64,000 nucleotides of DNA from Dyella marensis (GTDB lineage Bacteria > Pseudomonadota > Gammaproteobacteria > Xanthomonadales > Rhodanobacteraceae): contig NZ_FONH01000003.1 of NCBI RefSeq assembly GCF_900112865.1, positions 429,269 through 493,268 of the forward strand, given 5' to 3'. Of this stretch, positions 1 to 64,000 are shown one piece after another (position 1 is the stretch's first letter; the number at the start of each line of letters is the position of its first letter). A model generated the notes under the pieces. The model saw only the letters and a program-made list of their open reading frames with translations. It had not been told where the DNA came from and made no database searches. A program made the position numbers and the translations under genes.

Positions 1-1
1 G

Positions 2-637
2 GAGTCGGCCTACGCCGCCAATACGCCGATGCCGCCCGCGCAGGACGACGAGGCGCCGCCGCTGGGCTTCGCCATCGCGCAGCTCAAGGGCATCTACATC
101 CTGGCCGAGAATGCGCATGGCCTGGTGCTGGTCGACATGCATGCCGCGCACGAGCGCATCACCTACGAAAAGCTCAAGTCCGGGCGCGCCTGCAGCAACC
201 TGCGCTCGCAGCTGCTGCTGGTGCCGTTGAACGTGTCGGTGAGCGCGAAGGAGGCCGCGGCCGCCGAAGAGCATGCCGACGCGCTGGCCGAGTGGGGCCT
301 GGAACTGTCGCGCAGCGGCCCGTCCGGCGTGGTGGTGCGGCGCATACCGGCGCTGCTCGAAGGCGCCGACGTGGCTCAGCTGTGCCGCGACGTGCTGGCC
401 GAGCTGGCCCTGCACGGCAGCTCGCGCCGCCTGCAGGAGCTGGAGAACGAGTTGCTCTCCACCATGGCCTGCCACGGCTCGGTGCGCGCCGGCCGGCGCC
501 TCACCGTGCCGGAAATGAATGCGCTGCTGCGCGAGATGGAAGCCACCGAGCGCTCCGGCCAGTGCAACCACGGCCGTCCCACCTGGACCCAGCTGGGCCT
601 GGCCGAGCTGGACAAGCTGTTCCTGCGCGGGCGCTGA
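2..637 (+). CDS. mutL: DNA mismatch repair protein MutL, C-terminal part (5' end outside window)
   Basis: The reading frame is open from base 2, so the gene begins upstream of the window and only about 211 C-terminal residues are seen. MutL couples MutS mismatch recognition to strand incision; this part is the dimerisation and endonuclease domain. Visible motifs are [12 protein letters not shown], a match to the endonuclease motif DQHA-x2-E-x4-E with Met for Gln, then ACHGSVRA and CNHGRPTW near the end, which correspond to the conserved metal-site motifs of nicking MutL proteins. Escherichia coli MutL lacks these, so this protein probably nicks DNA itself, as do Pseudomonas-type MutLs. It ends at a TGA 68 bases before the next gene. 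Confidence 0.95.
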
Positions 638-705
638 GCGGCGGCTTGCGGCCGCGGCAAATAGACGTCCATACTCGGGCTTCCTTTAGCCGACCGGGCC
701 GTGCC

Positions 706-1629
706 ATGTCGCGTAGTGCCATCTTCGCCCTCGTCGCTGCCCTGAGCCTTGGAGTTGTCGCCGTGCAAGCCGAAACCGCCACCGCAGCCGCCACCGGCGA
801 CTACACGCACGAGATCGAACAGTGGCGCGCCAAGCGCACCGCCAACCTCACCTCGCCGACCGGCTGGCTCAGCCTGATCGGCCTGGAATGGCTGCAGGAG
901 GGCGCCAACCGCGTCGGCAGCGCCAGCGACAACGACATCTTGCTGAAGGCCGGGCCTGCGCACCTGGGCGTGGTCACGCTGGGCAAGGACGGCGCGCTGC
1001 ATATCGCGCTGGACGACAAGGCCGGCGCCACCATCGACGGCAAGTCCGTGCGCGCAGCGACGCTGATCGACGACATGCATGCCGGCGAGGCGACGCCCAC
1101 CACGGTGGCGTTCGGCAACGCCAACTTCTATGTGATCGAGCGCGACGGCCGCAAGGCATTGCGCGTGAAGGACAGCGACGCGGAAACGCGCAAGGACTTC
1201 CTCGGCATCGACTACTTCCCGATCGATCCGTCCTGGCGCGTGGTCGCCGATTGGGTGCCGTTCGATCCGCCGCACAAGCTGGAGATCGGCTCGGTGATCG
1301 GCACCATCGACAAGGTCGACGTGCCGGGCAAGGCGGTGTTCCAGCGCAACGGCCACACCTTCGAATTGCTGCCGTACCAGGAAGAGCCGGGCGGCGAGCT
1401 GTTCTTCGTGCTGGCCGACCGCACCTCCGGCAAGGAGACCTACGGCGCCGCGCGTTTCCTCTACGCCGCGTTGCCGAAGGACGGCAAGGTGGTGCTGGAT
1501 TTCAACAAGGCCTACAACCCGCCGTGCGCGTTCACGCCATTCGCCACCTGCCCGCTGGCGCCGCCGGAAAACCGGTTGGACGTGGCGGTGACCGCGGGTG
1601 AGAAGAAGTATCGCGGCGGGCATCATTGA
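706..1629 (+). CDS. Secreted DUF1684 family protein (first of tandem pair)
   Basis: A 307-residue protein that starts with a typical signal peptide (MSRSAIFALVAALSLGVVAV...AETA) and then matches the DUF1684 pattern: an N-terminal WRAKRTANLTSPTGWLSLIG stretch, a central KDFLGIDYFPIDPSWRV segment, and the hallmark C-terminal NPPCAF...CPLAPPENRL block. Function of the family is not established; export to the periplasm is inferred from the leader. I chose ATG 706 because it opens the signal peptide; in-frame codons further upstream lie in the mutL end. The next gene is a paralogue overlapping this stop codon, so the two are probably translated together. Confidence 0.85.
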   Translation: MSRSAIFALVAALSLGVVAVQAETATAAATGDYTHEIEQWRAKRTANLTSPTGWLSLIGLEWLQEGANRVGSASDNDILLKAGPAHLGVVTLGKDGALHIALDDKAGATIDGKSVRAATLIDDMHAGEATPTTVAFGNANFYVIERDGRKALRVKDSDAETRKDFLGIDYFPIDPSWRVVADWVPFDPPHKLEIGSVIGTIDKVDVPGKAVFQRNGHTFELLPYQEEPGGELFFVLADRTSGKETYGAARFLYAALPKDGKVVLDFNKAYNPPCAFTPFATCPLAPPENRLDVAVTAGEKKYRGGHH

Positions 1630-2534
1630 GCGCCGTGCGTGCGGTCGTCTTCGCGGGCGCGGCGTTGGCCGCGCTGTGGGCTGCATCGGTCTGTGCGCAA
1701 TCCGCTGACTACGCCGCGCAGGTCGAACAGGCGCGTGCCGAACGCGTGACGAAGCTGAAGCAGGCGGATGGTTATCTCACGCTGATCGCTTCGGGCTGGC
1801 TCGAACCCGGCGACAACACGATTGGCTCGGCTGCGGACAATCGTTTTCAGGTGCCGGGCACGGCTGATCAACTGGGCGTGCTTCATCTGAATGCGGACGG
1901 TTCCGTCCAGCTGCGCACGCTTGGCGTCAACCGGGTGACGGTGGACGACAAGGTCGTCGCTTTCACGCCTATGCTCACGCAAGGCGCCCACGGCGAACGC
2001 AAGCCGACGCGCGCTTATCTCGGTGCTGAGCGTTACCTCTACGTCGTGGAAAGCGGCAAGCAGCGCGGACTGCGGGTGAAGGACAACGCCGCGCCGCTGC
2101 GCACGCATTTCCCGGGCATTCCTTATTTCCCGATCCATCCCTCATGGAAGATCGAGGCGCAGTGGCAGGCGTTCACCACGCCGCACACGTTGCGCATCGC
2201 CAACGTGGTCGGCACGGAAACCGACGAATCGGTGCCGGGGCAGGCGGTGTTCGAGCGCAACGGCCAGCGTTACACGCTGACGCCGATGGAGGAGGACGGC
2301 CGCCTGTTCTTCGTCTTCAGCGATCGCACTGCAGGCAAGCTGACCTACGGCGGCGCGCGCTTCCTTTATGCCGACAAGGCGAAGGACGGCAAAGTCATGC
2401 TGGATTTCAATCTTGCGGAAAACCCGCCGTGCGCGATCACGCCGCACGTGGTGTGCCCGCTGGCGCCGCCGGAGAACCGTTTGCGCCTCGAAGTGAACGC
2501 AGGCGAGAAGAAGTTTCAGGGCGCCGGACACTGA
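1626..2534 (+). CDS. Secreted DUF1684 family protein (second of tandem pair)
   Basis: A 302-residue paralogue of the preceding gene with the same order of motifs, including FPGIPYFPIHPSWKIEAQW and a C-terminal NPPCAITPHVVCPLAPPENR block. A signal peptide ends near AASVCAQS. The probable start is TTG 1626, whose TTGA overlaps the upstream TGA stop by four bases; GTG 1635 is an alternative. Tandem duplication followed by divergence explains the pair: the motif positions are kept but most surface positions differ. Family function is unknown. A palindromic repeat follows 18 bases after the stop. Confidence 0.8.
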   Translation: MSAVRAVVFAGAALAALWAASVCAQSADYAAQVEQARAERVTKLKQADGYLTLIASGWLEPGDNTIGSAADNRFQVPGTADQLGVLHLNADGSVQLRTLGVNRVTVDDKVVAFTPMLTQGAHGERKPTRAYLGAERYLYVVESGKQRGLRVKDNAAPLRTHFPGIPYFPIHPSWKIEAQWQAFTTPHTLRIANVVGTETDESVPGQAVFERNGQRYTLTPMEEDGRLFFVFSDRTAGKLTYGGARFLYADKAKDGKVMLDFNLAENPPCAITPHVVCPLAPPENRLRLEVNAGEKKFQGAGH

Positions 2535-2552
2535 AGCGCCCGTCGGTGCGAT

Positions 2553-2586
2553 GTTGGGGTTCGCTGCGCTCACCCCAACCTACGCC
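2553..2586. repeat. Dispersed repeat, family A (single arm)
   Basis: One arm of a repeat (GTTGGGGTTCGCTGCGCTCA then CCCCAACCTACGCC) that recurs as an inverted pair at 6034..6120 and as a full plus a partial arm at 60891..60981, with a degenerate copy near 46792. Each arm is itself partly palindromic (GGGGTTCGCTGCGCTCACCCC). It lies between convergent gene ends, typical of REP-like elements. Confidence 0.75.
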
Positions 2587-2607
2587 GGGTACGCCGGCTT
2601 TGGTGTG

Positions 2608-3390
2608 TCAGCGGCCCTTGAATTCGGCCTTGCGCTTTTCCAGGAACGCCGTGGTGCCTTCGCGCATGTCCTCGGTGGAAAACGCCAGCGCGAACGCCTG
2701 CGTCTCGAACTCCAGGCCCTGGTCCAGCGCCATCTCGCCGCCCTGCAGGATCGCATCGAGGATGCCCGCCGCCGCCAGCGGCGCGGACGCGGCGAGCTGG
2801 TCGGCCAGTGCGTCGACCGTTTCGTCCAGCGCCTCCGGCGCCACCACGCGGTTGACGACGCCCAGCTCGTAGGCGCGCTGGGCGCCGACCATGGCGCCGG
2901 TCAGGCACAGCTCCAGCGCAGCGCCGCGGCCGGCCAGGCGCAGCAGGCGCTGGGTGCCGCCGAAGCCGGGGATCAGGCCCAGGTTGATTTCCGGCTGGCC
3001 GAAGCGCGCCTTCTCGCTGGCCACGCGCAGGTGGCAGGCCATGGCCAGCTCCATGCCGCCGCCGAGCGCGAAGCCCTGGATGCGCGCGACCACCGGCTTG
3101 CCCAGCCGCTCGATGGAACTCATCAGGCGCTGGCCGGCGCGGGAGAAGCCCTGCGCCTGGACCGGGGTGTAGCCGTTCATCTCGGCGATGTCCGCGCCCG
3201 CCACGAAGGCCTTGTCGCCCGCGCCGGCCAGCACCACCGTGCGCACGGCGTCGTCCTGGGCGGCCTGGGCGAAGGCCAGGGTCAGTTCGTTGAGGGTGTC
3301 GCGATTGAGCGCATTGAGCTTGTCCGGGCGGTTGACGGTGATGATGCGCACCGCGCCGCGGTTGCCGATGTCCAGGTTGCGATAAGCCAT
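2608..3390 (-). CDS. Enoyl-CoA hydratase/isomerase family protein
   Basis: A 260-residue crotonase-fold protein. The N-terminus runs ITVNRPDKLNALNRDTLNEL, followed by the oxyanion-hole segment GAGDKAFVAGADIAEMNG, the second oxyanion stretch IQGFALGGGMELAMACHL, and PEINLGLIPGFGGTQRLLRL, in which the Glu of PEI is the usual catalytic Glu; the second Glu position is less clear because G replaces it in LIPGFGGT. It probably hydrates 2-enoyl-CoA esters in fatty-acid or amino-acid breakdown. ATG 3390 is preferred over an upstream Met ten codons earlier because it opens the conserved MAYRN start. It is convergent with the DUF1684 gene and divergent from the FKBP gene. Confidence 0.88.
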   Translation of the reverse strand: MAYRNLDIGNRGAVRIITVNRPDKLNALNRDTLNELTLAFAQAAQDDAVRTVVLAGAGDKAFVAGADIAEMNGYTPVQAQGFSRAGQRLMSSIERLGKPVVARIQGFALGGGMELAMACHLRVASEKARFGQPEINLGLIPGFGGTQRLLRLAGRGAALELCLTGAMVGAQRAYELGVVNRVVAPEALDETVDALADQLAASAPLAAAGILDAILQGGEMALDQGLEFETQAFALAFSTEDMREGTTAFLEKRKAEFKGR

Positions 3391-3566
3391 GGCGGATTCC
3401 AGCGAAGGTCCAAAGCGCAAATGATAACAGTGGGGTAGCAGCGGGAACCTTTGCGGCCGTCGGCGTTCTCATGCCGGTGGCGCCGGCTCCCCCGCCTGGC
3501 CCGCTGCACAAGCCCGGCAAACCCCTTACGATGTCCGGGCTTCGCGTCCCGCGATGGAGGATAGGC

Positions 3567-4298
3567 ATGACACGACTGCGTTGGTTGGCCCATGGCGCGA
3601 TGCTCACGATGCTGATGAGCGCGGCGCTGGCCACGCATGCGCAGAACCGGGACAGCGCGTCCGACGCGCAGGCTGCCGGGCTGGACAAGAACAAGCTGTC
3701 CTACGCGATCGGCTACCAGATCGGCAGCCAGTTCGCCAATGGCGACCCCGAGGTGGATATCGCCGTGATGCAACGCGCGATCCAGGACGCGTATTCCAAG
3801 CGCCGTCCCGGCGTGCCGATGCAGGACATGCACGAGCAACTGCGCCGCCTGGACAAGCATATGCACGACAAGGCGGAGTCGCAGTTCCAGCAGCTGGCCA
3901 GTTCCAACGCGACCAAGAGCGCCGACTTCCTCGCCAGGAACCGGCAGAAGCCCGGCGTGGTGCAGCTGCCTTCCGGCATCCAGTACCAGGTGCTCAAGCA
4001 AGGTACGGGCAAGGACCAGCCGGCGCTCAACAGCACCGTCACGGTGAACTTCCGCGCCACCCTGATCGACGGCACCGAATTCGACAGTTCCTGGGCGCAT
4101 GGCTCGCCGGTGAGCTTCATCGTCAACAACAAGGTGATCCCCGGCTGGCAGGACGTGATCCAGCGCATGCACGTCGGCGACAAGTGGCGCGTGGTGATCC
4201 CGCCGGCGCTGGCCTACGGCGAGCGCGGCAACCTGCCGCGGATCGGCCCGAACGAGGCCCTGGTGTTCGAGATCGAGCTGCTGGAAATCAAGCAGTAG
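3567..4298 (+). CDS. FKBP-type peptidyl-prolyl cis-trans isomerase, periplasmic
   Basis: A 243-residue protein with a signal peptide (cleavage near THAQN), an N-terminal FKBP dimerisation domain (residues about 32-105, beginning LDKNKLSYAIGYQIG) and a C-terminal FKBP_C catalytic domain (about 125-243) with FDSSWAHGSPVSFIVNNKVI, GWQDVIQRMHVGDKWRVVIP and LAYGERG. This layout is that of FkpA/Mip/FklB proteins, which fold outer-membrane and periplasmic proteins by isomerising Xaa-Pro bonds. ATG 3567 follows a GGAGG ribosome site at 3556-3560. It ends about 75 bases before the next operon. Confidence 0.92.
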   Translation: MTRLRWLAHGAMLTMLMSAALATHAQNRDSASDAQAAGLDKNKLSYAIGYQIGSQFANGDPEVDIAVMQRAIQDAYSKRRPGVPMQDMHEQLRRLDKHMHDKAESQFQQLASSNATKSADFLARNRQKPGVVQLPSGIQYQVLKQGTGKDQPALNSTVTVNFRATLIDGTEFDSSWAHGSPVSFIVNNKVIPGWQDVIQRMHVGDKWRVVIPPALAYGERGNLPRIGPNEALVFEIELLEIKQ

Positions 4299-4372
4299 GC
4301 GCCGCCGCCGCATGAAGCGCGGCGGCCGGCCGCCGTCCGGGGCAAGGGGCGTTCGGCTAAGATGTGCGGTCC

Positions 4373-4567
4373 ATGCCGAACGATCCCGCTCCCGTCCCCG
4401 CCGCCCCCCTGAGTCCCTGCATCGGCATCTGCCGGCTCGACGAGCGCGGCTATTGCGAGGGCTGCCTGCGCACCGGCGAGGAAATCGCCCGCTGGCGCAA
4501 CCTGAGCGATGCGGAGCGCCTGCGCTACATGCGCGAGGTGCTGCCCGCGCGGGAGCAGCCGCGATGA
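4373..4567 (+). CDS. DUF1289 domain-containing protein
   Basis: A 64-residue protein with four clustered cysteines in SPCIGICRLDERGYCEGCLR, followed by TGEEIARWRNLSDAERLRYM, the complete DUF1289 pattern. The cysteines probably bind a metal ion (inference). It is the first gene of a three-gene operon: its TGA overlaps the ATG of the Nudix gene (ATGA). A GTG three codons upstream (4364) is a less likely start. The family is often found next to CoA pyrophosphatase or metabolic genes, but its biochemical role is not known. Confidence 0.85.
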   Translation: MPNDPAPVPAAPLSPCIGICRLDERGYCEGCLRTGEEIARWRNLSDAERLRYMREVLPAREQPR

Positions 4568-5166
4568 GCGATCCGCTGTCGCTGGTCGTCTCGGCGGTGC
4601 GCCCGCTGGCCGAGCCGCCGGAAGGGCCGGGCTGGAACTACCGCGAGATGGCCGAGCTGATCGGCGATGCGCCGCGCCGTCCCGCCGCGGTGCTGGTGGG
4701 CTGGCGCGAAGGCGTGCAGCCGCGCCTGGTGCTCACGGTGCGCAACGACAGCCTGCAGGCGCATGCGGGACAGGTGGCGTTCCCGGGCGGGCGCACCGAT
4801 CCGGAAGACGCCGACGCCGTGGCCACCGCGCTGCGCGAGAGCGAAGAGGAAGTCGGCCTGGACCGGCGCCTGGTCACGCCGATCGGTTTTCTCGATAGTT
4901 TCGACACCATCAGCGGCTATCGCATCACGCCGGTGGTGGCGCGCATCGCGCCGGAGGCGAGCCTGTATCCGGCGCCGGCGGAAGTGGCCGAAGTGTTCGA
5001 GGTGCCGCTGGGCTTCTTCCTCGATCCGGCCAATCTGCGTCGCTACACCATGGACTTCCGCGGCCATCGCCGCGACATGGTCGAATTCATCCATGGCGGC
5101 CATCGCATCTGGGGCGCGACCGCGGCCATGCTGGTCAACCTGCTGCAACGCATGGGGCGCTTATGA
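4564..5166 (+). CDS. Nudix hydrolase, CoA pyrophosphatase-like
   Basis: A 200-residue Nudix enzyme. The NudL-type signature HAGQVAFPGGRTDPEDAD immediately precedes a full Nudix box, ALRESEEEVGL, with the Glu residues that bind Mg2+. Family knowledge suggests hydrolysis of CoA or acyl-CoA to 4'-phosphopantetheine and 3',5'-ADP. It overlaps the DUF1289 gene by ATGA at its start and the sulfurtransferase by ATGA at its end, so the three proteins are very likely made in fixed proportion. Confidence 0.9.
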   Translation: MSDPLSLVVSAVRPLAEPPEGPGWNYREMAELIGDAPRRPAAVLVGWREGVQPRLVLTVRNDSLQAHAGQVAFPGGRTDPEDADAVATALRESEEEVGLDRRLVTPIGFLDSFDTISGYRITPVVARIAPEASLYPAPAEVAEVFEVPLGFFLDPANLRRYTMDFRGHRRDMVEFIHGGHRIWGATAAMLVNLLQRMGRL

Positions 5167-6023
5167 CTGCCTATACCACCTTGATCGACGCGCGCACGCT
5201 GGCCGCCTTGCCGCCGCATGACGTGCTGATCGTGGATTGCCGTTTCGAACTGGCCGTGGCCGGCGGGGATCCGGACAAGGGCGAGCGTGCGTACCGCGAA
5301 GGCCATATTCCCGGCGCCGTGTATGCGCATCTGGATCGCGACCTGTCGGATCTGTCGCGGATCGGCGAAGGCTTGGGCCGGCATCCGCTGCCGTCCGAAG
5401 CGACGTTCTCCGCCGCGTTGTCGCGCTGGGGCTGGCATCCGGGCTTGCAGGTGGTCGCCTACGACGCGGCCGGCGGCGCGCTGGCCGCGGCGCGGCTGTG
5501 GTGGCTGCTGCGCCTGGCTGGCGTGCGCGAGGCGGCGGTGCTCGATGGCGGCCTCCAGGCGTGGCAGGCGGCCGGCTTGCCGCTCGAAGCGGACGAGGTG
5601 AGGCGCGAGCCCGGCGACGTCTCGGTGCGCTACGACGCATCGCAGTACATCGTCGACCATCGCGCCATGGCAGAGCGTTCGCGCGAGCTGCTGATCGACG
5701 CGCGCGCCGCGCCGCGTTATCGCGGCGAGGTCGAGCCGATCGACCGCGTGGGTGGGCATGTGCCGGGCGCCTTGAACCGGCCGTACTCGGACAACCTCGA
5801 TGCGCAGGGCCGCTACAAGCCGGCGGAACAGTTGCGCCAGGACTTCGCCGCGCTGATCGGCGACACGGCGCCGGCGCAGGTCGTGCACATGTGCGGCTCC
5901 GGCGTCACCGCCTGCCACAACCTGCTGGCGATGGAATATGCGGGACTGGCAGGTTCGCGGCTGTACGCGCCGTCGTGGAGCGGCTGGGTCAGCGATCCGG
6001 CGCGGCCGGTCGAGACCGCATGA
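5163..6023 (+). CDS. sseA: Sulfurtransferase (3-mercaptopyruvate/thiosulfate type)
   Basis: A 286-residue two-domain rhodanese. The N-terminal inactive domain includes VDCRFELA and EGHIPGAVYAHLDRDLS; the C-terminal domain carries the active-site loop CGSGVTAC in HMCGSGVTACHN. The CGSGVT loop is typical of 3-mercaptopyruvate sulfurtransferases rather than classical rhodanese (CRKGVT). The enzyme moves sulfur from 3-mercaptopyruvate to cyanide or thiol acceptors in the cytoplasm. It is translationally coupled to the upstream Nudix gene (ATGA overlap) and is followed by an inverted repeat pair. Confidence 0.9.
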   Translation: MTAYTTLIDARTLAALPPHDVLIVDCRFELAVAGGDPDKGERAYREGHIPGAVYAHLDRDLSDLSRIGEGLGRHPLPSEATFSAALSRWGWHPGLQVVAYDAAGGALAAARLWWLLRLAGVREAAVLDGGLQAWQAAGLPLEADEVRREPGDVSVRYDASQYIVDHRAMAERSRELLIDARAAPRYRGEVEPIDRVGGHVPGALNRPYSDNLDAQGRYKPAEQLRQDFAALIGDTAPAQVVHMCGSGVTACHNLLAMEYAGLAGSRLYAPSWSGWVSDPARPVETA

Positions 6024-6033
6024 CTGCGTAGCC

Positions 6034-6120
6034 GTAGGTTGGGGTGAGCGCAGCGAACCCCAACGATGCGAGGCGCCTAGCGGTGCGGTGTTGGGGTTCG
6101 CTGCGCTCACCCCAACCTAC
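6034..6120. repeat. Dispersed repeat, family A (inverted pair)
   Basis: Two perfect 31-base arms, 6034..6064 and 6090..6120, inverted about a 25-base centre. The plus-strand first arm begins GTAGGTTGGGGTGAGCGCAG. As RNA it would form a very strong hairpin between the convergent sulfurtransferase and crotonase genes, and could serve as a bidirectional transcription or exonuclease barrier. Related copies are at 2553, 46792 and 60891. Confidence 0.85.
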
Positions 6121-6130
6121 GCCGTGGCGA

Positions 6131-6883
6131 TTACTTCTTTTTCAGTCGCGCCACCAGCTGCTGCAGCACCGCCTGCGTCTCCTCGCTGAAGAACGCATCG
6201 ACGAAGGCGTCGATCGGCAGCGCCTCCGGATCCGCCCACACCTCGGTGAGGTCGGCGCGTGCCAGCCGGCGCGTGGCCAGCATCGCGTTGGGCGGCAGCG
6301 CCAGCAGTTCGTTGAGCCAGTGCAGGGCGCGGGTGGTGACCTGGTCCACGCCGGTCAGTTCATCGACAAAGCCGAACGCCAGCGCCTGCTGCGCCTCGAT
6401 CATCGCGCCGGCTACCAGCAGGCGTTCGGCGCGATACGGGCCGACTACCCGGCGCAAGGCCAGCTGGATGCAGTCAGGCACGATCAGCCCGACCTGCACC
6501 TCGTTCAGGCCGATGCGGTAGGGGCCCTCGGCCATCACGCGGTAATCGCAGAACAGCGACAGCACCGCGCCGCCCGCCGGCGCGTGGCCGGTGATCGCGG
6601 CCACCACCGGCACCGGCGCCATGGCGATGGCGGAGCAGGTGGCGAAGAACGTGCGCCAGAAGCGGCGCACGCCGTCGCGGTCCTGGCCGAGCAGGGAGGG
6701 CACGTCCACGCCGGCGGAGAACATGCCGGAGGTTCCGGACAGCACGATGCCCGCGGCGCCATCCTGCACGGCGGTGGCGATCGCGGCCTGGATCGCATGC
6801 AGCAGTTCGATGTTCAGCGCATTGACCGGCGGCCGCGCAAAGTTGATCTCGACGATCGTGTCGTGCTTGACGAGGTTGAGCAT
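6131..6883 (-). CDS. Enoyl-CoA hydratase/isomerase family protein
   Basis: A 250-residue crotonase-fold protein that is short and divergent compared with the one at 2608. It begins MLNLVKHDTIVEINFARPPV, keeps the first oxyanion segment as SGTSGMFSAGVDVPSLLG and the second as ITGHAPAGGAVLSLFCDYR, but the usual catalytic Glu region reads IGLNEVQVGLIVPDCIQLAL. It ends in a basic KKK tail. The substrate cannot be told. ATG 6883 opens the conserved N-terminus. It is downstream of, and on the same strand as, the DUF4139 gene 80 bases away. Confidence 0.85.
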   Translation of the reverse strand: MLNLVKHDTIVEINFARPPVNALNIELLHAIQAAIATAVQDGAAGIVLSGTSGMFSAGVDVPSLLGQDRDGVRRFWRTFFATCSAIAMAPVPVVAAITGHAPAGGAVLSLFCDYRVMAEGPYRIGLNEVQVGLIVPDCIQLALRRVVGPYRAERLLVAGAMIEAQQALAFGFVDELTGVDQVTTRALHWLNELLALPPNAMLATRRLARADLTEVWADPEALPIDAFVDAFFSEETQAVLQQLVARLKKK

Positions 6884-6963
6884 GGCGGCGTCCCCGGATG
6901 AAAGTTTGAGGCCCGCGAGCGTAGCAAACTCGCGGGCCTCGCCGGTGGGTCGCCGCCGGCCGG

Positions 6964-8430
6964 TTACTGCTGCGGCTGGTCGGTCTCGGCCCAGCGGTAG
7001 CGCACGGCGTAGTCCAGCGTCGCCTTGCCGCCTGCCGGCACTTCGACGCGGAATTCCAGCAAGTCGGGTTTCTGCTCGGACGGCTTGACGCTGGACGAAG
7101 TCAGCGTCCATTCGCGCCAGCGGCTGGGATGCTCGCGCACGGTCACCGTGCGTGCGGTGTCGCTCGCATTGGTGAGGGTGATGCGGAAGGCTTCGTCCAT
7201 GCTGCGGCCGGCCTTGTCCAGCTTGAACTGCGTGCGTTCGCGCTCGGCGCGCAGGTCGAAGGCATTGCCCAGGGTGATGGTGGCGTCGCTGCCCTTGGGC
7301 GTGTCCTCGATGCGGCCCTCGCCGATGAATTGCGGCGTGCCGTTGCGGTCGGCGGTCATCACGCGCAGGTTGCCGGCCGGCAGGCTGTCGAAGGCGCGCA
7401 ATTTCAGCGTGCTGGTGACGGTGTTGCTGCCGCCGTTGTTGAAGTCGCGATTGGTCATCGGTTGCGGCGGCGTCCAGCGGCTGCCGGTTTCGTACAGCAG
7501 GGTGCGTTCGCAATCGAGCTGGCGCGTTTCATACAGCGGCACCTGGCTGACGCTGCCGTCGGGCAGGTTGACCGCGCCGGGCAGAGTGTAGCTGCGGTAG
7601 TCGGCGACCGAACCCTGCTCCGGCATCGGCGCGGCCTGCGCCTTGCCGCGGAAGGCCATGGTCATCGGCGCCGAGGCCGGCATCGGGCCGGGCGTGCGGG
7701 TGATCTGCGGCTCGCCGGCGATCAGGGTCAGGTGCACGTCGTTCCAGTCGCGGCCGCTGCGATTGGCGATGCTGGCGCGCGTCTCGAAGCGCAGCTTGCA
7801 GCCGGCGCCCGGCAGCAGGGTGCCGATATAGGCCGCGCGCCAGCCCAGGCCGGCGGTGGGATAGCTCAGCGTGGCGCGCGCGTTGCCGGCCTTCGGCGCA
7901 TCCACGCGCAGCTCCAGGCTGGAGCCGGTGTTGAACTGGCCGCTGGCGCGCACCGCGGCGTAGTCGCGGATCAGGCTGGTGCGGCCGCTGGCGTCGCTGA
8001 CCAGCAGGCCGTTGCCGGCGCGCAGCAGGGTGCCGCTGGCCAGCGGCTGGCCGTTGCTGCCGAGGACTTCGACCGGCTGGCCGACCAGGCTGCCCAGCGC
8101 GGCGTCGCGGCCCTGCGCCAGCAGCAGGCGCTGCGACAGCACCCTGGCCGCGTCGCCTTCGACGTCGAGCGACATGGCTTCGGTATCGAGGAAGGCGGGC
8201 AGGCCGCCGAGGCTGAGGTCCTGCACGCCCTGCTTGAGCTCCAGGCGGCGCGGCTCGCGTGCCATGGCGTAGCCGCTGTCCACGTTGCCGCCGTCGCCGC
8301 CGGTGAACAGGGCGGCGTCGTCGCTGCGGTACAGGGTCAGCTCAGTGCGTTCGGGCGTGGCCGCGGCGGCGGTGCTGGCGAGGGTGGTGGCGCAGGCGAG
8401 GGCGAGGGTGGTGAAGGGGAACTTGCTCAC
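6964..8430 (-). CDS. DUF4139 domain-containing secreted protein
   Basis: A 488-residue protein beginning with a signal peptide (MSKFPFTTLALACATTLAST...AAAATPE) and matching DUF4139: an N-terminal beta-rich part ending in an LSYPTAGLGWRAAYIGTLLP motif, and a C-terminal stretch with RDWNDVHLTLIAGEPQ and a long FKLDKAGR...DYAVRYRWAE tail. The start is GTG 8430, preceded on the minus strand by AAAGGAG at a good distance. Members of the family are uncharacterised periplasmic or surface proteins. It is transcribed toward the crotonase gene. Confidence 0.85.
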   Translation of the reverse strand: MSKFPFTTLALACATTLASTAAAATPERTELTLYRSDDAALFTGGDGGNVDSGYAMAREPRRLELKQGVQDLSLGGLPAFLDTEAMSLDVEGDAARVLSQRLLLAQGRDAALGSLVGQPVEVLGSNGQPLASGTLLRAGNGLLVSDASGRTSLIRDYAAVRASGQFNTGSSLELRVDAPKAGNARATLSYPTAGLGWRAAYIGTLLPGAGCKLRFETRASIANRSGRDWNDVHLTLIAGEPQITRTPGPMPASAPMTMAFRGKAQAAPMPEQGSVADYRSYTLPGAVNLPDGSVSQVPLYETRQLDCERTLLYETGSRWTPPQPMTNRDFNNGGSNTVTSTLKLRAFDSLPAGNLRVMTADRNGTPQFIGEGRIEDTPKGSDATITLGNAFDLRAERERTQFKLDKAGRSMDEAFRITLTNASDTARTVTVREHPSRWREWTLTSSSVKPSEQKPDLLEFRVEVPAGGKATLDYAVRYRWAETDQPQQ

Positions 8431-8544
8431 GGGCGAACTCCTTTCGTTGGGCGCCGGCCGATCTTACGCAGCGCGCATGAAGATGCGGCATCCGTGCGCG
8501 CCGGCCGCTTAACCCCGCAGCGAACGGGCTGCGTTCAAGCGCAC

Positions 8545-9558
8545 TCAGTGCGTGGCGAAGTGCTCGCGCAGCGTGTCGAGGTCGTGCGTGAGCGTGAGGC
8601 CGAGGGCCAGCAGGATGCGCGCCTTCTGCGGACTGAAATCCTCGCCGGCGATGAAGCCCGCATCGCGCAGATAACGCCGCTGCGCCACGCTGCCGAGCGG
8701 CGAGCGGGTGCACTGCACGACGGCGATGCCGCTGGCGATGGCCGCTTCCAGCGCGATACGTTCGGCCTTGGTCACCAGGCCCGGCGCGAGGCCGGCCGAG
8801 ACGATGCCTTGCGCGCCCTTGGCCAGCACGGCTGCGATCATGGTGTCGTCGGCGCCGACGTAGGAATAGGCGACGTCCACGCGCGGCGGCTGCGCATCGT
8901 CGGGCAGGGCGGCGAATGCCGCGCCAGGCGCATGGCGGCCTTCGGGACGGCGCCGATAACGGATGCGGTCCGGATCGACGGTGCCGAGCACGCCGTGGTC
9001 CATCGAGCGGAACGTATCCAGCCGCAAGGTGGATACCTTGATCACGTCGCGCGCCGGATAGATGCCATCGTTGAACACCACCAGCACGCCGCGGCCGCGC
9101 GCATCGGCGTCGCCCGCCACACGGATCGCACCCAGCAGGTTTGCCGGTGCATCCGAGCCGACCGCGCTGAGCGGCCGCTGCGAACCGGTGAGCACCACGG
9201 TCTGCTCGATGTCGAGCGTGAGGTTGAGGAAGAACGCGGTTTCTTCCAGCGTGGCCGTGCCGTGCAGGATCACGAAGCCGGCCAGTTCCGGCTGCTCGCG
9301 CGACAGGCGCCGCAGCGTCGCGCGCAGCTCGAACCAGTCGGCCATGGTGAGGTTGTTGCTGCCGACCGAGCGGAACGGCACCGGGATCGCCTCGGCGAAG
9401 CTGGCGATTTCAGGCACGCGCTCCAGGATCTGCGCGACGTCCAGCTTGCTGCCGTGTTCGGGGTAATCCATCAGGTCCAGGCTGGAAGTGCCCAGCGAGG
9501 CGATGGTGCCGCCGCAGCCGATGATGGCGACGCGGGGGAGGGCGGTGGACGAGGGCAT
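8545..9558 (-). CDS. L-asparaginase/glutaminase family protein, divergent active site
   Basis: A 337-residue asparaginase-fold protein. The first catalytic motif IIGCGGTIASLG is intact with the nucleophilic Thr, and the Lys of the DVIKVSTLRLDTF stretch is present. The second motif reads HGTATLEETAFF instead of HGTDT-x-EET, so the Asp that contacts the substrate amino group is Ala, and the GSQD substrate loop reads GSNN. It may hydrolyse a different amide. No signal peptide is seen, so it is probably cytoplasmic. ATG 9558 is followed upstream by a repeat region and no partner gene. Confidence 0.85.
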   Translation of the reverse strand: MPSSTALPRVAIIGCGGTIASLGTSSLDLMDYPEHGSKLDVAQILERVPEIASFAEAIPVPFRSVGSNNLTMADWFELRATLRRLSREQPELAGFVILHGTATLEETAFFLNLTLDIEQTVVLTGSQRPLSAVGSDAPANLLGAIRVAGDADARGRGVLVVFNDGIYPARDVIKVSTLRLDTFRSMDHGVLGTVDPDRIRYRRRPEGRHAPGAAFAALPDDAQPPRVDVAYSYVGADDTMIAAVLAKGAQGIVSAGLAPGLVTKAERIALEAAIASGIAVVQCTRSPLGSVAQRRYLRDAGFIAGEDFSPQKARILLALGLTLTHDLDTLREHFATH

Positions 9559-9600
9559 GCCGGATGGGTTCCGTGAGCGGAGGTCCAGCTAGTGTCGCAA

Positions 9601-9721
9601 AGCCCCTCTCCCACCGGGAGAGGGGGTAGGGTGAGGGTGCGGGCGGGGCGCAAGGATGATGTGCATCGCTCCGGCCGAACCCTCATCCGGCTGCCGCCAC
9701 CTTCTCCCGGAGGGAGAAGGA
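9601..9721. repeat. Dispersed repeat, family C (inverted pair)
   Basis: The plus strand reads CCCCTCTCCCACCGGGAGAG then GGGGTAGGGTGAGGG, and about 50 bases later CCCTCATCCGGCTGCCGCCA and CCTTCTCCCGGAGGGAGAAGG. The halves are roughly inverted copies. This is the widespread proteobacterial intergenic element with a CTCTCCC...GGGAGAG core; a related half is at 63789..63829. Confidence 0.75.
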
Positions 9722-9738
9722 TTCCAACTTGGTGGGTT

Positions 9739-10184
9739 TCAGCCCTGCTCGGCCGCGTCGCGAATCGCCTGCGGCAGCGCCACCGGCTTGCCGGTGTGCG
9801 GGTTCATCCAGACCATCACCACATGCCCGTCGCTGTACAGCTTCTCCGGCTGCCCGGCATCGACGATGCGATGCCCGATCGTCATCGAGCTGTTGCCCAG
9901 GCGCAGGCAGAACAGCTCCACGCTCAGCTGCGCCGGCCATTCGATCGGAAAGCGGTAGTTGATCTCGCTCGCCGCCAGCACCGGCATCGACTGCTCGTCG
10001 AACCACGGTCCGGGCACGTGCTTGAGCCACTGCAGGCGCGCCTCTTCCAGGTAGGTGAGGTAGTTGGAATTGTTGACGTGGTTGAAGGCATCCAGGTCGC
10101 GCCAGCGCACGCCGATCGAGGCGGTAAAAAGCGGCTGGACTTCCGCCGCGCCAGCGGCGGAAGCCGAATCGGTGATGGTGAAAC

Positions 10185-10188
<4 letters not shown>
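9739..10188 (-). CDS. Acyl-CoA thioesterase, 4-hydroxybenzoyl-CoA (hotdog) family
   Basis: A 149-residue single hotdog-domain protein. The signature [20 protein letters not shown] contains the catalytic Asp and the HVNN turn typical of YbgC/4HBT thioesterases, followed by [19 protein letters not shown] and [17 protein letters not shown]. It probably cleaves short or medium acyl-CoA thioesters in the cytoplasm. Its ATG overlaps the stop of uvrA (ATGA on the minus strand, 10185-10188), so it is coupled to uvrA translation, an arrangement with no obvious functional logic. Confidence 0.88.
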
Positions 10189-13157
<2,969 letters not shown>

Positions 13158-13353
13158 TGAACGCCGGGAAGAGGTCATGAGGAGGGGGAAAAACTGCACT
13201 ATACCAAACTCGCCAGGTCAGTTATTGCCGCTGGCGGGGTCGGGGGAGGAATCCGGGGGAATCCTGAAAGTGGGGCTCCATCAAAGTGTTAACAAGGCTC
13301 TTGGCTTAATAGCCGTTTTGGCCCGCGCGGCCGATACAGCGAGACCGGAACAG

Positions 13354-14121
13354 ATGCGCAAGTGGAAAGGATGGGGGGCGACACTGGCGTTGGCGGCATC
13401 CATGGCGGGCCCGGCTTCGGCCGCGACCCAGCCCAGCGAGGAGCAGGTACGCCAGCTGATGGAAGTGGTGGGCGTGGGCAAGATGCTCAGCCAGATGAAC
13501 AACCAGGCGGTGACGGTGATGCAGCAGTCGCTGCCGTGCATTCCGGCCAGCTACTGGCAGGGCTACATGGACGCCAATGGCACGCAGCAGTTCATCGGCC
13601 GGCTGGTGCCGATCTACCAGCGCCATTTCAGCGCCGACGAGATCGACGGGATGCTGAAGTTTTACCGGTCGCCGCTGGGCCAGAAGGTGATCACCGAGAT
13701 GCCGACCACCATGGGCGAGGCCAACCAGGCCGGCCTGCAGTGGAGCAAGGAGCGCAGCGACCAGATGATTGCCGAGCTCAAGCAGAAGGGCAGCCTGGAC
13801 GCCAGCGGCCGCTGCCCGGCCGCGCCGGGAGCCGTGGCGGCCGGCGGTGCGGCCGCGGCGGGCCTGGCGGCCGGCGCCAGCAAGGCGGAGGCGGACGACG
13901 AAGACGAGGCCCAGGCCGAGGCGCCGGCCAAGCCGGCCGCCAAGAAGGCGGCCACGGGCAAGGCCAAGTCGACCAAGGCGAAGCCGAAGGCCAAGGCGCC
14001 CGCGAAGCCGGCGGCCAAGAAGGCCCCGGCCAAGAGCAGCAGTGCCAAGACGCCGGCCCAGCCCGCGGCGAAGGATGCCGCCAAGCCGGCGGCTCCGGCT
14101 GCCGGCGGGGGTGGTCAGTAA
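13354..14121 (+). CDS. DUF2059 secreted protein with Ala/Lys/Pro-rich tail
   Basis: A 255-residue protein: a signal peptide cleaved near ASAATQP, a DUF2059 helical domain (residues about 25-140) with [20 protein letters not shown] and [20 protein letters not shown], then a short acidic linker ([14 protein letters not shown]) and a C-terminal tail of about 90 residues built from AKKA, AKPAA and KAPAK units, like histone H1 or AlgP tails. DUF2059 proteins are periplasmic with unclear role. The tail could bind polyanions or the cell wall, or simply be disordered (inference). It stands just upstream of the ribosomal rplU promoter. Confidence 0.82.
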
Positions 14122-14151
14122 TTGACCAGCCGCGGACGGCGCCGCTATACT
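14122..14151 (+). promoter_or_regulatory. Sigma-70 type promoter of rplU-rpmA
   Basis: TTGACC at 14122-14127 and TATACT at 14146-14151 are separated by 18 bases and lie about 70 bases upstream of rplU, directly after the DUF2059 stop codon. The match to consensus is 5/6 and 5/6. Confidence 0.75.
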
Positions 14152-14219
14152 CTCGCGTTCGCCAGCCCCGAAAGGGCCATGGCGGAACCCAAGAGAATAA
14201 CGACAGAAGGGATAATCCC

Positions 14220-14534
14220 ATGAGTTATGCAGTCATCAAGACCGGCGGCAAGCAGTACCGCGTCCAGCAGGGCGACGTCCTGCGCGTGGAGCTGCTGAAC
14301 GCCGACGAAGGCGCCAGCGTGAAGTTCGACCAGGTGCTGCTGGTCGGCTCGGGCGAGACCATCACCGTCGGCGCGCCGACCGTGGCCGGCGCCACCGTCT
14401 CCGCCACCGTGCGCAAGCACGGCCGCGCCGACAAGGTCCGCATCATCAAGTTCCGCCGCCGCAAGCACCACAAGAAGCAGCAGGGACACCGTCAGCATTT
14501 CACCGAAGTCGAGATCACGGGCATCAACGCCTGA
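14220..14534 (+). CDS. rplU: 50S ribosomal protein L21
   Basis: A 104-residue L21, standard length, beginning [20 protein letters not shown] and ending in the basic [20 protein letters not shown] segment that contacts 23S rRNA domain I. It is the first gene of the rplU-rpmA operon, followed by rpmA after 24 bases, and is served by the strong promoter at 14122. Confidence 0.98.
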
Positions 14535-14558
14535 TCCGCCAATCTGGAGTAATCAGTC

Positions 14559-14816
14559 ATGGCACATAAGAAAGGCGTAGGTTCGTCCCGCAACGGTCGC
14601 GACTCGAACCCGAAGTATCTCGGCGTGAAGATCTACGGTGGCCAGGCCATCGAGGCCGGCAACATCATCGTGCGTCAGCGCGGCACCAAGTTCCATCCCG
14701 GTACCGGCGTGGGCCTCGGCCGCGACCACACCCTGTTCGCGCTGGTCGACGGCACGGTCGAGTTCAAGACCCGTGGCGAGAAGAACCGCAAGTACGTGAA
14801 CGTCGTCCAGGGCTGA
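14559..14816 (+). CDS. rpmA: 50S ribosomal protein L27
   Basis: An 85-residue L27. The [18 protein letters not shown]-terminus reaches toward the peptidyl-transferase centre in the 50S subunit, and [20 protein letters not shown] is diagnostic. No N-terminal cleavage extension like that of Firmicutes is present. It is followed by an intrinsic terminator 23 bases after the stop. Confidence 0.98.
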
Positions 14817-14839
14817 GCCCGGGCCGATGTAGCGCAAGG

Positions 14840-14867
14840 GCCCCGCTTCGGCGGGGCTTTTGTTTTT
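14840..14867 (+). terminator. Intrinsic terminator of rplU-rpmA
   Basis: A 7-bp stem GCCCCGC/GCGGGGC with a stable TTCG loop (14840-14857) is followed by TTTTGTTTTT. It ends the ribosomal operon and separates it from obgE. Confidence 0.9.
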
Positions 14868-14879
14868 GGGATGGGCATA

Positions 14880-16072
<1,193 letters not shown>

Positions 16073-16175
16073 GGGCGCTGCAGGGCCGTTGGCATAGTTC
16101 GATCCGGAAACAGCGAGACCTGCTTCGGTTCCTTCGCCCGTACAGGTTTCGATGTCTGGCGAGGGAGGCTGGACC

Positions 16176-17645
16176 ATGAAGCTTCAAGCCCGCATCGCGG
16201 GATATCGACGTCTGCGCGAGCAGCCGTTATGGCGCCTCATCGCGGCAGATCACGCTCCTGAAGTCGTCGGTCTGCTGCAGACCTTGTTGCAGGATGGCGA
16301 GCGGACGCTGCCGGCGTCCATCCTGCATGAGCGCCTGCAGCATCATCTCGATGCGCTCAATGCTTCCGACCTGCCGCACGAACTTCCCCGTACGGCACAG
16401 GCCTACGTGGCTGACTGGCTCGCAAAGGGGTTCCTGGAGCGCCGTCTGCCCGAGGGGGCCAGCGAAGAGGAATACGAGTTGTCTTCCCAGTCCGCACAGG
16501 CTATCCGCTTTATCGCGGGTATCGAGGCGCCGCGCCATGCCGCGACCGAGAGCCGCCTGACGCTGGTGATCCAGCAGTTGGCCCAGCTGGCGGAGCAAAC
16601 CGAAACCGATCCCGCTGCCCGATTGGTCGCCTTGTACGCCGAGCGCGAGCGCATCGAGGCGCAGATCGCTCGCGCCGGCGCCGGCAAGGTCGCGGCATTG
16701 GATGGCAAGCGTGCGCTGGAACGCGCCCGCGAAATCATCCGTCTGGCGGATGATCTGACCGAAGATTTTCGGCGTGTCCGCGATGACTTCGAGCAGCTCA
16801 ACCGCGAATTCCGCGAGCGCATCATCGATGACGAGGGCGAACGTGGCGACGTACTCGACCGCCTGTTCGAAGGCGTGGACGTGATCGGCGAGAGCGAGGC
16901 AGGCCGAAGTTTCAATGCGTTCTGGAAGCTGCTCAACGATATCGAACAGAGCGCGCAGCTCGATGCCGCGCTGGAGGCTGTGCTGTCGCGCGGGTTCGCC
17001 AAGCGTCTGCAACGGCATGAGCGGCAGTTCCTGCGTGGTCTGACCGGCGTGATGCTGGAACGGGGCGGGCATGTGCACGACGTGCTGCAGCATTTCGCCC
17101 GCAGCTTGCGTGGGTTCGTGCAAAGCCGCAGTTATCTCGAGCAGCGCCGCCTGAATCAGCTGCTCAAGCAGGCGCAAGCCGAAGCGCTGCAATTGCGCGA
17201 TTCGGTCAAGGCGCGTCAGCAGACGCCCTATACCCTGCAATTGACCACCAGCCGCCCGCGCTCGTTGTCGCAGTGGCGGCTGCATGACCCGCGCAACGGA
17301 ATTGTCGATGGCCGGATTGCGCCCAGTGAAGGGGCCAGCATTTCGCTGGACAGCGTCAGCGAACTGGTGGCCCAATCGGAAATCAATTTCCGCGGCTTGC
17401 GGCGCGATCTGCATGACCTGCTGGCCGACCACGACCAGCTCAGCATTGGCCAGGTGCTCGAACGGCGTCCGGCCGAACAGGGGCTGGGCAGCGTCATCGG
17501 CTATCTGTCGCTGGCGACTCGTCATGGCGTGGTCTCCGGACGGCAGCATGAAGCAGTGAGCTGGCAAGGCGGCGACGGGCGTTGGCGCCACGCACGTGTG
17601 CCCTTGGTGTGGTTTCTGAAAGAGAAGCGCGATGAACTCGCTTGA
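16176..17645 (+). CDS. jetA: Wadjet type I component JetA (DUF3375)
   Basis: A 489-residue DUF3375 protein, the kleisin-like subunit of Wadjet type I (a MukF-related protein). It begins [20 protein letters not shown], has a long helical middle with [20 protein letters not shown] and [20 protein letters not shown], and a C-terminal winged-helix-like part ending [20 protein letters not shown] 16176 is chosen because GGGAGG at 16163-16168 sits seven bases upstream; ATG 16152 is possible. It overlaps jetB by 14 bases. Wadjet complexes extrude and cleave closed circular plasmids. The system identity rests on all four genes in order. Confidence 0.92.
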
Positions 17646-18303
17646 ACACGAGCACGAAGAGACACCCGATCTTCGGGCGGTCGCCGCGGCAGAACCGGGC
17701 GGGCTGTTCGAGGGCGATACCGGTGCTTTGCCGTTGGATGCGCGGCGCGCGCTCTGCCAGCTGCTGCTTGGCCCCAGCGTGGACCAGAAGCGGCACGGCC
17801 AGCTGTGGCCGGTCTTGCTGCGCCACGAGAAAGCGTTGCGTTCGCGTCTTTGCGAATTGTTCCTGGAGCTGGTGATCGACCGCGATGCAGGCGTGGCCTT
17901 TACCCGCCAGGCCGATACAGGCGAGCTGGAAACCCCCGTGCTGCTGCGTACCTCCGCGCTTACTTTCATCGATTCCGTCCTCCTGCTCTATCTGCGCCAG
18001 CAGCTCGCGGAGGCGGATGCGCAGGGGCACCGGGCGGTGGTAGAGGAGGCGCAGATGATCGATGCGATGTCGGTCTACGAAAAGAATGTTTCGACGGATC
18101 GCGCCGGTTTCGCCAAGAAGATCGCGGCATCGATCGTCAAGATGAAGGACAGCCATGTGCTGGAGAAGCTGCGCAGCAGCGAAGACCGCTACGAGGTTTC
18201 GCCGGCCCTGAAGCTGTTGTTCTCGGCCGAGCACGTGCAGGCCCTGGTCCAGGTATATCGAGACCTGCGCGAGGCAGGCGGTGAAGGTGACGATGAGCGC
18301 TAA
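17632..18303 (+). CDS. jetB: Wadjet type I component JetB (DUF4194)
   Basis: A 223-residue DUF4194 protein, the MukE-like winged-helix partner that binds JetA. Recognisable parts are [20 protein letters not shown], the [20 protein letters not shown] helix and [20 protein letters not shown]. It starts 14 bases before the end of jetA and ends 11 bases beyond the chosen start of jetC, so the four genes form one translationally coupled operon. The first 30 residues are acidic and probably disordered. Confidence 0.92.
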
Positions 18304-21300
18304 GTCCAGATCCGCCAATCGGCCGGCCGAGCCGAGCCTGTTCCTGTCCGACCTGCCTGACCCGCGCGACGAACAGTTCCGCCTGCGCCGCCTGCAGGTG
18401 TTCAACTGGGGCACTTTCAGCGGCCTGGTGGACGTGCCCATCGCCGAGCGCGGCTTCCTGTTCGTCGGCCGTTCCGGCTCGGGCAAATCGACCTTGCTGG
18501 ACGCCATGTCGGCCTTGCTGGTGCCGCCGAACCTGGTCGACTTCAACGCCGCCGCGCGCGAAGCCGAGCGCAGCGGACGCGATCGCAGCCTGGCTTCCTA
18601 TGTCCGCGGTGCCTGGGCCGATCAGCATGACAGCGAATCCGGCGAGATCGCCACGCAATACCTGCGCAAGGGCACGACTTGGTCGGCGCTGGCGCTGGAG
18701 TACCGCAACGGGCTGGGCCAGAGCGTCAGCCTGATCCGGCTGTTCTGGATCACGGGGACCAGCTCAGCCGCTGGCGACGTCAAGAAGCACTACATGGTGT
18801 GCGAGCGCCCGTTCGACATCGCCAAGGAGCTGGACGGCTTCGAGCTGGATCTGCGCCGGCTGAAGGCACGGCTTGGCGAGGACGTGCACCATTACGACAC
18901 CTTTGCCGGTTATGCCGAGCGGTTCCGGCGCCTGCTGGGCATCGAGAACGAGATGGCGCTCAAGCTGCTGCACAAGACGCAGTCGGCCAAGAACCTCGGC
19001 GACCTCAATCAGTTCCTGCGCGGTTTCATGTTGGACGAGCCGGAGACTTTCACCGCCGCCGAGCGGCTGGTGGCCGACTTCGGCGAGCTGGACGCCGCGC
19101 ACCAGGCGGTTGTGACGGCGCGCGATCAGGTCGACACCCTGGTGCCTGCGCGAGAGCTGCATGAAGACCTGCAGGTCCTGCGGCGCGAAGCCGGCACCTT
19201 GAAGGAGCTGCACGCCTGCGTGGACACTTACGGCGAGCAGCGCCGGCTGGTCCTGCAGGATCAGGCGCTGGCCGAGCTCGACGTGCAGATCATGGCCTTG
19301 CACGGCGAAGCGACGCAGCGGCGCGAAACGGTGGACAACCATGTCCGGCGCATCGAGGATCTGGAGCGCCAGCGCCGCGATCAGGGCGGCGACGCCATCG
19401 ACCAGCTCGAGCGCGAACACGAAACAGTGACGCGCGAGCGCGACGAGCGCCTCGGTCGCCGTTCCCGTGCGGAGCAGGCTTGTCGCGACCTGAATTGGGT
19501 CATGCCGGGCACCGCGCAGGGATTCGCCGAGCTGGTGGGGCGTGCGCGTGAACTGCAGGAGGGCGCGCGCGATCGCGCCGCCGGTTTTGAGGAGCGCATG
19601 GATACGCTCAAGCGCGAGCGTGACGAGGCGACGCGCCGCTTCGCCGGCGTCCGCGCGGAAATCGATGCTCTGAAGCGCACGCCGTCGAGCATTCCGGCGC
19701 CCGCTCAGGCCATGCGCGCGCGGCTGTGCAGCGAGCTGGGCTGGTCGGAGAACACGCTGCCCTTCGTGGGCGAGTTGTTGCAGGTAAAGCCCGAATATGC
19801 GGCGTGGCAAGGCGCCATCGAACGCGTGCTGCATGGCTTTGCGCTATCGCTGCTGGTGGACGAGCAGCGTTATGGCGAGGTGGCTGCATGGGTCAACCAG
19901 ACCCATCTGGGCGCCAAGCTGGTTTACTACCGCGTGGGACGGCCTCAGGCCATCGGTGGCCGCATGCTGGATGCGCGCTCGCTGGCGCACCGGTTGGACA
20001 TCCGTGACCACGCTCATCGCGACTGGCTATCCGCCGAGTTGGCACGGCGCTTCGATTACAGCTGCGTGGATACGCCGGCGGCTCTGCGCCATGCTGAGCG
20101 CGGCATGACCCGCGAAGGGCAGGTCAAGCATCCCGGCGACCGATACGAGAAGGACGATCGCCGCGCCGTGGGCGACCGCCGCCACTGGGTGCTGGGTTTC
20201 GACAACCGGGACAAGCTGGCGCTGTTCGAGGCCGAGGGGCGTGAGCTGGCGCAGGCGATCGCGCAAGGCGGCGGGGCGTTGGACGCCCTGCGCTCGGAAC
20301 GCGATGGCGATGCGGATCGGCGCTTGCATGCCAATGCGCTTGCCAATCTGGTCTGGGAAGATATCGACGTCGCACCGAAACTCACGCGGCTGGGCGACAT
20401 CGAGAACCAGCTGCAGGCCATGCGCAAGGGCGATGCCTCGCTGCAGGAGATCATGCGCAAGCTCGAGCACGAGCGAGAGCTGCTCAAGCGGGCGGAGCGC
20501 TCGCGCGATGACGCCGCCGCCGAGCATCTGTCCAAAGGCCGCGACCGTAAACGGCTGGCCGAGCAGCGCGAACAATGCGCGGCTCGCGCGGCCGACATGG
20601 CCCTGTCGGAGGCGCAGGCCGATGGCCTCGCCTCGCGCCTGCCCGAGCGGCCGCTGACGCTGGACAACATCGATCGCACGATGGGCGACGTCAAGGATGG
20701 ACTCAGCAGGGCGCTGGGGACGTTCGCATCGCGGCAGCAGGAGCTGACCGGCGCCATCGTCAAATGCTTCGAGCACTACTGCCGCAAGTGGCCGCAGGAC
20801 AGCGGCGACTTCACCGCCGACATGCATTCGCTCGATGGTTTCATGGCGCGCCTGCGCCGCCTCGAGCTCGACGGCCTGCCCAAGCACGAGGCGCGTTTCT
20901 ACGAGCTGCTGCAGACGCAGAGCAAGCAGAACCTGCTGGTGCTGCAGAAACACATGATCGAGGCGCGCAAGTCGATCGGCCAGCGCATGGACGAGGTGAA
21001 CGAGAGCCTGGAGCGGGTGTCCTTCAACCGCGGCACGATCCTGCAGATCGACCTGTCCGACCGCGGCCTGCCGGAGGTGCGCGACTTTCAGCAGCAGCTG
21101 CGCGACGTGCTATCGCATCACCAGACCGAGGACCGCGATCGCGCGGAAGCCCAGTTCGCGGTGCTGCGCCAGCTGGTGGCGAAGCTTTCGGCCGACGATC
21201 CCGAGCACAAGCGCTGGCGCGAGCAGGTGCTGGACGTGCGCCAGCACGTCGAATTCGTGGGCGTGGAGAAGGAGCAGGGGACCGGGCGGCAAGTCGAGGT

Positions 21301-21688
21301 TTATCGCAGCGGCGCCGGCAAATCCGGTGGCCAGCGCCAGAAGCTCGCCACCACCTGCCTGGCGGCCGCGTTGCGTTATCAGCTGGGCGGCGACGACGGC
21401 CACCTGCCGCGTTATGCGCCCGTGGTGCTGGACGAGGCGTTCGACAAGGCCGACAACGAGTTCACCGCGCTGGCGATGAATATCTTCGAGAACTTCGGTT
21501 TCCAGATGGTCGTCGCCACGCCGTTGAAGTCCGTGATGACGCTGGAGCCGTTCATCGGCGGTGCCTGCTTCGTCGACATCAATGGCCGGCACGATTCCGG
21601 GGTGCTGCTGATCGAGTACGACGAAGCAAACAAGCGGTTGGCGTTGCCCGAGAAGGCGCGCGAGGCGCAGGCCGATGAAATCTCCTGA
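18293..21688 (+). CDS. jetC: Wadjet type I component JetC, SMC/MukB-like ATPase
   Basis: A 1131-residue SMC-like ATPase. Walker [10 protein letters not shown] lies at residue about 59, the ABC signature SGGQRQK at about 1011 and Walker [12 protein letters not shown] at about 1044, with two long coiled-coil arms (roughly 250-480 and 690-970) around a central hinge region. It pairs with JetA and JetB as the loop-extruding motor that recognises small circular DNA. ATG 18293 is chosen; GTG 18281, four codons upstream, is possible. The 3' end overlaps jetD by 14 bases. Confidence 0.93.
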
Positions 21689-22886
21689 GGCTCTGCGCAA
21701 ACGTCTGCATGCCAGATGGCTGGCGCATCGGTATGACTGGGTTGCCGGCGGCGGCGAATGGCCATTGTCCCTGTCCATCGGCGGCGATGGCTTGAAAGCC
21801 GATGCGGTGGCCGGGCACTGGAACGCGTTCGACGCCTGGCTCAGGGCATGGAAACAGCCGGCCCAGCATTCGCCTGGGCGCGTCGTATCCAGGCTGCGCT
21901 TCCGCCACAGCCTTTTCGGCGAGCAGGAGATTCCCTGCAGCTGGCTGTTCGATACACCGGATGCCGTCGCCGCGGAGTTGGGCGAAGCGGCGCGCTGGCA
22001 GCGGGCGAAACAGCGTTTTGATCGGTTGGCATCCTGGGTGCCCATGGTCGAAGGCGGGAGCGATGCGGTATCCGGGCTGGCCGTTCCCTGGCGCCGCGTG
22101 GTGTCGCGGAGGTTCGATCTCCTTGCCGACATGGAGGACGGCGAGTTCGAGTTGCTGCTTCGGGTGGTCGATTGGCTGTGGAAGCATCCCGACTCCGGGA
22201 CCTATCTGCGAGAGCTGCCGGTAGCCGGCGTCGACACCAAATGGGCGGAGCGGCGGCGCAGGGTGATCACGGCCTGGCTCTGGGTACTGCGCGGCGGCGC
22301 GATCGGATCGCACAACTTCTATCGGGTCGCCGGCCTGCGCGCACCGCCGGACCGGCTGCGCATGCGTTTGCTCGATGACGGGCTTCGCAGCCTGCTTGGA
22401 GGCTTGTCGGATATCGAAGCGCCGGTTACCGATGTCATGCGTATGAGTTTGCCGGTACGGCAAGTGTTGATCGTGGAAAACCTCGTTACCGGGCTCGCCT
22501 GCGGGGACCTGACCGGCACCGTGGTATTCATGGGCCGGGGCTATGCGATCGAGGCCTTGGCAGCTTTGCCGTGGTTGGCGCAGGTGCCGGTCTATTACTG
22601 GGGTGACATCGATACGCACGGTTTCGCCATCCTCAGCCGACTTCGACGCAGGCTGCCGCACATCCGCGCCGTACTGATGGATGAAGGCACTTTGCATGAG
22701 CATCGCGAATTGGCGGTGCGAGAGCCGCAGCCGCATCTCGCCCAGGGGCTGGCGCATCTGGCTGCGGAGGAGCTCCGACTGTTCCAGTCCCTGCGCGACG
22801 ATCGCGAGCGCCTGGAACAGGAGCGCATCCCGTGGACGTGGGCATGGTCGCGCCTGACGCAGTCGATGGCGGCTCCTCGCGCGTAG
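21675..22886 (+). CDS. jetD: Wadjet type I nuclease JetD (DUF3322/DUF2220, Toprim)
   Basis: A 403-residue protein with an N-terminal DUF3322 region and a C-terminal DUF2220 Toprim-like domain related to topoisomerase VI subunit A. The catalytic Glu is in VLIVENLVTG (residue about 268) and the DxD pair in YYWGDIDTHGF (about 311 and 313). In Wadjet this subunit binds DNA and cuts the plasmid after extrusion by JetABC. Both acidic motifs are intact, so the system appears functional. It is the last gene of the operon and is followed by palindromic repeats rather than a single terminator. Confidence 0.93.
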   Translation: MKSPEALRKRLHARWLAHRYDWVAGGGEWPLSLSIGGDGLKADAVAGHWNAFDAWLRAWKQPAQHSPGRVVSRLRFRHSLFGEQEIPCSWLFDTPDAVAAELGEAARWQRAKQRFDRLASWVPMVEGGSDAVSGLAVPWRRVVSRRFDLLADMEDGEFELLLRVVDWLWKHPDSGTYLRELPVAGVDTKWAERRRRVITAWLWVLRGGAIGSHNFYRVAGLRAPPDRLRMRLLDDGLRSLLGGLSDIEAPVTDVMRMSLPVRQVLIVENLVTGLACGDLTGTVVFMGRGYAIEALAALPWLAQVPVYYWGDIDTHGFAILSRLRRRLPHIRAVLMDEGTLHEHRELAVREPQPHLAQGLAHLAAEELRLFQSLRDDRERLEQERIPWTWAWSRLTQSMAAPRA

Positions 22887-22894
22887 GCCATGCT

Positions 22895-23029
22895 CGTCAT
22901 TCCGGCGCAGGCCGGAATCCAGTGGCGAAGTGCTGCATAAGGGCGAAGCATCCGAAAGGCATGGCCTTTGCGCTTCCCGCGACAAGCCAGCCTCGACGCT
23001 ACTGGATTCCGGCCTGCGCCGGAATGACG
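22895..23029. repeat. Dispersed repeat, family B (inverted pair)
   Basis: Two 29-base arms, 22895..22923 (CGTCATTCCGGCGCAGGCCG then GAATCCAGT) and 23001..23029, are perfect inverted copies about a 77-base centre. The arm itself contains TTCCGGCGCAGGCCGGAA. A variant is at 63910..63938. This element lies right behind the last Wadjet gene. Confidence 0.85.
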
Positions 23030-23040
23030 AGAGAGTTCGC

Positions 23041-23202
23041 CGGCTGGTTTTCCCAGGTAAACAAAAAGGCCGGCTTTCGCCGGCTGGTTTTCCCAGTAAA
23101 CAAAAAGGCCGGCTTTCGCCGGCTGGTTTTCCCAGTAAACAAAAAGGCCGGCTTTCGCCGGCTGGTTTTCTAAGTAAACAAAAAGGCCGGCTTTCGCCGG
23201 CC
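23041..23202. repeat. Four tandem 39-bp units made from the rpsT terminator
   Basis: Units at 23041-23080 (40 bases), 23081-23119, 23120-23158 and 23159-23197 are nearly identical (CGGCTGGTTTTCCCAGTAAA then CAAAAAGGCCGGCTTTCGC). Each contains the hairpin core GCCGGCTTTCGCCGGC flanked by a run of A, so each is a potential terminator for transcripts coming from rpsT on the minus strand. The first unit has one extra G, and the last differs by two bases. Confidence 0.9.
23180..23202 (-). terminator. Intrinsic terminator of rpsT
   Basis: On the minus strand GGCCGGC-GAAA-GCCGGCC (23202 to 23185) is followed by TTTTTG. It starts 34 bases after the rpsT stop codon. On the plus strand the same stem is followed by TTTT, so it may also stop reading-through from the Wadjet operon. 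Confidence 0.85.
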
Positions 23203-23235
23203 TTTTCGCCAACCCGATTCGCTTACTAAACCGGC

Positions 23236-23499
23236 TTACGCCAGCTCGTGGATCTTCGCGTTGAGGCGGCTCTTGTGGCGAGCGGCCTTGTTCTTGTGGA
23301 TCAGGCCACGCGAGGCGTAGCGATCCATCAGCGGCTGGGCGGCGGCGAAAGCTTCGACGGCGGCGGCCTTGTCCTTGGCCTCGATGGCCTTGACGACCTT
23401 CTTGAGGGCGGTGCGCACCATGGAACGGGCGCTGACGTTGCGCAGGCGGCGCTGCTCGGACTGGCGCGCGCGCTTCTTCGCGGACTTGATGTTGGCCAA
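23236..23499 (-). CDS. rpsT: 30S ribosomal protein S20
   Basis: An 87-residue S20, beginning [20 protein letters not shown], with the helical [20 protein letters not shown] segment and [20 protein letters not shown] at the end that binds 16S rRNA. It is transcribed alone against the direction of its neighbours, from the promoter at 23544-23572 and into the repeated terminators below 23202. Confidence 0.97.
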
Positions 23500-23543
23500 G
23501 GTAGAACTCCGAAATAGCTTGGGTTGGGTGGAAAAAGGCGGTG

Positions 23544-23572
23544 ATTATGACGGTAATGGGTCGGTGCGTCAA
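23544..23572 (-). promoter_or_regulatory. Sigma-70 type promoter of rpsT
   Basis: On the minus strand TTGACG (23572-23567) and CATAAT (23549-23544) are 17 bases apart, about 45 bases upstream of the rpsT start. Both boxes match consensus at five of six positions. Confidence 0.75.
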
Positions 23573-23787
23573 CAGCTTAGCGACGCCCGGGCCGCTGCGG
23601 CGCAGGCCGGAGGGCAGGGCGGCCCGGCATTCCCGTGAACGGAAGCGGGATTTTGCCACAAGTGCGCTGTCCTCTCGCCCGTTCCGGCTGCCAAACTACG
23701 CGCTTTGCCGGCCGCCGCCAGGGGCGCGGGGCCGGGCATCGACCCCCCATGACAAGAAAGCATGACAAGAAAGGTATCGGCGCGCGC

Positions 23788-25395
23788 ATGAAGTCACCCA
23801 GCATGTTCCGAGGGCTGCTGTCGTTCAGCGGCATGACCATGATCTCGCGCGTCCTCGGGCTGGTCCGGGATATGTCGATCAACGCGGCCTTCGGCGCCAA
23901 CGCGGCCACCGACGCGTTCTGGGTGGCCTTCCGCATCCCCAATTTCATGCGCCGGCTGTTCGCCGAGGGCTCGTTCTCCACGGCTTTCGTGCCGGTCTTC
24001 ACCGAGGTGAAGGAGAAGCGCAGCCACGAGGAGCTGAAGACGCTGATGTCGCGCGTCTCCGGCACCCTGGGCGGCGTGCTGATGCTGATCACGGCGCTGG
24101 GCGTGATCCTCGCGCCGCAGGTCACCGTGCTGTTCTCGCCGGGTGCGATCGAGACGCCGGAGAAGTTCGCCCTGACGGTGGACCTGCTGCGCCTGACCTT
24201 CCCGTTCCTGCTGTTCGTCTCGCTGACCGCGCTGTCCGGCGGCGCGCTCAACAGCTTCCACCGCTTCGGCCTGCCGGCGCTGACGCCGGTGATCCTCAAC
24301 CTGTGCATGATCGGCGGCGCGCTGTGGCTGGCCCCGCGGCTGCACACGCCGATCATGGCGATGGGCTGGGCGATCCTGGCGGCGGGCATCCTGCAGCTGC
24401 TGTTCCAGCTGCCGGCGCTGCGCCAGCTGGACCTGCTGACCCTGCCGCGCTGGGGCTGGAGCCATCCGGACGTGCGCCGCATCCTCCGGCTGATGGTGCC
24501 GACCCTGTTCGGTTCCTCGGTGGCGCAGATCAACCTGCTGCTGGACACGGTGATCGCCTCGCTGCTGTTCATCGGTTCGCAGAGCTGGCTGTCGCAGGCG
24601 GACCGTTTTCTCGAATTGCCGCTGGGCGTGTTCGGCGTGGCGCTGGGCACGGTGATCCTGCCGTCGCTGTCGCGCCACCACGTGGCCACCGACAGCGACG
24701 GGTTTTCCAGGGCGCTGGACTGGGGCCTGCGCACGACCCTGCTGATCGCGGTGCCGGCGATGTTCGCGCTGATGCTGCTGGCCGAGCCGCTGGTCGCCAC
24801 GCTGTTCCAGCATGGCCGCTTCACCGCGTTCGATACGCGCATGGCCACGCTGTCGATCTCCGCGCTCAGCTTCGGCCTGCCGGCGTTCGCCCTGGTCAAG
24901 GTGGTGCTGCCGGCCTTCTACGCCCGCCAGGACACGCGCACGCCGGTGCGCGCCGGCGTGGCCTCGCTGATCGCCAACATGGTGCTGAACGTGCTGTTCC
25001 TGGCGCTGCTGTATGCGCTGTGGGCGCCGGCCGAGGTCAGGCAGGGCCCGCTGCTGGATGGCCTGGCCAAGGTGCCGGGCCTGCACATGGCGCTGGGCGT
25101 GGCCAGTGCGGCGGCGAGTTATCTCAACCTGGGGTTGCTGTGGCACTGGCTGCGCAAGGCCGGCGTCTACCAGCGGCAGCCCGGATGGATGCGGCACCTG
25201 GGCCGGCTGGCGCTGGCCTGCGCGGTGATGATCGGGGTGCTGCTGGCGGGGCTGTGGCTGTGGCCGGACTGGACCGAGGCATCCAAGTGGACCCGCGTGT
25301 GGCACCTCGCCGCACTGGTCGCCGGCGGCGGCGGCGCCTATCTCGCCACGCTGTTCGCCGCGGGCTTCCGCCTGCGTGAACTGCGCGGCGTCTGA
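23788..25395 (+). CDS. murJ: Lipid II flippase MurJ
   Basis: A 535-residue MurJ/MviN protein of the MOP superfamily with about 14 hydrophobic membrane segments. The conserved start FSGMTMISRVLGLVRDMSIN, then AAFGANAATDAFWVAFRIPN and RRLFAEGSFSTAFVPVFTE are diagnostic. It moves lipid II across the inner membrane for peptidoglycan synthesis. ATG 23788 is taken because it lies just before the conserved helix; ATG 23749, thirteen codons upstream, is possible. The neighbouring order murJ-ribF-ileS-lspA-ispH is the usual one in this order of bacteria. Confidence 0.95.
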   Translation: MKSPSMFRGLLSFSGMTMISRVLGLVRDMSINAAFGANAATDAFWVAFRIPNFMRRLFAEGSFSTAFVPVFTEVKEKRSHEELKTLMSRVSGTLGGVLMLITALGVILAPQVTVLFSPGAIETPEKFALTVDLLRLTFPFLLFVSLTALSGGALNSFHRFGLPALTPVILNLCMIGGALWLAPRLHTPIMAMGWAILAAGILQLLFQLPALRQLDLLTLPRWGWSHPDVRRILRLMVPTLFGSSVAQINLLLDTVIASLLFIGSQSWLSQADRFLELPLGVFGVALGTVILPSLSRHHVATDSDGFSRALDWGLRTTLLIAVPAMFALMLLAEPLVATLFQHGRFTAFDTRMATLSISALSFGLPAFALVKVVLPAFYARQDTRTPVRAGVASLIANMVLNVLFLALLYALWAPAEVRQGPLLDGLAKVPGLHMALGVASAAASYLNLGLLWHWLRKAGVYQRQPGWMRHLGRLALACAVMIGVLLAGLWLWPDWTEASKWTRVWHLAALVAGGGGAYLATLFAAGFRLRELRGV

Positions 25396-25446
25396 AGCGT
25401 GGCCGCGGGGTGCGGTGCCAACGGGCTCTAAGGCTATACTCGCGCG

Positions 25447-26400
25447 ATGACAAGACTTTCCAGGGATATCGCCGGTCCATGCCTGGCGCCCGGCGGTAGC
25501 GTGGTTGCCGTCGGCGCGTTCGACGGGCTGCACCGGGGACACCAGGCGCTGCTGACGCAGGTGCGCGAGCGCGCGCAGGCCACCGGCCTCACGCCCATCG
25601 TGGTGAGCTTCGAGCCCCTGCCGCGCGCGTTCTTCTCCAAGGAACCGGTGCCGCGGCTGTCCAGTGTGCGCGAGAAGCTGCTGGGCTTCGATGCGGCCGG
25701 CGTGGGCAAGGCGTTGATCCTGCGCTTCAACGACGAGCTGACCTCGATGCCGGCGGAAGACTTCGTGCGCCGCGTGCTGATCGAGCGCCTGCACACCCGC
25801 GAAGTCTGGGTCGGCGGCGATTTCCGCTTCGGCCACAAGCGTGGCGGCGACGTGGCCTTGCTGGAGAAGATGGGCGCGGAACTGGGCTTCTCCGCCCGCG
25901 TGATGCCGCCGGTGCTGCTGGACGGCGCGCGCGTTTCCGCCACCCGCGTGCGCATGCTGCTGGCCGCCGGTGAATTCTCCGGCGCCGCGCCGCTGCTGGG
26001 CCGCCCCTTCGTGATCGAAGGCAAGGTCGAATACGGCAACCAGCTGGGCCGCGAACTGGGCTTTCCCACCGCCAACATCCACCTGCACGATCGCGTGCCG
26101 CCGGTGCAGGGCATCTTCGCCGTGCGCGTGGGCCTGGGCGAGGGCGAATGCGCCTGGCCGGGCGTGGCGAGCTTAGGGCTCCGCCCGACGGTGAACGAAG
26201 TTAGCCAGCCGTTGCTGGAAGTGCACCTGTTCGATTTCGAAGGCGATCTCTACGGCCAGCGCATGGCGGTGGAATTCGTCGCCAAGCTGCGCGACGAGGC
26301 GAAGTTCGACGGCCTGGACGCGCTCACCGAGCAGATCCGCCGCGACGCCCGCATGGCGCGCGAGGTGCTTGGCATGAATCCGCGCCTGGCCGAGGCATAG
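25447..26400 (+). CDS. ribF: Bifunctional riboflavin kinase/FAD synthetase
   Basis: A 317-residue RibF. The N-terminal FMN adenylyltransferase domain shows [15 protein letters not shown] (nucleotidyl-transfer HxGH motif) and [18 protein letters not shown]; the C-terminal riboflavin kinase domain begins [20 protein letters not shown] and contains the PTANIHL Thr-Asn motif. The enzyme makes FMN and then FAD. A TATACT box at 25434-25439 just before the start suggests its own promoter with a very short leader, but no clear -35 is seen. Confidence 0.96.
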
Positions 26401-26501
26401 GCTTCAAGTTTTCCGCTTCAAGCCGGCGCACCCACGCTGGCCGCACACCCCACGGCGACGGCACGAGGGCCGCGCCCGACAACCCCGATGGCATCCGAGC
26501 A

Positions 26502-29363
26502 ATGACCCAGGATTACAAGAACACCATCAACCTGCCGCAGACGGATTTCCCGATGCGCGGCGACCTGCCCAAGCGCGAGCCGCAGTGGCTGGCGGAGTGG
26601 GAAAAGCTCGGCCGCTACGCGCAGATCCAGCAGCGCACCGCCGGCCGCGACAAGGTGTTCGTGCTGCACGACGGCCCGCCGTACGCCAACGGCGCCATCC
26701 ACCTGGGCCACGCGGTGAACAAGGTGCTCAAGGACGTGGTGGTGAAGTCGCGCCTGCTGGCCGGCTACCGCTCGCCCTACGTGCCGGGCTGGGACTGCCA
26801 CGGCCTGCCGATCGAGATCGCGGTGGAAAAGAAGCACGGCAAGGCCGGCGACAAGCTCGACGCCGTGGCCTTCCGCCAGAAGTGCCGCGAGTACGCGCAG
26901 CAGCAGATCGACCTGCAGCGCACCGACTTCAAGCGGCTGGGCGTGCTGGGCGATTGGGAAAACCCCTATCGCACCATGGCCTTCACCTTCGAGGCTGACA
27001 TGCTGCGCGCGCTGGCGCGCATCGTCGACAACGGCCACGTGGTGCGCGGTTTCAAGCCGGTGTACTGGTGCTTCGACTGCGGCTCGGCGCTGGCCGAGGC
27101 GGAGATCGAGTACGCCGACAAGGTCTCGCCGGCGATCGACGTCGCTTATGACGCACTCGACCCGCATGCACTGGCCGCGAAGTTCGGCGTGGAAGCGGGC
27201 GACGCCATCGTCGCCATCCCGATCTGGACCACCACGCCGTGGACGCTGCCGGAAAGCCAGGCCGTGTCGATGGGCGCGGAGCTGGAGTACGCGCTGGTCG
27301 AAGGCCCCGCGCGCGACGGCCGCCGCGTGCTGCTGGTGCTGGCCTCGGCGCTGGTGGAGAAGGCGTCGCACCGCTACGGCGTGGAACATCCGGTCGTGCT
27401 CGGCCACGTCGCCGGCCAGGCGCTGGAAGGCGTGCTGCTGCAGCACCCGTTCTACGACCGCAGGATACCGGTGCTGCTCGGCGAACACGTGTCGGCCGAG
27501 GACGGCACCGGCGCGGTGCACACCTCGCCCGACCACGGCGTGGAAGACTTCGTGGTCTCGCGCAAGTACGGCATCGAGACGCTCAACTATGTGGAGCCGC
27601 GCGGCACCTATCGCGCGGACACGCCGCCGGCCGGCGAGCTGACCCTGGCCGGCACGCACCTGTGGAAGGCCAACGACGCCATCGTCGACATGCTGCGCGG
27701 ACGCGGCGTGCTGCTGGCCCACCACAAGATCGAGCACAGCTATCCGCATTGCTGGCGCCACAAGACGCCGGTGATCTTCCGCGCCACGCCGCAGTGGTTC
27801 ATCAGCATGGAGCAGGCCGGCCTCCGCAAGGCGGCGATGGAGTCGATCCGCCAGGTGCGCTGGGTGCCGGGCTGGGGCGAGGAGCGCATCGCCGGCATGG
27901 TCGGCGACCGTCCGGACTGGTGCATCTCGCGCCAGCGCACCTGGGGCGTGCCGATCGCGCTGTTCGTGCACAAGGGCACGCAGGAGCCGCATCCGCGTTC
28001 GGTCGAGTTGCTCGAACAGGTGGCCAAGCGCGTGGAGCAGGGCAGCATCGACGCGTGGTACGCGCTCGATCCGGCCGAGCTGCTGGGCGACGAGGCCAAG
28101 GACTACGAGAAGGTCAACGACGTGCTGGACGTCTGGTTCGATTCCGGTGTCACGCACTTCGCCGTGGTCGGCCAGCGTCCCGAGCTGCAGCAGGGCGATG
28201 CGGCTACGTACAAGGTGATGTACCTGGAAGGCTCGGACCAGCATCGCGGCTGGTTCCAGTCCTCGTTGCTCACCTCGGCCGCGATCCACGGCCGCGCGCC
28301 GTACGACGACGTGCTCACCCACGGCTTCACCGTGGATGCGCAGGGCCGCAAGATGTCCAAGTCGCTGGGCAACGGCATCGAGCCGCAGGACATCATGAAG
28401 AACCTCGGCGCGGACATCCTGCGCCTGTGGATCTGCTCCACCGACTACCGCAACGAGATGTCGCTGTCGGACGAGATCCTCAAGCGCGTCTCCGACATGT
28501 ACCGCCGCATCCGTAACACGGCGCGCTTCCTGCTGGGCAACCTGGACGGCTTCGATCCCGCGCAGCACCTGCTGCCGGTGGAAGACTGCCTGCTGCTGGA
28601 CCAGTGGGCGGTGCAGCAGGCCTACGACACCCAGCAGGCGGTGGCGGCGGCGTACGACCGCTACGACTTCCCGGAGATCGTCCAGCGCGTGCAGAACTTC
28701 TGCACCACCGAGCTCGGCGCGCTGTACCTGGACATCACCAAGGACCGCCTCTACACCATGCCGACCGACAGCCGCGGCCGGCGCAGCGCGCAGAGCGCGA
28801 TGTACCGCATCGCCGAGGCGCTGGTGCGCTGGCTGGCGCCGGTGCTGAGCTTCACCGCCGAGGAAATCTGGAAGGCGCTGCCGGGCCAGCGCGGCGAGAG
28901 CGTGCTGTTCGAGACCTGGTACGACGGCCTGGCCGCCACCCAGGGTTCGCCGGAGCAGCGCCGCTACTGGTCCGACCTGCTGGCGATCCGCGATACCGCC
29001 TCGCGCGTGCTCGAGGGCATGCGCAAGGCCGAGCAGATCGGCGCCTCGCTGGAAGCGAAGCTGGCGATCCACGCGGATCCGGCCCTGGTCAGCCGCTACG
29101 CCCCCGCGGCCGACGAGCTGCGCTTCTTCTTCATCACCTCCGACCTGCGCCTGGATGTCGCCGGCGGCCAGCCGGATACGGCGGTGCTGTCGGAACTGGA
29201 AGGCGCGGACGTGTGGGTCTCGGCCACGGTCAGCGACGCGGCCAAGTGCGTGCGCTGCTGGCATCGCCGCGACGACGTCGGCCAGCATGCGGCGCATCCG
29301 GAGCTGTGCGGACGTTGCGTGAGCAATGTCGACGGTCCGGGCGAAGACCGCCGCTGGTTCTAA
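26502..29363 (+). CDS. ileS: Isoleucyl-tRNA synthetase
   Basis: A 953-residue class I synthetase. The HIGH-like motif is in [20 protein letters not shown], the KMSKS motif in [11 protein letters not shown], the editing domain lies around residues 190-400 ([16 protein letters not shown]), and the C-terminus has a zinc site CVRCWHRR...CGRC. It charges tRNA-Ile and removes mischarged valine. Length and zinc site fit the bacterial, mupirocin-sensitive type. The gap to lspA (29364-29423) holds a GC-rich stem GGCCGGCGCGAGCTGGCC followed by TTCTGTT that could weaken read-through. Confidence 0.97.
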
Positions 29364-29423
29364 ACACATGGACGGCCGGCGCGAGCTGGCCGTTCTGTTC
29401 GGATTCCCTTCTGTAGAAGACGC

Positions 29424-29924
29424 ATGAGCAATCAACGCAACGCGCTGTCCTGGCTGTGGCTGTCCGCCCTGGTGATCGCGCTCGACCAGGCCAGCAAGTG
29501 GTGGGCGCTGTCCGCGCTCCAGCCCGCCGGCGTGCAGCACGTGATCATCCCGGGTTTCCTCAACTGGACCCTGGCCTTCAATACCGGCGCCGCCTTCAGC
29601 TTCCTGGCCGACAGCGCCGGCTGGCAGCGCTGGTTCTTCGTCGGCCTGGCCGTGCTGATCAGCGGCGCGCTGCTGGTATGGCTCAAGCGCACCTCGCGCG
29701 ACGACTGGCGCACCGCGCTGCCGCTGGGCCTGATCATCGGTGGCGCGCTGGGCAACCTGATCGACCGCCTGCATGCGGCCCAGGTGACCGACTTCATCCA
29801 GGTCCATTACCAGGACTGGTATTACCCCGTGTTCAACATCGCCGACTGCGGCATCACCGTCGGTGCCGTGCTGCTGATCGCTTTTGGCCTGTTCACCGGC
29901 AAGCAGGCCGGGGGCGTGAGATAA
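29424..29924 (+). CDS. lspA: Lipoprotein signal peptidase (signal peptidase II)
   Basis: A 166-residue inner-membrane aspartyl protease with four hydrophobic segments. The family signatures are [38 protein letters not shown] with the first catalytic Asp, and [13 protein letters not shown] with the second. It removes signal peptides from diacylglyceryl-modified prolipoproteins, including presumably the small lipoprotein encoded at 33892. It follows ileS by 60 bases and precedes ispH by 50. Confidence 0.96.
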
Positions 29925-29974
29925 TTTCGATCCCGGCGCCTCCCGGCGCCGGCCAGCGACAGTCGAGGCTTCAC

Positions 29975-30937
29975 TTGGACATTCTTCTCGCCAACCCCCG
30001 CGGATTCTGCGCCGGCGTGGACCGCGCCATCGCCATCGTCGAGCGCGCGCTCGAGGCCTACGGCGCGCCCATCTACGTGCGCCACGAGGTGGTGCACAAC
30101 CGCTACGTGGTGGACAAGCTGCGTGCCAGCGGCGCGGTGTTCGTCGAGGAGCTGCACGAAGTGCCCGACGGCGCCACGGTGATCTTCAGCGCGCACGGCG
30201 TGTCCAAGGCGGTGCGCCAGGAAGCCGACAGCCGCAAGCTCAACGTGTTCGACGCCACCTGTCCGCTGGTGACCAAGGTGCATATGGAAGTGGCGCGCCT
30301 GGGCCGCACCGGGCGCAGCGTGGTGCTGATCGGCCACGCCGGGCATCCGGAGGTCGAGGGCACCATGGGGCAGTGGAACCCCGCCAACCAAGGCGAAATC
30401 CATCTGGTCGAGTCGGTCGACTGCGTGGCGAAGCTGCAGCCGCGCTATCCGCATGCGCTGTCCTACGTCACCCAGACCACGCTGTCGGTGGACGACACCA
30501 AGGCCATCATCAACGCCCTGCGCGAGAAATTCTCCGACATCGAGGGCCCGCGCAAGGACGACATCTGCTATGCCACGCAGAACCGCCAGGACGCGGTGCG
30601 CCGGCTGGCCGATGCGGTCGACCTGATGCTGGTGGTCGGCTCGGTCAACAGCTCCAACTCCAACCGCCTGCGCGAGCTGGCCGAGAAGCAGGGCGTGCGC
30701 TCGTTCCTGATCGACGGCGCCGAACACATCGAGCGCGCATGGCTGGACGGCGTGCAGCACATCGGCCTCACCGCCGGCGCCTCCGCCCCCGAAAAGCTGG
30801 TGCGCGACGTGATCGCCCGCCTGCAGTCCTGGGGCGCGGGCGAAGTGCGCGAGCTGGACGGCGAGGCCGAAACCATCACCTTCGCCTTGCCGAAGGAACT
30901 GCGCCTGGCCGAGGGTGGTCCGTCCGCGAGTCTTTGA
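29975..30937 (+). CDS. ispH: 4-hydroxy-3-methylbut-2-enyl diphosphate reductase
   Basis: A 320-residue IspH, the [4Fe-4S] enzyme that makes IPP and DMAPP in the last step of the MEP isoprenoid pathway. The cluster cysteines lie in [24 protein letters not shown] and [12 protein letters not shown] is the substrate loop; the region [11 protein letters not shown] supplies another conserved Cys. The start is TTG 29975 (read as Met), which gives the exact standard N-terminus [12 protein letters not shown]; no ATG is possible there. The operon ends at a terminator at 30976. Confidence 0.96.
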
Positions 30938-30975
30938 CGCCGCCGCTGCGCGCGTCGTCGAGCCGAACAAAAAAA

Positions 30976-31000
30976 GGCCCGCGTGAAGCGGGCCTTTTTT
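30976..31000. terminator. Bidirectional terminator between ispH and the RES toxin gene
   Basis: GGCCCGC-GTGAA-GCGGGCC (30976-30994) is followed by TTTTTT on the plus strand, and preceded by a run of seven A, which serves as the U-tract on the minus strand. It can therefore end both ispH and the convergent toxin gene. Confidence 0.9.
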
Positions 31001-31015
31001 ATGCGGGAATTTCCG

Positions 31016-31603
31016 CTACATCAGCATGACGTTGAACATGTCCAGCGTAGCGGCAAGGTCCGGATGATCCACCAGTGGAATCGATTCGGCGCCGTCGATG
31101 AGAGGCCTGGCCCGGTCGAACAGGGCGAAGGCGCGCTGGTCGTTCATATGGCGCGAAACGTAGACGAGTCCACCGACCTTGGCGGGGTGGTCGTGCACGG
31201 CCCGCGACCATCGCTGGGTCGTGTCGTATGGCAGTTCGGACGAGATGTCGTTCGTGCCGCCGATGCGCTTGAGGTGCGCGCCGGTCAATTCGGCCAGCTG
31301 GATGATGTCGCCGGCAAAGAGGATGGCGTGGCGGTCGCGCAAGGACCGCTCATCGAGCAGATAGGCCCCGCGAGTCGGGACAAGATCATGCAGCAAGGTT
31401 TCTGCGAAGGCGCCGGCCAGGGTCTGGCCGGCGTAGCAGACGCCATAGCTTTGCAAGGGGTCGTCGAATCGATGGCCTTTGCTCCTGCTGAAATAGGGTT
31501 CGGTGGCGGGATATCTGCTGATCCGAATGAGATCAGAGGATTCGACTGCAGTAAGCCCTAGTACGAATCGGTCGAAATCGGGATCGGGTTGGGGCAATGC
31601 CAT
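31016..31603 (-). CDS. RES-domain toxin (NAD+-degrading family)
   Basis: A 195-residue RES-domain protein. The three family residues are visible: Arg in LIRISRYPATEPYF, Glu in AGAFAETLLHDL, and Ser in GLVYVSRHMNDQ, together with SYGVCYAGQT. RES toxins such as MbcT degrade NAD+ by phosphorolysis or hydrolysis and stop growth unless bound by the antitoxin. The gene is 13 bases downstream of the antitoxin gene in one operon, the usual order. Its ATG is at 31603 and the transcript ends at the terminator 30976. Confidence 0.85.
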   Translation of the reverse strand: MALPQPDPDFDRFVLGLTAVESSDLIRISRYPATEPYFSRSKGHRFDDPLQSYGVCYAGQTLAGAFAETLLHDLVPTRGAYLLDERSLRDRHAILFAGDIIQLAELTGAHLKRIGGTNDISSELPYDTTQRWSRAVHDHPAKVGGLVYVSRHMNDQRAFALFDRARPLIDGAESIPLVDHPDLAATLDMFNVMLM

Positions 31604-31616
31604 CGAACGTCCATGT

Positions 31617-32243
31617 TCAGCGCTCGCGATAGGCGCGTGCCGCGGTCAGCACGGGCTCCTTCGCACGGTCGCGCAAGGCCTGCAAAGGCGTCCTGCCGGC
31701 GAGCGATCCAAGTTGGGTGGTAAAGAAAAGCCATTTATTCCAAGGCGTTTCGTCTGCCAGGATGTTCAGTGCATCGGTCAAGCCAAGGGCGCGCAGTTCC
31801 TTGTCCGCCAGGAATGCGGGGTAGTAGAGCTCCCTGCCGCCTGGCTGCAGGGCGAAATAGGTACCGGCCTGCAGGCCCTTGTGCACGGCTTGCCGGCTGA
31901 TGCCGGCAAGCTCGGCGAAGTCCTTGGAAACGAGCACTTCGCCGGAAGCCACCAGTTCCTGCTTGATCTTGTCCGAACGCGCCTTGGCTGCCTTGATCGC
32001 ATTGTCGTTCGAGAGCCTGCTTTGCGCGCGCTGGATCTCGTCCAATATCAGACCAAGTCGACGCACATCTTCTGCAGCCTGGGGCTGGAGCTGGATATCG
32101 GCCGCGCTGTCGCGCGCGGCATGGATCAGCTGCTGGTCCGAGAGATTGCGGATGCCTTTGAGGAACCGGTGGGCGGAGTCGGCAATGCGGTGGAGTACTT
32201 CACTGACGCTCGCGGATTCCGAAGGAGGAAGAGTGGGGTACAT
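31617..32243 (-). CDS. Antitoxin of the RES system, long atypical Xre/MbcA-like protein
   Basis: A 208-residue protein in the antitoxin position. The C-terminal part, WNKWLFFTTQLGSLAGRTPL then QALRDRAKEPVLTAARAY, matches the toxin-binding domain of the Xre/MbcA/ParS antitoxins (DUF2384). In the middle, SKDFAELAGISRQAVHKGLQ looks like a helix-turn-helix, so it probably represses its own promoter. Unlike MbcA-type antitoxins it carries about 100 extra N-terminal helical residues. ATG 32243 is chosen because the promoter at 32275-32303 places the transcript start downstream of the earlier ATG at 32279. Confidence 0.72.
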   Translation of the reverse strand: MYPTLPPSESASVSEVLHRIADSAHRFLKGIRNLSDQQLIHAARDSAADIQLQPQAAEDVRRLGLILDEIQRAQSRLSNDNAIKAAKARSDKIKQELVASGEVLVSKDFAELAGISRQAVHKGLQAGTYFALQPGGRELYYPAFLADKELRALGLTDALNILADETPWNKWLFFTTQLGSLAGRTPLQALRDRAKEPVLTAARAYRER

Positions 32244-32274
32244 GGCGCCTGCCTCGTCGCTTTGGAACGAGGCC

Positions 32275-32303
32275 ACCATAAGTCGAACCCATCTCTTTGT
32301 CAA
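32275..32303 (-). promoter_or_regulatory. Sigma-70 type promoter of the toxin-antitoxin operon
   Basis: On the minus strand TTGACA (32303-32298), a perfect -35 box, and TATGGT (32280-32275) are exactly 17 bases apart. A second GTTGACAAA copy lies just upstream, giving a direct repeat that could be a binding site for the antitoxin. Confidence 0.65.
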
Positions 32304-32357
32304 CTTTGTCAACCACGGCAACTTAATCAACCCTGCCTGTGGCCACATGGTTTCTCC

Positions 32358-33425
32358 CTAAAGCGGCGCCACCTGAACCTCCGCCACGCCAAGCAGCCCG
32401 GCCAGCGGTACGTGGGCGACCGTCTGGCGCGGGCTGACGGTAAGCCGCTGCCGGCGCAACAGGTCGAGGAACATCTCCGCTAGCGGCAGCACCATGTGCT
32501 GTCCCCAGCAGCGCTCGGACTTGTGTCCGAAGGGAAGGTAGCCGGGCAGGTCGTCGGCAGAGAGATGCTTCCAGCGCTCCGGCAGAAATTCGTCCGGGTC
32601 GTCCCAGAGTGCGGGAGCGCGATGGCTGACCAGCGGCAGGATCAGCACGTCGTCCGCCGGACCGATGCGGGCATCGATCGCCGTGTATTCCGGCGAGGCG
32701 TTGCGCAGGATGTTCCACGACGGCGGCAGCAGCCGCAGCGTTTCATACAGGATGTGCCGGTTCGACAGGCCATCGCCGAACGGAGCGCCAAGCCAGATGG
32801 CGTTGGCCACCAGAGTGGAAATGGTGAAGCAGACCGGCGCGGCCGTCCGCCGGTACATGCCCATGGCGTAGCGGCGGTCGTGATAGCTCGTCGCGGCCGC
32901 CGTGGCCACGGCGAGCGCGGAGGCCTGCGGGCGCGGCCGCAGCGGGAACAGCGCACCGGTGGCGACGACCGCCCAGGTCAGCTTGGGCGTCAGTTCCAGG
33001 ATGCGATCCATCAGGAAGCGCAGCCGGCGCGGATCCTCACCCAGAATCAGGTCGCGCAGATAGACGTGCCCGACGTGCGGCCATGGACCGGAGAGATCGA
33101 CATCGTCCGGTACGGGCTTCTTCAGCGCGGCACGCACGTCGCGCGCAATCGCCTGCATGGACTTCAAGGCATCCGGGCGCGGGATGGAGCGGCCATGCAG
33201 GGGTTTGAACGTCGGTCGTTCGAATTCGGTGGCCGGCCTGGCCTTAAGGACCCGGTCGATCAAGTCCGGGCCGGCGACGCCGACCGTGTTGGCATCCAGC
33301 CGGAACAGATCGTCGCCGGCATGCTCGCGCAGGAGTGCCTGGAGCCGGGAGGCGAAGACAGTGGAGCGAACGTGCCTGGCGATCGGTGGCATGGCGGTCG
33401 AGGGCCTTGAGGGTCGGCGGAGCAT
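32358..33425 (-). CDS. Cytochrome P450, probable RiPP crosslinking enzyme
   Basis: A 355-residue P450, short for the superfamily (about 400). The ExxR motif is ETLR (residue about 228) in HILYETLRLLPPSWNILRNA, the PERW element follows in FLPERWKHLS, and the heme-binding loop is PFGHKSERCWGQHM with the Cys ligand at about 306. The region where the I-helix acid-alcohol pair should be reads CFTISTLVANAIWLG, with no AGxxT. It directly follows a 27-codon gene ending in YIWY, so it probably makes aryl-aryl, aryl-ether or similar bonds in that peptide, as CitB does for cittilins. ATG 33425 or ATG 33392 could be the start. Confidence 0.82.
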   Translation of the reverse strand: MLRRPSRPSTAMPPIARHVRSTVFASRLQALLREHAGDDLFRLDANTVGVAGPDLIDRVLKARPATEFERPTFKPLHGRSIPRPDALKSMQAIARDVRAALKKPVPDDVDLSGPWPHVGHVYLRDLILGEDPRRLRFLMDRILELTPKLTWAVVATGALFPLRPRPQASALAVATAAATSYHDRRYAMGMYRRTAAPVCFTISTLVANAIWLGAPFGDGLSNRHILYETLRLLPPSWNILRNASPEYTAIDARIGPADDVLILPLVSHRAPALWDDPDEFLPERWKHLSADDLPGYLPFGHKSERCWGQHMVLPLAEMFLDLLRRQRLTVSPRQTVAHVPLAGLLGVAEVQVAPL

Positions 33426-33458
33426 CCGGCGATGTCCGATGGCACAGCCATCGCCGGA
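33425..33458. promoter_or_regulatory. Inverted repeat at the P450 start codon
   Basis: TCCGGCGATG (33425-33434) and CATCGCCGGA (33449-33458) are perfect 10-base inverted arms. On the minus-strand mRNA the stem ends right at the P450 ATG 33425, so it could mask that start, or it favours use of ATG 33392 instead. Confidence 0.5.
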
Positions 33459-33475
33459 CGCAGGCGGATCGAAAG

Positions 33476-33506
33476 GCGTGTGTTCTCTAGCTCAGAGAAC
33501 ACACGC
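33476..33506 (-). promoter_or_regulatory. Strong intercistronic hairpin between precursor and P450 genes
   Basis: A perfect 13-base inverted repeat (GCGTGTGTTCTCT / AGAGAACACACGC) with a 5-base centre, starting six bases after the precursor stop codon. There is no T-run after it in the minus direction, so it is more likely an mRNA-stability or partial attenuation structure that favours the short precursor cistron over the P450. A DNA operator is the alternative reading. Confidence 0.7.
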
Positions 33507-33512
33507 GATCGC

Positions 33513-33596
33513 TCAGTACCAGATGTACCAGGCGTAGTCCTTCAAGCTTTTCTCGCGCGCCACCAGGTTCTTGATGGCAAAGAGAGTCTTCTTCAT
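33513..33596 (-). CDS. 27-residue putative RiPP precursor peptide, cittilin-like (C-terminus YAWYIWY)
   Basis: A very short gene of 27 codons plus TGA. The peptide starts MKKTLFAIKNLVAREKS, a basic amphipathic leader, and ends LKDYAWYIWY with four Tyr/Trp in the last five residues. On the minus strand an AAAGG ribosome site lies nine bases before the ATG. Known cittilins come from a short precursor with a C-terminal YIYY core that a P450 crosslinks by a biaryl and an aryl-ether bond; here the last four residues are YIWY and a P450 gene follows in the same direction. Length, aromatic C-terminus, order and the hairpin between the genes all support a precursor role. No methyltransferase or transporter gene is adjacent. 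No product is known; the function is inferred. Confidence 0.8.
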   Translation of the reverse strand: MKKTLFAIKNLVAREKSLKDYAWYIWY

Positions 33597-33891
33597 GAAA
33601 GGCACCTTTTCAGTGAGACGTTCGATGTCGTGCATCCCTGCGGCGATGGCGTTCCTTGCGAACCGGAAAGATCGCTTGGATCGACCGGCCGTCGATGAAG
33701 CTATGTCAGAGGGACGCGACGGGATTGTGCGGGTGGGCCAGAAATCTGGTCTCGATGGGCCGCCGGAAGAAAAGGGAGAGGTGTGGGTGTTCGCGGTGTG
33801 AAAGTGTCATCGCGGCAGAGTGTTCACGCCGGCTAATCAATTCCTAATCGCCCGGAAAGAGCATGGCGACTCCTGCCTTGGAATGACTCCC
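33597..33891. other. Intergenic region upstream of the RiPP-like locus and the lipoprotein gene
   Basis: Divergent promoter region of about 295 bases. It must contain the minus-strand promoter of the precursor gene, but I see no convincing -35/-10 pair. Two GTGTTC words at 33787 and 33820 resemble half-sites of the hairpin at 33476. Short open frames on the plus strand here have poor codon character and I do not regard them as genes. Confidence 0.5.
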
Positions 33892-34050
33892 ATGAAGAAA
33901 CTGCTTCTCGTCGCTCTTGCTTGTGCCGGCCTGCTCAGCGGCTGCATCTCAGTGGATCGGCGCGACGACTACCATGAGCATCGTCGCGATCGGTATGAGG
34001 CATGCCGGCAATACCACGATGCGGAATATTGCGACAGATGGCGCGGCTGA
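33892..34050 (+). CDS. Small lipoprotein, hypothetical
   Basis: A 52-residue protein starting MKKLLLVALACAGLLSGCIS, a clear type II signal peptide with lipobox LSGC, so the mature part is only about 35 residues anchored by lipid. The mature part is strongly charged (DRRDDYHEHRRDRYEACRQY) and has three more... two further cysteines. ATG 33883 three codons upstream is an alternative. I do not recognise the family. It would be processed by LspA. Confidence 0.7.
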   Translation: MKKLLLVALACAGLLSGCISVDRRDDYHEHRRDRYEACRQYHDAEYCDRWRG

Positions 34051-34181
34051 CGGGTCATGGCCTTCTATCCATCCCGCATGCGTAGGCGGCTATCACTCCA
34101 GCCTATGCATGACCTGAAGAAACTACGATGCATGGAAGGCATGGGACATTGATTCGCGCCATGCCGGATCGAGCGCCTTCA

Positions 34182-34661
34182 TCAGGAGGCTGACGGGTGG
34201 CCGTTTTCGTCTCGCCCTGGCTCTTGGTCCCGGTCAGGCATCAAGATGATCAGCGGCTTGCAGGCGAGCTGTGAGCAACCCATCAGGTGCGTTGCATTGC
34301 CGTTGCGCCAGGTACTGGTGCCGGCAGCGTTGATCTCGAATTCCCAGGTCGCTCCCTGGATCCGCGCATGCCCCTTGATCGAGCATGGCAGCCAGTAGTA
34401 GTCGTGGAGTTCGCCTTCGCGCAGCTTGCGGCTCAGGCGCCACACCGATGCCGCCTGCTGCTTGTCCAGCGACCATGCCTTGCATGCATCTTCGTCGCTG
34501 GCCACGCCGGGTGCCCCCGGAGCAGGCCGGTAGAGCGATGGCGATACGTCCAGGATGGTGATGGCGTCCTTGTCATCGGCCAGCGCCTGCGACTCGCAGA
34601 GCAGAACCAGCATGCCCGCGCAGGCCCATAACCCCGCGCGGCGCTTCTTGCGTGACGGCAT
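34182..34661 (-). CDS. Hypothetical secreted protein
   Basis: A 159-residue protein. ATG 34661 is chosen because it opens a signal peptide (MPSRKKRRAGLWACAGMLVL...ALADD). The mature part has ITILDVSPSLYRPAPGAPGV, a cysteine near EDACKAWSLDK and further cysteines in WLPCSIKGHARIQG and LMGCSQLACKPLIIL, so disulfide bonds are likely. Open frame continues upstream to 34826 with a low-complexity Ser-rich stretch, and an upstream start is possible. No family recognised. Confidence 0.6.
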   Translation of the reverse strand: MPSRKKRRAGLWACAGMLVLLCESQALADDKDAITILDVSPSLYRPAPGAPGVASDEDACKAWSLDKQQAASVWRLSRKLREGELHDYYWLPCSIKGHARIQGATWEFEINAAGTSTWRNGNATHLMGCSQLACKPLIILMPDRDQEPGRDENGHPSAS

Positions 34662-34881
34662 GCTCTTCGCCGGCGCGCTGCTCGATGGATTCGTCAAAGC
34701 CTGGCTCGAATTTGAGTCGAGCCGGGTGCCTGATGGTTGCAGTGTGAGCATGGCGATCTCTGGATTGACCCGGTTGGCAGGAACGACTGCTGGCCGATAC
34801 GAGCCATCCGTTTGGTAGCCTTCCAATCCACGGGTGGCGGTGCGTCGAGCTTGGTTTGACTATGACCCATCCGGTCGATTC

Positions 34882-35427
34882 ATGGAGGATGCGTTCTTGG
34901 ACGTTTTCGATCTAGCTCGAAACCCGGATCAGATCGGCCCGGCCTATCTCTTCTATCTCAGCTTCGCGATGATCGGCCTGGGCGTGTGCGCTTGCATGCT
35001 GTATCTCGTTCGCGACGGAAGAAAAGGCGCATGGTTCTACCTTCTGGCCGCTTTGGCCGTCACCGCGATCATGTGCTGGTTGATGGCGCATGAGATCCGC
35101 CATGTCCGCGCGGTGAAGGCACAGGTCCTGAGCGGTGGCTTCGCCAGTGTCGAGGGCTGCCTCGATCAGTTCCATCCAGGGCTTGCCAATCCGAGCGAGG
35201 CCGATTCCGGCGTGGAGCAATGGTCCGTGGCGGGGCAGCGATTCGATTACGGCGCAGACGAGATCCGGCTTGGTTATCACGCGGTCGAGCCGGACGGCGG
35301 CCTTGTCCATGCGGATTCATGGGTGCGGGTAGGTTATGTCCGCGATGATCTGCTGGCGCGCAACGACATCGTGCGGCTCGAGGTCGTCCAGCATGCATGT
35401 CCGCCGGCGCCGGACTTCGCCAGATAG
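34882..35427 (+). CDS. Hypothetical membrane protein
   Basis: A 181-residue protein with two transmembrane segments, AYLFYLSFAMIGLGVCACML (residues about 23-42) and WFYLLAALAVTAIMCWLM (about 52-70), followed by a soluble domain of about 110 residues with a Cys in GCLDQFHPG and another in QHACPPAPD. I do not recognise the family. The start is uncertain because no ribosome site stands out; ATG 34882 fits the membrane topology, with an alternative GTG at 34834. Confidence 0.6.
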   Translation: MEDAFLDVFDLARNPDQIGPAYLFYLSFAMIGLGVCACMLYLVRDGRKGAWFYLLAALAVTAIMCWLMAHEIRHVRAVKAQVLSGGFASVEGCLDQFHPGLANPSEADSGVEQWSVAGQRFDYGADEIRLGYHAVEPDGGLVHADSWVRVGYVRDDLLARNDIVRLEVVQHACPPAPDFAR

Positions 35428-35488
35428 GCTGCTGAGATCACAGCCTTCCCGGCGGCCGGTCGGTCCTCGATGGGCGGCGGCCAGATGC

Positions 35489-35815
35489 TCAATCACCGAA
35501 GGCGGCCAGCCCCACACCTCTGCTCACTGCGGCTTTGAGAAGGGCGTGCATCACGTCAAATGCGGCAAGGCCAGGCTGATTCCCTTCCAGTTCGCCTGCG
35601 TTCGCCGTGAAGGTTTCCAGCAACACCGCTACCTGCGCGGGCTTCAGCATCGAGTCTTCGAAGTAGCTGAGTTCCGCACCGGCCTGACGCCCCCTGTCGA
35701 ACAAGCCGGCGAGCGAGCGATGTGCGTCCAGATCCATGGACCCGGCGAGTTCGAGATCGCCCGGATGCTGCGGCATGTCCATGACGAAGGCGGGCACGTA
35801 ATAGATGTCCAGCAT
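35489..35815 (-). CDS. Hypothetical protein
   Basis: A 108-residue acidic protein without signal peptide: it starts MLDIYYVPAFVMDMPQHPGD and includes LAGLFDRGRQAGAELSYFED and a regular helical end MHALLKAAVSRGVGLAAFGD. Codon use is normal for the genome and it is convergent with the preceding membrane protein. It may be an orphan immunity-type or stress protein, but nothing in the sequence shows this. Confidence 0.5.
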   Translation of the reverse strand: MLDIYYVPAFVMDMPQHPGDLELAGSMDLDAHRSLAGLFDRGRQAGAELSYFEDSMLKPAQVAVLLETFTANAGELEGNQPGLAAFDVMHALLKAAVSRGVGLAAFGD

Positions 35816-35950
35816 GCGGGTCGGTTGCCTTCGATGTTTCGACGATCGCCGCAAGCGGCAATGCCAGGGTGAGCCGAGGCCAAGGCGGTTGGAATCGTCG
35901 TTTTTACCCCGGCAGCGTCGGGCCGGGGTGGCATGCGTCAAAACAAAAAA

Positions 35951-35978
35951 GCCCTGGAAGGTTCGATTTCCAGGGCTT
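35951..35978 (-). terminator. Terminator downstream of tRNA-Thr
   Basis: On the minus strand AGCCCTGGAA and TTCCAGGGCT pair around an 8-base loop and are followed by TTTTTTG, beginning about 17 bases after the tRNA. On the plus strand the stem is followed by TTTTC, so it may also act weakly in that direction. Confidence 0.85.
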
Positions 35979-35994
35979 TTCTGATTTTTAAGAT

Positions 35995-36070
35995 GGTGCC
36001 GGAAATAGGAATCGAACCTACGACCTACGCATTACGAATGCGCCGCTCTACCAACTGAGCTATTCCGGCA
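35995..36070 (-). tRNA. tRNA-Thr (anticodon CGU)
   Basis: Read on the minus strand: acceptor arm GCCGGAA/TTCCGGC, D arm TAGCTCAGTTGGTAGAGC, anticodon stem GCGCA/TGCGT with loop TTCGTAA (anticodon CGT), T arm with GGTTCGATTCC, and encoded CCA 3' end at 35995-35997. It reads ACG codons, which are frequent in this high-G+C genome. It marks the right edge of the accessory stretch between ispH and the signalling block. Confidence 0.95.
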
Positions 36071-36364
36071 GCGAGCCGCGAATTTTACGTAACGGCCCCC
36101 GGGCGCGCAAGCGCCAGGCGCGGTGCGGCTTTTGCCGAGCGATTCAGAAGGTTACGTCGATCGCCCGGTTTTTCGGACTGATCCTCATGCCGTACAGGCC
36201 GCGGTCCGTTCCAGAATGCCTGCAAGCCGAGTCAGGCCATGCGTAGGCGCAGCGATCACGGGATTCCCTCGCGGATGACCGAGGAGCATCGAGGCGCCGC
36301 AACCGCGGTGATCCAGGCAGCTGCCGGGCAGGAACGCTCAGGCGGCGGGAGGGGAATTCTGGCA

Positions 36365-38104
36365 ATGCGTCTCATGGCTATCGAGATGTGCATGGGGAGG
36401 CCGGGCGTGATGGCATGGATCGGTGCCAGGCCGCGCTCGGCGAACGAGCTGTCGGCGCTTGCGTTCGCGTCCGCGGTCGAAGCGCCGGAGGGCTGGTTCG
36501 TGCATGCCGCCCTGGGCATGGTGTTGCTGGGCGTGGGCGCGATGGCCTGGTCCCTGCGCCGCCACGCGAGGGAGCAGGCGAGCGCGCGGCGCCGGCGCGA
36601 AGCGGGGAGCGACCGGTACGAAGCGATCTTCCACGCCATGCCTTTCCCGGCGTTCTGCAAGGATGCAAGCGGCGGCTATCTCGCGGTCAATCGTGCCTAC
36701 GAAGATGCCTTCGGTATCGAGGCGCAGCGCCTGATCGGGCGCGACCTGGCGCAGACGAGACATCTGGACCTCGACTGCGAGCGCATGCACGCCGCGCACC
36801 TGCAGGTGATCCGCAGCGCGACGTCGGCGAGCGACGACCTGATCCTGTCCGACGCGCGGCATGGCGCGCGTGCGTTCCGGCTATGGCTGATCGCGATGGG
36901 GCCGCGCCTCGACGGCGTGGCCTTGCTGGGCATCGTGGTGGCCGCGGATCGTCCGCCCCGTCCGGCGGAAACGGCATGCGTGCCGTCCCGCACGGTCCTG
37001 GACCATGCGCTGCTTTCCGCGGTCAGCCACGATGTCCGCACACCGCTGACCGGCATCATGGGGGCGCTCGAACTGCTCGGGTATGCCGAACTCACCACGC
37101 GGCAGCGCGCCCTGGTGAGCGGCGCGGAAAACGCCTCGCGCGCCTTGCAGGACATCCTCGACGACTTGCTGGCGCTGGCCAGGCTGGAAACGGAGGGCAC
37201 TGTGAGGCCTGACCAGCCGATCGACCTGCGCGGGCTGCTTGCCGGCCTGCTGGCGAAGCATGGGACGGGCGGTGGCGTGCTTGACCTCGACGAGCGCCTG
37301 GCGCCCCGCTTGATGGGCGACGGCCATGCGCTGCGCAGGGCCCTGGGCAAGTTGCTGGTCCATTATTTTTCCCTCGGCCTGGGCCGCGCGCCGCGGTGGG
37401 ACGTCCGCGTGCTCGCCCAGGGCGCGCAATGGCAGTCGATTGAGCTGGTGCTGGCGCCGCTTCCGGCCACGGCGGCGCAAGCCGAGGCTTCCGCACCCGC
37501 GAGCCATGGCAACCAGCTGGCGTGGATCGCGGCCTGCAAGTTGTGCGAGTCGATGGGTTTCTCGTTGAGGGAGCAGGGGAGCGGAGGGACCGGGCCGCGC
37601 TTCGTCATGCACGGCTCCCTGCCGCTGGCGGCGGACGAGACACGCCACGAAACCGGCGGCGGTGCGCAATCCCTGGAGGTGGCAGAGCTGGCCCGGCTGG
37701 CGCAGGAAGATGCCGGCCACGTCGCGCGGCGGCTCGCCGACGTATTCGGCGACGACGCTGGCGCCATCGCCGATTACCTGCACCTGGTCCGCAACGAGGA
37801 GCAACGCCTGCAGGCCAACCTCGACGCCGGCGATACGAGTCGCCTGCGCGAGGCGGCGCATTACCTCTCCGGCATGGGTTCGTTCTTCGGTGCGCAACGG
37901 CTGGCCAGCATGGCGACGGCGCTCGAACTCGGCCGGGGCCGGGACGAAGTGATCGAGCGCGCCGAAGCATTGCGTACTTATCTGACCTGTTTCATCGAAT
38001 CCCTGCACGGGAATACGTGCGAAGCCACCGCAATTACGAACAATACGATGGTTATTTCGGATGTGTCGCATGGAAAAGTATCCAGTGCGGCACTAGAACT
38101 TTGA
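36365..38104 (+). CDS. PAS sensor protein with degenerate kinase domain and Hpt domain
   Basis: A 579-residue protein: one transmembrane segment (WFVHAALGMVLLGVGAMAW), a PAS domain starting about residue 80 (YEAIFHAMPFPAFCKDASGG), a HisKA dimerisation helix with SAVSHDVRTPLTGIMGALEL (His at about 222), a degenerate ATPase region, and a C-terminal Hpt domain with AAHYLSGMGSFFGAQRL (His at about 499). The N box expected after LGKLLVHYFSLGLGR lacks its Asn, and G boxes are not recognisable, so ATP binding is doubtful. It probably passes phosphate to the regulators encoded just downstream. ATG 36365 is chosen for its GGAGGGG site; ATG 36239 and 36275 lie in the same frame. Confidence 0.78.
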   Translation: MRLMAIEMCMGRPGVMAWIGARPRSANELSALAFASAVEAPEGWFVHAALGMVLLGVGAMAWSLRRHAREQASARRRREAGSDRYEAIFHAMPFPAFCKDASGGYLAVNRAYEDAFGIEAQRLIGRDLAQTRHLDLDCERMHAAHLQVIRSATSASDDLILSDARHGARAFRLWLIAMGPRLDGVALLGIVVAADRPPRPAETACVPSRTVLDHALLSAVSHDVRTPLTGIMGALELLGYAELTTRQRALVSGAENASRALQDILDDLLALARLETEGTVRPDQPIDLRGLLAGLLAKHGTGGGVLDLDERLAPRLMGDGHALRRALGKLLVHYFSLGLGRAPRWDVRVLAQGAQWQSIELVLAPLPATAAQAEASAPASHGNQLAWIAACKLCESMGFSLREQGSGGTGPRFVMHGSLPLAADETRHETGGGAQSLEVAELARLAQEDAGHVARRLADVFGDDAGAIADYLHLVRNEEQRLQANLDAGDTSRLREAAHYLSGMGSFFGAQRLASMATALELGRGRDEVIERAEALRTYLTCFIESLHGNTCEATAITNNTMVISDVSHGKVSSAALEL

Positions 38105-38216
38105 ACGCCTCACACGGAAGGCCCATCACCGCCTTCTTCCGATACCACGCAACGGCGGAACCGGCATGGGGGTCGGTCTATCCGCCACCCGGGCGCATCC
38201 AAGCCAAGGAGATTCA

Positions 38217-38855
38217 GTGAACATCACCAACGACGCGAATATCCGGATCATTCTGGCGGACGATCATCCGATCATTCGCAGGGGAGTCATGGCAGTACTG
38301 GGCGGGAGCGACATCCGGGTCGTCGGCGAGGCCTCCTGCCCGGTGGAGTTGCTGTCCCTGCTCAGCCGGGTCGAATGCGACGCGGTGGTCACCGACTACA
38401 TCATGCCCAGCGACAGCTCGCCCGACGGCATCCGCCTGATCGAGCGGCTGCGCACGCTCAGGCCCGAGCTGCCGATCGTGGTGCTGACCATGCTGCGCAA
38501 CGTCGGCCTGCTGCAGGCGCTGCTTGCCGCGGGCGTCAAGGCGATCGTGGACAAGTCCACCGCGATGGCCGAAATCCATACCGCGGTCCGCCTGGCGGCA
38601 ACCGGCCATGTCTTCGTCAGCGCCACCTTCGAAGGCCGGCTGGCGCGCTTCGGCGCCCATTCGGTCAACCGCCTGACCGAGCGCGAGGGCGAAATCATCC
38701 GCCTGCTCGTCGCCGGCATGAGCGTGACCGAGATCGCGCGCAAGCTGGATCGCAGCGTGAAGACGGTGAGCAAGCAGAAGACCGACGCGATGAAGAAGCT
38801 GGGCCTGCGCTCCGACATGGAGATCTATGCCTATGCGACCGAGGTGGGCTACTGA
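38217..38855 (+). CDS. Response regulator, NarL/RcsB type (1)
   Basis: A 212-residue regulator. The receiver domain has the acidic pair in IILADDHPII, phospho-acceptor Asp at about residue 60 in VVTDYIMP and Lys in AIVDKSTAM; the C-terminal LuxR-type helix-turn-helix reads LTEREGEIIRLLVAGMSVTE then IARKLDRSVKTVSKQKTDAM. The start is GTG 38217 with AAGGAG five bases upstream. The inserted SDSSPDG loop after the Asp and the KQK motif resemble RcsB. It follows the Hpt sensor gene by 112 bases and resembles the regulator at 45398. Confidence 0.88.
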   Translation: MNITNDANIRIILADDHPIIRRGVMAVLGGSDIRVVGEASCPVELLSLLSRVECDAVVTDYIMPSDSSPDGIRLIERLRTLRPELPIVVLTMLRNVGLLQALLAAGVKAIVDKSTAMAEIHTAVRLAATGHVFVSATFEGRLARFGAHSVNRLTEREGEIIRLLVAGMSVTEIARKLDRSVKTVSKQKTDAMKKLGLRSDMEIYAYATEVGY

Positions 38856-38925
38856 CGGCTTTCCCGCCCTCGTCTTGTCTTCCGTGGCCGCCGGCCATGG
38901 CGAATCACTACAGGTATGCCGCGAC

Positions 38926-39555
38926 ATGTTTACTGCCGTCGTCGTCGACGATCACCCGATGGTCAACGGGGCGCTCCGCGCCATGCTGGAACGGAGCGGG
39001 GAGTTCAAGGTGCTGGCCGAATGCGGCAACGGCCAGTCGGCGCTCTCGGTCGCCACGGAACTGCAGCCGGACCTGCTCGTCATCGACCTGGACATCCCGC
39101 AGCTGGACGGCATCGAGGTGATCTGCCGCCTGCGCGAAAGCGGCCGGCCGCTGGCCATCCTGATGATCTCCGCCGGCGAGGAAACGGTCAGCGGCGTGCG
39201 CGCGTTCCGCGCCGGCGCGGATGGCTTCGTGCACAAGAGCGCGCCGATGGAGGACGTGGTCGCGGCGGCGCAGCTGATCGTGCGCGGCAAGATCTATTTC
39301 AGCCGCGGCATCATGGACGCCGCGGCCAGCCTGGGCTGCAAGGGCGCGCAAAGTCCGCTGCGCGAGCTGGGGCGGCGCGAGTTCGAAGTGTTCCGTTGCC
39401 TGGCCCTGGGGATGTCCAACATCGACATCGCGCGGCACATGGCGATCAGCAACAAGACCGTCAGCGCGCACAAGCGCAACCTGATGGACAAGCTGGGCCT
39501 GGCGAACATCCGCGACGTGATCGAGCTGGCGCGCCAGCATCGCATCGTCGAGTGA
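38926..39555 (+). CDS. Response regulator, NarL type (2)
   Basis: A 209-residue regulator with receiver (AVVVDDHPMVNGALRAMLER, phospho-acceptor Asp at about 54 in VIDLDIPQLDG, Lys in GFVHKSAPM) and a LuxR-type HTH domain (LGRREFEVFRCLALGMSNID, IARHMAISNKTVSAHKRNLM). ATG 38926 opens the receiver; 70 bases separate it from the previous regulator, so both may be made from one transcript with the Hpt sensor. The two regulators are only distantly alike, which suggests different targets for a shared phosphate donor. Confidence 0.88.
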   Translation: MFTAVVVDDHPMVNGALRAMLERSGEFKVLAECGNGQSALSVATELQPDLLVIDLDIPQLDGIEVICRLRESGRPLAILMISAGEETVSGVRAFRAGADGFVHKSAPMEDVVAAAQLIVRGKIYFSRGIMDAAASLGCKGAQSPLRELGRREFEVFRCLALGMSNIDIARHMAISNKTVSAHKRNLMDKLGLANIRDVIELARQHRIVE

Positions 39556-39557
39556 GC

Positions 39558-40709
39558 TCAGCCGCGCCGCTGCGCGCCTCGCAGCAGGGCGAACGCGCCG
39601 GCGCAGGCCAGGATCACCAGGGCGCAGGCCGTCGGCGGCCACCAGCAGCGGGCTTCGCGCAGCAGGCCCACGCTGGCGAGGAAGCACGCCGCCAGCGCCA
39701 GCAGCGCGACCGGCCACGGCGAACGGAAGCCGGGCAGCCCGTACAGCAGGAACGGCAACGCCAGCAGCAGCGCGCCGACCAGCAGCTGCCCGCTGAAATT
39801 CAGCGGCGCCAGCGTGGTGCCGGTGCGCATCGATTCGAGCAGATTGGCCTGGTACTCGACGCCGGGCATGCGCTCGCTGCCGCCGGACGCCGAGGTGTCG
39901 AGCAGGTCGCCAAGGCCCGCGGCGGTGGCGCCGATCAGCACCCAGCGATCCTTGAGCAGGGATGCCGGTACGCGTCCTTCCAGCACATCGACATACGACA
40001 CCTGGTCGAAGCTGCCCGCGGGACCGGCGAAATGCAGCATGACGTAGTCGTCGCGCAGCCATTGATAAGGCGAGGCGCCTTCCAGCGTCGAGCGGTGCAG
40101 GCTGGGCGGATCGGGCGGCTTCGCGCCGGCCTGTCCGAAGTCGCGCACCGCCAGCGCGAGCGCCGGCCAGTAGGGGCTGCCCAGTCCGGCCTTGAGATAG
40201 GAGCCGCGCACCACGCCGTCTTCGTCCTTCGCCGCGTCGACGTGGCCGAAGGCCGCGGCCGCGCCGGCCAGCTGCGGCGTCGGCAGCATTTCTTCCAGCG
40301 TGCCGCCGAGGTCGGGCGCCTCGGGAAACACCGGCATCACCACGCGGCCATTGCGCTGCATCGCCGCCGCCAGCGCGGTGTCGTTTTCCGGGTGGCGCAG
40401 GTCCGGCTCGGCCATGGTGATATCCATGCCGACCGCGCGCACGCCGGCGGCGCTGAGGCGGTCCAGCAGCCTGGCGTGCGTGGCACGCGGCCACGGCCAG
40501 TTGCCCAGCACGGACAGGCTCTTCGGATCGATCGCGACGATCGCCACCGCGTTGCCGGGCTGGTAGCTCCAGTGGCGCATGTGCAGATCGTAGAAGGCGT
40601 TGTCCAGGCGCATGCCCAGGCCGCTGGCCAGCACCAGGGTGAGCGCCGCCACGCTGATCATCCAGCCCAGCGCGCGCGCCAGCAGCGCCATCGGATGGAA
40701 GCGCGTCAT
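39558..40709 (-). CDS. CHASE2-domain membrane protein without output domain
   Basis: A 383-residue protein. After an N-terminal membrane helix (ALGWMISVAALTLVLASGLG) comes an extracytoplasmic CHASE2 domain (about 35-290) with DPKSLSVLGNWPWPRATHA, GVRAVGMDITMAEPD and DRWVLIGATAAGLGDLLDTS, then three membrane helices to the C-terminus (LLVGALLLALPFLLY, VALLALAACFLASVGLL, ACALVILACAGAFALL). CHASE2 is normally joined to a kinase, cyclase or GGDEF domain; here none follows, so it must signal through a partner. It lies 51 bases downstream of the LysM/FecR gene, a pairing seen in other proteobacteria. Confidence 0.85.
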   Translation of the reverse strand: MTRFHPMALLARALGWMISVAALTLVLASGLGMRLDNAFYDLHMRHWSYQPGNAVAIVAIDPKSLSVLGNWPWPRATHARLLDRLSAAGVRAVGMDITMAEPDLRHPENDTALAAAMQRNGRVVMPVFPEAPDLGGTLEEMLPTPQLAGAAAAFGHVDAAKDEDGVVRGSYLKAGLGSPYWPALALAVRDFGQAGAKPPDPPSLHRSTLEGASPYQWLRDDYVMLHFAGPAGSFDQVSYVDVLEGRVPASLLKDRWVLIGATAAGLGDLLDTSASGGSERMPGVEYQANLLESMRTGTTLAPLNFSGQLLVGALLLALPFLLYGLPGFRSPWPVALLALAACFLASVGLLREARCWWPPTACALVILACAGAFALLRGAQRRG

Positions 40710-40760
40710 GCGCGGCGGCGCCGTCGACGGAAAGGCACGACGGCGCCGCCGCTCATCGCG

Positions 40761-42458
40761 TCACAGCGCCAGCCACAGCAGCGCGGCGCCGCCGCCGGCG
40801 ATGGCCCAGCGGCAGGATACGCAGGAGATGCGCGTCTTCTGCGCGGGACTCCATGGGCCGGCGTAGCCGTCGACGTCGATGGTCTGCACGCGCACGTACC
40901 ATTTGCCGGACTTCAGCTTCTTCAGGTCCAGCTCGGGCTGGTCGACGGTAGCGTCCACTTCCGGCTTGGCGAACTGCGGATCGCGCGCCAGTTGCACGTG
41001 ATAGCGCTGGCCGGGCGTGCCGCCGGGCCAGCTCAGCACCAGGTCGCCATGGGAGCGCTTCGGCTCGCCCGGCACCGGCACCGGCGGTTCTTCCACCAGG
41101 TCGAACGGCAGGGCGTGCGTGTACGGGCCGACCTTGCCGCTGTTGTCGCGGCTGGCCACGCGCCAGTAATAGCGGCCCAGCGGCAGCGCCTGCGGTGCGC
41201 GCGTGCCGTCGCCGCGTGCGGAGGGCTGTTCGGCCAGCACCTGCGCGAAGTCCGGATCGGACGCCAGCTGCCACTGGTACGACACCGCCTGCACGCTTTC
41301 GGTCCAGCGGAATTCCGGGCGCTTGTCGCGCACCTTGCCGTTCGGCTGCGGCGACACGATCAGCGGCGGCTGCGGCGTGCCGTCGATGCTGACCGTGGGG
41401 CAGACGCCGTCGAGTCCTTCCAGGCCGCCGGCACCGATGCCGCGCACCCGCACGGCGTAGGTGCCGTCCGGCAGGTCGGGCAGGGTGGCGGTGCTGGTGC
41501 TGACCACGCGGTCCAGCAGCAGCGCCTCGAACTTGTCGTTCGGCGCCAGCTGCAGGCGGTAATGCTCGGCGCCGGCCTGCGCCGGCCAGTGCAGTTCGAA
41601 CGGGAACTGGTTCACCGGGCCGGTCGGGCAGGCCACGGCCGGCGCCGGCAGCAGATCCTGCGGCTGGCCCGGCGCGGCGCCTTCTGAGGTGGCCACGCCG
41701 CGGCCGGACTGCACCAGCACATGCCGCTGCCCGCCGCCCACGTCGACCTTGCCGCCGGTGACTTCGGTACGCGCGCCGCCGGCCGCGGGATCGGCGACCA
41801 CGCGGAAATGCGTGCCGCGCACGCTGGAGATGGTGCCCGGCGTGGACACGCTGAAGCGCGCCGCGCTGCCGGTGAGCGGATGCACGTCGCTGTTGACGCG
41901 CCCGCGCTGCAGGCGCAGCCGCGTATCGACCATGCCGGTGTCGCCGTAGGCGCTCAGGCGATCCAGCGCCAGCTCGCTGTTGGCCTGTACCAGCACGCGC
42001 GAGCCGTCGGCGAATTCCAGCGTGAGGCTGGTGTCGTTGCCGGTGCTCAGGCTGGCGCCGTAGCCGAAGCTCATGCCGGCCTTCACCGGCACCGGTGTCG
42101 CGTTGTCCGGCAGCCTGGCGGTGGCCTCGCCGATCACCGCCACCACCTTGGCCTTGGCCGGTTCCAGGCGCAGCCAGGCGATCGGGATGTGGATGGTCAT
42201 GCCCGGCGGCAGGTGCAGCGGATCGGCGACGTGGTTGTAGTCCTGCAGCTTCTGCCAGGACACGTCCGGCTTCAGGTAGCGGGTGGCCAGGTCCCAGATG
42301 TTGTCCTTGGGCCTGACCCGGTAGCTCCAGTCGGACGACGGCGCGGCGTGCGCGGCCGCGGCGAAGCCCAGCGTGAGAGCGAGAACGATGCTTGCAATGA
42401 ATGGGGCGGTATACGACCGGCGCTCGAGCCTGGGCCGCCCCCAAACCCTGTATGTCAT
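40761..42458 (-). CDS. LysM and FecR-domain secreted protein with fibronectin-like repeats
   Basis: A 565-residue protein: signal peptide (cleavage near AAHAAPSS), a LysM-like domain (WSYRVRPKDNIWDLATRYLK), a FecR domain (GYGASLSTGNDTSLTLEFAD, VDTRLRLQRGRVNSDV, TISSVRGTHFRV), then about three fibronectin-type repeats, each with a YRLQLA, YQWQLASDPDFAQV or YHVQLARDPQFA strand, and a C-terminal hydrophobic end ISCVSCRWAIAGGGAALLWL. ATG 42458 has an AGAGG site. Its FecR fold is a periplasmic sensor or scaffold; with the CHASE2 gene downstream it probably forms one envelope signalling unit. No sigma factor gene is near. Confidence 0.85.
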   Translation of the reverse strand: MTYRVWGRPRLERRSYTAPFIASIVLALTLGFAAAAHAAPSSDWSYRVRPKDNIWDLATRYLKPDVSWQKLQDYNHVADPLHLPPGMTIHIPIAWLRLEPAKAKVVAVIGEATARLPDNATPVPVKAGMSFGYGASLSTGNDTSLTLEFADGSRVLVQANSELALDRLSAYGDTGMVDTRLRLQRGRVNSDVHPLTGSAARFSVSTPGTISSVRGTHFRVVADPAAGGARTEVTGGKVDVGGGQRHVLVQSGRGVATSEGAAPGQPQDLLPAPAVACPTGPVNQFPFELHWPAQAGAEHYRLQLAPNDKFEALLLDRVVSTSTATLPDLPDGTYAVRVRGIGAGGLEGLDGVCPTVSIDGTPQPPLIVSPQPNGKVRDKRPEFRWTESVQAVSYQWQLASDPDFAQVLAEQPSARGDGTRAPQALPLGRYYWRVASRDNSGKVGPYTHALPFDLVEEPPVPVPGEPKRSHGDLVLSWPGGTPGQRYHVQLARDPQFAKPEVDATVDQPELDLKKLKSGKWYVRVQTIDVDGYAGPWSPAQKTRISCVSCRWAIAGGGAALLWLAL

Positions 42459-42589
42459 GGGAAAACCTCTTTCCTGTTGCGCCCCCTGACGCTCACCGCG
42501 CGGTCCCTCCGGGGCGATGGATGGTCCAGTCATCCATCGGCCCGTGCGGAATTCAGACGGCGCATTGTCGCGGAGGCCCAGGAAAATAG

Positions 42590-45172
42590 CTAACCAACCC
42601 CTTGATCGGCCGGAAGGCGGTTCAGTTTGGCCAGCAGCCGCTCCACCTCGGCGGCATAGCCGGGCAGGCGTGCCAGCGTGTCCGGGGCGGCGGGGCCGTG
42701 CAGCGCCTCGAGCAGCTGCCGCCCCTGGCCGAGCAGCGGGCCGTCGTCGAACAGCTGCAGCGCGCCCAGCAGCCGGTGCAGGCCGAGCGCGGCGGCGGCG
42801 GGGTCGCCGTGCTCGACGCTGCGGCGCAGTTCGCGCAGATCGTCCCGGCTGGCGCTGGTGAAGGCGCGCAGCATGTCCGCATGCAGCGCGGGGCTGTCGC
42901 CGACCGCGGGAATACCGGCCGGCGGCGCAGCGCGGCCGGGGCGGGCATCGGCCGGATTCGTGGCCGCCGTGGCGATGCCAGCTTCCGGCAGCCAGCGTCC
43001 CAGCACCTGGCTCAGCGGCAACAGTTGCAGCGGCTTGGCCAGCACGTCGTCCATGCCGGCCTCGCGCACGCGCACCGCTTCGCCGGCCAGGGCGTTGGCG
43101 GTCATGGCGATGATCGGCAGGCGCCGCGCGGCGCGGCTTTCCGCCTCGTGCCGGCGCCAGGCGGTGGCCAGCTCGTAGCCGCTCAGGCCCGGCATGTTGC
43201 AGTCGGTGAGCAGCAGGGCGTAGTCGTGGCCCGACAGCGCGTCGAAGGCGTCGGCGCCGTTGTCCACCACATCGCAGTCCAGGCCCAGCACTGCGAGCTG
43301 GCGCTGGATCAGCTGCTGGCTGACCGGGTGATCCTCGGCGACCAGGATGTAGCCGCGGTGCGCGGGCAGGGCCGGCAAGGGCGCGGGCGTCGCCGCCGGG
43401 TCGTCCTGCGCCGTGGCGGCCGCTTCCCGATAAGCCTCGTCGCGCAGCTCCAGCGCGCCCAGGCAGGCGCGCAGCAGCGCCTGCCAGCGCAGGGGATTGG
43501 CGCTGAGGAACCAGCGTTCGCCGCGCTGCGCCAGGCCGCCCGAGGCAATCGCCTCGTCCGTCACCGCCACCACGTGCGAGCTGATCTGCGTCTCGCTGAG
43601 GCGATCCTCCGGCGCGACGAACAGCAGGCTGGCGGCCATGCCGGCGCGCAGCGGTTGTTCCGGCGGCGTCAGTTCCACCGTCAGGCCCAGCGACTTGAGC
43701 TGTTCGCCCAGCGCCGCCGCGGTGTCGGGCGCGGCCAGGCGCACCACCGCATGCCGTCCGCGCAGCGCGGACGGCGCCGTCGCCTCGCGCCGTTCCACCG
43801 GCAGGCGCAGGTCGAACGTCACCGTGGTGCCGGCGCCCGGCTCGCTGTCCAGCTCCACCGAGCCGTCCATCAAGGTGGCCAGATGCCGGCAGATCGCCAG
43901 GCCCAGGCCGGTGCCGCCGTAGCGGCGGCTGGTCGAGGCTTCGGCCTGGGTGAAGGGATTGAACAACTGCGCCTGCTTGTCCTTGGCGATGCCGATGCCG
44001 GTGTCGCTTACGCTCAGGCGCAGCTGCTGCCGCGCGCCGTCGTCGCCCAGCACCATCAGGCGCACCGAAATGCTGCCGCGCTCGGTGAACTTGATCGCGT
44101 TGCTCAGCAGATTCAGCAGGATCTGCCGCAGCCGTACGCTGTCGCCGCGCAGCGCACCGGCGACGGTGGCGTCCACCGCCAGGCGGATCGCCAGGCCCTT
44201 GGCCTGCGCGCGCGCCGCCAGCACGCTCACCACGTTGTCGGCCAGCACGCGCGGGTCGAAGGCGCTGTCGTCCAGGCGCAGGTCGCCGGCTTCGAGCTTG
44301 GAGAAATCCAGGATGTCGTTGAGCACCTGCAGCAGCACGCCGGCCGAATCCTCCACCGCGTGCAGCAGTTCGCGCTGCTCGGCATTGATCGGCGTGCGGC
44401 CGAGCAGTTCGAGCATGCCGATCACGCCGTTCATCGGCGTGCGGATCTCGTGGCTCATGGTGGCGAGGAAATCGGCCTTGGCCTTGGAGGCGCGCTCGGC
44501 CACGTCGCGGGCGATGCGCAGTGCTTCATTGCGCGCGTTGAGTTCGGTGGTGTCGATGAAATAGCCGGCCACGCCGAGCCGGCCTTCCGGCAATGCGCGC
44601 GGCGCGAGCATGGCGTGGATCCAGCGCAGGCCACCGGCGCCGAAGGCGCGGAAGTCGAGCGAGCGCGGGGCCGGGTCGTCGCCGATCGGCGAGATCAGCG
44701 CAAGGAAGGCGTCCGCGTCGTCCGGGTGGATGCGCTCCCGCAGCGGGCGCTCCTGCAATACGTCGCCGTCGCGCAGCAGCTCGCCCGTGTCCACGCCGAA
44801 CAGGGCCTGCACGTCGCCCGCGGAAAACGTCACATGGCGAGTGCCATCGGCATCGCGCCGCAGCGCGAATACCACCACCGGGATGTGCTGGACCACCTCG
44901 CTCAAGCCCTGGTCGGCGCGGCGCGCGGCACGCTCGGCGGCGAGTTCGTGTTCGGTATCGCGCAAGCGCCCGGCCTGGCCGTGCAGCCGCCAGGCCAGCG
45001 CCATCGCCGCCACCGCGACCAGGATCAGCAGGCCGGCCAGCATGAGGGTGGCGCCGGTGACCGGCACGGCCTGGTTGTCGACGGCGCTGTCGACCCATGC
45101 AAGGGCGAACGCGGCGGCGGCCGGCCTTGGGAACGCGAGCCTGGAAGAAAAACGGCGAAGCGTGGTGGGCAT
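42590..45172 (-). CDS. Hybrid sensor histidine kinase with receiver and Hpt domains
   Basis: An 860-residue hybrid kinase: one clear N-terminal membrane helix (LMLAGLLILVAVAAMALAWR), a PAS domain (about 85-210), HisKA with ATMSHEIRTPMNGVIGMLEL (His about 241), an intact HATPase with NLLSNAIKFTERG, SDTGIGIA and GTGLGLAI, a receiver domain (ILVAEDHPVSQQLIQRQLAV, Asp about 657 in LLTDCNMPG, AKPLQLLP), and a C-terminal Hpt with LHRLLGALQLFDDG (His about 799). It is divergent from the regulator at 45398 and should phosphorylate it through the Hpt. The order recalls the BarA/EvgS type. Confidence 0.92.
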   Translation of the reverse strand: MPTTLRRFSSRLAFPRPAAAAFALAWVDSAVDNQAVPVTGATLMLAGLLILVAVAAMALAWRLHGQAGRLRDTEHELAAERAARRADQGLSEVVQHIPVVVFALRRDADGTRHVTFSAGDVQALFGVDTGELLRDGDVLQERPLRERIHPDDADAFLALISPIGDDPAPRSLDFRAFGAGGLRWIHAMLAPRALPEGRLGVAGYFIDTTELNARNEALRIARDVAERASKAKADFLATMSHEIRTPMNGVIGMLELLGRTPINAEQRELLHAVEDSAGVLLQVLNDILDFSKLEAGDLRLDDSAFDPRVLADNVVSVLAARAQAKGLAIRLAVDATVAGALRGDSVRLRQILLNLLSNAIKFTERGSISVRLMVLGDDGARQQLRLSVSDTGIGIAKDKQAQLFNPFTQAEASTSRRYGGTGLGLAICRHLATLMDGSVELDSEPGAGTTVTFDLRLPVERREATAPSALRGRHAVVRLAAPDTAAALGEQLKSLGLTVELTPPEQPLRAGMAASLLFVAPEDRLSETQISSHVVAVTDEAIASGGLAQRGERWFLSANPLRWQALLRACLGALELRDEAYREAAATAQDDPAATPAPLPALPAHRGYILVAEDHPVSQQLIQRQLAVLGLDCDVVDNGADAFDALSGHDYALLLTDCNMPGLSGYELATAWRRHEAESRAARRLPIIAMTANALAGEAVRVREAGMDDVLAKPLQLLPLSQVLGRWLPEAGIATAATNPADARPGRAAPPAGIPAVGDSPALHADMLRAFTSASRDDLRELRRSVEHGDPAAAALGLHRLLGALQLFDDGPLLGQGRQLLEALHGPAAPDTLARLPGYAAEVERLLAKLNRLPADQGVG

Positions 45173-45397
45173 GGCGTTCCTGGGCAACGCGGTTCCGAGC
45201 GGGGACACGGCAGGCGCGCCGGCGGCCGGCGACCTGCATGGATGGCGATGCTCCCCGTGGCGCAGGCGGCCGGTGTCCATGTCGCGCTGCGCGTTCATGC
45301 TACTGTTGCCGCCGTTCCGGTACAAACCGGACGGACCGGTGGGAGGAACCCTCCGGGGCAGTGGGCAAGGGGGTTTCCCAGGCAAGGGCAGGGCACG
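45173..45397. other. Divergent promoter region between hybrid kinase and regulator
   Basis: About 225 bases. On the plus strand a hairpin CCGTTCCGGT-ACAA-ACCGGACGG with one bulged base (45312-45334) is followed by GGGAGGAACCCTCC, which can pair with itself. Together they would form a folded leader in front of the TTG start at 45398. No riboswitch class is recognised. Confidence 0.45.
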
Positions 45398-46018
45398 TTG
45401 CGGGTCATCATTTCCGACGATCATCCCGTCGTCCTGATGGGGTTGAAGGCAGCCCTGCAGGGCTATGGCGACCGTTTCCGCATCGTCGGCGAAGCCCGTA
45501 GCGGCAAGGAGCTGTTCGCGCTGCTGGAACGCGAGCCCTGCGACCTGCTCATCACCGATTTCGCCATGCCCGGCGACAACCCCGACGAAGACGGCCTGGC
45601 CATGCTCGCCCGCGTGCGCGAAGGCTGGCCGCAGCTGCCCATCCTCGTACTCACCATGCTGAGCAACCCCGCCCTGGTGCAGGGCATGCTCGCCACCGGC
45701 GTGCGCGGCGTGGTGGACAAGATGGCGATGACGCGCGAGCTGATGCTCGCCATCGACATGCTCAAGGCCGGCCGCGTCTATCTCAGCGAGCGCACCCGTC
45801 GGCAGATCGAGGGCGGCGACGAAACCAGTGCGCTGTCCCCGCGCGAGGCCGAAGTGGTGCGTTTTCTCGCGCAGGGCGTCACCGTCTCGGAAATCGCCCG
45901 CCGCACCGGGCGCAGCGTCAAGACGATCAGCCAGCAGAAGCGCGACGCTATGCGCAAGCTCGGCCTGGACGGCGACAAGCAGTTGTTCGATTACGCCCGT
46001 TCGAACGGGCTGGTGTAG
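45398..46018 (+). CDS. Response regulator, NarL/RcsB type (3)
   Basis: A 206-residue regulator that resembles the one at 38217: receiver with RVIISDDHPVVLMGLKAAL, Asp about 54 in LITDFAMPGDNPDEDGL, Lys in GVVDKMAM, and an HTH domain LSPREAEVVRFLAQGVTVSE and IARRTGRSVKTISQQKRDAM. The probable start is TTG 45398 because it gives the usual short N-terminus and no ATG or GTG lies nearby in frame. It is divergent from the hybrid kinase, its likely partner. Confidence 0.85.
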   Translation: MRVIISDDHPVVLMGLKAALQGYGDRFRIVGEARSGKELFALLEREPCDLLITDFAMPGDNPDEDGLAMLARVREGWPQLPILVLTMLSNPALVQGMLATGVRGVVDKMAMTRELMLAIDMLKAGRVYLSERTRRQIEGGDETSALSPREAEVVRFLAQGVTVSEIARRTGRSVKTISQQKRDAMRKLGLDGDKQLFDYARSNGLV

Positions 46019-46429
46019 CCGTTTCCCCTTCCTGATTTCGACCGGCCCGGCGAGTGGCCGGCGCATCGTTGCGCGCCCGTTCGGCTAGCACACGATTTTT
46101 TATTTCTATGAGACTTGATGCGCACTTTGATCTGGCTAGGACTTTTCTGATTCAAAGCGTGCGCCCCATCACCAAAATGGACCCGGTCAAGTGCCACGGG
46201 GTACGCCGGTCTTTTCCCGGGCCATCCGCCTCCCCGTGCCGCACCCGGTTTCCCGCATGCCAAGGATGCGTGTGTGTCGGCGAGTCAACGCTGGCGGTAC
46301 CCAGGCTCTAGCCCCCTGGCGCCTGGGTGCCGGGATTCCCATGCCCCCAGGGGCGCGCCAGGCAGTTCGAGAAATGCTGATGAACAGGAATCGCAACGAC
46401 GTATGGACGCTGCCCGCGAGCGGGTTGGC
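46019..46429. other. Intergenic region, about 410 bases, no gene recognised
   Basis: The stretch begins with an A+T-rich island around 46090-46160 (ACGATTTTTTATTTCTATGA), unusual for this genome and a possible promoter region. A second part (46305-46370) contains overlapping CCCCTGG/CCAGGGG inverted words that could fold. An open frame of 80 codons across it (46191-46433) has poor protein character and ends on the start codon of the next gene; I do not annotate it. Confidence 0.4.
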
Positions 46430-46774
46430 ATGAGCGCCGCCATGGCCTGGCCGATCCGGCGCCGTTCCTTGCTCGATGTGCTCCGCCTGGTCGCCGATTC
46501 ACGCACTCGCCCTTACCACAGCCCACGCGACATGGCCCTGTGGCGCGAACTGGCCGAGCTGGTCGCGCAGACCCGCCAGGACGAGGCGATCTCGCTGGCG
46601 CGCATCCGCCTGCCGCTGCTGCGACGCATCCTGGCGGCGGAATGGGGCGCCCCGGCCCTGCACGACGAAGTGGCGCTGGCGATGCTGCGCACGGAGGAAC
46701 GCCTGATGGCGGTGGACCCCGAGATGGGCGAGATCCTGCGGCGCGCGGTGGCGACGCTCAAGCGGCTTTATTGA
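46430..46774 (+). CDS. Hypothetical protein
   Basis: A 114-residue basic helical protein: MSAAMAWPIRRRSLLDVLRL, then ARIRLPLLRRILAAEWGAPA, and ERLMAVDPEMGEILRRAVAT near the end. No signal peptide or membrane segment. ATG 46430 or ATG 46442 may be used. I do not recognise the family; it has normal third-position G+C bias, which supports it as a real gene. It is followed by a degenerate repeat of family A. Confidence 0.55.
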   Translation: MSAAMAWPIRRRSLLDVLRLVADSRTRPYHSPRDMALWRELAELVAQTRQDEAISLARIRLPLLRRILAAEWGAPALHDEVALAMLRTEERLMAVDPEMGEILRRAVATLKRLY

Positions 46775-46791
46775 GCCGACGCAGGCGACGT

Positions 46792-46815
46792 GGGTTGGGG
46801 CGCAGCGAACCCCAG
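46792..46815. repeat. Degenerate repeat, family A
   Basis: GGGTTGGGGCGCAGCGAACC then CCAG is a shortened copy of the family A arm (lacking the GTGA portion), between two convergent genes. Confidence 0.6.
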
Positions 46816-46844
46816 CGGGAACCGCGCATTGCCGCCATGTTGGC

Positions 46845-47045
46845 CTAGCCGCGGTCCACCGCGATGGTATGGCCGCAGCTGACCAGCTCGATGCGCGCGT
46901 CGTCGTCGCTGCGTTCGCGCGCGAGCAGGCGTGCCAGCCGGATCGCCGGGCCCAGGCGCAGGCCGCCCGAGACCGCCAGGTCGCCGGTCCACAGGGTCCA
47001 CAGGCCGTTCGGGTCTTCCTGGATGCGGTAAACGATGGTCTGCAT
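46845..47045 (-). CDS. Hypothetical small protein
   Basis: A 66-residue protein beginning MQTIVYRIQEDPNGLWTLWT and ending in ARIELVSCGHTIAVDRG. The regular alternation suggests a small beta-alpha fold, like the DUF2188-type peptides, but no firm family match can be made. It lies 77 bases downstream of the GlsB-like gene on the same strand and could be in one transcript with it. Confidence 0.55.
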   Translation of the reverse strand: MQTIVYRIQEDPNGLWTLWTGDLAVSGGLRLGPAIRLARLLARERSDDDARIELVSCGHTIAVDRG

Positions 47046-47122
47046 GATTCGCCCCCCGGCTGGCGCGCGCGATGGCGTTCCGCCGCCGCGCGCGCCGCCT
47101 TGCTGGTGATCGGAGAGCGTGC

Positions 47123-47374
47123 TCAGGCGCGCCGGAACAGGCGCACCACGAACAGCAGCACGATCGCGCCGAGCGTGGCGGTGACGATCGAGGCGATCAG
47201 TCCGCCGCCCAGGCTGATGCCGAGCAGGCCCGACAGCCAGCCGCCGATGAAGGCGCCCACGATGCCCACCACGATGTCGACCAGCAGCCCGAAGCCGCCC
47301 CCCTTCATCACCAGACCGGCCAGCCAGCCGGCCACTGCACCGATGACCAGCCACGCCAGAATGCCGTGTGCCAT
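47123..47374 (-). CDS. GlsB/YeaQ/YmgE family stress membrane protein
   Basis: An 83-residue protein of three hydrophobic, Gly-rich segments: ILAWLVIGAVAGWLAGLVMK, GGGFGLLVDIVVGIVGAFIG, GLIASIVTATLGAIVLLFVV. This is the transglycosylase-associated (Tag) family, small inner-membrane proteins often induced by envelope stress or in stationary phase. The pattern GWLAG...GxxGAxxGG is typical. Function is not known in detail. Confidence 0.88.
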   Translation of the reverse strand: MAHGILAWLVIGAVAGWLAGLVMKGGGFGLLVDIVVGIVGAFIGGWLSGLLGISLGGGLIASIVTATLGAIVLLFVVRLFRRA

Positions 47375-47510
47375 GTCCTGCCCTCCGTGTTGTCGAAGGG
47401 CGGCAGTCTAGGCAGCGGTGGCGGGCGGCTCTTTCAGATAAGTCCTAGCCGCGCACCCCGGCGTGGCTTCGTGCGGCGGCCGTTCAGGCGCGGGCGGCAG
47501 GCAGGGGAGG

Positions 47511-47545
47511 CAAAAGAAAAAAGGGCGCCCCTTGCGGAGGCGCCC
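47511..47545 (-). terminator. Intrinsic terminator of fabV
   Basis: On the minus strand GGGCGCC/GGCGCCC (47545 to 47523) with an internal TCCGCAAGG loop is followed by TTTTTTCTTTT. It begins about 28 bases after the fabV stop codon. Confidence 0.85.
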
Positions 47546-47572
47546 TCGCTCAAGCCGTTGCCGGCAGCGGGA

Positions 47573-48772
47573 TCAGAGCTGCACGACGTCGAAATGCACG
47601 TCCGGGTTGACCTCGGCGGCGTAGTCCACGTCCTTGCGGCCGAAGCCGAACAGCTTCTGGAACTCGGCCTTGAAGCCTTCGTAGTCGGTGACCTGCTTGA
47701 GGTTGGCGGTGGTCACCGTCGGCCACAGCGCCTTGCAGGCCTGCTGCACGTCGTCGCGCAGCTCCCAGTCGTCCAGGCGCAGGCGGCCCTCGGCGTCCAG
47801 CGGCGCGGGCTGGCCGTCGGCGCGGTACATGAATTCGCGCAGCAGGCGGTTGGCCTGCTCGATGCAGCCTTCGTGGATGCCCTTCTCCTTCATGATGCGG
47901 AAGGCCAGGGACACATACAGCGGGATCACCGGGATGGCCGCGCTGGCCTGGGTCACCACCGACTTCATCACGCCGACGCGGGCGTCCAGGCCGGGGTGGC
48001 GCTGGCGCAGGTCGGCGGCGGTGTTGTCCAGGTGCTGCTTGGCCTTGCCCAGGGTGCCGTGCCAGTAGATCGGCCAGGTGATCTCGGTGCCGACATAGCT
48101 GTAGGCGATCGTCCTGGCGTCCGGTGCGAGCACGCCGGCCTGGCTGAGGGCGTCGATCCACAGCGCCCAGTCCTCGCCGCCCATCACGGTGACGGTGTCC
48201 TTGATCTCCTGCTCGGTGGCCGGCTCCACCGACGCCTGGATGACCTCGTCCTTGTCGGTGTTGACCGAGGTGGCGGTAAAGGTTTCGCCGACGGTCTTGA
48301 GGGCCGAGCGCACCACCTCGCCGGTGTCCGGCAGCTTGCGCACGGGGGAGGCCAGCGAATAGATCACCAGGTCGATCGGGCCGCCCATCTCGTTCTTGAT
48401 GATCTCGATGGCCCGCGCGCGGGTCTCATTGGCGAAGGCGTCGCCATTCATCGACTTGCTGTACAGGCCGGCCTGCTTGGCCGCCTCGTCGAACGCCCAG
48501 CTGTTGTACCAGCCGGCGGTGCCGGGCTTGGCCTCGCTGGAGGGCTTCTCGAAGAACACGCCCAGGGTCGCCGCGCCGAAGCCGAACGCCGCGGCAATGC
48601 GCGAAGCCAGCCCGTAGCCGGTGGAGGCGCCGATCACCAGCACCCGCTTGGGGCCGGGGCGGACCGCGCCGCCCGCCTGGGTGATGCCGATCTGCTCGAG
48701 CACGTTCTGGCGGCAGCCGGTGGGGTGGGCGGTAACGCAGATGAAGCCGCGGATCTTGGGGTTGATGATCAC
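47573..48772 (-). CDS. fabV: trans-2-Enoyl-ACP/CoA reductase FabV
   Basis: A 399-residue FabV, an NADH-dependent, triclosan-resistant enoyl reductase for fatty-acid synthesis. Diagnostic features are the start [20 protein letters not shown], the nucleotide-binding [20 protein letters not shown], the FabV-type active site Tyr-x8-Lys in [10 protein letters not shown], and [19 protein letters not shown]. The start is GTG 48772. The gene stands alone, divergent from the EF-G paralogue, and ends at a strong terminator. Xanthomonads rely on FabV in place of FabI. Confidence 0.95.
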
Positions 48773-48979
48773 GAGTCTCGGGTCCGTCTTGGGGCGTGAA
48801 AGCGGGGCATTTTAGCCAAGTAACGCCGCTTTACCCGTACTCGCACGTAGGTTCGGCGGGGGCGGGGGGATGCCGGCGCCAGCTTCCGCTCGCTCTGCCT
48901 GCCGGCAACCCGTTAGAATCTCCAGGTTTAGCCCCCAGCTTTATCTCCTTCTTCCAATCCAACCAACCCGGACGGCCGT

Positions 48980-51145
48980 ATGCCACGCCAGAAACCGCTT
49001 TCGCTCTACCGCAACATCGGGATCATCGCCCACATCGACGCGGGCAAGACCACCACCACCGAGCGCGTCCTGTACTACACCGGCAAGAAGCACCAGATCG
49101 TCGACGTGCACGACACCAAGGACGGCAAGGGCTCCACCACCACGGACTACCTGGAGCAAGAGCGCAAGCGCGGCATCACCATCCAGTCGGCCGCCGTGTC
49201 GACCGAGTGGAAGGGCCACCAGATCAACGTGATCGACACCCCCGGGCACGTGGACTTCACCATCGAGGTGAACCGTAGCCTGCGCGTGCTGGACGGCGCC
49301 GTGGTGGTGTTCGACGGCGTGGCCGGCGTCGAGCCGCAGACCGAGACCAACTGGCGCCTGGCCGACCAGTACAACGTGCCGCGCATGTGCTACATCAACA
49401 AGATGGACCGCATCGGCGCGAACTTTAAGCACGCCGTCGAGGGCATCAAGAACCGCCTGGGCGCCAATGCGCTGCTGTGCCAGGTCCCGCTGGGCAGCCA
49501 CGACGAATTCATCGGCATGGCCGACCTCGTCGCCGGCGTCGCCTACGTGTGGCAGGGCGACGACAAGGACAGCACCTGGGAGAGCATCCCGCTGGACCAG
49601 GTCGCCAGCCATCCGAAGTGCCAGTTCACCGCCGCGGGCGACCGCGAGTGGGTAGCCAACCTGGTCAAGCTGCACGAGGAGACCATCGAGCGCGCGCTGG
49701 AGATGGACGACGAGGCCTTCGACAAGCTGCTGCATGCGGGCGACGTGGAAACCTTCGTCAAGAGCAGCGACTTCAGCATGGACCTGCTGAAGAAGGCGAT
49801 CCGCAAGGGCTGCGTCAGCGGCAAGCTGGTGCCGGTGTTCTGCGGCTCCTCCTACCGCAACAAGGGCGTGCAGCAGCTGCTGGACGCGGTGGTCGACTAC
49901 ATGCCGTACCCCGGCGAGAACGGCGGCATCGCGCTGGTCGACGAAGACGGCCACGTGGTCGGCGAGCAGGGCGTGGTGGACGAGGCTCCGGCCCGCCTGC
50001 TGGCGTTCAAGGTGATCAACGACCAGTTCGGCAGCCTGACCTTCTGCCGCATCTACTCCGGCGTGATCAAGAAGGGCGACACCCTGCAGAACGTCACCCG
50101 CGGCAAGAAGGAGCGCATCGGCCGCATCGTCGAAGTGCAGGCCAATGCCACCAAGGACATCGAGGAAGTGCGCGCAGGCGACATCTGCGCCTTCGTCTCG
50201 CTGAAGGAAACCGAGACCGGCGACTCGCTCACCGATCCGGCGCATCCGGTGCTGCTGGAGCGCATGCGCTTCCCCGATCCGGTGATCAGCGTGGCGGTGG
50301 AGCCGAAGAACCGCAACGACATCGACAAGCTGTCCACCGCGCTCTACAAGATGGTGAAGGCCGATCCGTCGCTGAAGCTCGAAGTGGACAAGGAAACCGG
50401 CGAGACCGTGCTCAAGGGCATGGGCGAGCTGCACCTGGAAATCACCATCGACCGCATGCGCACGGAGCTGGGCGTCGACGCCAGCATGGGCAAGCCGCGC
50501 GTGAGCTTCCGCGAAGCGTTCGGCAAGACGGTGGAACACACCTACACGCACAAGAAGCAGTCCGGCGGTTCGGGCCAGTTCGCCGAAGTGAAGGTCATCT
50601 TCGAGCGTGGCGAGCCGGGCAGCGGCGTGGTGTTCTCCGACGAGATCGTCGGCGGCCGCGTGCCGCGCGAGTACATCCCGGCGGTGGAACATGCCATCAC
50701 GGTGGAGTCGCGCGAAGGCCAGGTGGCCGGCTATGAAGTGCTCGACTTCAAGGCACGCCTGGTGGACGGCAAGTACCACGACGTGGACTCCTCCGCGCTG
50801 GCCTTCGAAATCGCCGGCAAGGCGTGCTTCCGCGAAGCGCACAAGCTGTCGAATCCGAAGCTGCTGGAGCCGGTGATGAAGCTCGAAGTGGTCACCGAAG
50901 CCGACTACCTCGGCGACGTGATCGGCGACATCAACCGCCGCCGCGGTTCGGTCAGCGACCAGGGCCAGCGCGGCACCAACGCCTTCGTGCAGGGCTTCGT
51001 GCCGCTGGCGGAGATGTTCGGCTACATCAACTTCCTGCGCTCGGCCACCAGTGGCCGCGGCACCTTCACCATGGAGTTCGACCACTATGAGGAAGTGCCG
51101 GCCAGCATGGTCGCGAAGCTGATGGAGAAGGAAGGCGCCAAGTAA
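48980..51145 (+). CDS. Elongation factor G, stand-alone paralogue
   Basis: A 721-residue EF-G with the full five-domain layout: G1 [19 protein letters not shown], switch I ending GITIQSA, G3 DTPGHVDF, G4 NKMD, domain IV with [15 protein letters not shown] and C-terminal [16 protein letters not shown]. It catalyses ribosome translocation, or possibly ribosome recycling. It is not next to rpsL, rpsG or tuf, so it is not the str-operon fusA. Switch I has a short insertion ([19 protein letters not shown]) as in mitochondrial EFG1-like and spdEFG paralogues. A TAGAAT box at 48914 may belong to its promoter; the ribosome site is weak. Confidence 0.92.
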
Positions 51146-51169
51146 GTCGGCCCTGCCTGATCGACAAAA

Positions 51170-51199
51170 GCCGCCGGGTTCGCCCGGCGGCTTTTTTTT
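51170..51199 (+). terminator. Intrinsic terminator of the EF-G gene
   Basis: A 9-base-pair stem GCCGCCGGG/CCCGGCGGC with a four-base loop is followed by a run of eight T, starting 25 bases after the stop codon. Confidence 0.92.
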
Positions 51200-51229
51200 G
51201 GCGCCCATTTTTGTGCCGCCCATAAAAAT

Positions 51230-51540
51230 GGCCCCCTTGCGGGGGCCAGGCCATCCGTTGGGAAATAGCCTGTCGGGAGGGTTGAAAGGGGGGTCAAGAC
51301 CGTCCCGACGGGTGACTAGATACCGGGCGCAACGTGAAGGCGCCGTCAGTGCGAACGAGGTCCGCCGCAGTACTTTTGAAAGCGTGACGCAGCGCCCGGA
51401 TTCCCGCTCCCTCGCCGGGCTTCACGCCTTGCCCATGGCCCCTGCGCGGCAGAAAGTCGAGCGTCGTTCTGCCCGGATGTAGAACCTCGCGGTTGCGTTC
51501 GAGGCAAGCTCACGGCCCCGCACAGGGGCCTTCTTTTCTT
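51230..51540. ncRNA. Candidate structured non-coding RNA, strand uncertain
   Basis: This 310-base stretch has no plausible gene but is framed by two outward-facing terminators. On the plus strand GGCCCC-GCACA-GGGGCC (51514-51530) precedes TTCTTTTCTT, and on the minus strand GGCCCCC-GCAA-GGGGGCC (51247-51230) precedes ATTTTTA. Between them are stems such as GCCCGG...CCGGGC and GCAGAA...TTCTGC. A weak TAGATA box at 51317 could start a plus-strand RNA. It does not match tmRNA, RNase P RNA, SRP RNA or 6S RNA by eye. It may alternatively be only spacer with terminators. Confidence 0.35.
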
Positions 51541-51631
51541 GCCGAACGCGGGCTCCGGAAAATACGAGGTAACTTCCGCGCCACCGCATGCGAAAACCGC
51601 ACGGGCTCATCGAAGCGCGAGGCGGAACATC

Positions 51632-52720
51632 ATGGGATCGAACTGGAGCGGATCGTTGCATCGCATGATGCGGCGCGCCGGTGGATGGTGGCGTTATGGC
51701 GTGATCGCGGGCGTGCCGCTGGCGGTCGCGGCGGCATGGGCCTATACCGCCGGCTGGCTTGCGCCCGGGCGGCTCACCGCCCCGCGGATCATCGACCAGA
51801 TCCAGGTGAACAGCGGCAGCGTTTATCCGGGCTACCGGCGTGCCCATGCGAAAGGCGTGTGCGTGATCGGCCATTTCGTCGGCAGCGGAGCGTTGCAGCC
51901 GTACTCCACGGCGCAAGTCTTCATGCAGGGCGACATCCCGGTGGTCGGACGCTTCGCCATCGCCGGCGGCAATCCGTATGCGCCCGACGGCAGCGTACCG
52001 GTGCGCAGCATGGCGCTGCGTCTTACCCAGCCGAACGGACAGCAATGGCGCACGGGCATGAACAGCATGCCGGTGAATGCGGTCGCCACGCCGCAGGCGT
52101 TCTTCGAACAGTTGCAGGCGCAGCAACCCGATCCCGCCACCGGCAAGCCGGACCCGGCCAGGCTCGCGGCATTCTTCGCCGCGCATCCGGAGACCGCGCC
52201 ATTCCGTGCATGGGCGAAGATGGCCAGGCCTTCGGCCAGCTTCGCGACCAACAGCTATTGGAGCTTGAACGCGTTCGAGCTCGTCGACGCCCAGGGCGCG
52301 AAGCATGCGGTCCGCTGGCGGATGGTGCCGGAGAGCGCGGCAGAGGATGCGAAGGGGCAGGGCGATAACTATCTGGCCGCCGATCTGGTCCAGCGCCTGG
52401 CGGCCGGCCCGTTGCGCTGGCACCTGCGCGTGACGTTCGCCGAGCCCGGTGATCCGACGGCCGACGCCACCAAGGCCTGGCCCGCCGACCGCCGCGAGAT
52501 CGACGCCGGCATGCTGGAGCTGACCGGCACCACGCCGCAGGACAGCGGCGCCTGCCGCGATATCAACTACGACCCGCTGGTATTGCCGGATGGCATCCAG
52601 GCTTCGGACGATCCCCTGCTGCCGGCGCGCTCGGCCGCTTATGCCGCGTCCTATCTGCGCCGCACCAGCGAAGAAGCGCATCTGCCCGGCACCGCGGCCG
52701 GCAAGAAGGAGACCCGCTGA
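51632..52720 (+). CDS. Catalase-family peroxidase (SrpA-like)
   Basis: A 362-residue membrane-anchored heme peroxidase. An N-terminal helix (YGVIAGVPLAVAAAWAYTAG) anchors or exports it. The catalase core shows the distal His in GYRRAHAKGVCVIGHF, a SFATNSYWSLNAFELVDAQG segment with the distal Asn, and the C-terminal LPDGIQASDDPLLPARSAAY, where the Arg-x3-Tyr supplies the proximal heme ligand. Family members are much shorter than full catalases and act mainly as peroxidases. ATG 51632 follows a GAGGCGGA site. The TGATG overlap with the next gene ties it to a cytochrome b561, the likely electron donor. Confidence 0.88.
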   Translation: MGSNWSGSLHRMMRRAGGWWRYGVIAGVPLAVAAAWAYTAGWLAPGRLTAPRIIDQIQVNSGSVYPGYRRAHAKGVCVIGHFVGSGALQPYSTAQVFMQGDIPVVGRFAIAGGNPYAPDGSVPVRSMALRLTQPNGQQWRTGMNSMPVNAVATPQAFFEQLQAQQPDPATGKPDPARLAAFFAAHPETAPFRAWAKMARPSASFATNSYWSLNAFELVDAQGAKHAVRWRMVPESAAEDAKGQGDNYLAADLVQRLAAGPLRWHLRVTFAEPGDPTADATKAWPADRREIDAGMLELTGTTPQDSGACRDINYDPLVLPDGIQASDDPLLPARSAAYAASYLRRTSEEAHLPGTAAGKKETR

Positions 52721-53265
52721 TGGCGCGCCCGACCGATATGTTCGTATGGCCCGCGCGGCTGCTGCATTGGCTGATGGCGGCGATGATCCTGGCGATGCTG
52801 TTCATCGGCGTGGGCATGGTGGCGTCGGTATCGGAGCGGCACGATTGGCTGGTGCGAGTGCACAAGCCGCTGGGCATCGCGATCCTGCTGTTGGCGGTGC
52901 TGCGGCTGGCGGTGCGCCTGCGCCATCCGCCGCCGCCGTTGCCGGCGGATCTGCCGCTGCTGCAGCGATGGGCCGCGTTTGCCTCGCACTGGTTGCTGTA
53001 TGCCTTGATGCTGGCGTTGCCCTTGGTCGGATGGGCGATGCTGTCGGCGGGCGGTTATCCGGTGATGCTCAGTCATTCGCTGCGGCTTCCGGCGATCCTG
53101 CCGGCGAATGGCGTGGCGTTCGCCGTGCTGCGGCATCTGCATGCGTGGCTGGCGGTGCTGCTGTTCGTCACTTTTCTTGCACACCTTGGCGCGGCGCTTT
53201 ACCACGGGCTGGTGCGCAGGGACGGAGTGCTGGGAAGCATGGTGGGATGGCGGCCGCGCCGTTGA
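52720..53265 (+). CDS. Cytochrome b561
   Basis: A 181-residue integral membrane cytochrome with four hydrophobic segments. Heme-binding His residues are visible in WPARLLHWLMAAMILAMLFI, RVHKPLGIAILLLAVLRLAV, FASHWLLYALMLALPLVGWA and LRHLHAWLAVLLFVTFLAHL. It moves electrons from quinol or the cytoplasm across the membrane. Its ATG overlaps the peroxidase stop codon (TGATG), so the two proteins most likely form one quinol-linked periplasmic peroxidase system, a known pairing. Confidence 0.92.
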   Translation: MARPTDMFVWPARLLHWLMAAMILAMLFIGVGMVASVSERHDWLVRVHKPLGIAILLLAVLRLAVRLRHPPPPLPADLPLLQRWAAFASHWLLYALMLALPLVGWAMLSAGGYPVMLSHSLRLPAILPANGVAFAVLRHLHAWLAVLLFVTFLAHLGAALYHGLVRRDGVLGSMVGWRPRR

Positions 53266-53466
53266 ACGCAGCGCTTTCGAGGCGCCGTGCCGGCGCCATC
53301 GAAGAGCGTAAACGTTCCATGCTTTTCATCCGGGATAAGCGCTCGAACGCGGCATGAATGCAGACGTTCCCTGCACGTTCGAGCATCCGCCGGTTAGCGT
53401 GCTGCTCACCCGGCCATCACGATGGCTTGGTCACGATACGTTGACACCACAGGGAGAACCACCACG

Positions 53467-54162
53467 ATGAAGCTGCGCTATCTCGCATGGGGCCTGCTTG
53501 CCGCGGGCGTGTCGTTGAGTTGCAGTTCGGTCGTGTGGGCGGCGGGACCGGTGCAAGGCATGGGCAGTGCGGCGCCGGCAACGGTGGACCGCTCGATCAG
53601 CCCGCGTTGGCAGGTCTACACCTTCATCAAGGACGGCATCGAGTACGTGCAGGTCAACGACACGGCAGGGCGCGTGCGCGCGGGCCTCGCGGCGACTGCG
53701 GGCGTGCATCTGGTGCTGCCGATGGGTGTCGACGCCGACTACGTTTCCACCCCAGAACTGCCGCTGGCCGTAGGCGCGATCCGCGGCTCCGAAGTGGTCT
53801 ACAAGGATCCGCTCGTCACCTTGAGCGTGGGCCTGAGCGATGCCGGCCAGTACGTGTGGACGGTGAGCGACACGATGGGCCCGGCGAGCGGGCGGCGCTA
53901 CGCGCCGGCGGACGGCGACGCCTCCAACTGCAAGCAGGATCCCAACAGCTGCCCGATCAACCGCGCCAACCGGGTGGTGATGCCGACGGCGACCGCCACG
54001 CCGGCCGACGATCCGTCCAACTGCAAGCAGGATCCGAACAGCTGCCCGATCAACCGCATCACGCGACAGGTGCAACCGCTGTCCACCCAGGACACGACGA
54101 CGGATTCCAACTGCAAGCAAGACCCGAACAGCTGCCCGATCAACCGAATCGAGGAACAGTGA
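53467..54162 (+). CDS. Secreted protein with three C-terminal 14-residue Cys repeats
   Basis: A 231-residue protein with a signal peptide (cleavage near VWAAGPV), a globular middle of about 120 residues (SPRWQVYTFIKDGIEYVQVN; LPMGVDADYVSTPELPLAVG), and a tail with three copies of SNCKQDPNSCPINR at bases 53923-53964, 54016-54057 and 54106-54147, separated by Thr/Pro-rich linkers. Each copy has two Cys six residues apart, suited to a disulfide loop. An AGGGAGA site precedes ATG 53467. I do not recognise the family. It ends with a 23-base convergent overlap with the MASE1 sensor gene. Confidence 0.75.
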   Translation: MKLRYLAWGLLAAGVSLSCSSVVWAAGPVQGMGSAAPATVDRSISPRWQVYTFIKDGIEYVQVNDTAGRVRAGLAATAGVHLVLPMGVDADYVSTPELPLAVGAIRGSEVVYKDPLVTLSVGLSDAGQYVWTVSDTMGPASGRRYAPADGDASNCKQDPNSCPINRANRVVMPTATATPADDPSNCKQDPNSCPINRITRQVQPLSTQDTTTDSNCKQDPNSCPINRIEEQ

Positions 54163-55690
54163 GTTCCTGGCGCAGCGTCACCTGGACGCTGCGCCCTTCC
54201 ACCACCACGTCGCCGTTGAACAGCTGTGCCCGCAGGCGCAGCTCGCCCAGGCCCAATCCCAGCGTGCCCAGTCCCTTGGTGAGCTTGTCCTGCGCCGGCG
54301 GCGCGATCGGCACGCCTTCGCTGCGCACGCTCAGGTGGATGGTGGTGCCGCTGTCGGTGCTGTGCGTGTCGGTGGTGAGCGCGATGCGGTCGCTGGGGCA
54401 TTCCTTGAGCAGGTAGGTGACCGCTTCGCAGGCGAGCCGGTAGAGCAGGGCGACCGTATTGCGCGGCAGCCGGCTCCATTGGCCATGCACGTTGGCCTGA
54501 TAGCCGATGCCCAGGCTGTCGAGCACCTGCACCAGCGGCCCTTCGCTCAGTGCGTGCGGGTGGCCGGCCCCCATGGGCGGCGACAGCGCATCGGCCAGTT
54601 CCTTCAGGCGCGAGGTGGTCATGGTCAGCGTGCGCTTGTAGCTGTCGACCTCGCCGCGGTTGGGCGAGTGATCCAGCTGGATCAGCAGGTGGCGATGCGC
54701 GCGTGCCAGCTCGCCGCTGACATAGGCCAGCTCGAACGAACTGCGCTGCAGCTTCATCTCGGCCAGGTGCTGTTCCAGGCGCGCCTTGTCCATCTGGTCG
54801 TCCACCGCCGCGAGCGCGCGCTCCAGGCGGGTGGTCTGCAGGCCCAGCACGGTGGAGATGGTCAGGAACAGCGCCATCATGGTCTGCGTCATCAAGGTGG
54901 CGATGTCGAACATCTCCGGCATCAGCGCCACGATGCCGAAGCTGGCGATCGCGCCGATCACCGCGGCGCCTTTCCAGCCCCAGGTGATGGCGAAATAGGC
55001 GGCCGGGACGAACAGCATGGCCTGGCCGACGAAGCGCAAGGCGGTGTCCTGTGTGCCGGCGAGCGCCAGCACTTCGACCGACACCGCCACCAGGGTGATC
55101 AGCGAAGCCTGCAGCAGGCTGCGGTTGGCATGCCACACGCCGCGCAGCGAATGCTGCTCATGCCACTGCTGCGCGCCGGCCAGTGCCAGCGGCACCACGG
55201 CAAGCATGCCGCTATAGGTGCCCAGGAAATAATCGGAGACCAGGTCGGTCAGCGGCTTGCGGCCGTAGCGCGCCGCTTCGGGCATCAGCGAGGCGACCAT
55301 CAGGCCGTCGGCGACCAGCAGCACGCTCGCGCCGAAGATGCACACCAGCACGCTGCCCAGGCGGATGTCGGGAAACGCGACGCCGGGCAAGCGGTCCTGG
55401 CACAGGGCGACCACGGCCATCAGCAGCGCGATGGGCGGCACGATCGAAGCCAGGTAGAACGCCCAGCCGAACATGGCGACGCCGTCGTACAGGTCGTAGG
55501 CCAGCAGCAGGGTTTCGCTGACCAGCAGCGCCGGCCAGTAGCGGCGCGGTGTCAACAGCAGGACGGCCAGTTTCAGGCCGCTGGCCGGCACGAAATGGGC
55601 GAAGCCCACCTTGCGCAGCAGCATGTAGGCGGCGCCATAGATGATCGCGACCGCGAGCTGCCGCCCTAACCATCCCAGCCTGGATTCCAT
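54140..55690 (-). CDS. MASE1-domain sensor with degenerate kinase end
   Basis: A 516-residue protein. The N-terminal 300 residues form a MASE1-type membrane sensor of about eight segments (LAVAIIYGAAYMLLRKVG; VPPIALLMAVVALCQDRLPG; GQAMLFVPAAYFAITWGWKG). The cytoplasmic part has a coiled coil around residues 300-350 and then a NarX/DesK-like ATPase region where EAVTYLLKECPSDRI replaces the EALxNAxKHA box and no DxGxG box remains. It may bind rather than phosphorylate a regulator. The 3' ends of this gene and the repeat-protein gene overlap by 23 bases. Confidence 0.75.
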   Translation of the reverse strand: MESRLGWLGRQLAVAIIYGAAYMLLRKVGFAHFVPASGLKLAVLLLTPRRYWPALLVSETLLLAYDLYDGVAMFGWAFYLASIVPPIALLMAVVALCQDRLPGVAFPDIRLGSVLVCIFGASVLLVADGLMVASLMPEAARYGRKPLTDLVSDYFLGTYSGMLAVVPLALAGAQQWHEQHSLRGVWHANRSLLQASLITLVAVSVEVLALAGTQDTALRFVGQAMLFVPAAYFAITWGWKGAAVIGAIASFGIVALMPEMFDIATLMTQTMMALFLTISTVLGLQTTRLERALAAVDDQMDKARLEQHLAEMKLQRSSFELAYVSGELARAHRHLLIQLDHSPNRGEVDSYKRTLTMTTSRLKELADALSPPMGAGHPHALSEGPLVQVLDSLGIGYQANVHGQWSRLPRNTVALLYRLACEAVTYLLKECPSDRIALTTDTHSTDSGTTIHLSVRSEGVPIAPPAQDKLTKGLGTLGLGLGELRLRAQLFNGDVVVEGRSVQVTLRQELTVPRFG

Positions 55691-55937
55691 GTTTGCGCCG
55701 ACCGCTCCGCTCCCGATTCGATGGCAAATTAGGGTCAGTGGCGTGAAATGTCCGAGAAGATTCCATAGGGAACAATCGTAAATTTAAAGCATATAGGTGA
55801 TGGCAAAACAGCGTGAAAAAATGCATGGCGCGACGGCCCGATCGTCATGCGTGGCGTGACATAAACGTCGGACGCACCAACGATCGCATCACGTTTTTAC
55901 TGGTCGGTTCCGGCGATGAGCGAGGTGTCGAACAGGC

Positions 55938-55978
55938 AAAAAAAGACCGGCGCCGACGTCACCGCGTCGCACGCCGGC
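55938..55978 (-). terminator. Probable terminator of the PD40-LytSR operon
   Basis: On the minus strand an imperfect stem (outer CCGGCG/CGCCGG with inner CGACG/CGTCG) is followed by TTTTTTT (55944-55938), beginning about 10 bases after the stop codon of the PD40 gene. The remainder of the gap 55691-55937 holds the promoter region of the MASE1 gene with no other feature seen. Confidence 0.65.
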
Positions 55979-55988
55979 CGGAAACGGC

Positions 55989-56963
55989 TCAGTCGCGAAG
56001 GCCGTGCGCCTTCAGCACCTCGGCGATATCCATGCGCCAGATGTTGCGCGATCCGTTCTGCGGGCCGTTCAGCCGCTTCTGCAGCGACGCGATGTCGTCG
56101 CGCGTCTTCGGAAAGCGCACCTCGTCCTGGCGGTTGCTCGATACATACAGTTCACCGAAGTGCGGACCGAGCGTCGGCGCGTTCTCCAGCGCCGGCGTAT
56201 TGACATCGCCGCCCAGGTGCTCAGGTTTGCCCCAGCGTCCGTCCGCCTGGCGGAACGCGATATAGATGTCGGCGCTGCCCAGCGAATCGCCTTCGTTGCC
56301 GGCGTACAGCAGGAAGCGGCCCTGCGGATCCACGCATGGGTCCATGCGGTTGTGCTCGGCATCGCCCAGGTCCACGCGTTCCGGCGCCGAATAGCCCCGG
56401 CCGGCCGGATGGATCACGTACACCTGGTAGAACTTCCCCGAATCCGGCCGGTGCGCGGAGAAATAGATGTCGCCATTGGCGGCCACCGTCGGGTTGTAGA
56501 GCATGGCACCGTCGTTGTGCGCGCCGTCCACGTGCACCGGTTCGCCCCAGCGGCCGTTGGCCTGCCGCTCGACATACCAGAGGTTGGTGCCGGCGAAGCG
56601 TTGCCCACCCATCTCGGCCGTCACGGCTGAGTCGCCGGCGTGCGCCGGGCGGTTGGAGACGAAGTACACGCGCTTGCCGTCCGGCGCGAAGGCCGGTTCG
56701 GAGTCGTGCCACTGGCCGGAGAACGGCGCGACCTCCGGCGTCGACCACCCGTCGCCCTGGCGGCGGGAGATCAGGATCGTGTCGTCCTTCTCGGCGAAGT
56801 CCGAACGCAGGAACAGCAGCGTCTTGCCGTCCGGCGACAGCGCGGCGGTGGTCTCCTGCAGGCCGGTGGAGATCACGCCGGGGCCGAGCAGGTCGGCGGC
56901 GCGGACGGGCGCGATGCAGCCCAGCGCGAAGGCGGTCGCCCAGGCGAACGTATGCAACTTCAT
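55989..56963 (-). CDS. Periplasmic PD40 (WD40-like) beta-propeller protein, short form
   Basis: A 324-residue protein: signal peptide (cleavage near PVRAADL) and a six-bladed TolB-like propeller with PD40 blades LSPDGKTLLFLRSDFAEKDD, FAPDGKRVYFVSNRPAHAGD, VAANGDIYFSAHRPDSGKFY and VDPQGRFLLYAGNEGDS. It is related to the larger protein at 59036, with matching PGVIST...PFSGQWHDSEPAFAPDG stretches. It is the last gene of an operon with a LytR-type regulator and LytS-type kinase. Such proteins may bind peptides or glycans; the role here is unknown. Confidence 0.8.
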   Translation of the reverse strand: MKLHTFAWATAFALGCIAPVRAADLLGPGVISTGLQETTAALSPDGKTLLFLRSDFAEKDDTILISRRQGDGWSTPEVAPFSGQWHDSEPAFAPDGKRVYFVSNRPAHAGDSAVTAEMGGQRFAGTNLWYVERQANGRWGEPVHVDGAHNDGAMLYNPTVAANGDIYFSAHRPDSGKFYQVYVIHPAGRGYSAPERVDLGDAEHNRMDPCVDPQGRFLLYAGNEGDSLGSADIYIAFRQADGRWGKPEHLGGDVNTPALENAPTLGPHFGELYVSSNRQDEVRFPKTRDDIASLQKRLNGPQNGSRNIWRMDIAEVLKAHGLRD

Positions 56964-57105
56964 GTGTGCTCCGGAGGGTGGCCGGGCCATGCCGGCCCGC
57001 ATGCACGATGCGCGGATGCCTTTGCTGGCGCTGCGCCTTTGTGACGAGCGGTCGCGGCCTGGTGACGAGCGGCGTGAACGCGGCGCCGTGCATGCCGCAC
57101 TGCGC

Positions 57106-57867
57106 TCAGGTCATGCCCAGCGCCGTGCGCGCCTGCACGCGGAAACGGCGGCTCAGGTTCAATCGCGTGCCGTCGCGCAGTACCACCTCGGCATTGCCCT
57201 GGAACAGCGGATGGATTTCCAGGATGCGCTGCACATTGACCAGCGTGCCGCGATGGATGCGCAGGAAGCGCTGCGGATCGAGCGCCTCCAGCAGATGGCT
57301 GAGCGTTTCGCGATGCAGATAGCGCGCACCGGCCACGTGGATATGCACATAGTTGCCATCGGCGCGAATCCAGTCGATGTCGTCGGTGGCGATCACGCGG
57401 ATGCTCTCGCCCACCCGCACGCTGATGCGCTGCGCATGGGCAGGTGCGGGCGGCGGCGGGGCGTTGCCGGCTGCCGGCGCGGCGGTCTGCATGCCCGCCC
57501 AGAGCCGGCGCACGCGCGCCATGGCCTGGTCGAAGCGCGCCTGGTCGATCGGCTTGAGCACATAGTCCACCGCGTCGGCATCGAACGCGCGCAGCGCATG
57601 CTGGCCGTAGGCGGTGGCGAACACCACCATGGGCAAGGTTTCCGGCTTCAGCTTGTGCAGCAGCTTGAAACCGTCCATGCCGGGCATGCGGATATCCAGG
57701 AATACCAGCGCCGGCTCCAGCGCGGCGATCGCCTGCAGGGCCTCGTTGGCATTGCCGCATTCGCCGACGATCCGCACGTCAGGATGCGCGGCCAGCGCCT
57801 GGCGCAAGGCCAGGCGGGCGAGCACTTCGTCGTCCACCAGCAGGGTGCGGATCGGCGGCATGCTCAT
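57106..57867 (-). CDS. Response regulator, LytTR (AlgR/LytR) type
   Basis: A 253-residue regulator: receiver domain (TLLVDDEVLARLALRQALAA, phospho-acceptor Asp in LVFLDIRMPGMDG, Lys in DYVLKPIDQARFDQAM), a Pro/Ala linker, and a LytTR DNA-binding domain (ISVRVGESIRVIATDDIDWI; YLHRETLSHLLEALDP; FLRIHRGTLVNVQRILEI). ATG 57867 overlaps the stop codon of the kinase (ATGA), so both are co-translated. The alternative ATG is 57861. It most likely controls its own operon or the PD40 genes around it. Confidence 0.92.
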   Translation of the reverse strand: MSMPPIRTLLVDDEVLARLALRQALAAHPDVRIVGECGNANEALQAIAALEPALVFLDIRMPGMDGFKLLHKLKPETLPMVVFATAYGQHALRAFDADAVDYVLKPIDQARFDQAMARVRRLWAGMQTAAPAAGNAPPPPAPAHAQRISVRVGESIRVIATDDIDWIRADGNYVHIHVAGARYLHRETLSHLLEALDPQRFLRIHRGTLVNVQRILEIHPLFQGNAEVVLRDGTRLNLSRRFRVQARTALGMT

Positions 57868-58961
57868 GCGGCGTGCTCCGCGGCGTACTCGCGATAAGGA
57901 AAGCGCAATTCCACGCGAGTGCCGCCTTCGGCCCGGCGCGCCAGCGCCACGCTGGCGGCGTCGCCGAACAGTACCTGCAGGCGCGTGCGCGTATTGCCCA
58001 GCCCCAGGCCTTCGGCCATGCCTTCGGGCAGGCCCAGGCCGTCGTCGTCCACGCGCAGGTACAGCTGCGCGCCTTCGCGGCGGCTGACGATCTGCAGGCG
58101 GCCGGCCTCGGGCTTGTCGAGCAGGCCGTGGCGCAGCGCGTTCTCCACCAGCGGCTGCAGGATCATGCTCGGCACGGCGGCGCGCACGGTGTCGGCGGCC
58201 ACGTCCAGCTGCGTGCTGAGGCGGTCCTGGAAGCGCACCTGCTGGATGTCCAGATAGCAGCGCAGCAGCTCCAGCTCGCGCGACAGCGGCACTTCCAGCG
58301 CGTGGCGTTCTTCCAGGGTCAGGCGCAGCAGGTCGCTGAGCCGCGAGATCATCAGGCGCGCCTGGTGCGGATCGGCCAGCGCCAGCGCGGAGATCGCGTT
58401 GAGCGTGTTGAACAGGAAGTGCGGTTGCAGTTGCACGCGCAGGGTGCGCAGTTGCGCCTGCGCCAATTGAGTTTCCAGCTGCGCGCTGCGCAGGCGCTCG
58501 TCGCGCAGGCGGCGCCGCGATTCCAGGCCGCGCAGCACCATCAGGATCACCCAGTACAGCAGCAGGGCGAAGTGGTAGCTGTAGGCGAACTGCATGCGCA
58601 CGAAGCCGCCGAAAGTGTTGACCGGCGCGCGGCCCGGCCCGCACAGGTTCCAGAAGATCGCCAGGTGCACCAGCAGCTGCGCCAGCGACAGCGTCAGGCT
58701 GGCCGGCACGTGCACCGCCGCGTAGCGCCGCCAGCCGCCGTCCGCGGCCTGCCGTCCCAGCCAGGCGATCAGCGGCACCAGCAGCATCCACAGATAGAAG
58801 TCGCTGAAATTCCACACGCCGGCACGCCACCAGTTCGGCGCCTGGCCCTCGCTGAGCTGCGAGAGGCCGCCGCTCAGCGTGTAGGACCCTGCGAGCAGAG
58901 TCCAGAGGCCCAGTGGCATGGCCATGCGGGCCCAGCGTGGCAGCGTGCGCGGTGCGGACAC
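57864..58961 (-). CDS. Sensor histidine kinase, LytS/YehU type
   Basis: A 365-residue kinase with four membrane segments in the first 160 residues (LGLWTLLAGSYTLSGGL; FYLWMLLVPLIAWLG; SLTLSLAQLLVHLAIFWNL; FALLLYWVILMVLRG), then a His_kinase domain with LQLQPHFLFNTLNAISAL-type motif (VQLQPHFLFNTLNAI), and an ATPase with PLVENALRHG and DDDGLGLPEG plus GLGLGNTRTRLQ. It phosphorylates the LytTR regulator encoded by the overlapping next gene. The start is GTG 58961. The stretch between it and the upstream PD40 gene is only 74 bases. Confidence 0.92.
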   Translation of the reverse strand: MSAPRTLPRWARMAMPLGLWTLLAGSYTLSGGLSQLSEGQAPNWWRAGVWNFSDFYLWMLLVPLIAWLGRQAADGGWRRYAAVHVPASLTLSLAQLLVHLAIFWNLCGPGRAPVNTFGGFVRMQFAYSYHFALLLYWVILMVLRGLESRRRLRDERLRSAQLETQLAQAQLRTLRVQLQPHFLFNTLNAISALALADPHQARLMISRLSDLLRLTLEERHALEVPLSRELELLRCYLDIQQVRFQDRLSTQLDVAADTVRAAVPSMILQPLVENALRHGLLDKPEAGRLQIVSRREGAQLYLRVDDDGLGLPEGMAEGLGLGNTRTRLQVLFGDAASVALARRAEGGTRVELRFPYREYAAEHAA

Positions 58962-59035
58962 GGTTCTCTCAGCGGCAACCGGAAAGGGGCATCAGTGTGG
59001 AACCGCCGCCCGCTGCCCGGATAGTGCCGCCAGTC

Positions 59036-60790
59036 TCAGGGGTTGGCCGCGTGGCCGGCATCGGCCACCGCGCTGTGCTTGCCCAGCCATGCGTGCAGAT
59101 CGAACGCGTGCACCCGCCGGTCCGGCGCGCTGTAGTACAGCATCGCGCGATCGGGCGACAGTCGCGGCTCGACGCCGGCCACACCCAGCGGCTGCGGTGC
59201 GCTCCAGCCCTCGCCGCGGGCGAAGACGATGAACAGCTCGCTGCCCGCCGCCGTGGCCGGCGCGCGCTGGGAACTGAACACCAGGTAGGACTGGTCGGGC
59301 GCCACGACGGGATCGAAATCGCCGGTCACGCCGTCGCTGAAGGGCAACGGCTGTGGCGCCTGGTACTGGCCGTGCAGCAGCCGGCTGCGGAACAGGCGGA
59401 AGGCGCCCTTGCCGTCGGCATCCGCATCGGTGCGCATGAAATAGAGCGTGCCGTCGGCGGCCAGCGCGGGCGCGAACACGGAAGAGTTAGTGTTGAGCAG
59501 TGCGGGCAGGCGCTGCGGCTTGCCCCATCCGTTCTTGCCGTATGCCACCCGCCACAGATTGCCGCCGCGTCCCGGGAAGCGCTGGCCGTTGAAGAAGCCG
59601 TCCAGTGCCGCGCCGCCGTCCTGCTCGGGACGATTGGAAATGAACACCAGCGAGGAGCCGTCCGGTGCCATCGCCGGCTCGATGTCCTGCCATTGCGTGG
59701 AGAACGGCAGCGACTGCGGCGCCGACCAGTTCGAGCCGTTGCGCTCGGCGACGAACAGGCGCGCCGTCTTGTCCACGCTGCGCGTGAATACCACCGCGTT
59801 TCCGTCCGCCGTGAACGCGGGCGAGGCATCGTTGGCGCGATCCCACGGGCCGGCCACCGGCGCGCCGTCGCGCGCGTGCACGTCCAGCCACGGCTTCAGC
59901 GTGACCTGCCAGATGTTGTCGCCGTCCTTGTTCCAGTCGGCCTGCTCGCCGGGCACGCGGCGGTCGCTGACGTAGTAGAGCGTGCGGCCATCCGGCCCCA
60001 ACTGCGCACCCATGGCATGGCTGCCGCCGTTGATCGTCTCGCCCAGGTCCTGCGGCATGCTCCAGCCTTGCGGCGTGGCGAAAGCGATCGCCAATCGATA
60101 CGACTGCATCTTCGAACGCTTGATGCTGACCACGATGAAGGAGCCGTCGCGCGCGATCGCCGGATCGCGCACGATCATGTCGTCCGTACCCAGCGCGACG
60201 GGCTCGGCGGCCTGGTAGCGGCCGTCGCGCCGCACCGAGCGCAACAGGCGCAGCGCGCCGTCGGCGCCGCAGCCGATGTAGTAGAGGGTGCCGTCCGTGC
60301 CGATGCCGGGCGCAAACACCGAGTGGCAGGTGTTGACCGCATCGGGCAGCCGTTCCGGCTCGCCCCAGCCGTTGCCGCGACGCGCCACGCGCCACAGGTT
60401 CATGCCCTTGCCCGGGTAGCTCTTGCCGCCCATCACCGTATCCAGCGGCGCGCCTTTGCCGTCGGCGGGGCGATTGGAAGCGAACACCAGGAAGGAGCCG
60501 TCGGGCGCCATCGCCGGATCGGCATCGCGCCATTTGCCGGAGAACGGTGCGGTCTTCGGTTCGGACCAGCTCTTGCCGGTGTGCTGCGAGAACAGGATGG
60601 CGTTGTGGTCGTCATCGATGCCGCGCGAGAAGTACACGGTGGCGCCGTCGGGCATGAAGGCGGCGGGCCCTTCGTCGCCGGCGCTGGAAATCACCCCGGG
60701 CGCGAACAGCGCCGGCGCGGGCCGGTCGTTGGCCGCGACGGCGGTGCCGCCGAAACCGAGCAGGAGGGCGAGCGGGAGCAGGCGGCGCAT
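59036..60790 (-). CDS. Periplasmic PD40 beta-propeller protein, duplicated long form
   Basis: A 584-residue protein: signal peptide (MRRLLPLALLLGFGGTAVAA), then two propellers. Blades include FMPDGATVYFSRGIDDDHNA, PFSGKWRDADPAMAPDGSFL, and in the second half FTADGNAVVFTRSVDKTARL and PFSTQWQDIEPAMAPDGSSL, so the two halves are internal copies. The single propeller at 55989 resembles either half. With the kinase and regulator next door it forms a four-gene minus-strand operon, which suggests that these proteins are the sensor's ligand-binding partner or its output. Confidence 0.82.
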   Translation of the reverse strand: MRRLLPLALLLGFGGTAVAANDRPAPALFAPGVISSAGDEGPAAFMPDGATVYFSRGIDDDHNAILFSQHTGKSWSEPKTAPFSGKWRDADPAMAPDGSFLVFASNRPADGKGAPLDTVMGGKSYPGKGMNLWRVARRGNGWGEPERLPDAVNTCHSVFAPGIGTDGTLYYIGCGADGALRLLRSVRRDGRYQAAEPVALGTDDMIVRDPAIARDGSFIVVSIKRSKMQSYRLAIAFATPQGWSMPQDLGETINGGSHAMGAQLGPDGRTLYYVSDRRVPGEQADWNKDGDNIWQVTLKPWLDVHARDGAPVAGPWDRANDASPAFTADGNAVVFTRSVDKTARLFVAERNGSNWSAPQSLPFSTQWQDIEPAMAPDGSSLVFISNRPEQDGGAALDGFFNGQRFPGRGGNLWRVAYGKNGWGKPQRLPALLNTNSSVFAPALAADGTLYFMRTDADADGKGAFRLFRSRLLHGQYQAPQPLPFSDGVTGDFDPVVAPDQSYLVFSSQRAPATAAGSELFIVFARGEGWSAPQPLGVAGVEPRLSPDRAMLYYSAPDRRVHAFDLHAWLGKHSAVADAGHAANP

Positions 60791-60890
60791 CGGGGTGCCT
60801 CGTCGGGGAGATTCGGCGAGGCTAGGGCGGTGCTGGCGAATGGTCATGCCTTGTGTGACGAGCGGTATGCGGGCCGTGACCAACGGCGCC

Positions 60891-60981
60891 GTAGGTTGGG
60901 GTGAGCGCAGCGAACCCCAACGTTCGCCACCTTCATACGCGTAGTGACATTGGGATTTGCCTTTGACTCACCCCAACCTAC
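60891..60981. repeat. Dispersed repeat, family A (one full arm, one partial)
   Basis: A full 31-base arm (60891..60921) identical to the one at 6034, and a partial inverted arm CTCACCCCAACCTAC at 60967..60981 which overlaps the last codons of the EamA gene. The middle has lost the GGGGTTCGCTGCG part of the second arm. Confidence 0.8.
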
Positions 60982-61880
60982 GCGGTTGCGCGTCCTGCGC
61001 CGAATCGCCACTTCAGATTCACACCCAGCGTCCCCAGCACGATCAGCCCTAACCCCGCCAACTGCACCGGCACCAGCCGATGCCCATAGATCAGGTAATC
61101 CAGCAGCAAGGTCACCAGCGGATACACGAACGCCACCACCGCGATGGTCACCACCGGCAGGCGCGGATACGAGGAATAGAACAGCACGTACACGATGCCG
61201 CTGTGGATCACGCCGAGGCCGAACAGCCACCACCAGTGCGTGCCGAGGTGAAACACGCCCGTGCTGGAAAAGCCCGCCAGCATCAGCACGCCGACCCAGC
61301 ACTGGATCATCACCAGCGCGAACGGCCGCTCCCGCCCCACCTGCCGTGACATCAGCAGCGAGGCGCCGCACAGCAGCGCGCCGAGCAGGGTGAGGCCGAT
61401 GCCGATCAGGTACGAGGTATCGGCGTCGCGCCACAGCTTGCCCGGATCCGCCGAGCAGGCCACGCCGACAAAGCCCAGCAGGGTCCAGCCCAGGTCCGCC
61501 GGATGCGTGCGCTCGCCCTGCAGCAGGGCAGCCAGGATCAGCATCACGAACGGGAAGAAGTGATAGACCAGGGTGGCCACGCCGATCGACGAACGCGCCA
61601 TGCCGGCGAACAGCGCCACCCAGTTGAGCACCAGCAGGATGCCGCTGAGCACCGCGCCGCGCAGCAGCGCGCGGTCCTGCCACAGGCCGTGCAGCTGGCC
61701 GCGGGCCAGGCCCAGCACCAGCAGGAACAGGCCGCCGAACAGGCAGCGGTAGAACACGGCGGTGACCGCATCCTGGCCGCTCTCGTGCACGAACACGCCG
61801 ACCGAACCGATCAGCAGTTCGGCGAACAGCAACTGGAACAGGGCGGCGCGCGAGTCGTGGCGGCCGGGCAGGGAGGTCAT
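60978..61880 (-). CDS. EamA/DMT family exporter
   Basis: A 300-residue inner-membrane transporter of ten hydrophobic helices, with the two EamA repeats: repeat 1 with VFYRCLFGGLFLLVLGLARG and NWVALFAGMARSSIGVATLV, repeat 2 with LIGIGLTLLGALLCGASLLM and VVTIAVVAFVYPLVTLLLDY. Family members export amino acids, amines or related small metabolites. It is divergent from a MocR regulator gene 100 bases away, so the regulator probably controls it. Its stop codon lies inside the partial family A repeat. Confidence 0.9.
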   Translation of the reverse strand: MTSLPGRHDSRAALFQLLFAELLIGSVGVFVHESGQDAVTAVFYRCLFGGLFLLVLGLARGQLHGLWQDRALLRGAVLSGILLVLNWVALFAGMARSSIGVATLVYHFFPFVMLILAALLQGERTHPADLGWTLLGFVGVACSADPGKLWRDADTSYLIGIGLTLLGALLCGASLLMSRQVGRERPFALVMIQCWVGVLMLAGFSSTGVFHLGTHWWWLFGLGVIHSGIVYVLFYSSYPRLPVVTIAVVAFVYPLVTLLLDYLIYGHRLVPVQLAGLGLIVLGTLGVNLKWRFGAGRATA

Positions 61881-61927
61881 GGCGCGGGTCTCTGCGTGGG
61901 ATGGCGCCAGCGTAGGGCGCTTGCCGC

Positions 61928-61969
61928 GACCGATACAGATTCAGATAGGATGAAAATAGACCGATACAG
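61928..61969. promoter_or_regulatory. Paired direct repeats upstream of the MocR gene, probable operator
   Basis: GACCGATACAG occurs twice in the same orientation, at 61928-61938 and 61959-61969, with starts 31 bases apart (about three helical turns). Paired direct repeats in the gap between the regulator and its divergent target are the hallmark of MocR-type operators. An ATAGGAT word between them may be part of a promoter. Confidence 0.7.
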
Positions 61970-61982
61970 TTGGAGGGCCGCC

Positions 61983-63389
61983 ATGCTGCTCTACGAACGC
62001 CTCGCGGGCAGCCTGCGAGGCCAGATCGCCCGCGGGGCGCTGCGCGCGGGCGAGCGCCTGCCGTCGATCCGCCAGCTGGCGCTGGGCCATGGGCTCAGCG
62101 CCGCCACGGCGGTGCAAGCCTGCCTGCAGCTGGAGCGCGAAGGGCTGGTGGTGGCGCGGCCGCGCTCCGGCTATTACGTGCGCGCCGCGGTGCCGCCGCC
62201 GCCCGCCGCGAAGCCGCCGCGGCGCCGCGTGCCGGGCGCGGTGAACAACCCGGCCCTGCAGGAGGTGCTCGACATGCTGGCGCGCAGCGACGTACTGCCG
62301 CTGCACAGCGCCACGCCGTCGCCCGCGCTGTTGCCGCAGGCAGCGCTCACTGCAGCGCTTAGCCGCAGCCTGCGCCACCATCCCGCCGCCGTGCTCGATT
62401 ACGCGCCGCCGCAGGGCCTGCCGGCGCTGCGCCGGCAGATCGCGCGCCGCTACGCGCAGTTGGGCGCGGCCGTGTCGCCGGACGAAATCGTGATCACCGC
62501 CGGCGCGATGGAAGGCATCAGCCTCGCCTTGCGCACGCTCGCCGAGCCCGGCGACGTGGTGCTGGTGGAGACGCCGACCTATCACGGCATCCTGCAGGCG
62601 GTGGCGGCGTTGCGGCTGAAAGTACTGGAGGTGCCGAACCTGCCGGGGCAGGGCATCGACGTGGCGCGGCTGGATCAGCTGTTGCAGCAGAACCGTGTAC
62701 GCGCCGCCGTGCTGGTGCCGAACTTCAACAACCCGCTGGGCAGCGTTACCGGCGATGCGGCCAAGCAGGCCTTGCTGGCCAGTTGCGCGCGCCACGGCAC
62801 GGTGGTGATCGAGGACGACGTCTACGGCGACCTGGCCTGGTCGGGCGAACGGCCGTCGCCGCTGCGGCGCTGGGATACGCGCGGCAACCTGATCAGTTGC
62901 GGTTCGTTTTCCAAGTCGCTGTCGCCGGGCCTGCGCCTGGGCTGGATCGCGGCCGGCGCGTGGACCGACGCGCTGGTGCGCGCGAAGTATTTTTCCACCG
63001 TGGGCGCGGCCAGCCTGCCGCAGCTGGCCATGGCCGAGTATCTGCAGAAGCACGACCTGGAACGCCATCTGCGGCGCCTGCGCCGCGCGCTGGCGGACAA
63101 TGCGCAGCGCCTGCACGAGGCGATCTCGCGGCATTGGCCGGCCGGTACGCGCGCGAGCGAACCGCGCGGCGGCCTGTCGCTGTGGTTGCAGTTGCCGGAA
63201 GGCGGGGACGGCCAGATGCTGTTCGAGGCGGCGCTGGAGCAGGGCATCGGCACGTCGCCGGGCGTGCTGTTTTCCAGTCGCGGGGACTACGGCGATTGCC
63301 TGCGCCTGAGTTGCGGGATGCCGTGGGATGCGCGCCTGGAGCAGGCGCTGAAGAAACTGGGCCAGCTGGCGGCGCGCCAGCTGGCCTGA
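61983..63389 (+). CDS. MocR-type transcription regulator (GntR HTH fused to aminotransferase)
   Basis: A 468-residue two-domain protein: an N-terminal GntR winged helix (ALRAGERLPSIRQLALGHGL, SAATAVQACLQLEREGLVVA) and a C-terminal fold-type I aminotransferase domain with PLP Lys in CGSFSKSLSPGLRLGW, VPNFNNPLGSV and DDVYGDLAW. The effector-binding domain uses PLP to sense an amino compound. ATG 61983 has GGAGGG six bases upstream; an earlier ATG 61950 lies inside the operator. It is likely to regulate itself and the divergent EamA exporter. Confidence 0.92.
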   Translation: MLLYERLAGSLRGQIARGALRAGERLPSIRQLALGHGLSAATAVQACLQLEREGLVVARPRSGYYVRAAVPPPPAAKPPRRRVPGAVNNPALQEVLDMLARSDVLPLHSATPSPALLPQAALTAALSRSLRHHPAAVLDYAPPQGLPALRRQIARRYAQLGAAVSPDEIVITAGAMEGISLALRTLAEPGDVVLVETPTYHGILQAVAALRLKVLEVPNLPGQGIDVARLDQLLQQNRVRAAVLVPNFNNPLGSVTGDAAKQALLASCARHGTVVIEDDVYGDLAWSGERPSPLRRWDTRGNLISCGSFSKSLSPGLRLGWIAAGAWTDALVRAKYFSTVGAASLPQLAMAEYLQKHDLERHLRRLRRALADNAQRLHEAISRHWPAGTRASEPRGGLSLWLQLPEGGDGQMLFEAALEQGIGTSPGVLFSSRGDYGDCLRLSCGMPWDARLEQALKKLGQLAARQLA

Positions 63390-63401
63390 GCGGGCGAGGG
63401 C

Positions 63402-63686
63402 TTATTCCTCGTCTTCTTCTTCCTCTTCTTCCTCTTCGTCCTCTTCGTCTTCCTCGAAGGCCTCGAGTTCTTCGACGCGCACGAAGTTGGGCGCTTCGTC
63501 GGCGAAGGCGACGGCGCGGCCGTCGGCGCACATCGGGCGGACGCTGCGGCGGCGGGTGCCGCCGGCTTCGGATTCGACGAGGGCGAAGCAGACGATGGCC
63601 TGGGCGCTTTCTTCGCCGCCTTCGTCGTAGACGGCGACCCAGCCGGTGGCGGGCATGATCTGGATGATGTTGTCGAGGTTCGACAT
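63402..63686 (-). CDS. Small protein with acidic C-terminal tail, hypothetical
   Basis: A 94-residue cytoplasmic protein beginning MSNLDNIIQIMPATGWVAVY, with an SVRPMCADGRAVAFADEAPN segment and a C-terminus that is almost entirely Glu/Asp over the last 16 residues or so. The tail is encoded by a GAG/GAA/GAC run that could vary in length by slippage. No family recognised with certainty. It is convergent with the MocR gene, with a 12-base gap. Confidence 0.65.
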   Translation of the reverse strand: MSNLDNIIQIMPATGWVAVYDEGGEESAQAIVCFALVESEAGGTRRRSVRPMCADGRAVAFADEAPNFVRVEELEAFEEDEEDEEEEEEEEDEE

Positions 63687-64000
63687 GGGGGTTCTCGGTT
63701 GGCGAAAGCCGCCTAGCTTGCAGGGTGGGTGTGGCGCCTGCAAGCGCGGCGCGGCGCTTTGTTCCCCGCACGCCGGAGCGCTCTGCTCCCTCTTCCCTCC
63801 GGGGAGAGGGCCGGGGTGAGGGGCCGGGGCTCGCCCCGACGCTGCTGCTTTAGCCGTGAAGCCGGCGCTCTTTGCTCGCCATTCGGCGCAGGCCGGAATT
63901 CCCTTTGCTCGTCATCCCGGCGTAGGCCGGGATCCAGTAACGATCACGCCTGGTTGTCGCGTTGTGCGCAGCTTGTCTCGCCGTAGGCGAGTGTTTCGAG
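63687..64000. repeat. Repeat-rich window end, no gene
   Basis: 63789..63829 is a family C half (CCCTCTTCCCTCCGGGGAGA then GGGCCGGGGTGAGGG). 63875..63905 contains a degenerate family B arm (CGCCATTCGGCGCAGGCCGG then AATT), and 63910..63938 a full variant family B arm (CGTCATCCCGGCGTAGGCCG). No coding frame beyond chance is seen. Confidence 0.75.

Follow-up and report, generated by a model that had tools for sequence, protein, structure and literature searches.

The cittilins of Myxococcus have an all-tyrosine core (YIYY) that contains no tryptophan. They are derived from a 27-residue precursor through aryl cross-linking by a P450, and a methyltransferase is described as obligatory in the myxobacterial cittilin clusters (extracts of PMC8708641). 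The biarylitides and myxarylin are likewise encoded by a minimal precursor gene and one P450. Tryptorubins A and B belong to the atropopeptides (the trp/try, lau, sva and sca clusters; model NF038372), which are defined by a class-specific P450, a KSLK leader motif and tryptophan at core position 2, and among whose clusters a minimal two-gene architecture is found (extracts of PMC11450843). More than 650 atropopeptide clusters have already been published, and the published survey names Streptomyces, Xanthomonas and related genera as hosts; Xanthomonas clusters often include proteases, and some of their cores lack the second tryptophan and follow the pattern xWxxYx (extracts of PMC11450843).

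Judged from its sequence, the window (the whole 64,000-nucleotide stretch of Dyella marensis DNA that was analysed) almost certainly contains a two-gene atropopeptide locus, in which a 27-residue KSLK precursor with the core AWYIWY is accompanied by a P450 that would be likely to cross-link the aromatic side chains of the core. The precursor gene (MKKTLFAIKNLVAREKSLKDYAWYIWY; 27 amino acids, 84 bases) was located at 33513..33596 on the minus strand, with an AAAAGG ribosome-binding site at 33605..33610 (minus strand), 8 bases before the ATG. It scored 47.5 bits (E 1.5e-12) with the curated NCBIfam model NF038372 (tryptorubin_fam), whose cut-off is 33, and no other NCBIfam model matched it at E values up to 1. 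The KSLK motif occupies residues 16-19 (33540..33551, minus strand) and the core residues 22-27 (33516..33533, minus strand); the core is that of tryptorubin A, includes both W23 and W26, and has tryptophan at its second position. The adjacent P450 was assigned to the atropopeptide class from the precursors adjoining its relatives and from a P450 tree, and the locus fits the minimal two-gene architecture. It differs from the tryptorubin clusters in its host, a gammaproteobacterium where theirs is Streptomyces, in its leader sequence and in that its product is a predicted one. A biarylitide assignment was rejected, the precursor there having five residues (extracts of PMC8708641) and the present one 27.

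The sequence-only reading had described a short gene with its own ribosome site, a P450 next to it in the same direction and a minimal P450-modified RiPP with tryptophan in the core, all of which was borne out, and it had rightly regarded a gene of 27 codons as easily overlooked by annotation. It had also called the locus undescribed; the NF038372 match and the P450, together with the KSLK motif and the second-position tryptophan of the core, correct this claim of a new RiPP class, placing the locus in the already known tryptorubin (atropopeptide) family, of which it is an ordinary member apart from a predicted RNA hairpin, itself present in the majority of the related loci.

The P450 (344 amino acids; 32358..33392, minus strand) follows the precursor gene after 120 nt on the same strand. 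Its open frame extends over 32358-33425, and the family alignment fits a start at 33392, the bound given for it previously. Identity to 21 aligned relatives was 64-89%. Cys295, which is expected to ligate the haem, is encoded at 32508..32510 (minus strand) within PFGHKSERCWG, and the ExxR motif is present as ETLR (residues 217-220; 32733..32744, minus strand); the cysteine, and the glutamate and arginine of ExxR, were found in all 70 aligned sequences. An unusual haem loop, FGHxSERCWG (residues 288-297), is common to nearly all 70, and the motif [AG]Gx[DE][TS] was not found anywhere in the window P450 protein. A predicted structure reached a pLDDT of 84.4 with 70 sequences (a poor model built with 22, pLDDT 59.8, was left unused), and its fold matches included P450Blt (9bw8_A, rank 44) and many unrelated P450s. 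The nearest curated RiPP P450 model, that of the aminopyruvatide P450 ApyO (NF050147), was rejected at 62.2 bits against a cut-off of 525. With a GC content of 0.680 the P450 gene is level with the window (0.677) and so gives no sign of recent import; that of the precursor gene is 0.50.

Relatives were collected with a profile of 22 P450s run against a one-genome-per-species collection, which returned 118 stretches with a relative, the best 80 being kept. A precursor was present 5' of the P450 in all 80 of these best loci; the outcome that the sequence-only reading had named as refuting it, orthologous P450s lacking a short aromatic peptide upstream, did not arise. A fixed KSLK-like pattern caught the precursor in 77 of the 80, the other three having the variant motifs KNLK, RSFK and TSLK, and a widened pattern caught it in 81/81 loci (the best 80 of 118 and the window). 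Tryptophan was the second of six core residues in 80/80 kept relatives. Across the same 81 loci the cores were AWYIWY (24), AWYLWY (20), AWYFWY (14), AWYHWY (6) and rarer forms (17). The hosts of the best 80 were Actinomycetes (68), Gammaproteobacteria (10) and Betaproteobacteria (2), with Streptomyces, Xanthomonas, Luteibacter, Collimonas, Burkholderia and Dyella among the genera. In a quick tree the window P450 paired with that of its nearest relative, Dyella sp. SG609 (support 100), and the two belong to a clade of 13 proteobacterial P450s (support 99), which also holds those of Xanthomonas and other Pseudomonadota. The Xanthomonas vasicola core, SWGLYM, has no second tryptophan, in agreement with the pattern xWxxYx.

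The locus is patchy in its occurrence. Of 6 genomes of the genus, 2 have a precursor that scores above the curated cut-off, as have 6 of 233 genomes of the taxonomic family, look-alikes under the cut-off (23 of the 29 matching genomes) being left out of these counts; 14 control genomes gave four matches below the cut-off and none above. The same two genomes of the genus encode a full-length P450, a third of the six giving a distant partial match only. A literature search found no published link of tryptorubin with Dyella.

Between the two genes a stem-loop was predicted at 33476..33506 (minus strand), 6 bases past the precursor stop, with 13 perfect pairs and a loop of 5. Compared with shuffles that preserve dinucleotides, the 76-nt intergenic region of the window had a z of -4.10, and 0 of 200 shuffles were equally stable. 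When the 75 nt past the precursor stop were folded for all 81 loci, the mean z was -2.62, with z < -2 in 47 of them, and the longest helix had at least 8 pairs in 76/81. Of 13 proteobacterial loci, 8 had z < -2. In the 78 loci with full controls the mean z after the stop was -2.67 (47 under -2), as against -0.15 5' of the precursor (2 under -2; p 4e-12) and -0.64 3' of the P450 (13 under -2; p 2e-8), p-values which overstate independence because the loci are related; within the P450 the mean was 0.05 (2 of 77 loci under -2). No Rfam family matched 32200-34300 at gathering cut-offs.

Covariation was assessed in three actinomycete groups of 8, 11 and 13 sequences, hand-picked along the tree. The covariation term of RNAalifold was favourable in two groups (-1.34 and -0.5) and slightly unfavourable in the third (+0.09), and because of this mixed outcome the changed pairs were also counted directly, alongside controls. 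Pairs changed on both sides numbered 5/13, 6/17 and 5/14 in the groups of 8, 11 and 13 sequences, respectively, where shuffled means were 2.6, 2.7 and 1.9 and at least the observed count turned up in 6, 1 and 2 out of 500 shuffles. The covariation scores were reached by 0/500 shuffles in each group and exceeded every slid version, in a test which favours the hairpin structures because they were derived from the same alignments.

These results tentatively suggest, at somewhat less than even confidence, that the atropopeptide operons of two phyla may share an RNA stem-loop after the precursor gene, its fold kept while its sequence changes and without a U-tract, which would stabilise the short precursor mRNA and in this way control the precursor-to-P450 ratio. 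In another system, the cip-cel operon, stoichiometry is known to be set by a stem-loop (extracts of PMC10311766). There is also a substantial, if not preponderant, chance that the hairpin arises incidentally from GC-rich sequence or simply marks the end of the precursor gene, and does not regulate a ratio. Hairpin sequences do differ between groups, 34 of the 81 loci do not fall under a z of -2, and the intergenic regions of Dyella sp. SG609 (z +1.59) and Burkholderia multivorans (z 0.03) are no stabler than chance; against an incidental origin, the dinucleotide shuffles and flanking controls rule out composition alone, and changes on both sides of a pair beat the shuffled and slid controls in all three groups. 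An intrinsic terminator is spoken against by the lack of a U-tract, the 8 nt past the longest helix holding at most 4 T in all 81 loci, and by a terminator scan of 32250-33950, which found 0 where 1.1 were expected. A narrow literature check found no published description of such a hairpin, the main text of PMC11450843 containing neither 'hairpin' nor 'terminator'.

The surroundings of the locus were also compared. In line with what had been noted previously, no methyltransferase, protease or exporter was recognised by Pfam in the 10 neighbouring proteins, although 5 of these have no family above the cut-off and may include one that Pfam misses; in having no recognised protease the locus differs from the Xanthomonas clusters with proteases. 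For 13 proteobacterial loci, the open frames of 90 residues or more lying within some 6 kb were compared, with clusters judged by eye; besides the P450 and overlapping or chained frames, no cluster of neighbours covered more than 7 of the 13, those reaching 7 being Xanthomonas, and the upstream neighbour in the window was common only to Dyella sp. SG609. A 197-aa protein (34834-35427, plus strand) that neighbours the SG609 locus too has a second copy, 79% identical, elsewhere in the same genome, and no match in 4 other genomes of the genus. On the other side lie a RES-domain gene (31016-31603, minus strand; PF08808, 65.6 bits) and, preceding it, a 243-aa gene with no Pfam match above the cut-off (31617-32348, minus strand), which together look like a RES-type toxin-antitoxin pair; a promoter-like TTGACA-17-TATGGT is present at 32303-32275 (minus strand; 0.3 expected), and no counterpart of the pair occurs within 6 kb of the SG609 locus. 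Further away, at 36239-40709, a PAS-HisKA-Hpt kinase, two LuxR-type response regulators and a CHASE2 protein (opposite strand) stand in a row. A plasmid search returned 100 matching records, 18 of them covering at least 80% of the query (16 from Streptomyces clavuligerus and 2 from Embleya), and nothing in it ties the window locus to a plasmid.

Both frames are intact and under purifying selection between the two Dyella. The precursor of Dyella sp. SG609 is MKKSLFAIKNLFEREKSLKDYAWYIWF, with the core AWYIWF, and differs from that of the window by 3 synonymous and 4 nonsynonymous codons in 27 (dN 0.070, dS 0.42, dN/dS about 0.17, from these 27 codons only); the P450 gave a dN of 0.073, a dS of 0.600 and a dN/dS of about 0.12, and a 14-base block around the precursor ribosome site, CTCACTGAAAAGGT, is unchanged in SG609. 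These observations make it improbable that the cluster, although of atropopeptide type, is silent or decaying in the window strain, a state with which its patchy occurrence would agree, as would the relative in Xanthomonas cucurbitae, where the P450 frame is broken by an in-frame stop. The precursor in that X. cucurbitae genome is still intact, with the core SWYIWY.

If the locus works like the characterised trp and lau clusters, to which it is homologous, the precursor would dock on the P450 through its leader helix, with KSLK anchoring the leader, and the core would then enter the active site. There the one P450 would remove 6 H in forming three oxidative bonds, of which one would be a biaryl C-C bond and two would be C-N bonds, the first of these linking side chains and the second reaching the backbone. 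All three are reportedly installed by the P450 in the tryptorubin cluster (extracts of PMC12352619). The hexapeptide would be released by a host protease encoded elsewhere in the genome, and a peptidase may trim the alanine to give WYIWY, the sequence of tryptorubin B, which is formed when the hexapeptide loses its N-terminal alanine (extracts of PMC11450843). The predicted intergenic stem-loop would shift the balance from the P450 message towards the shorter one of the precursor, so that substrate would be plentiful and enzyme scarce. The expected product is AWYIWY minus 6 H, with a computed m/z of 895.377; the hexapeptide of the lau cluster is reported at m/z 895.3760 (extracts of PMC11450843). 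The linkages are fixed by neither sequence nor mass, since P450s of the atropopeptide family give differing bond patterns on one core in the varsorubins, and laurentirubin has the sequence of tryptorubin with other bonds and a second P450 involved (extracts of PMC11450843).

The sequence-only reading had expected a cittilin-like product, with a four-residue core, YIWY, and two aryl links (minus 4 H) made by a CitB-like P450, and the locus does resemble the cittilin outline in its 27-residue precursor, its aromatic-Ile-aromatic-aromatic end and its P450, but this is very improbable, as the precursor matches only the tryptorubin-family model among NCBIfam models at E up to 1, has KSLK and a tryptophan-containing core in which AW precedes YIWY (with tryptophan second of six in 80/80 relatives, the best 80 of 118), and has no methyltransferase, obligatory in the myxobacterial clusters (extracts of PMC8708641), recognised among its 10 scanned neighbours. 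For the atropopeptide product, in which the core has six residues as in tryptorubin A and three cross-links are expected by homology, a mass search for YIWY minus 4 H would miss the compound.

What is new here is an atropopeptide member in Dyella, together with the stem-loop predicted in the interval between its two genes. The locus leads to a direct prediction, the mass of tryptorubin A in a Dyella gammaproteobacterium. The last core residue sits outside the bicyclic system in published structures (extracts of PMC11450843). AWYIWY and AWYIWF, the latter a core found in Streptomyces corallincola too, form a natural pair in one genus that varies only in this residue. If functional, the hairpin would be a shared control element, and as such relevant to moving atropopeptide clusters into other hosts.
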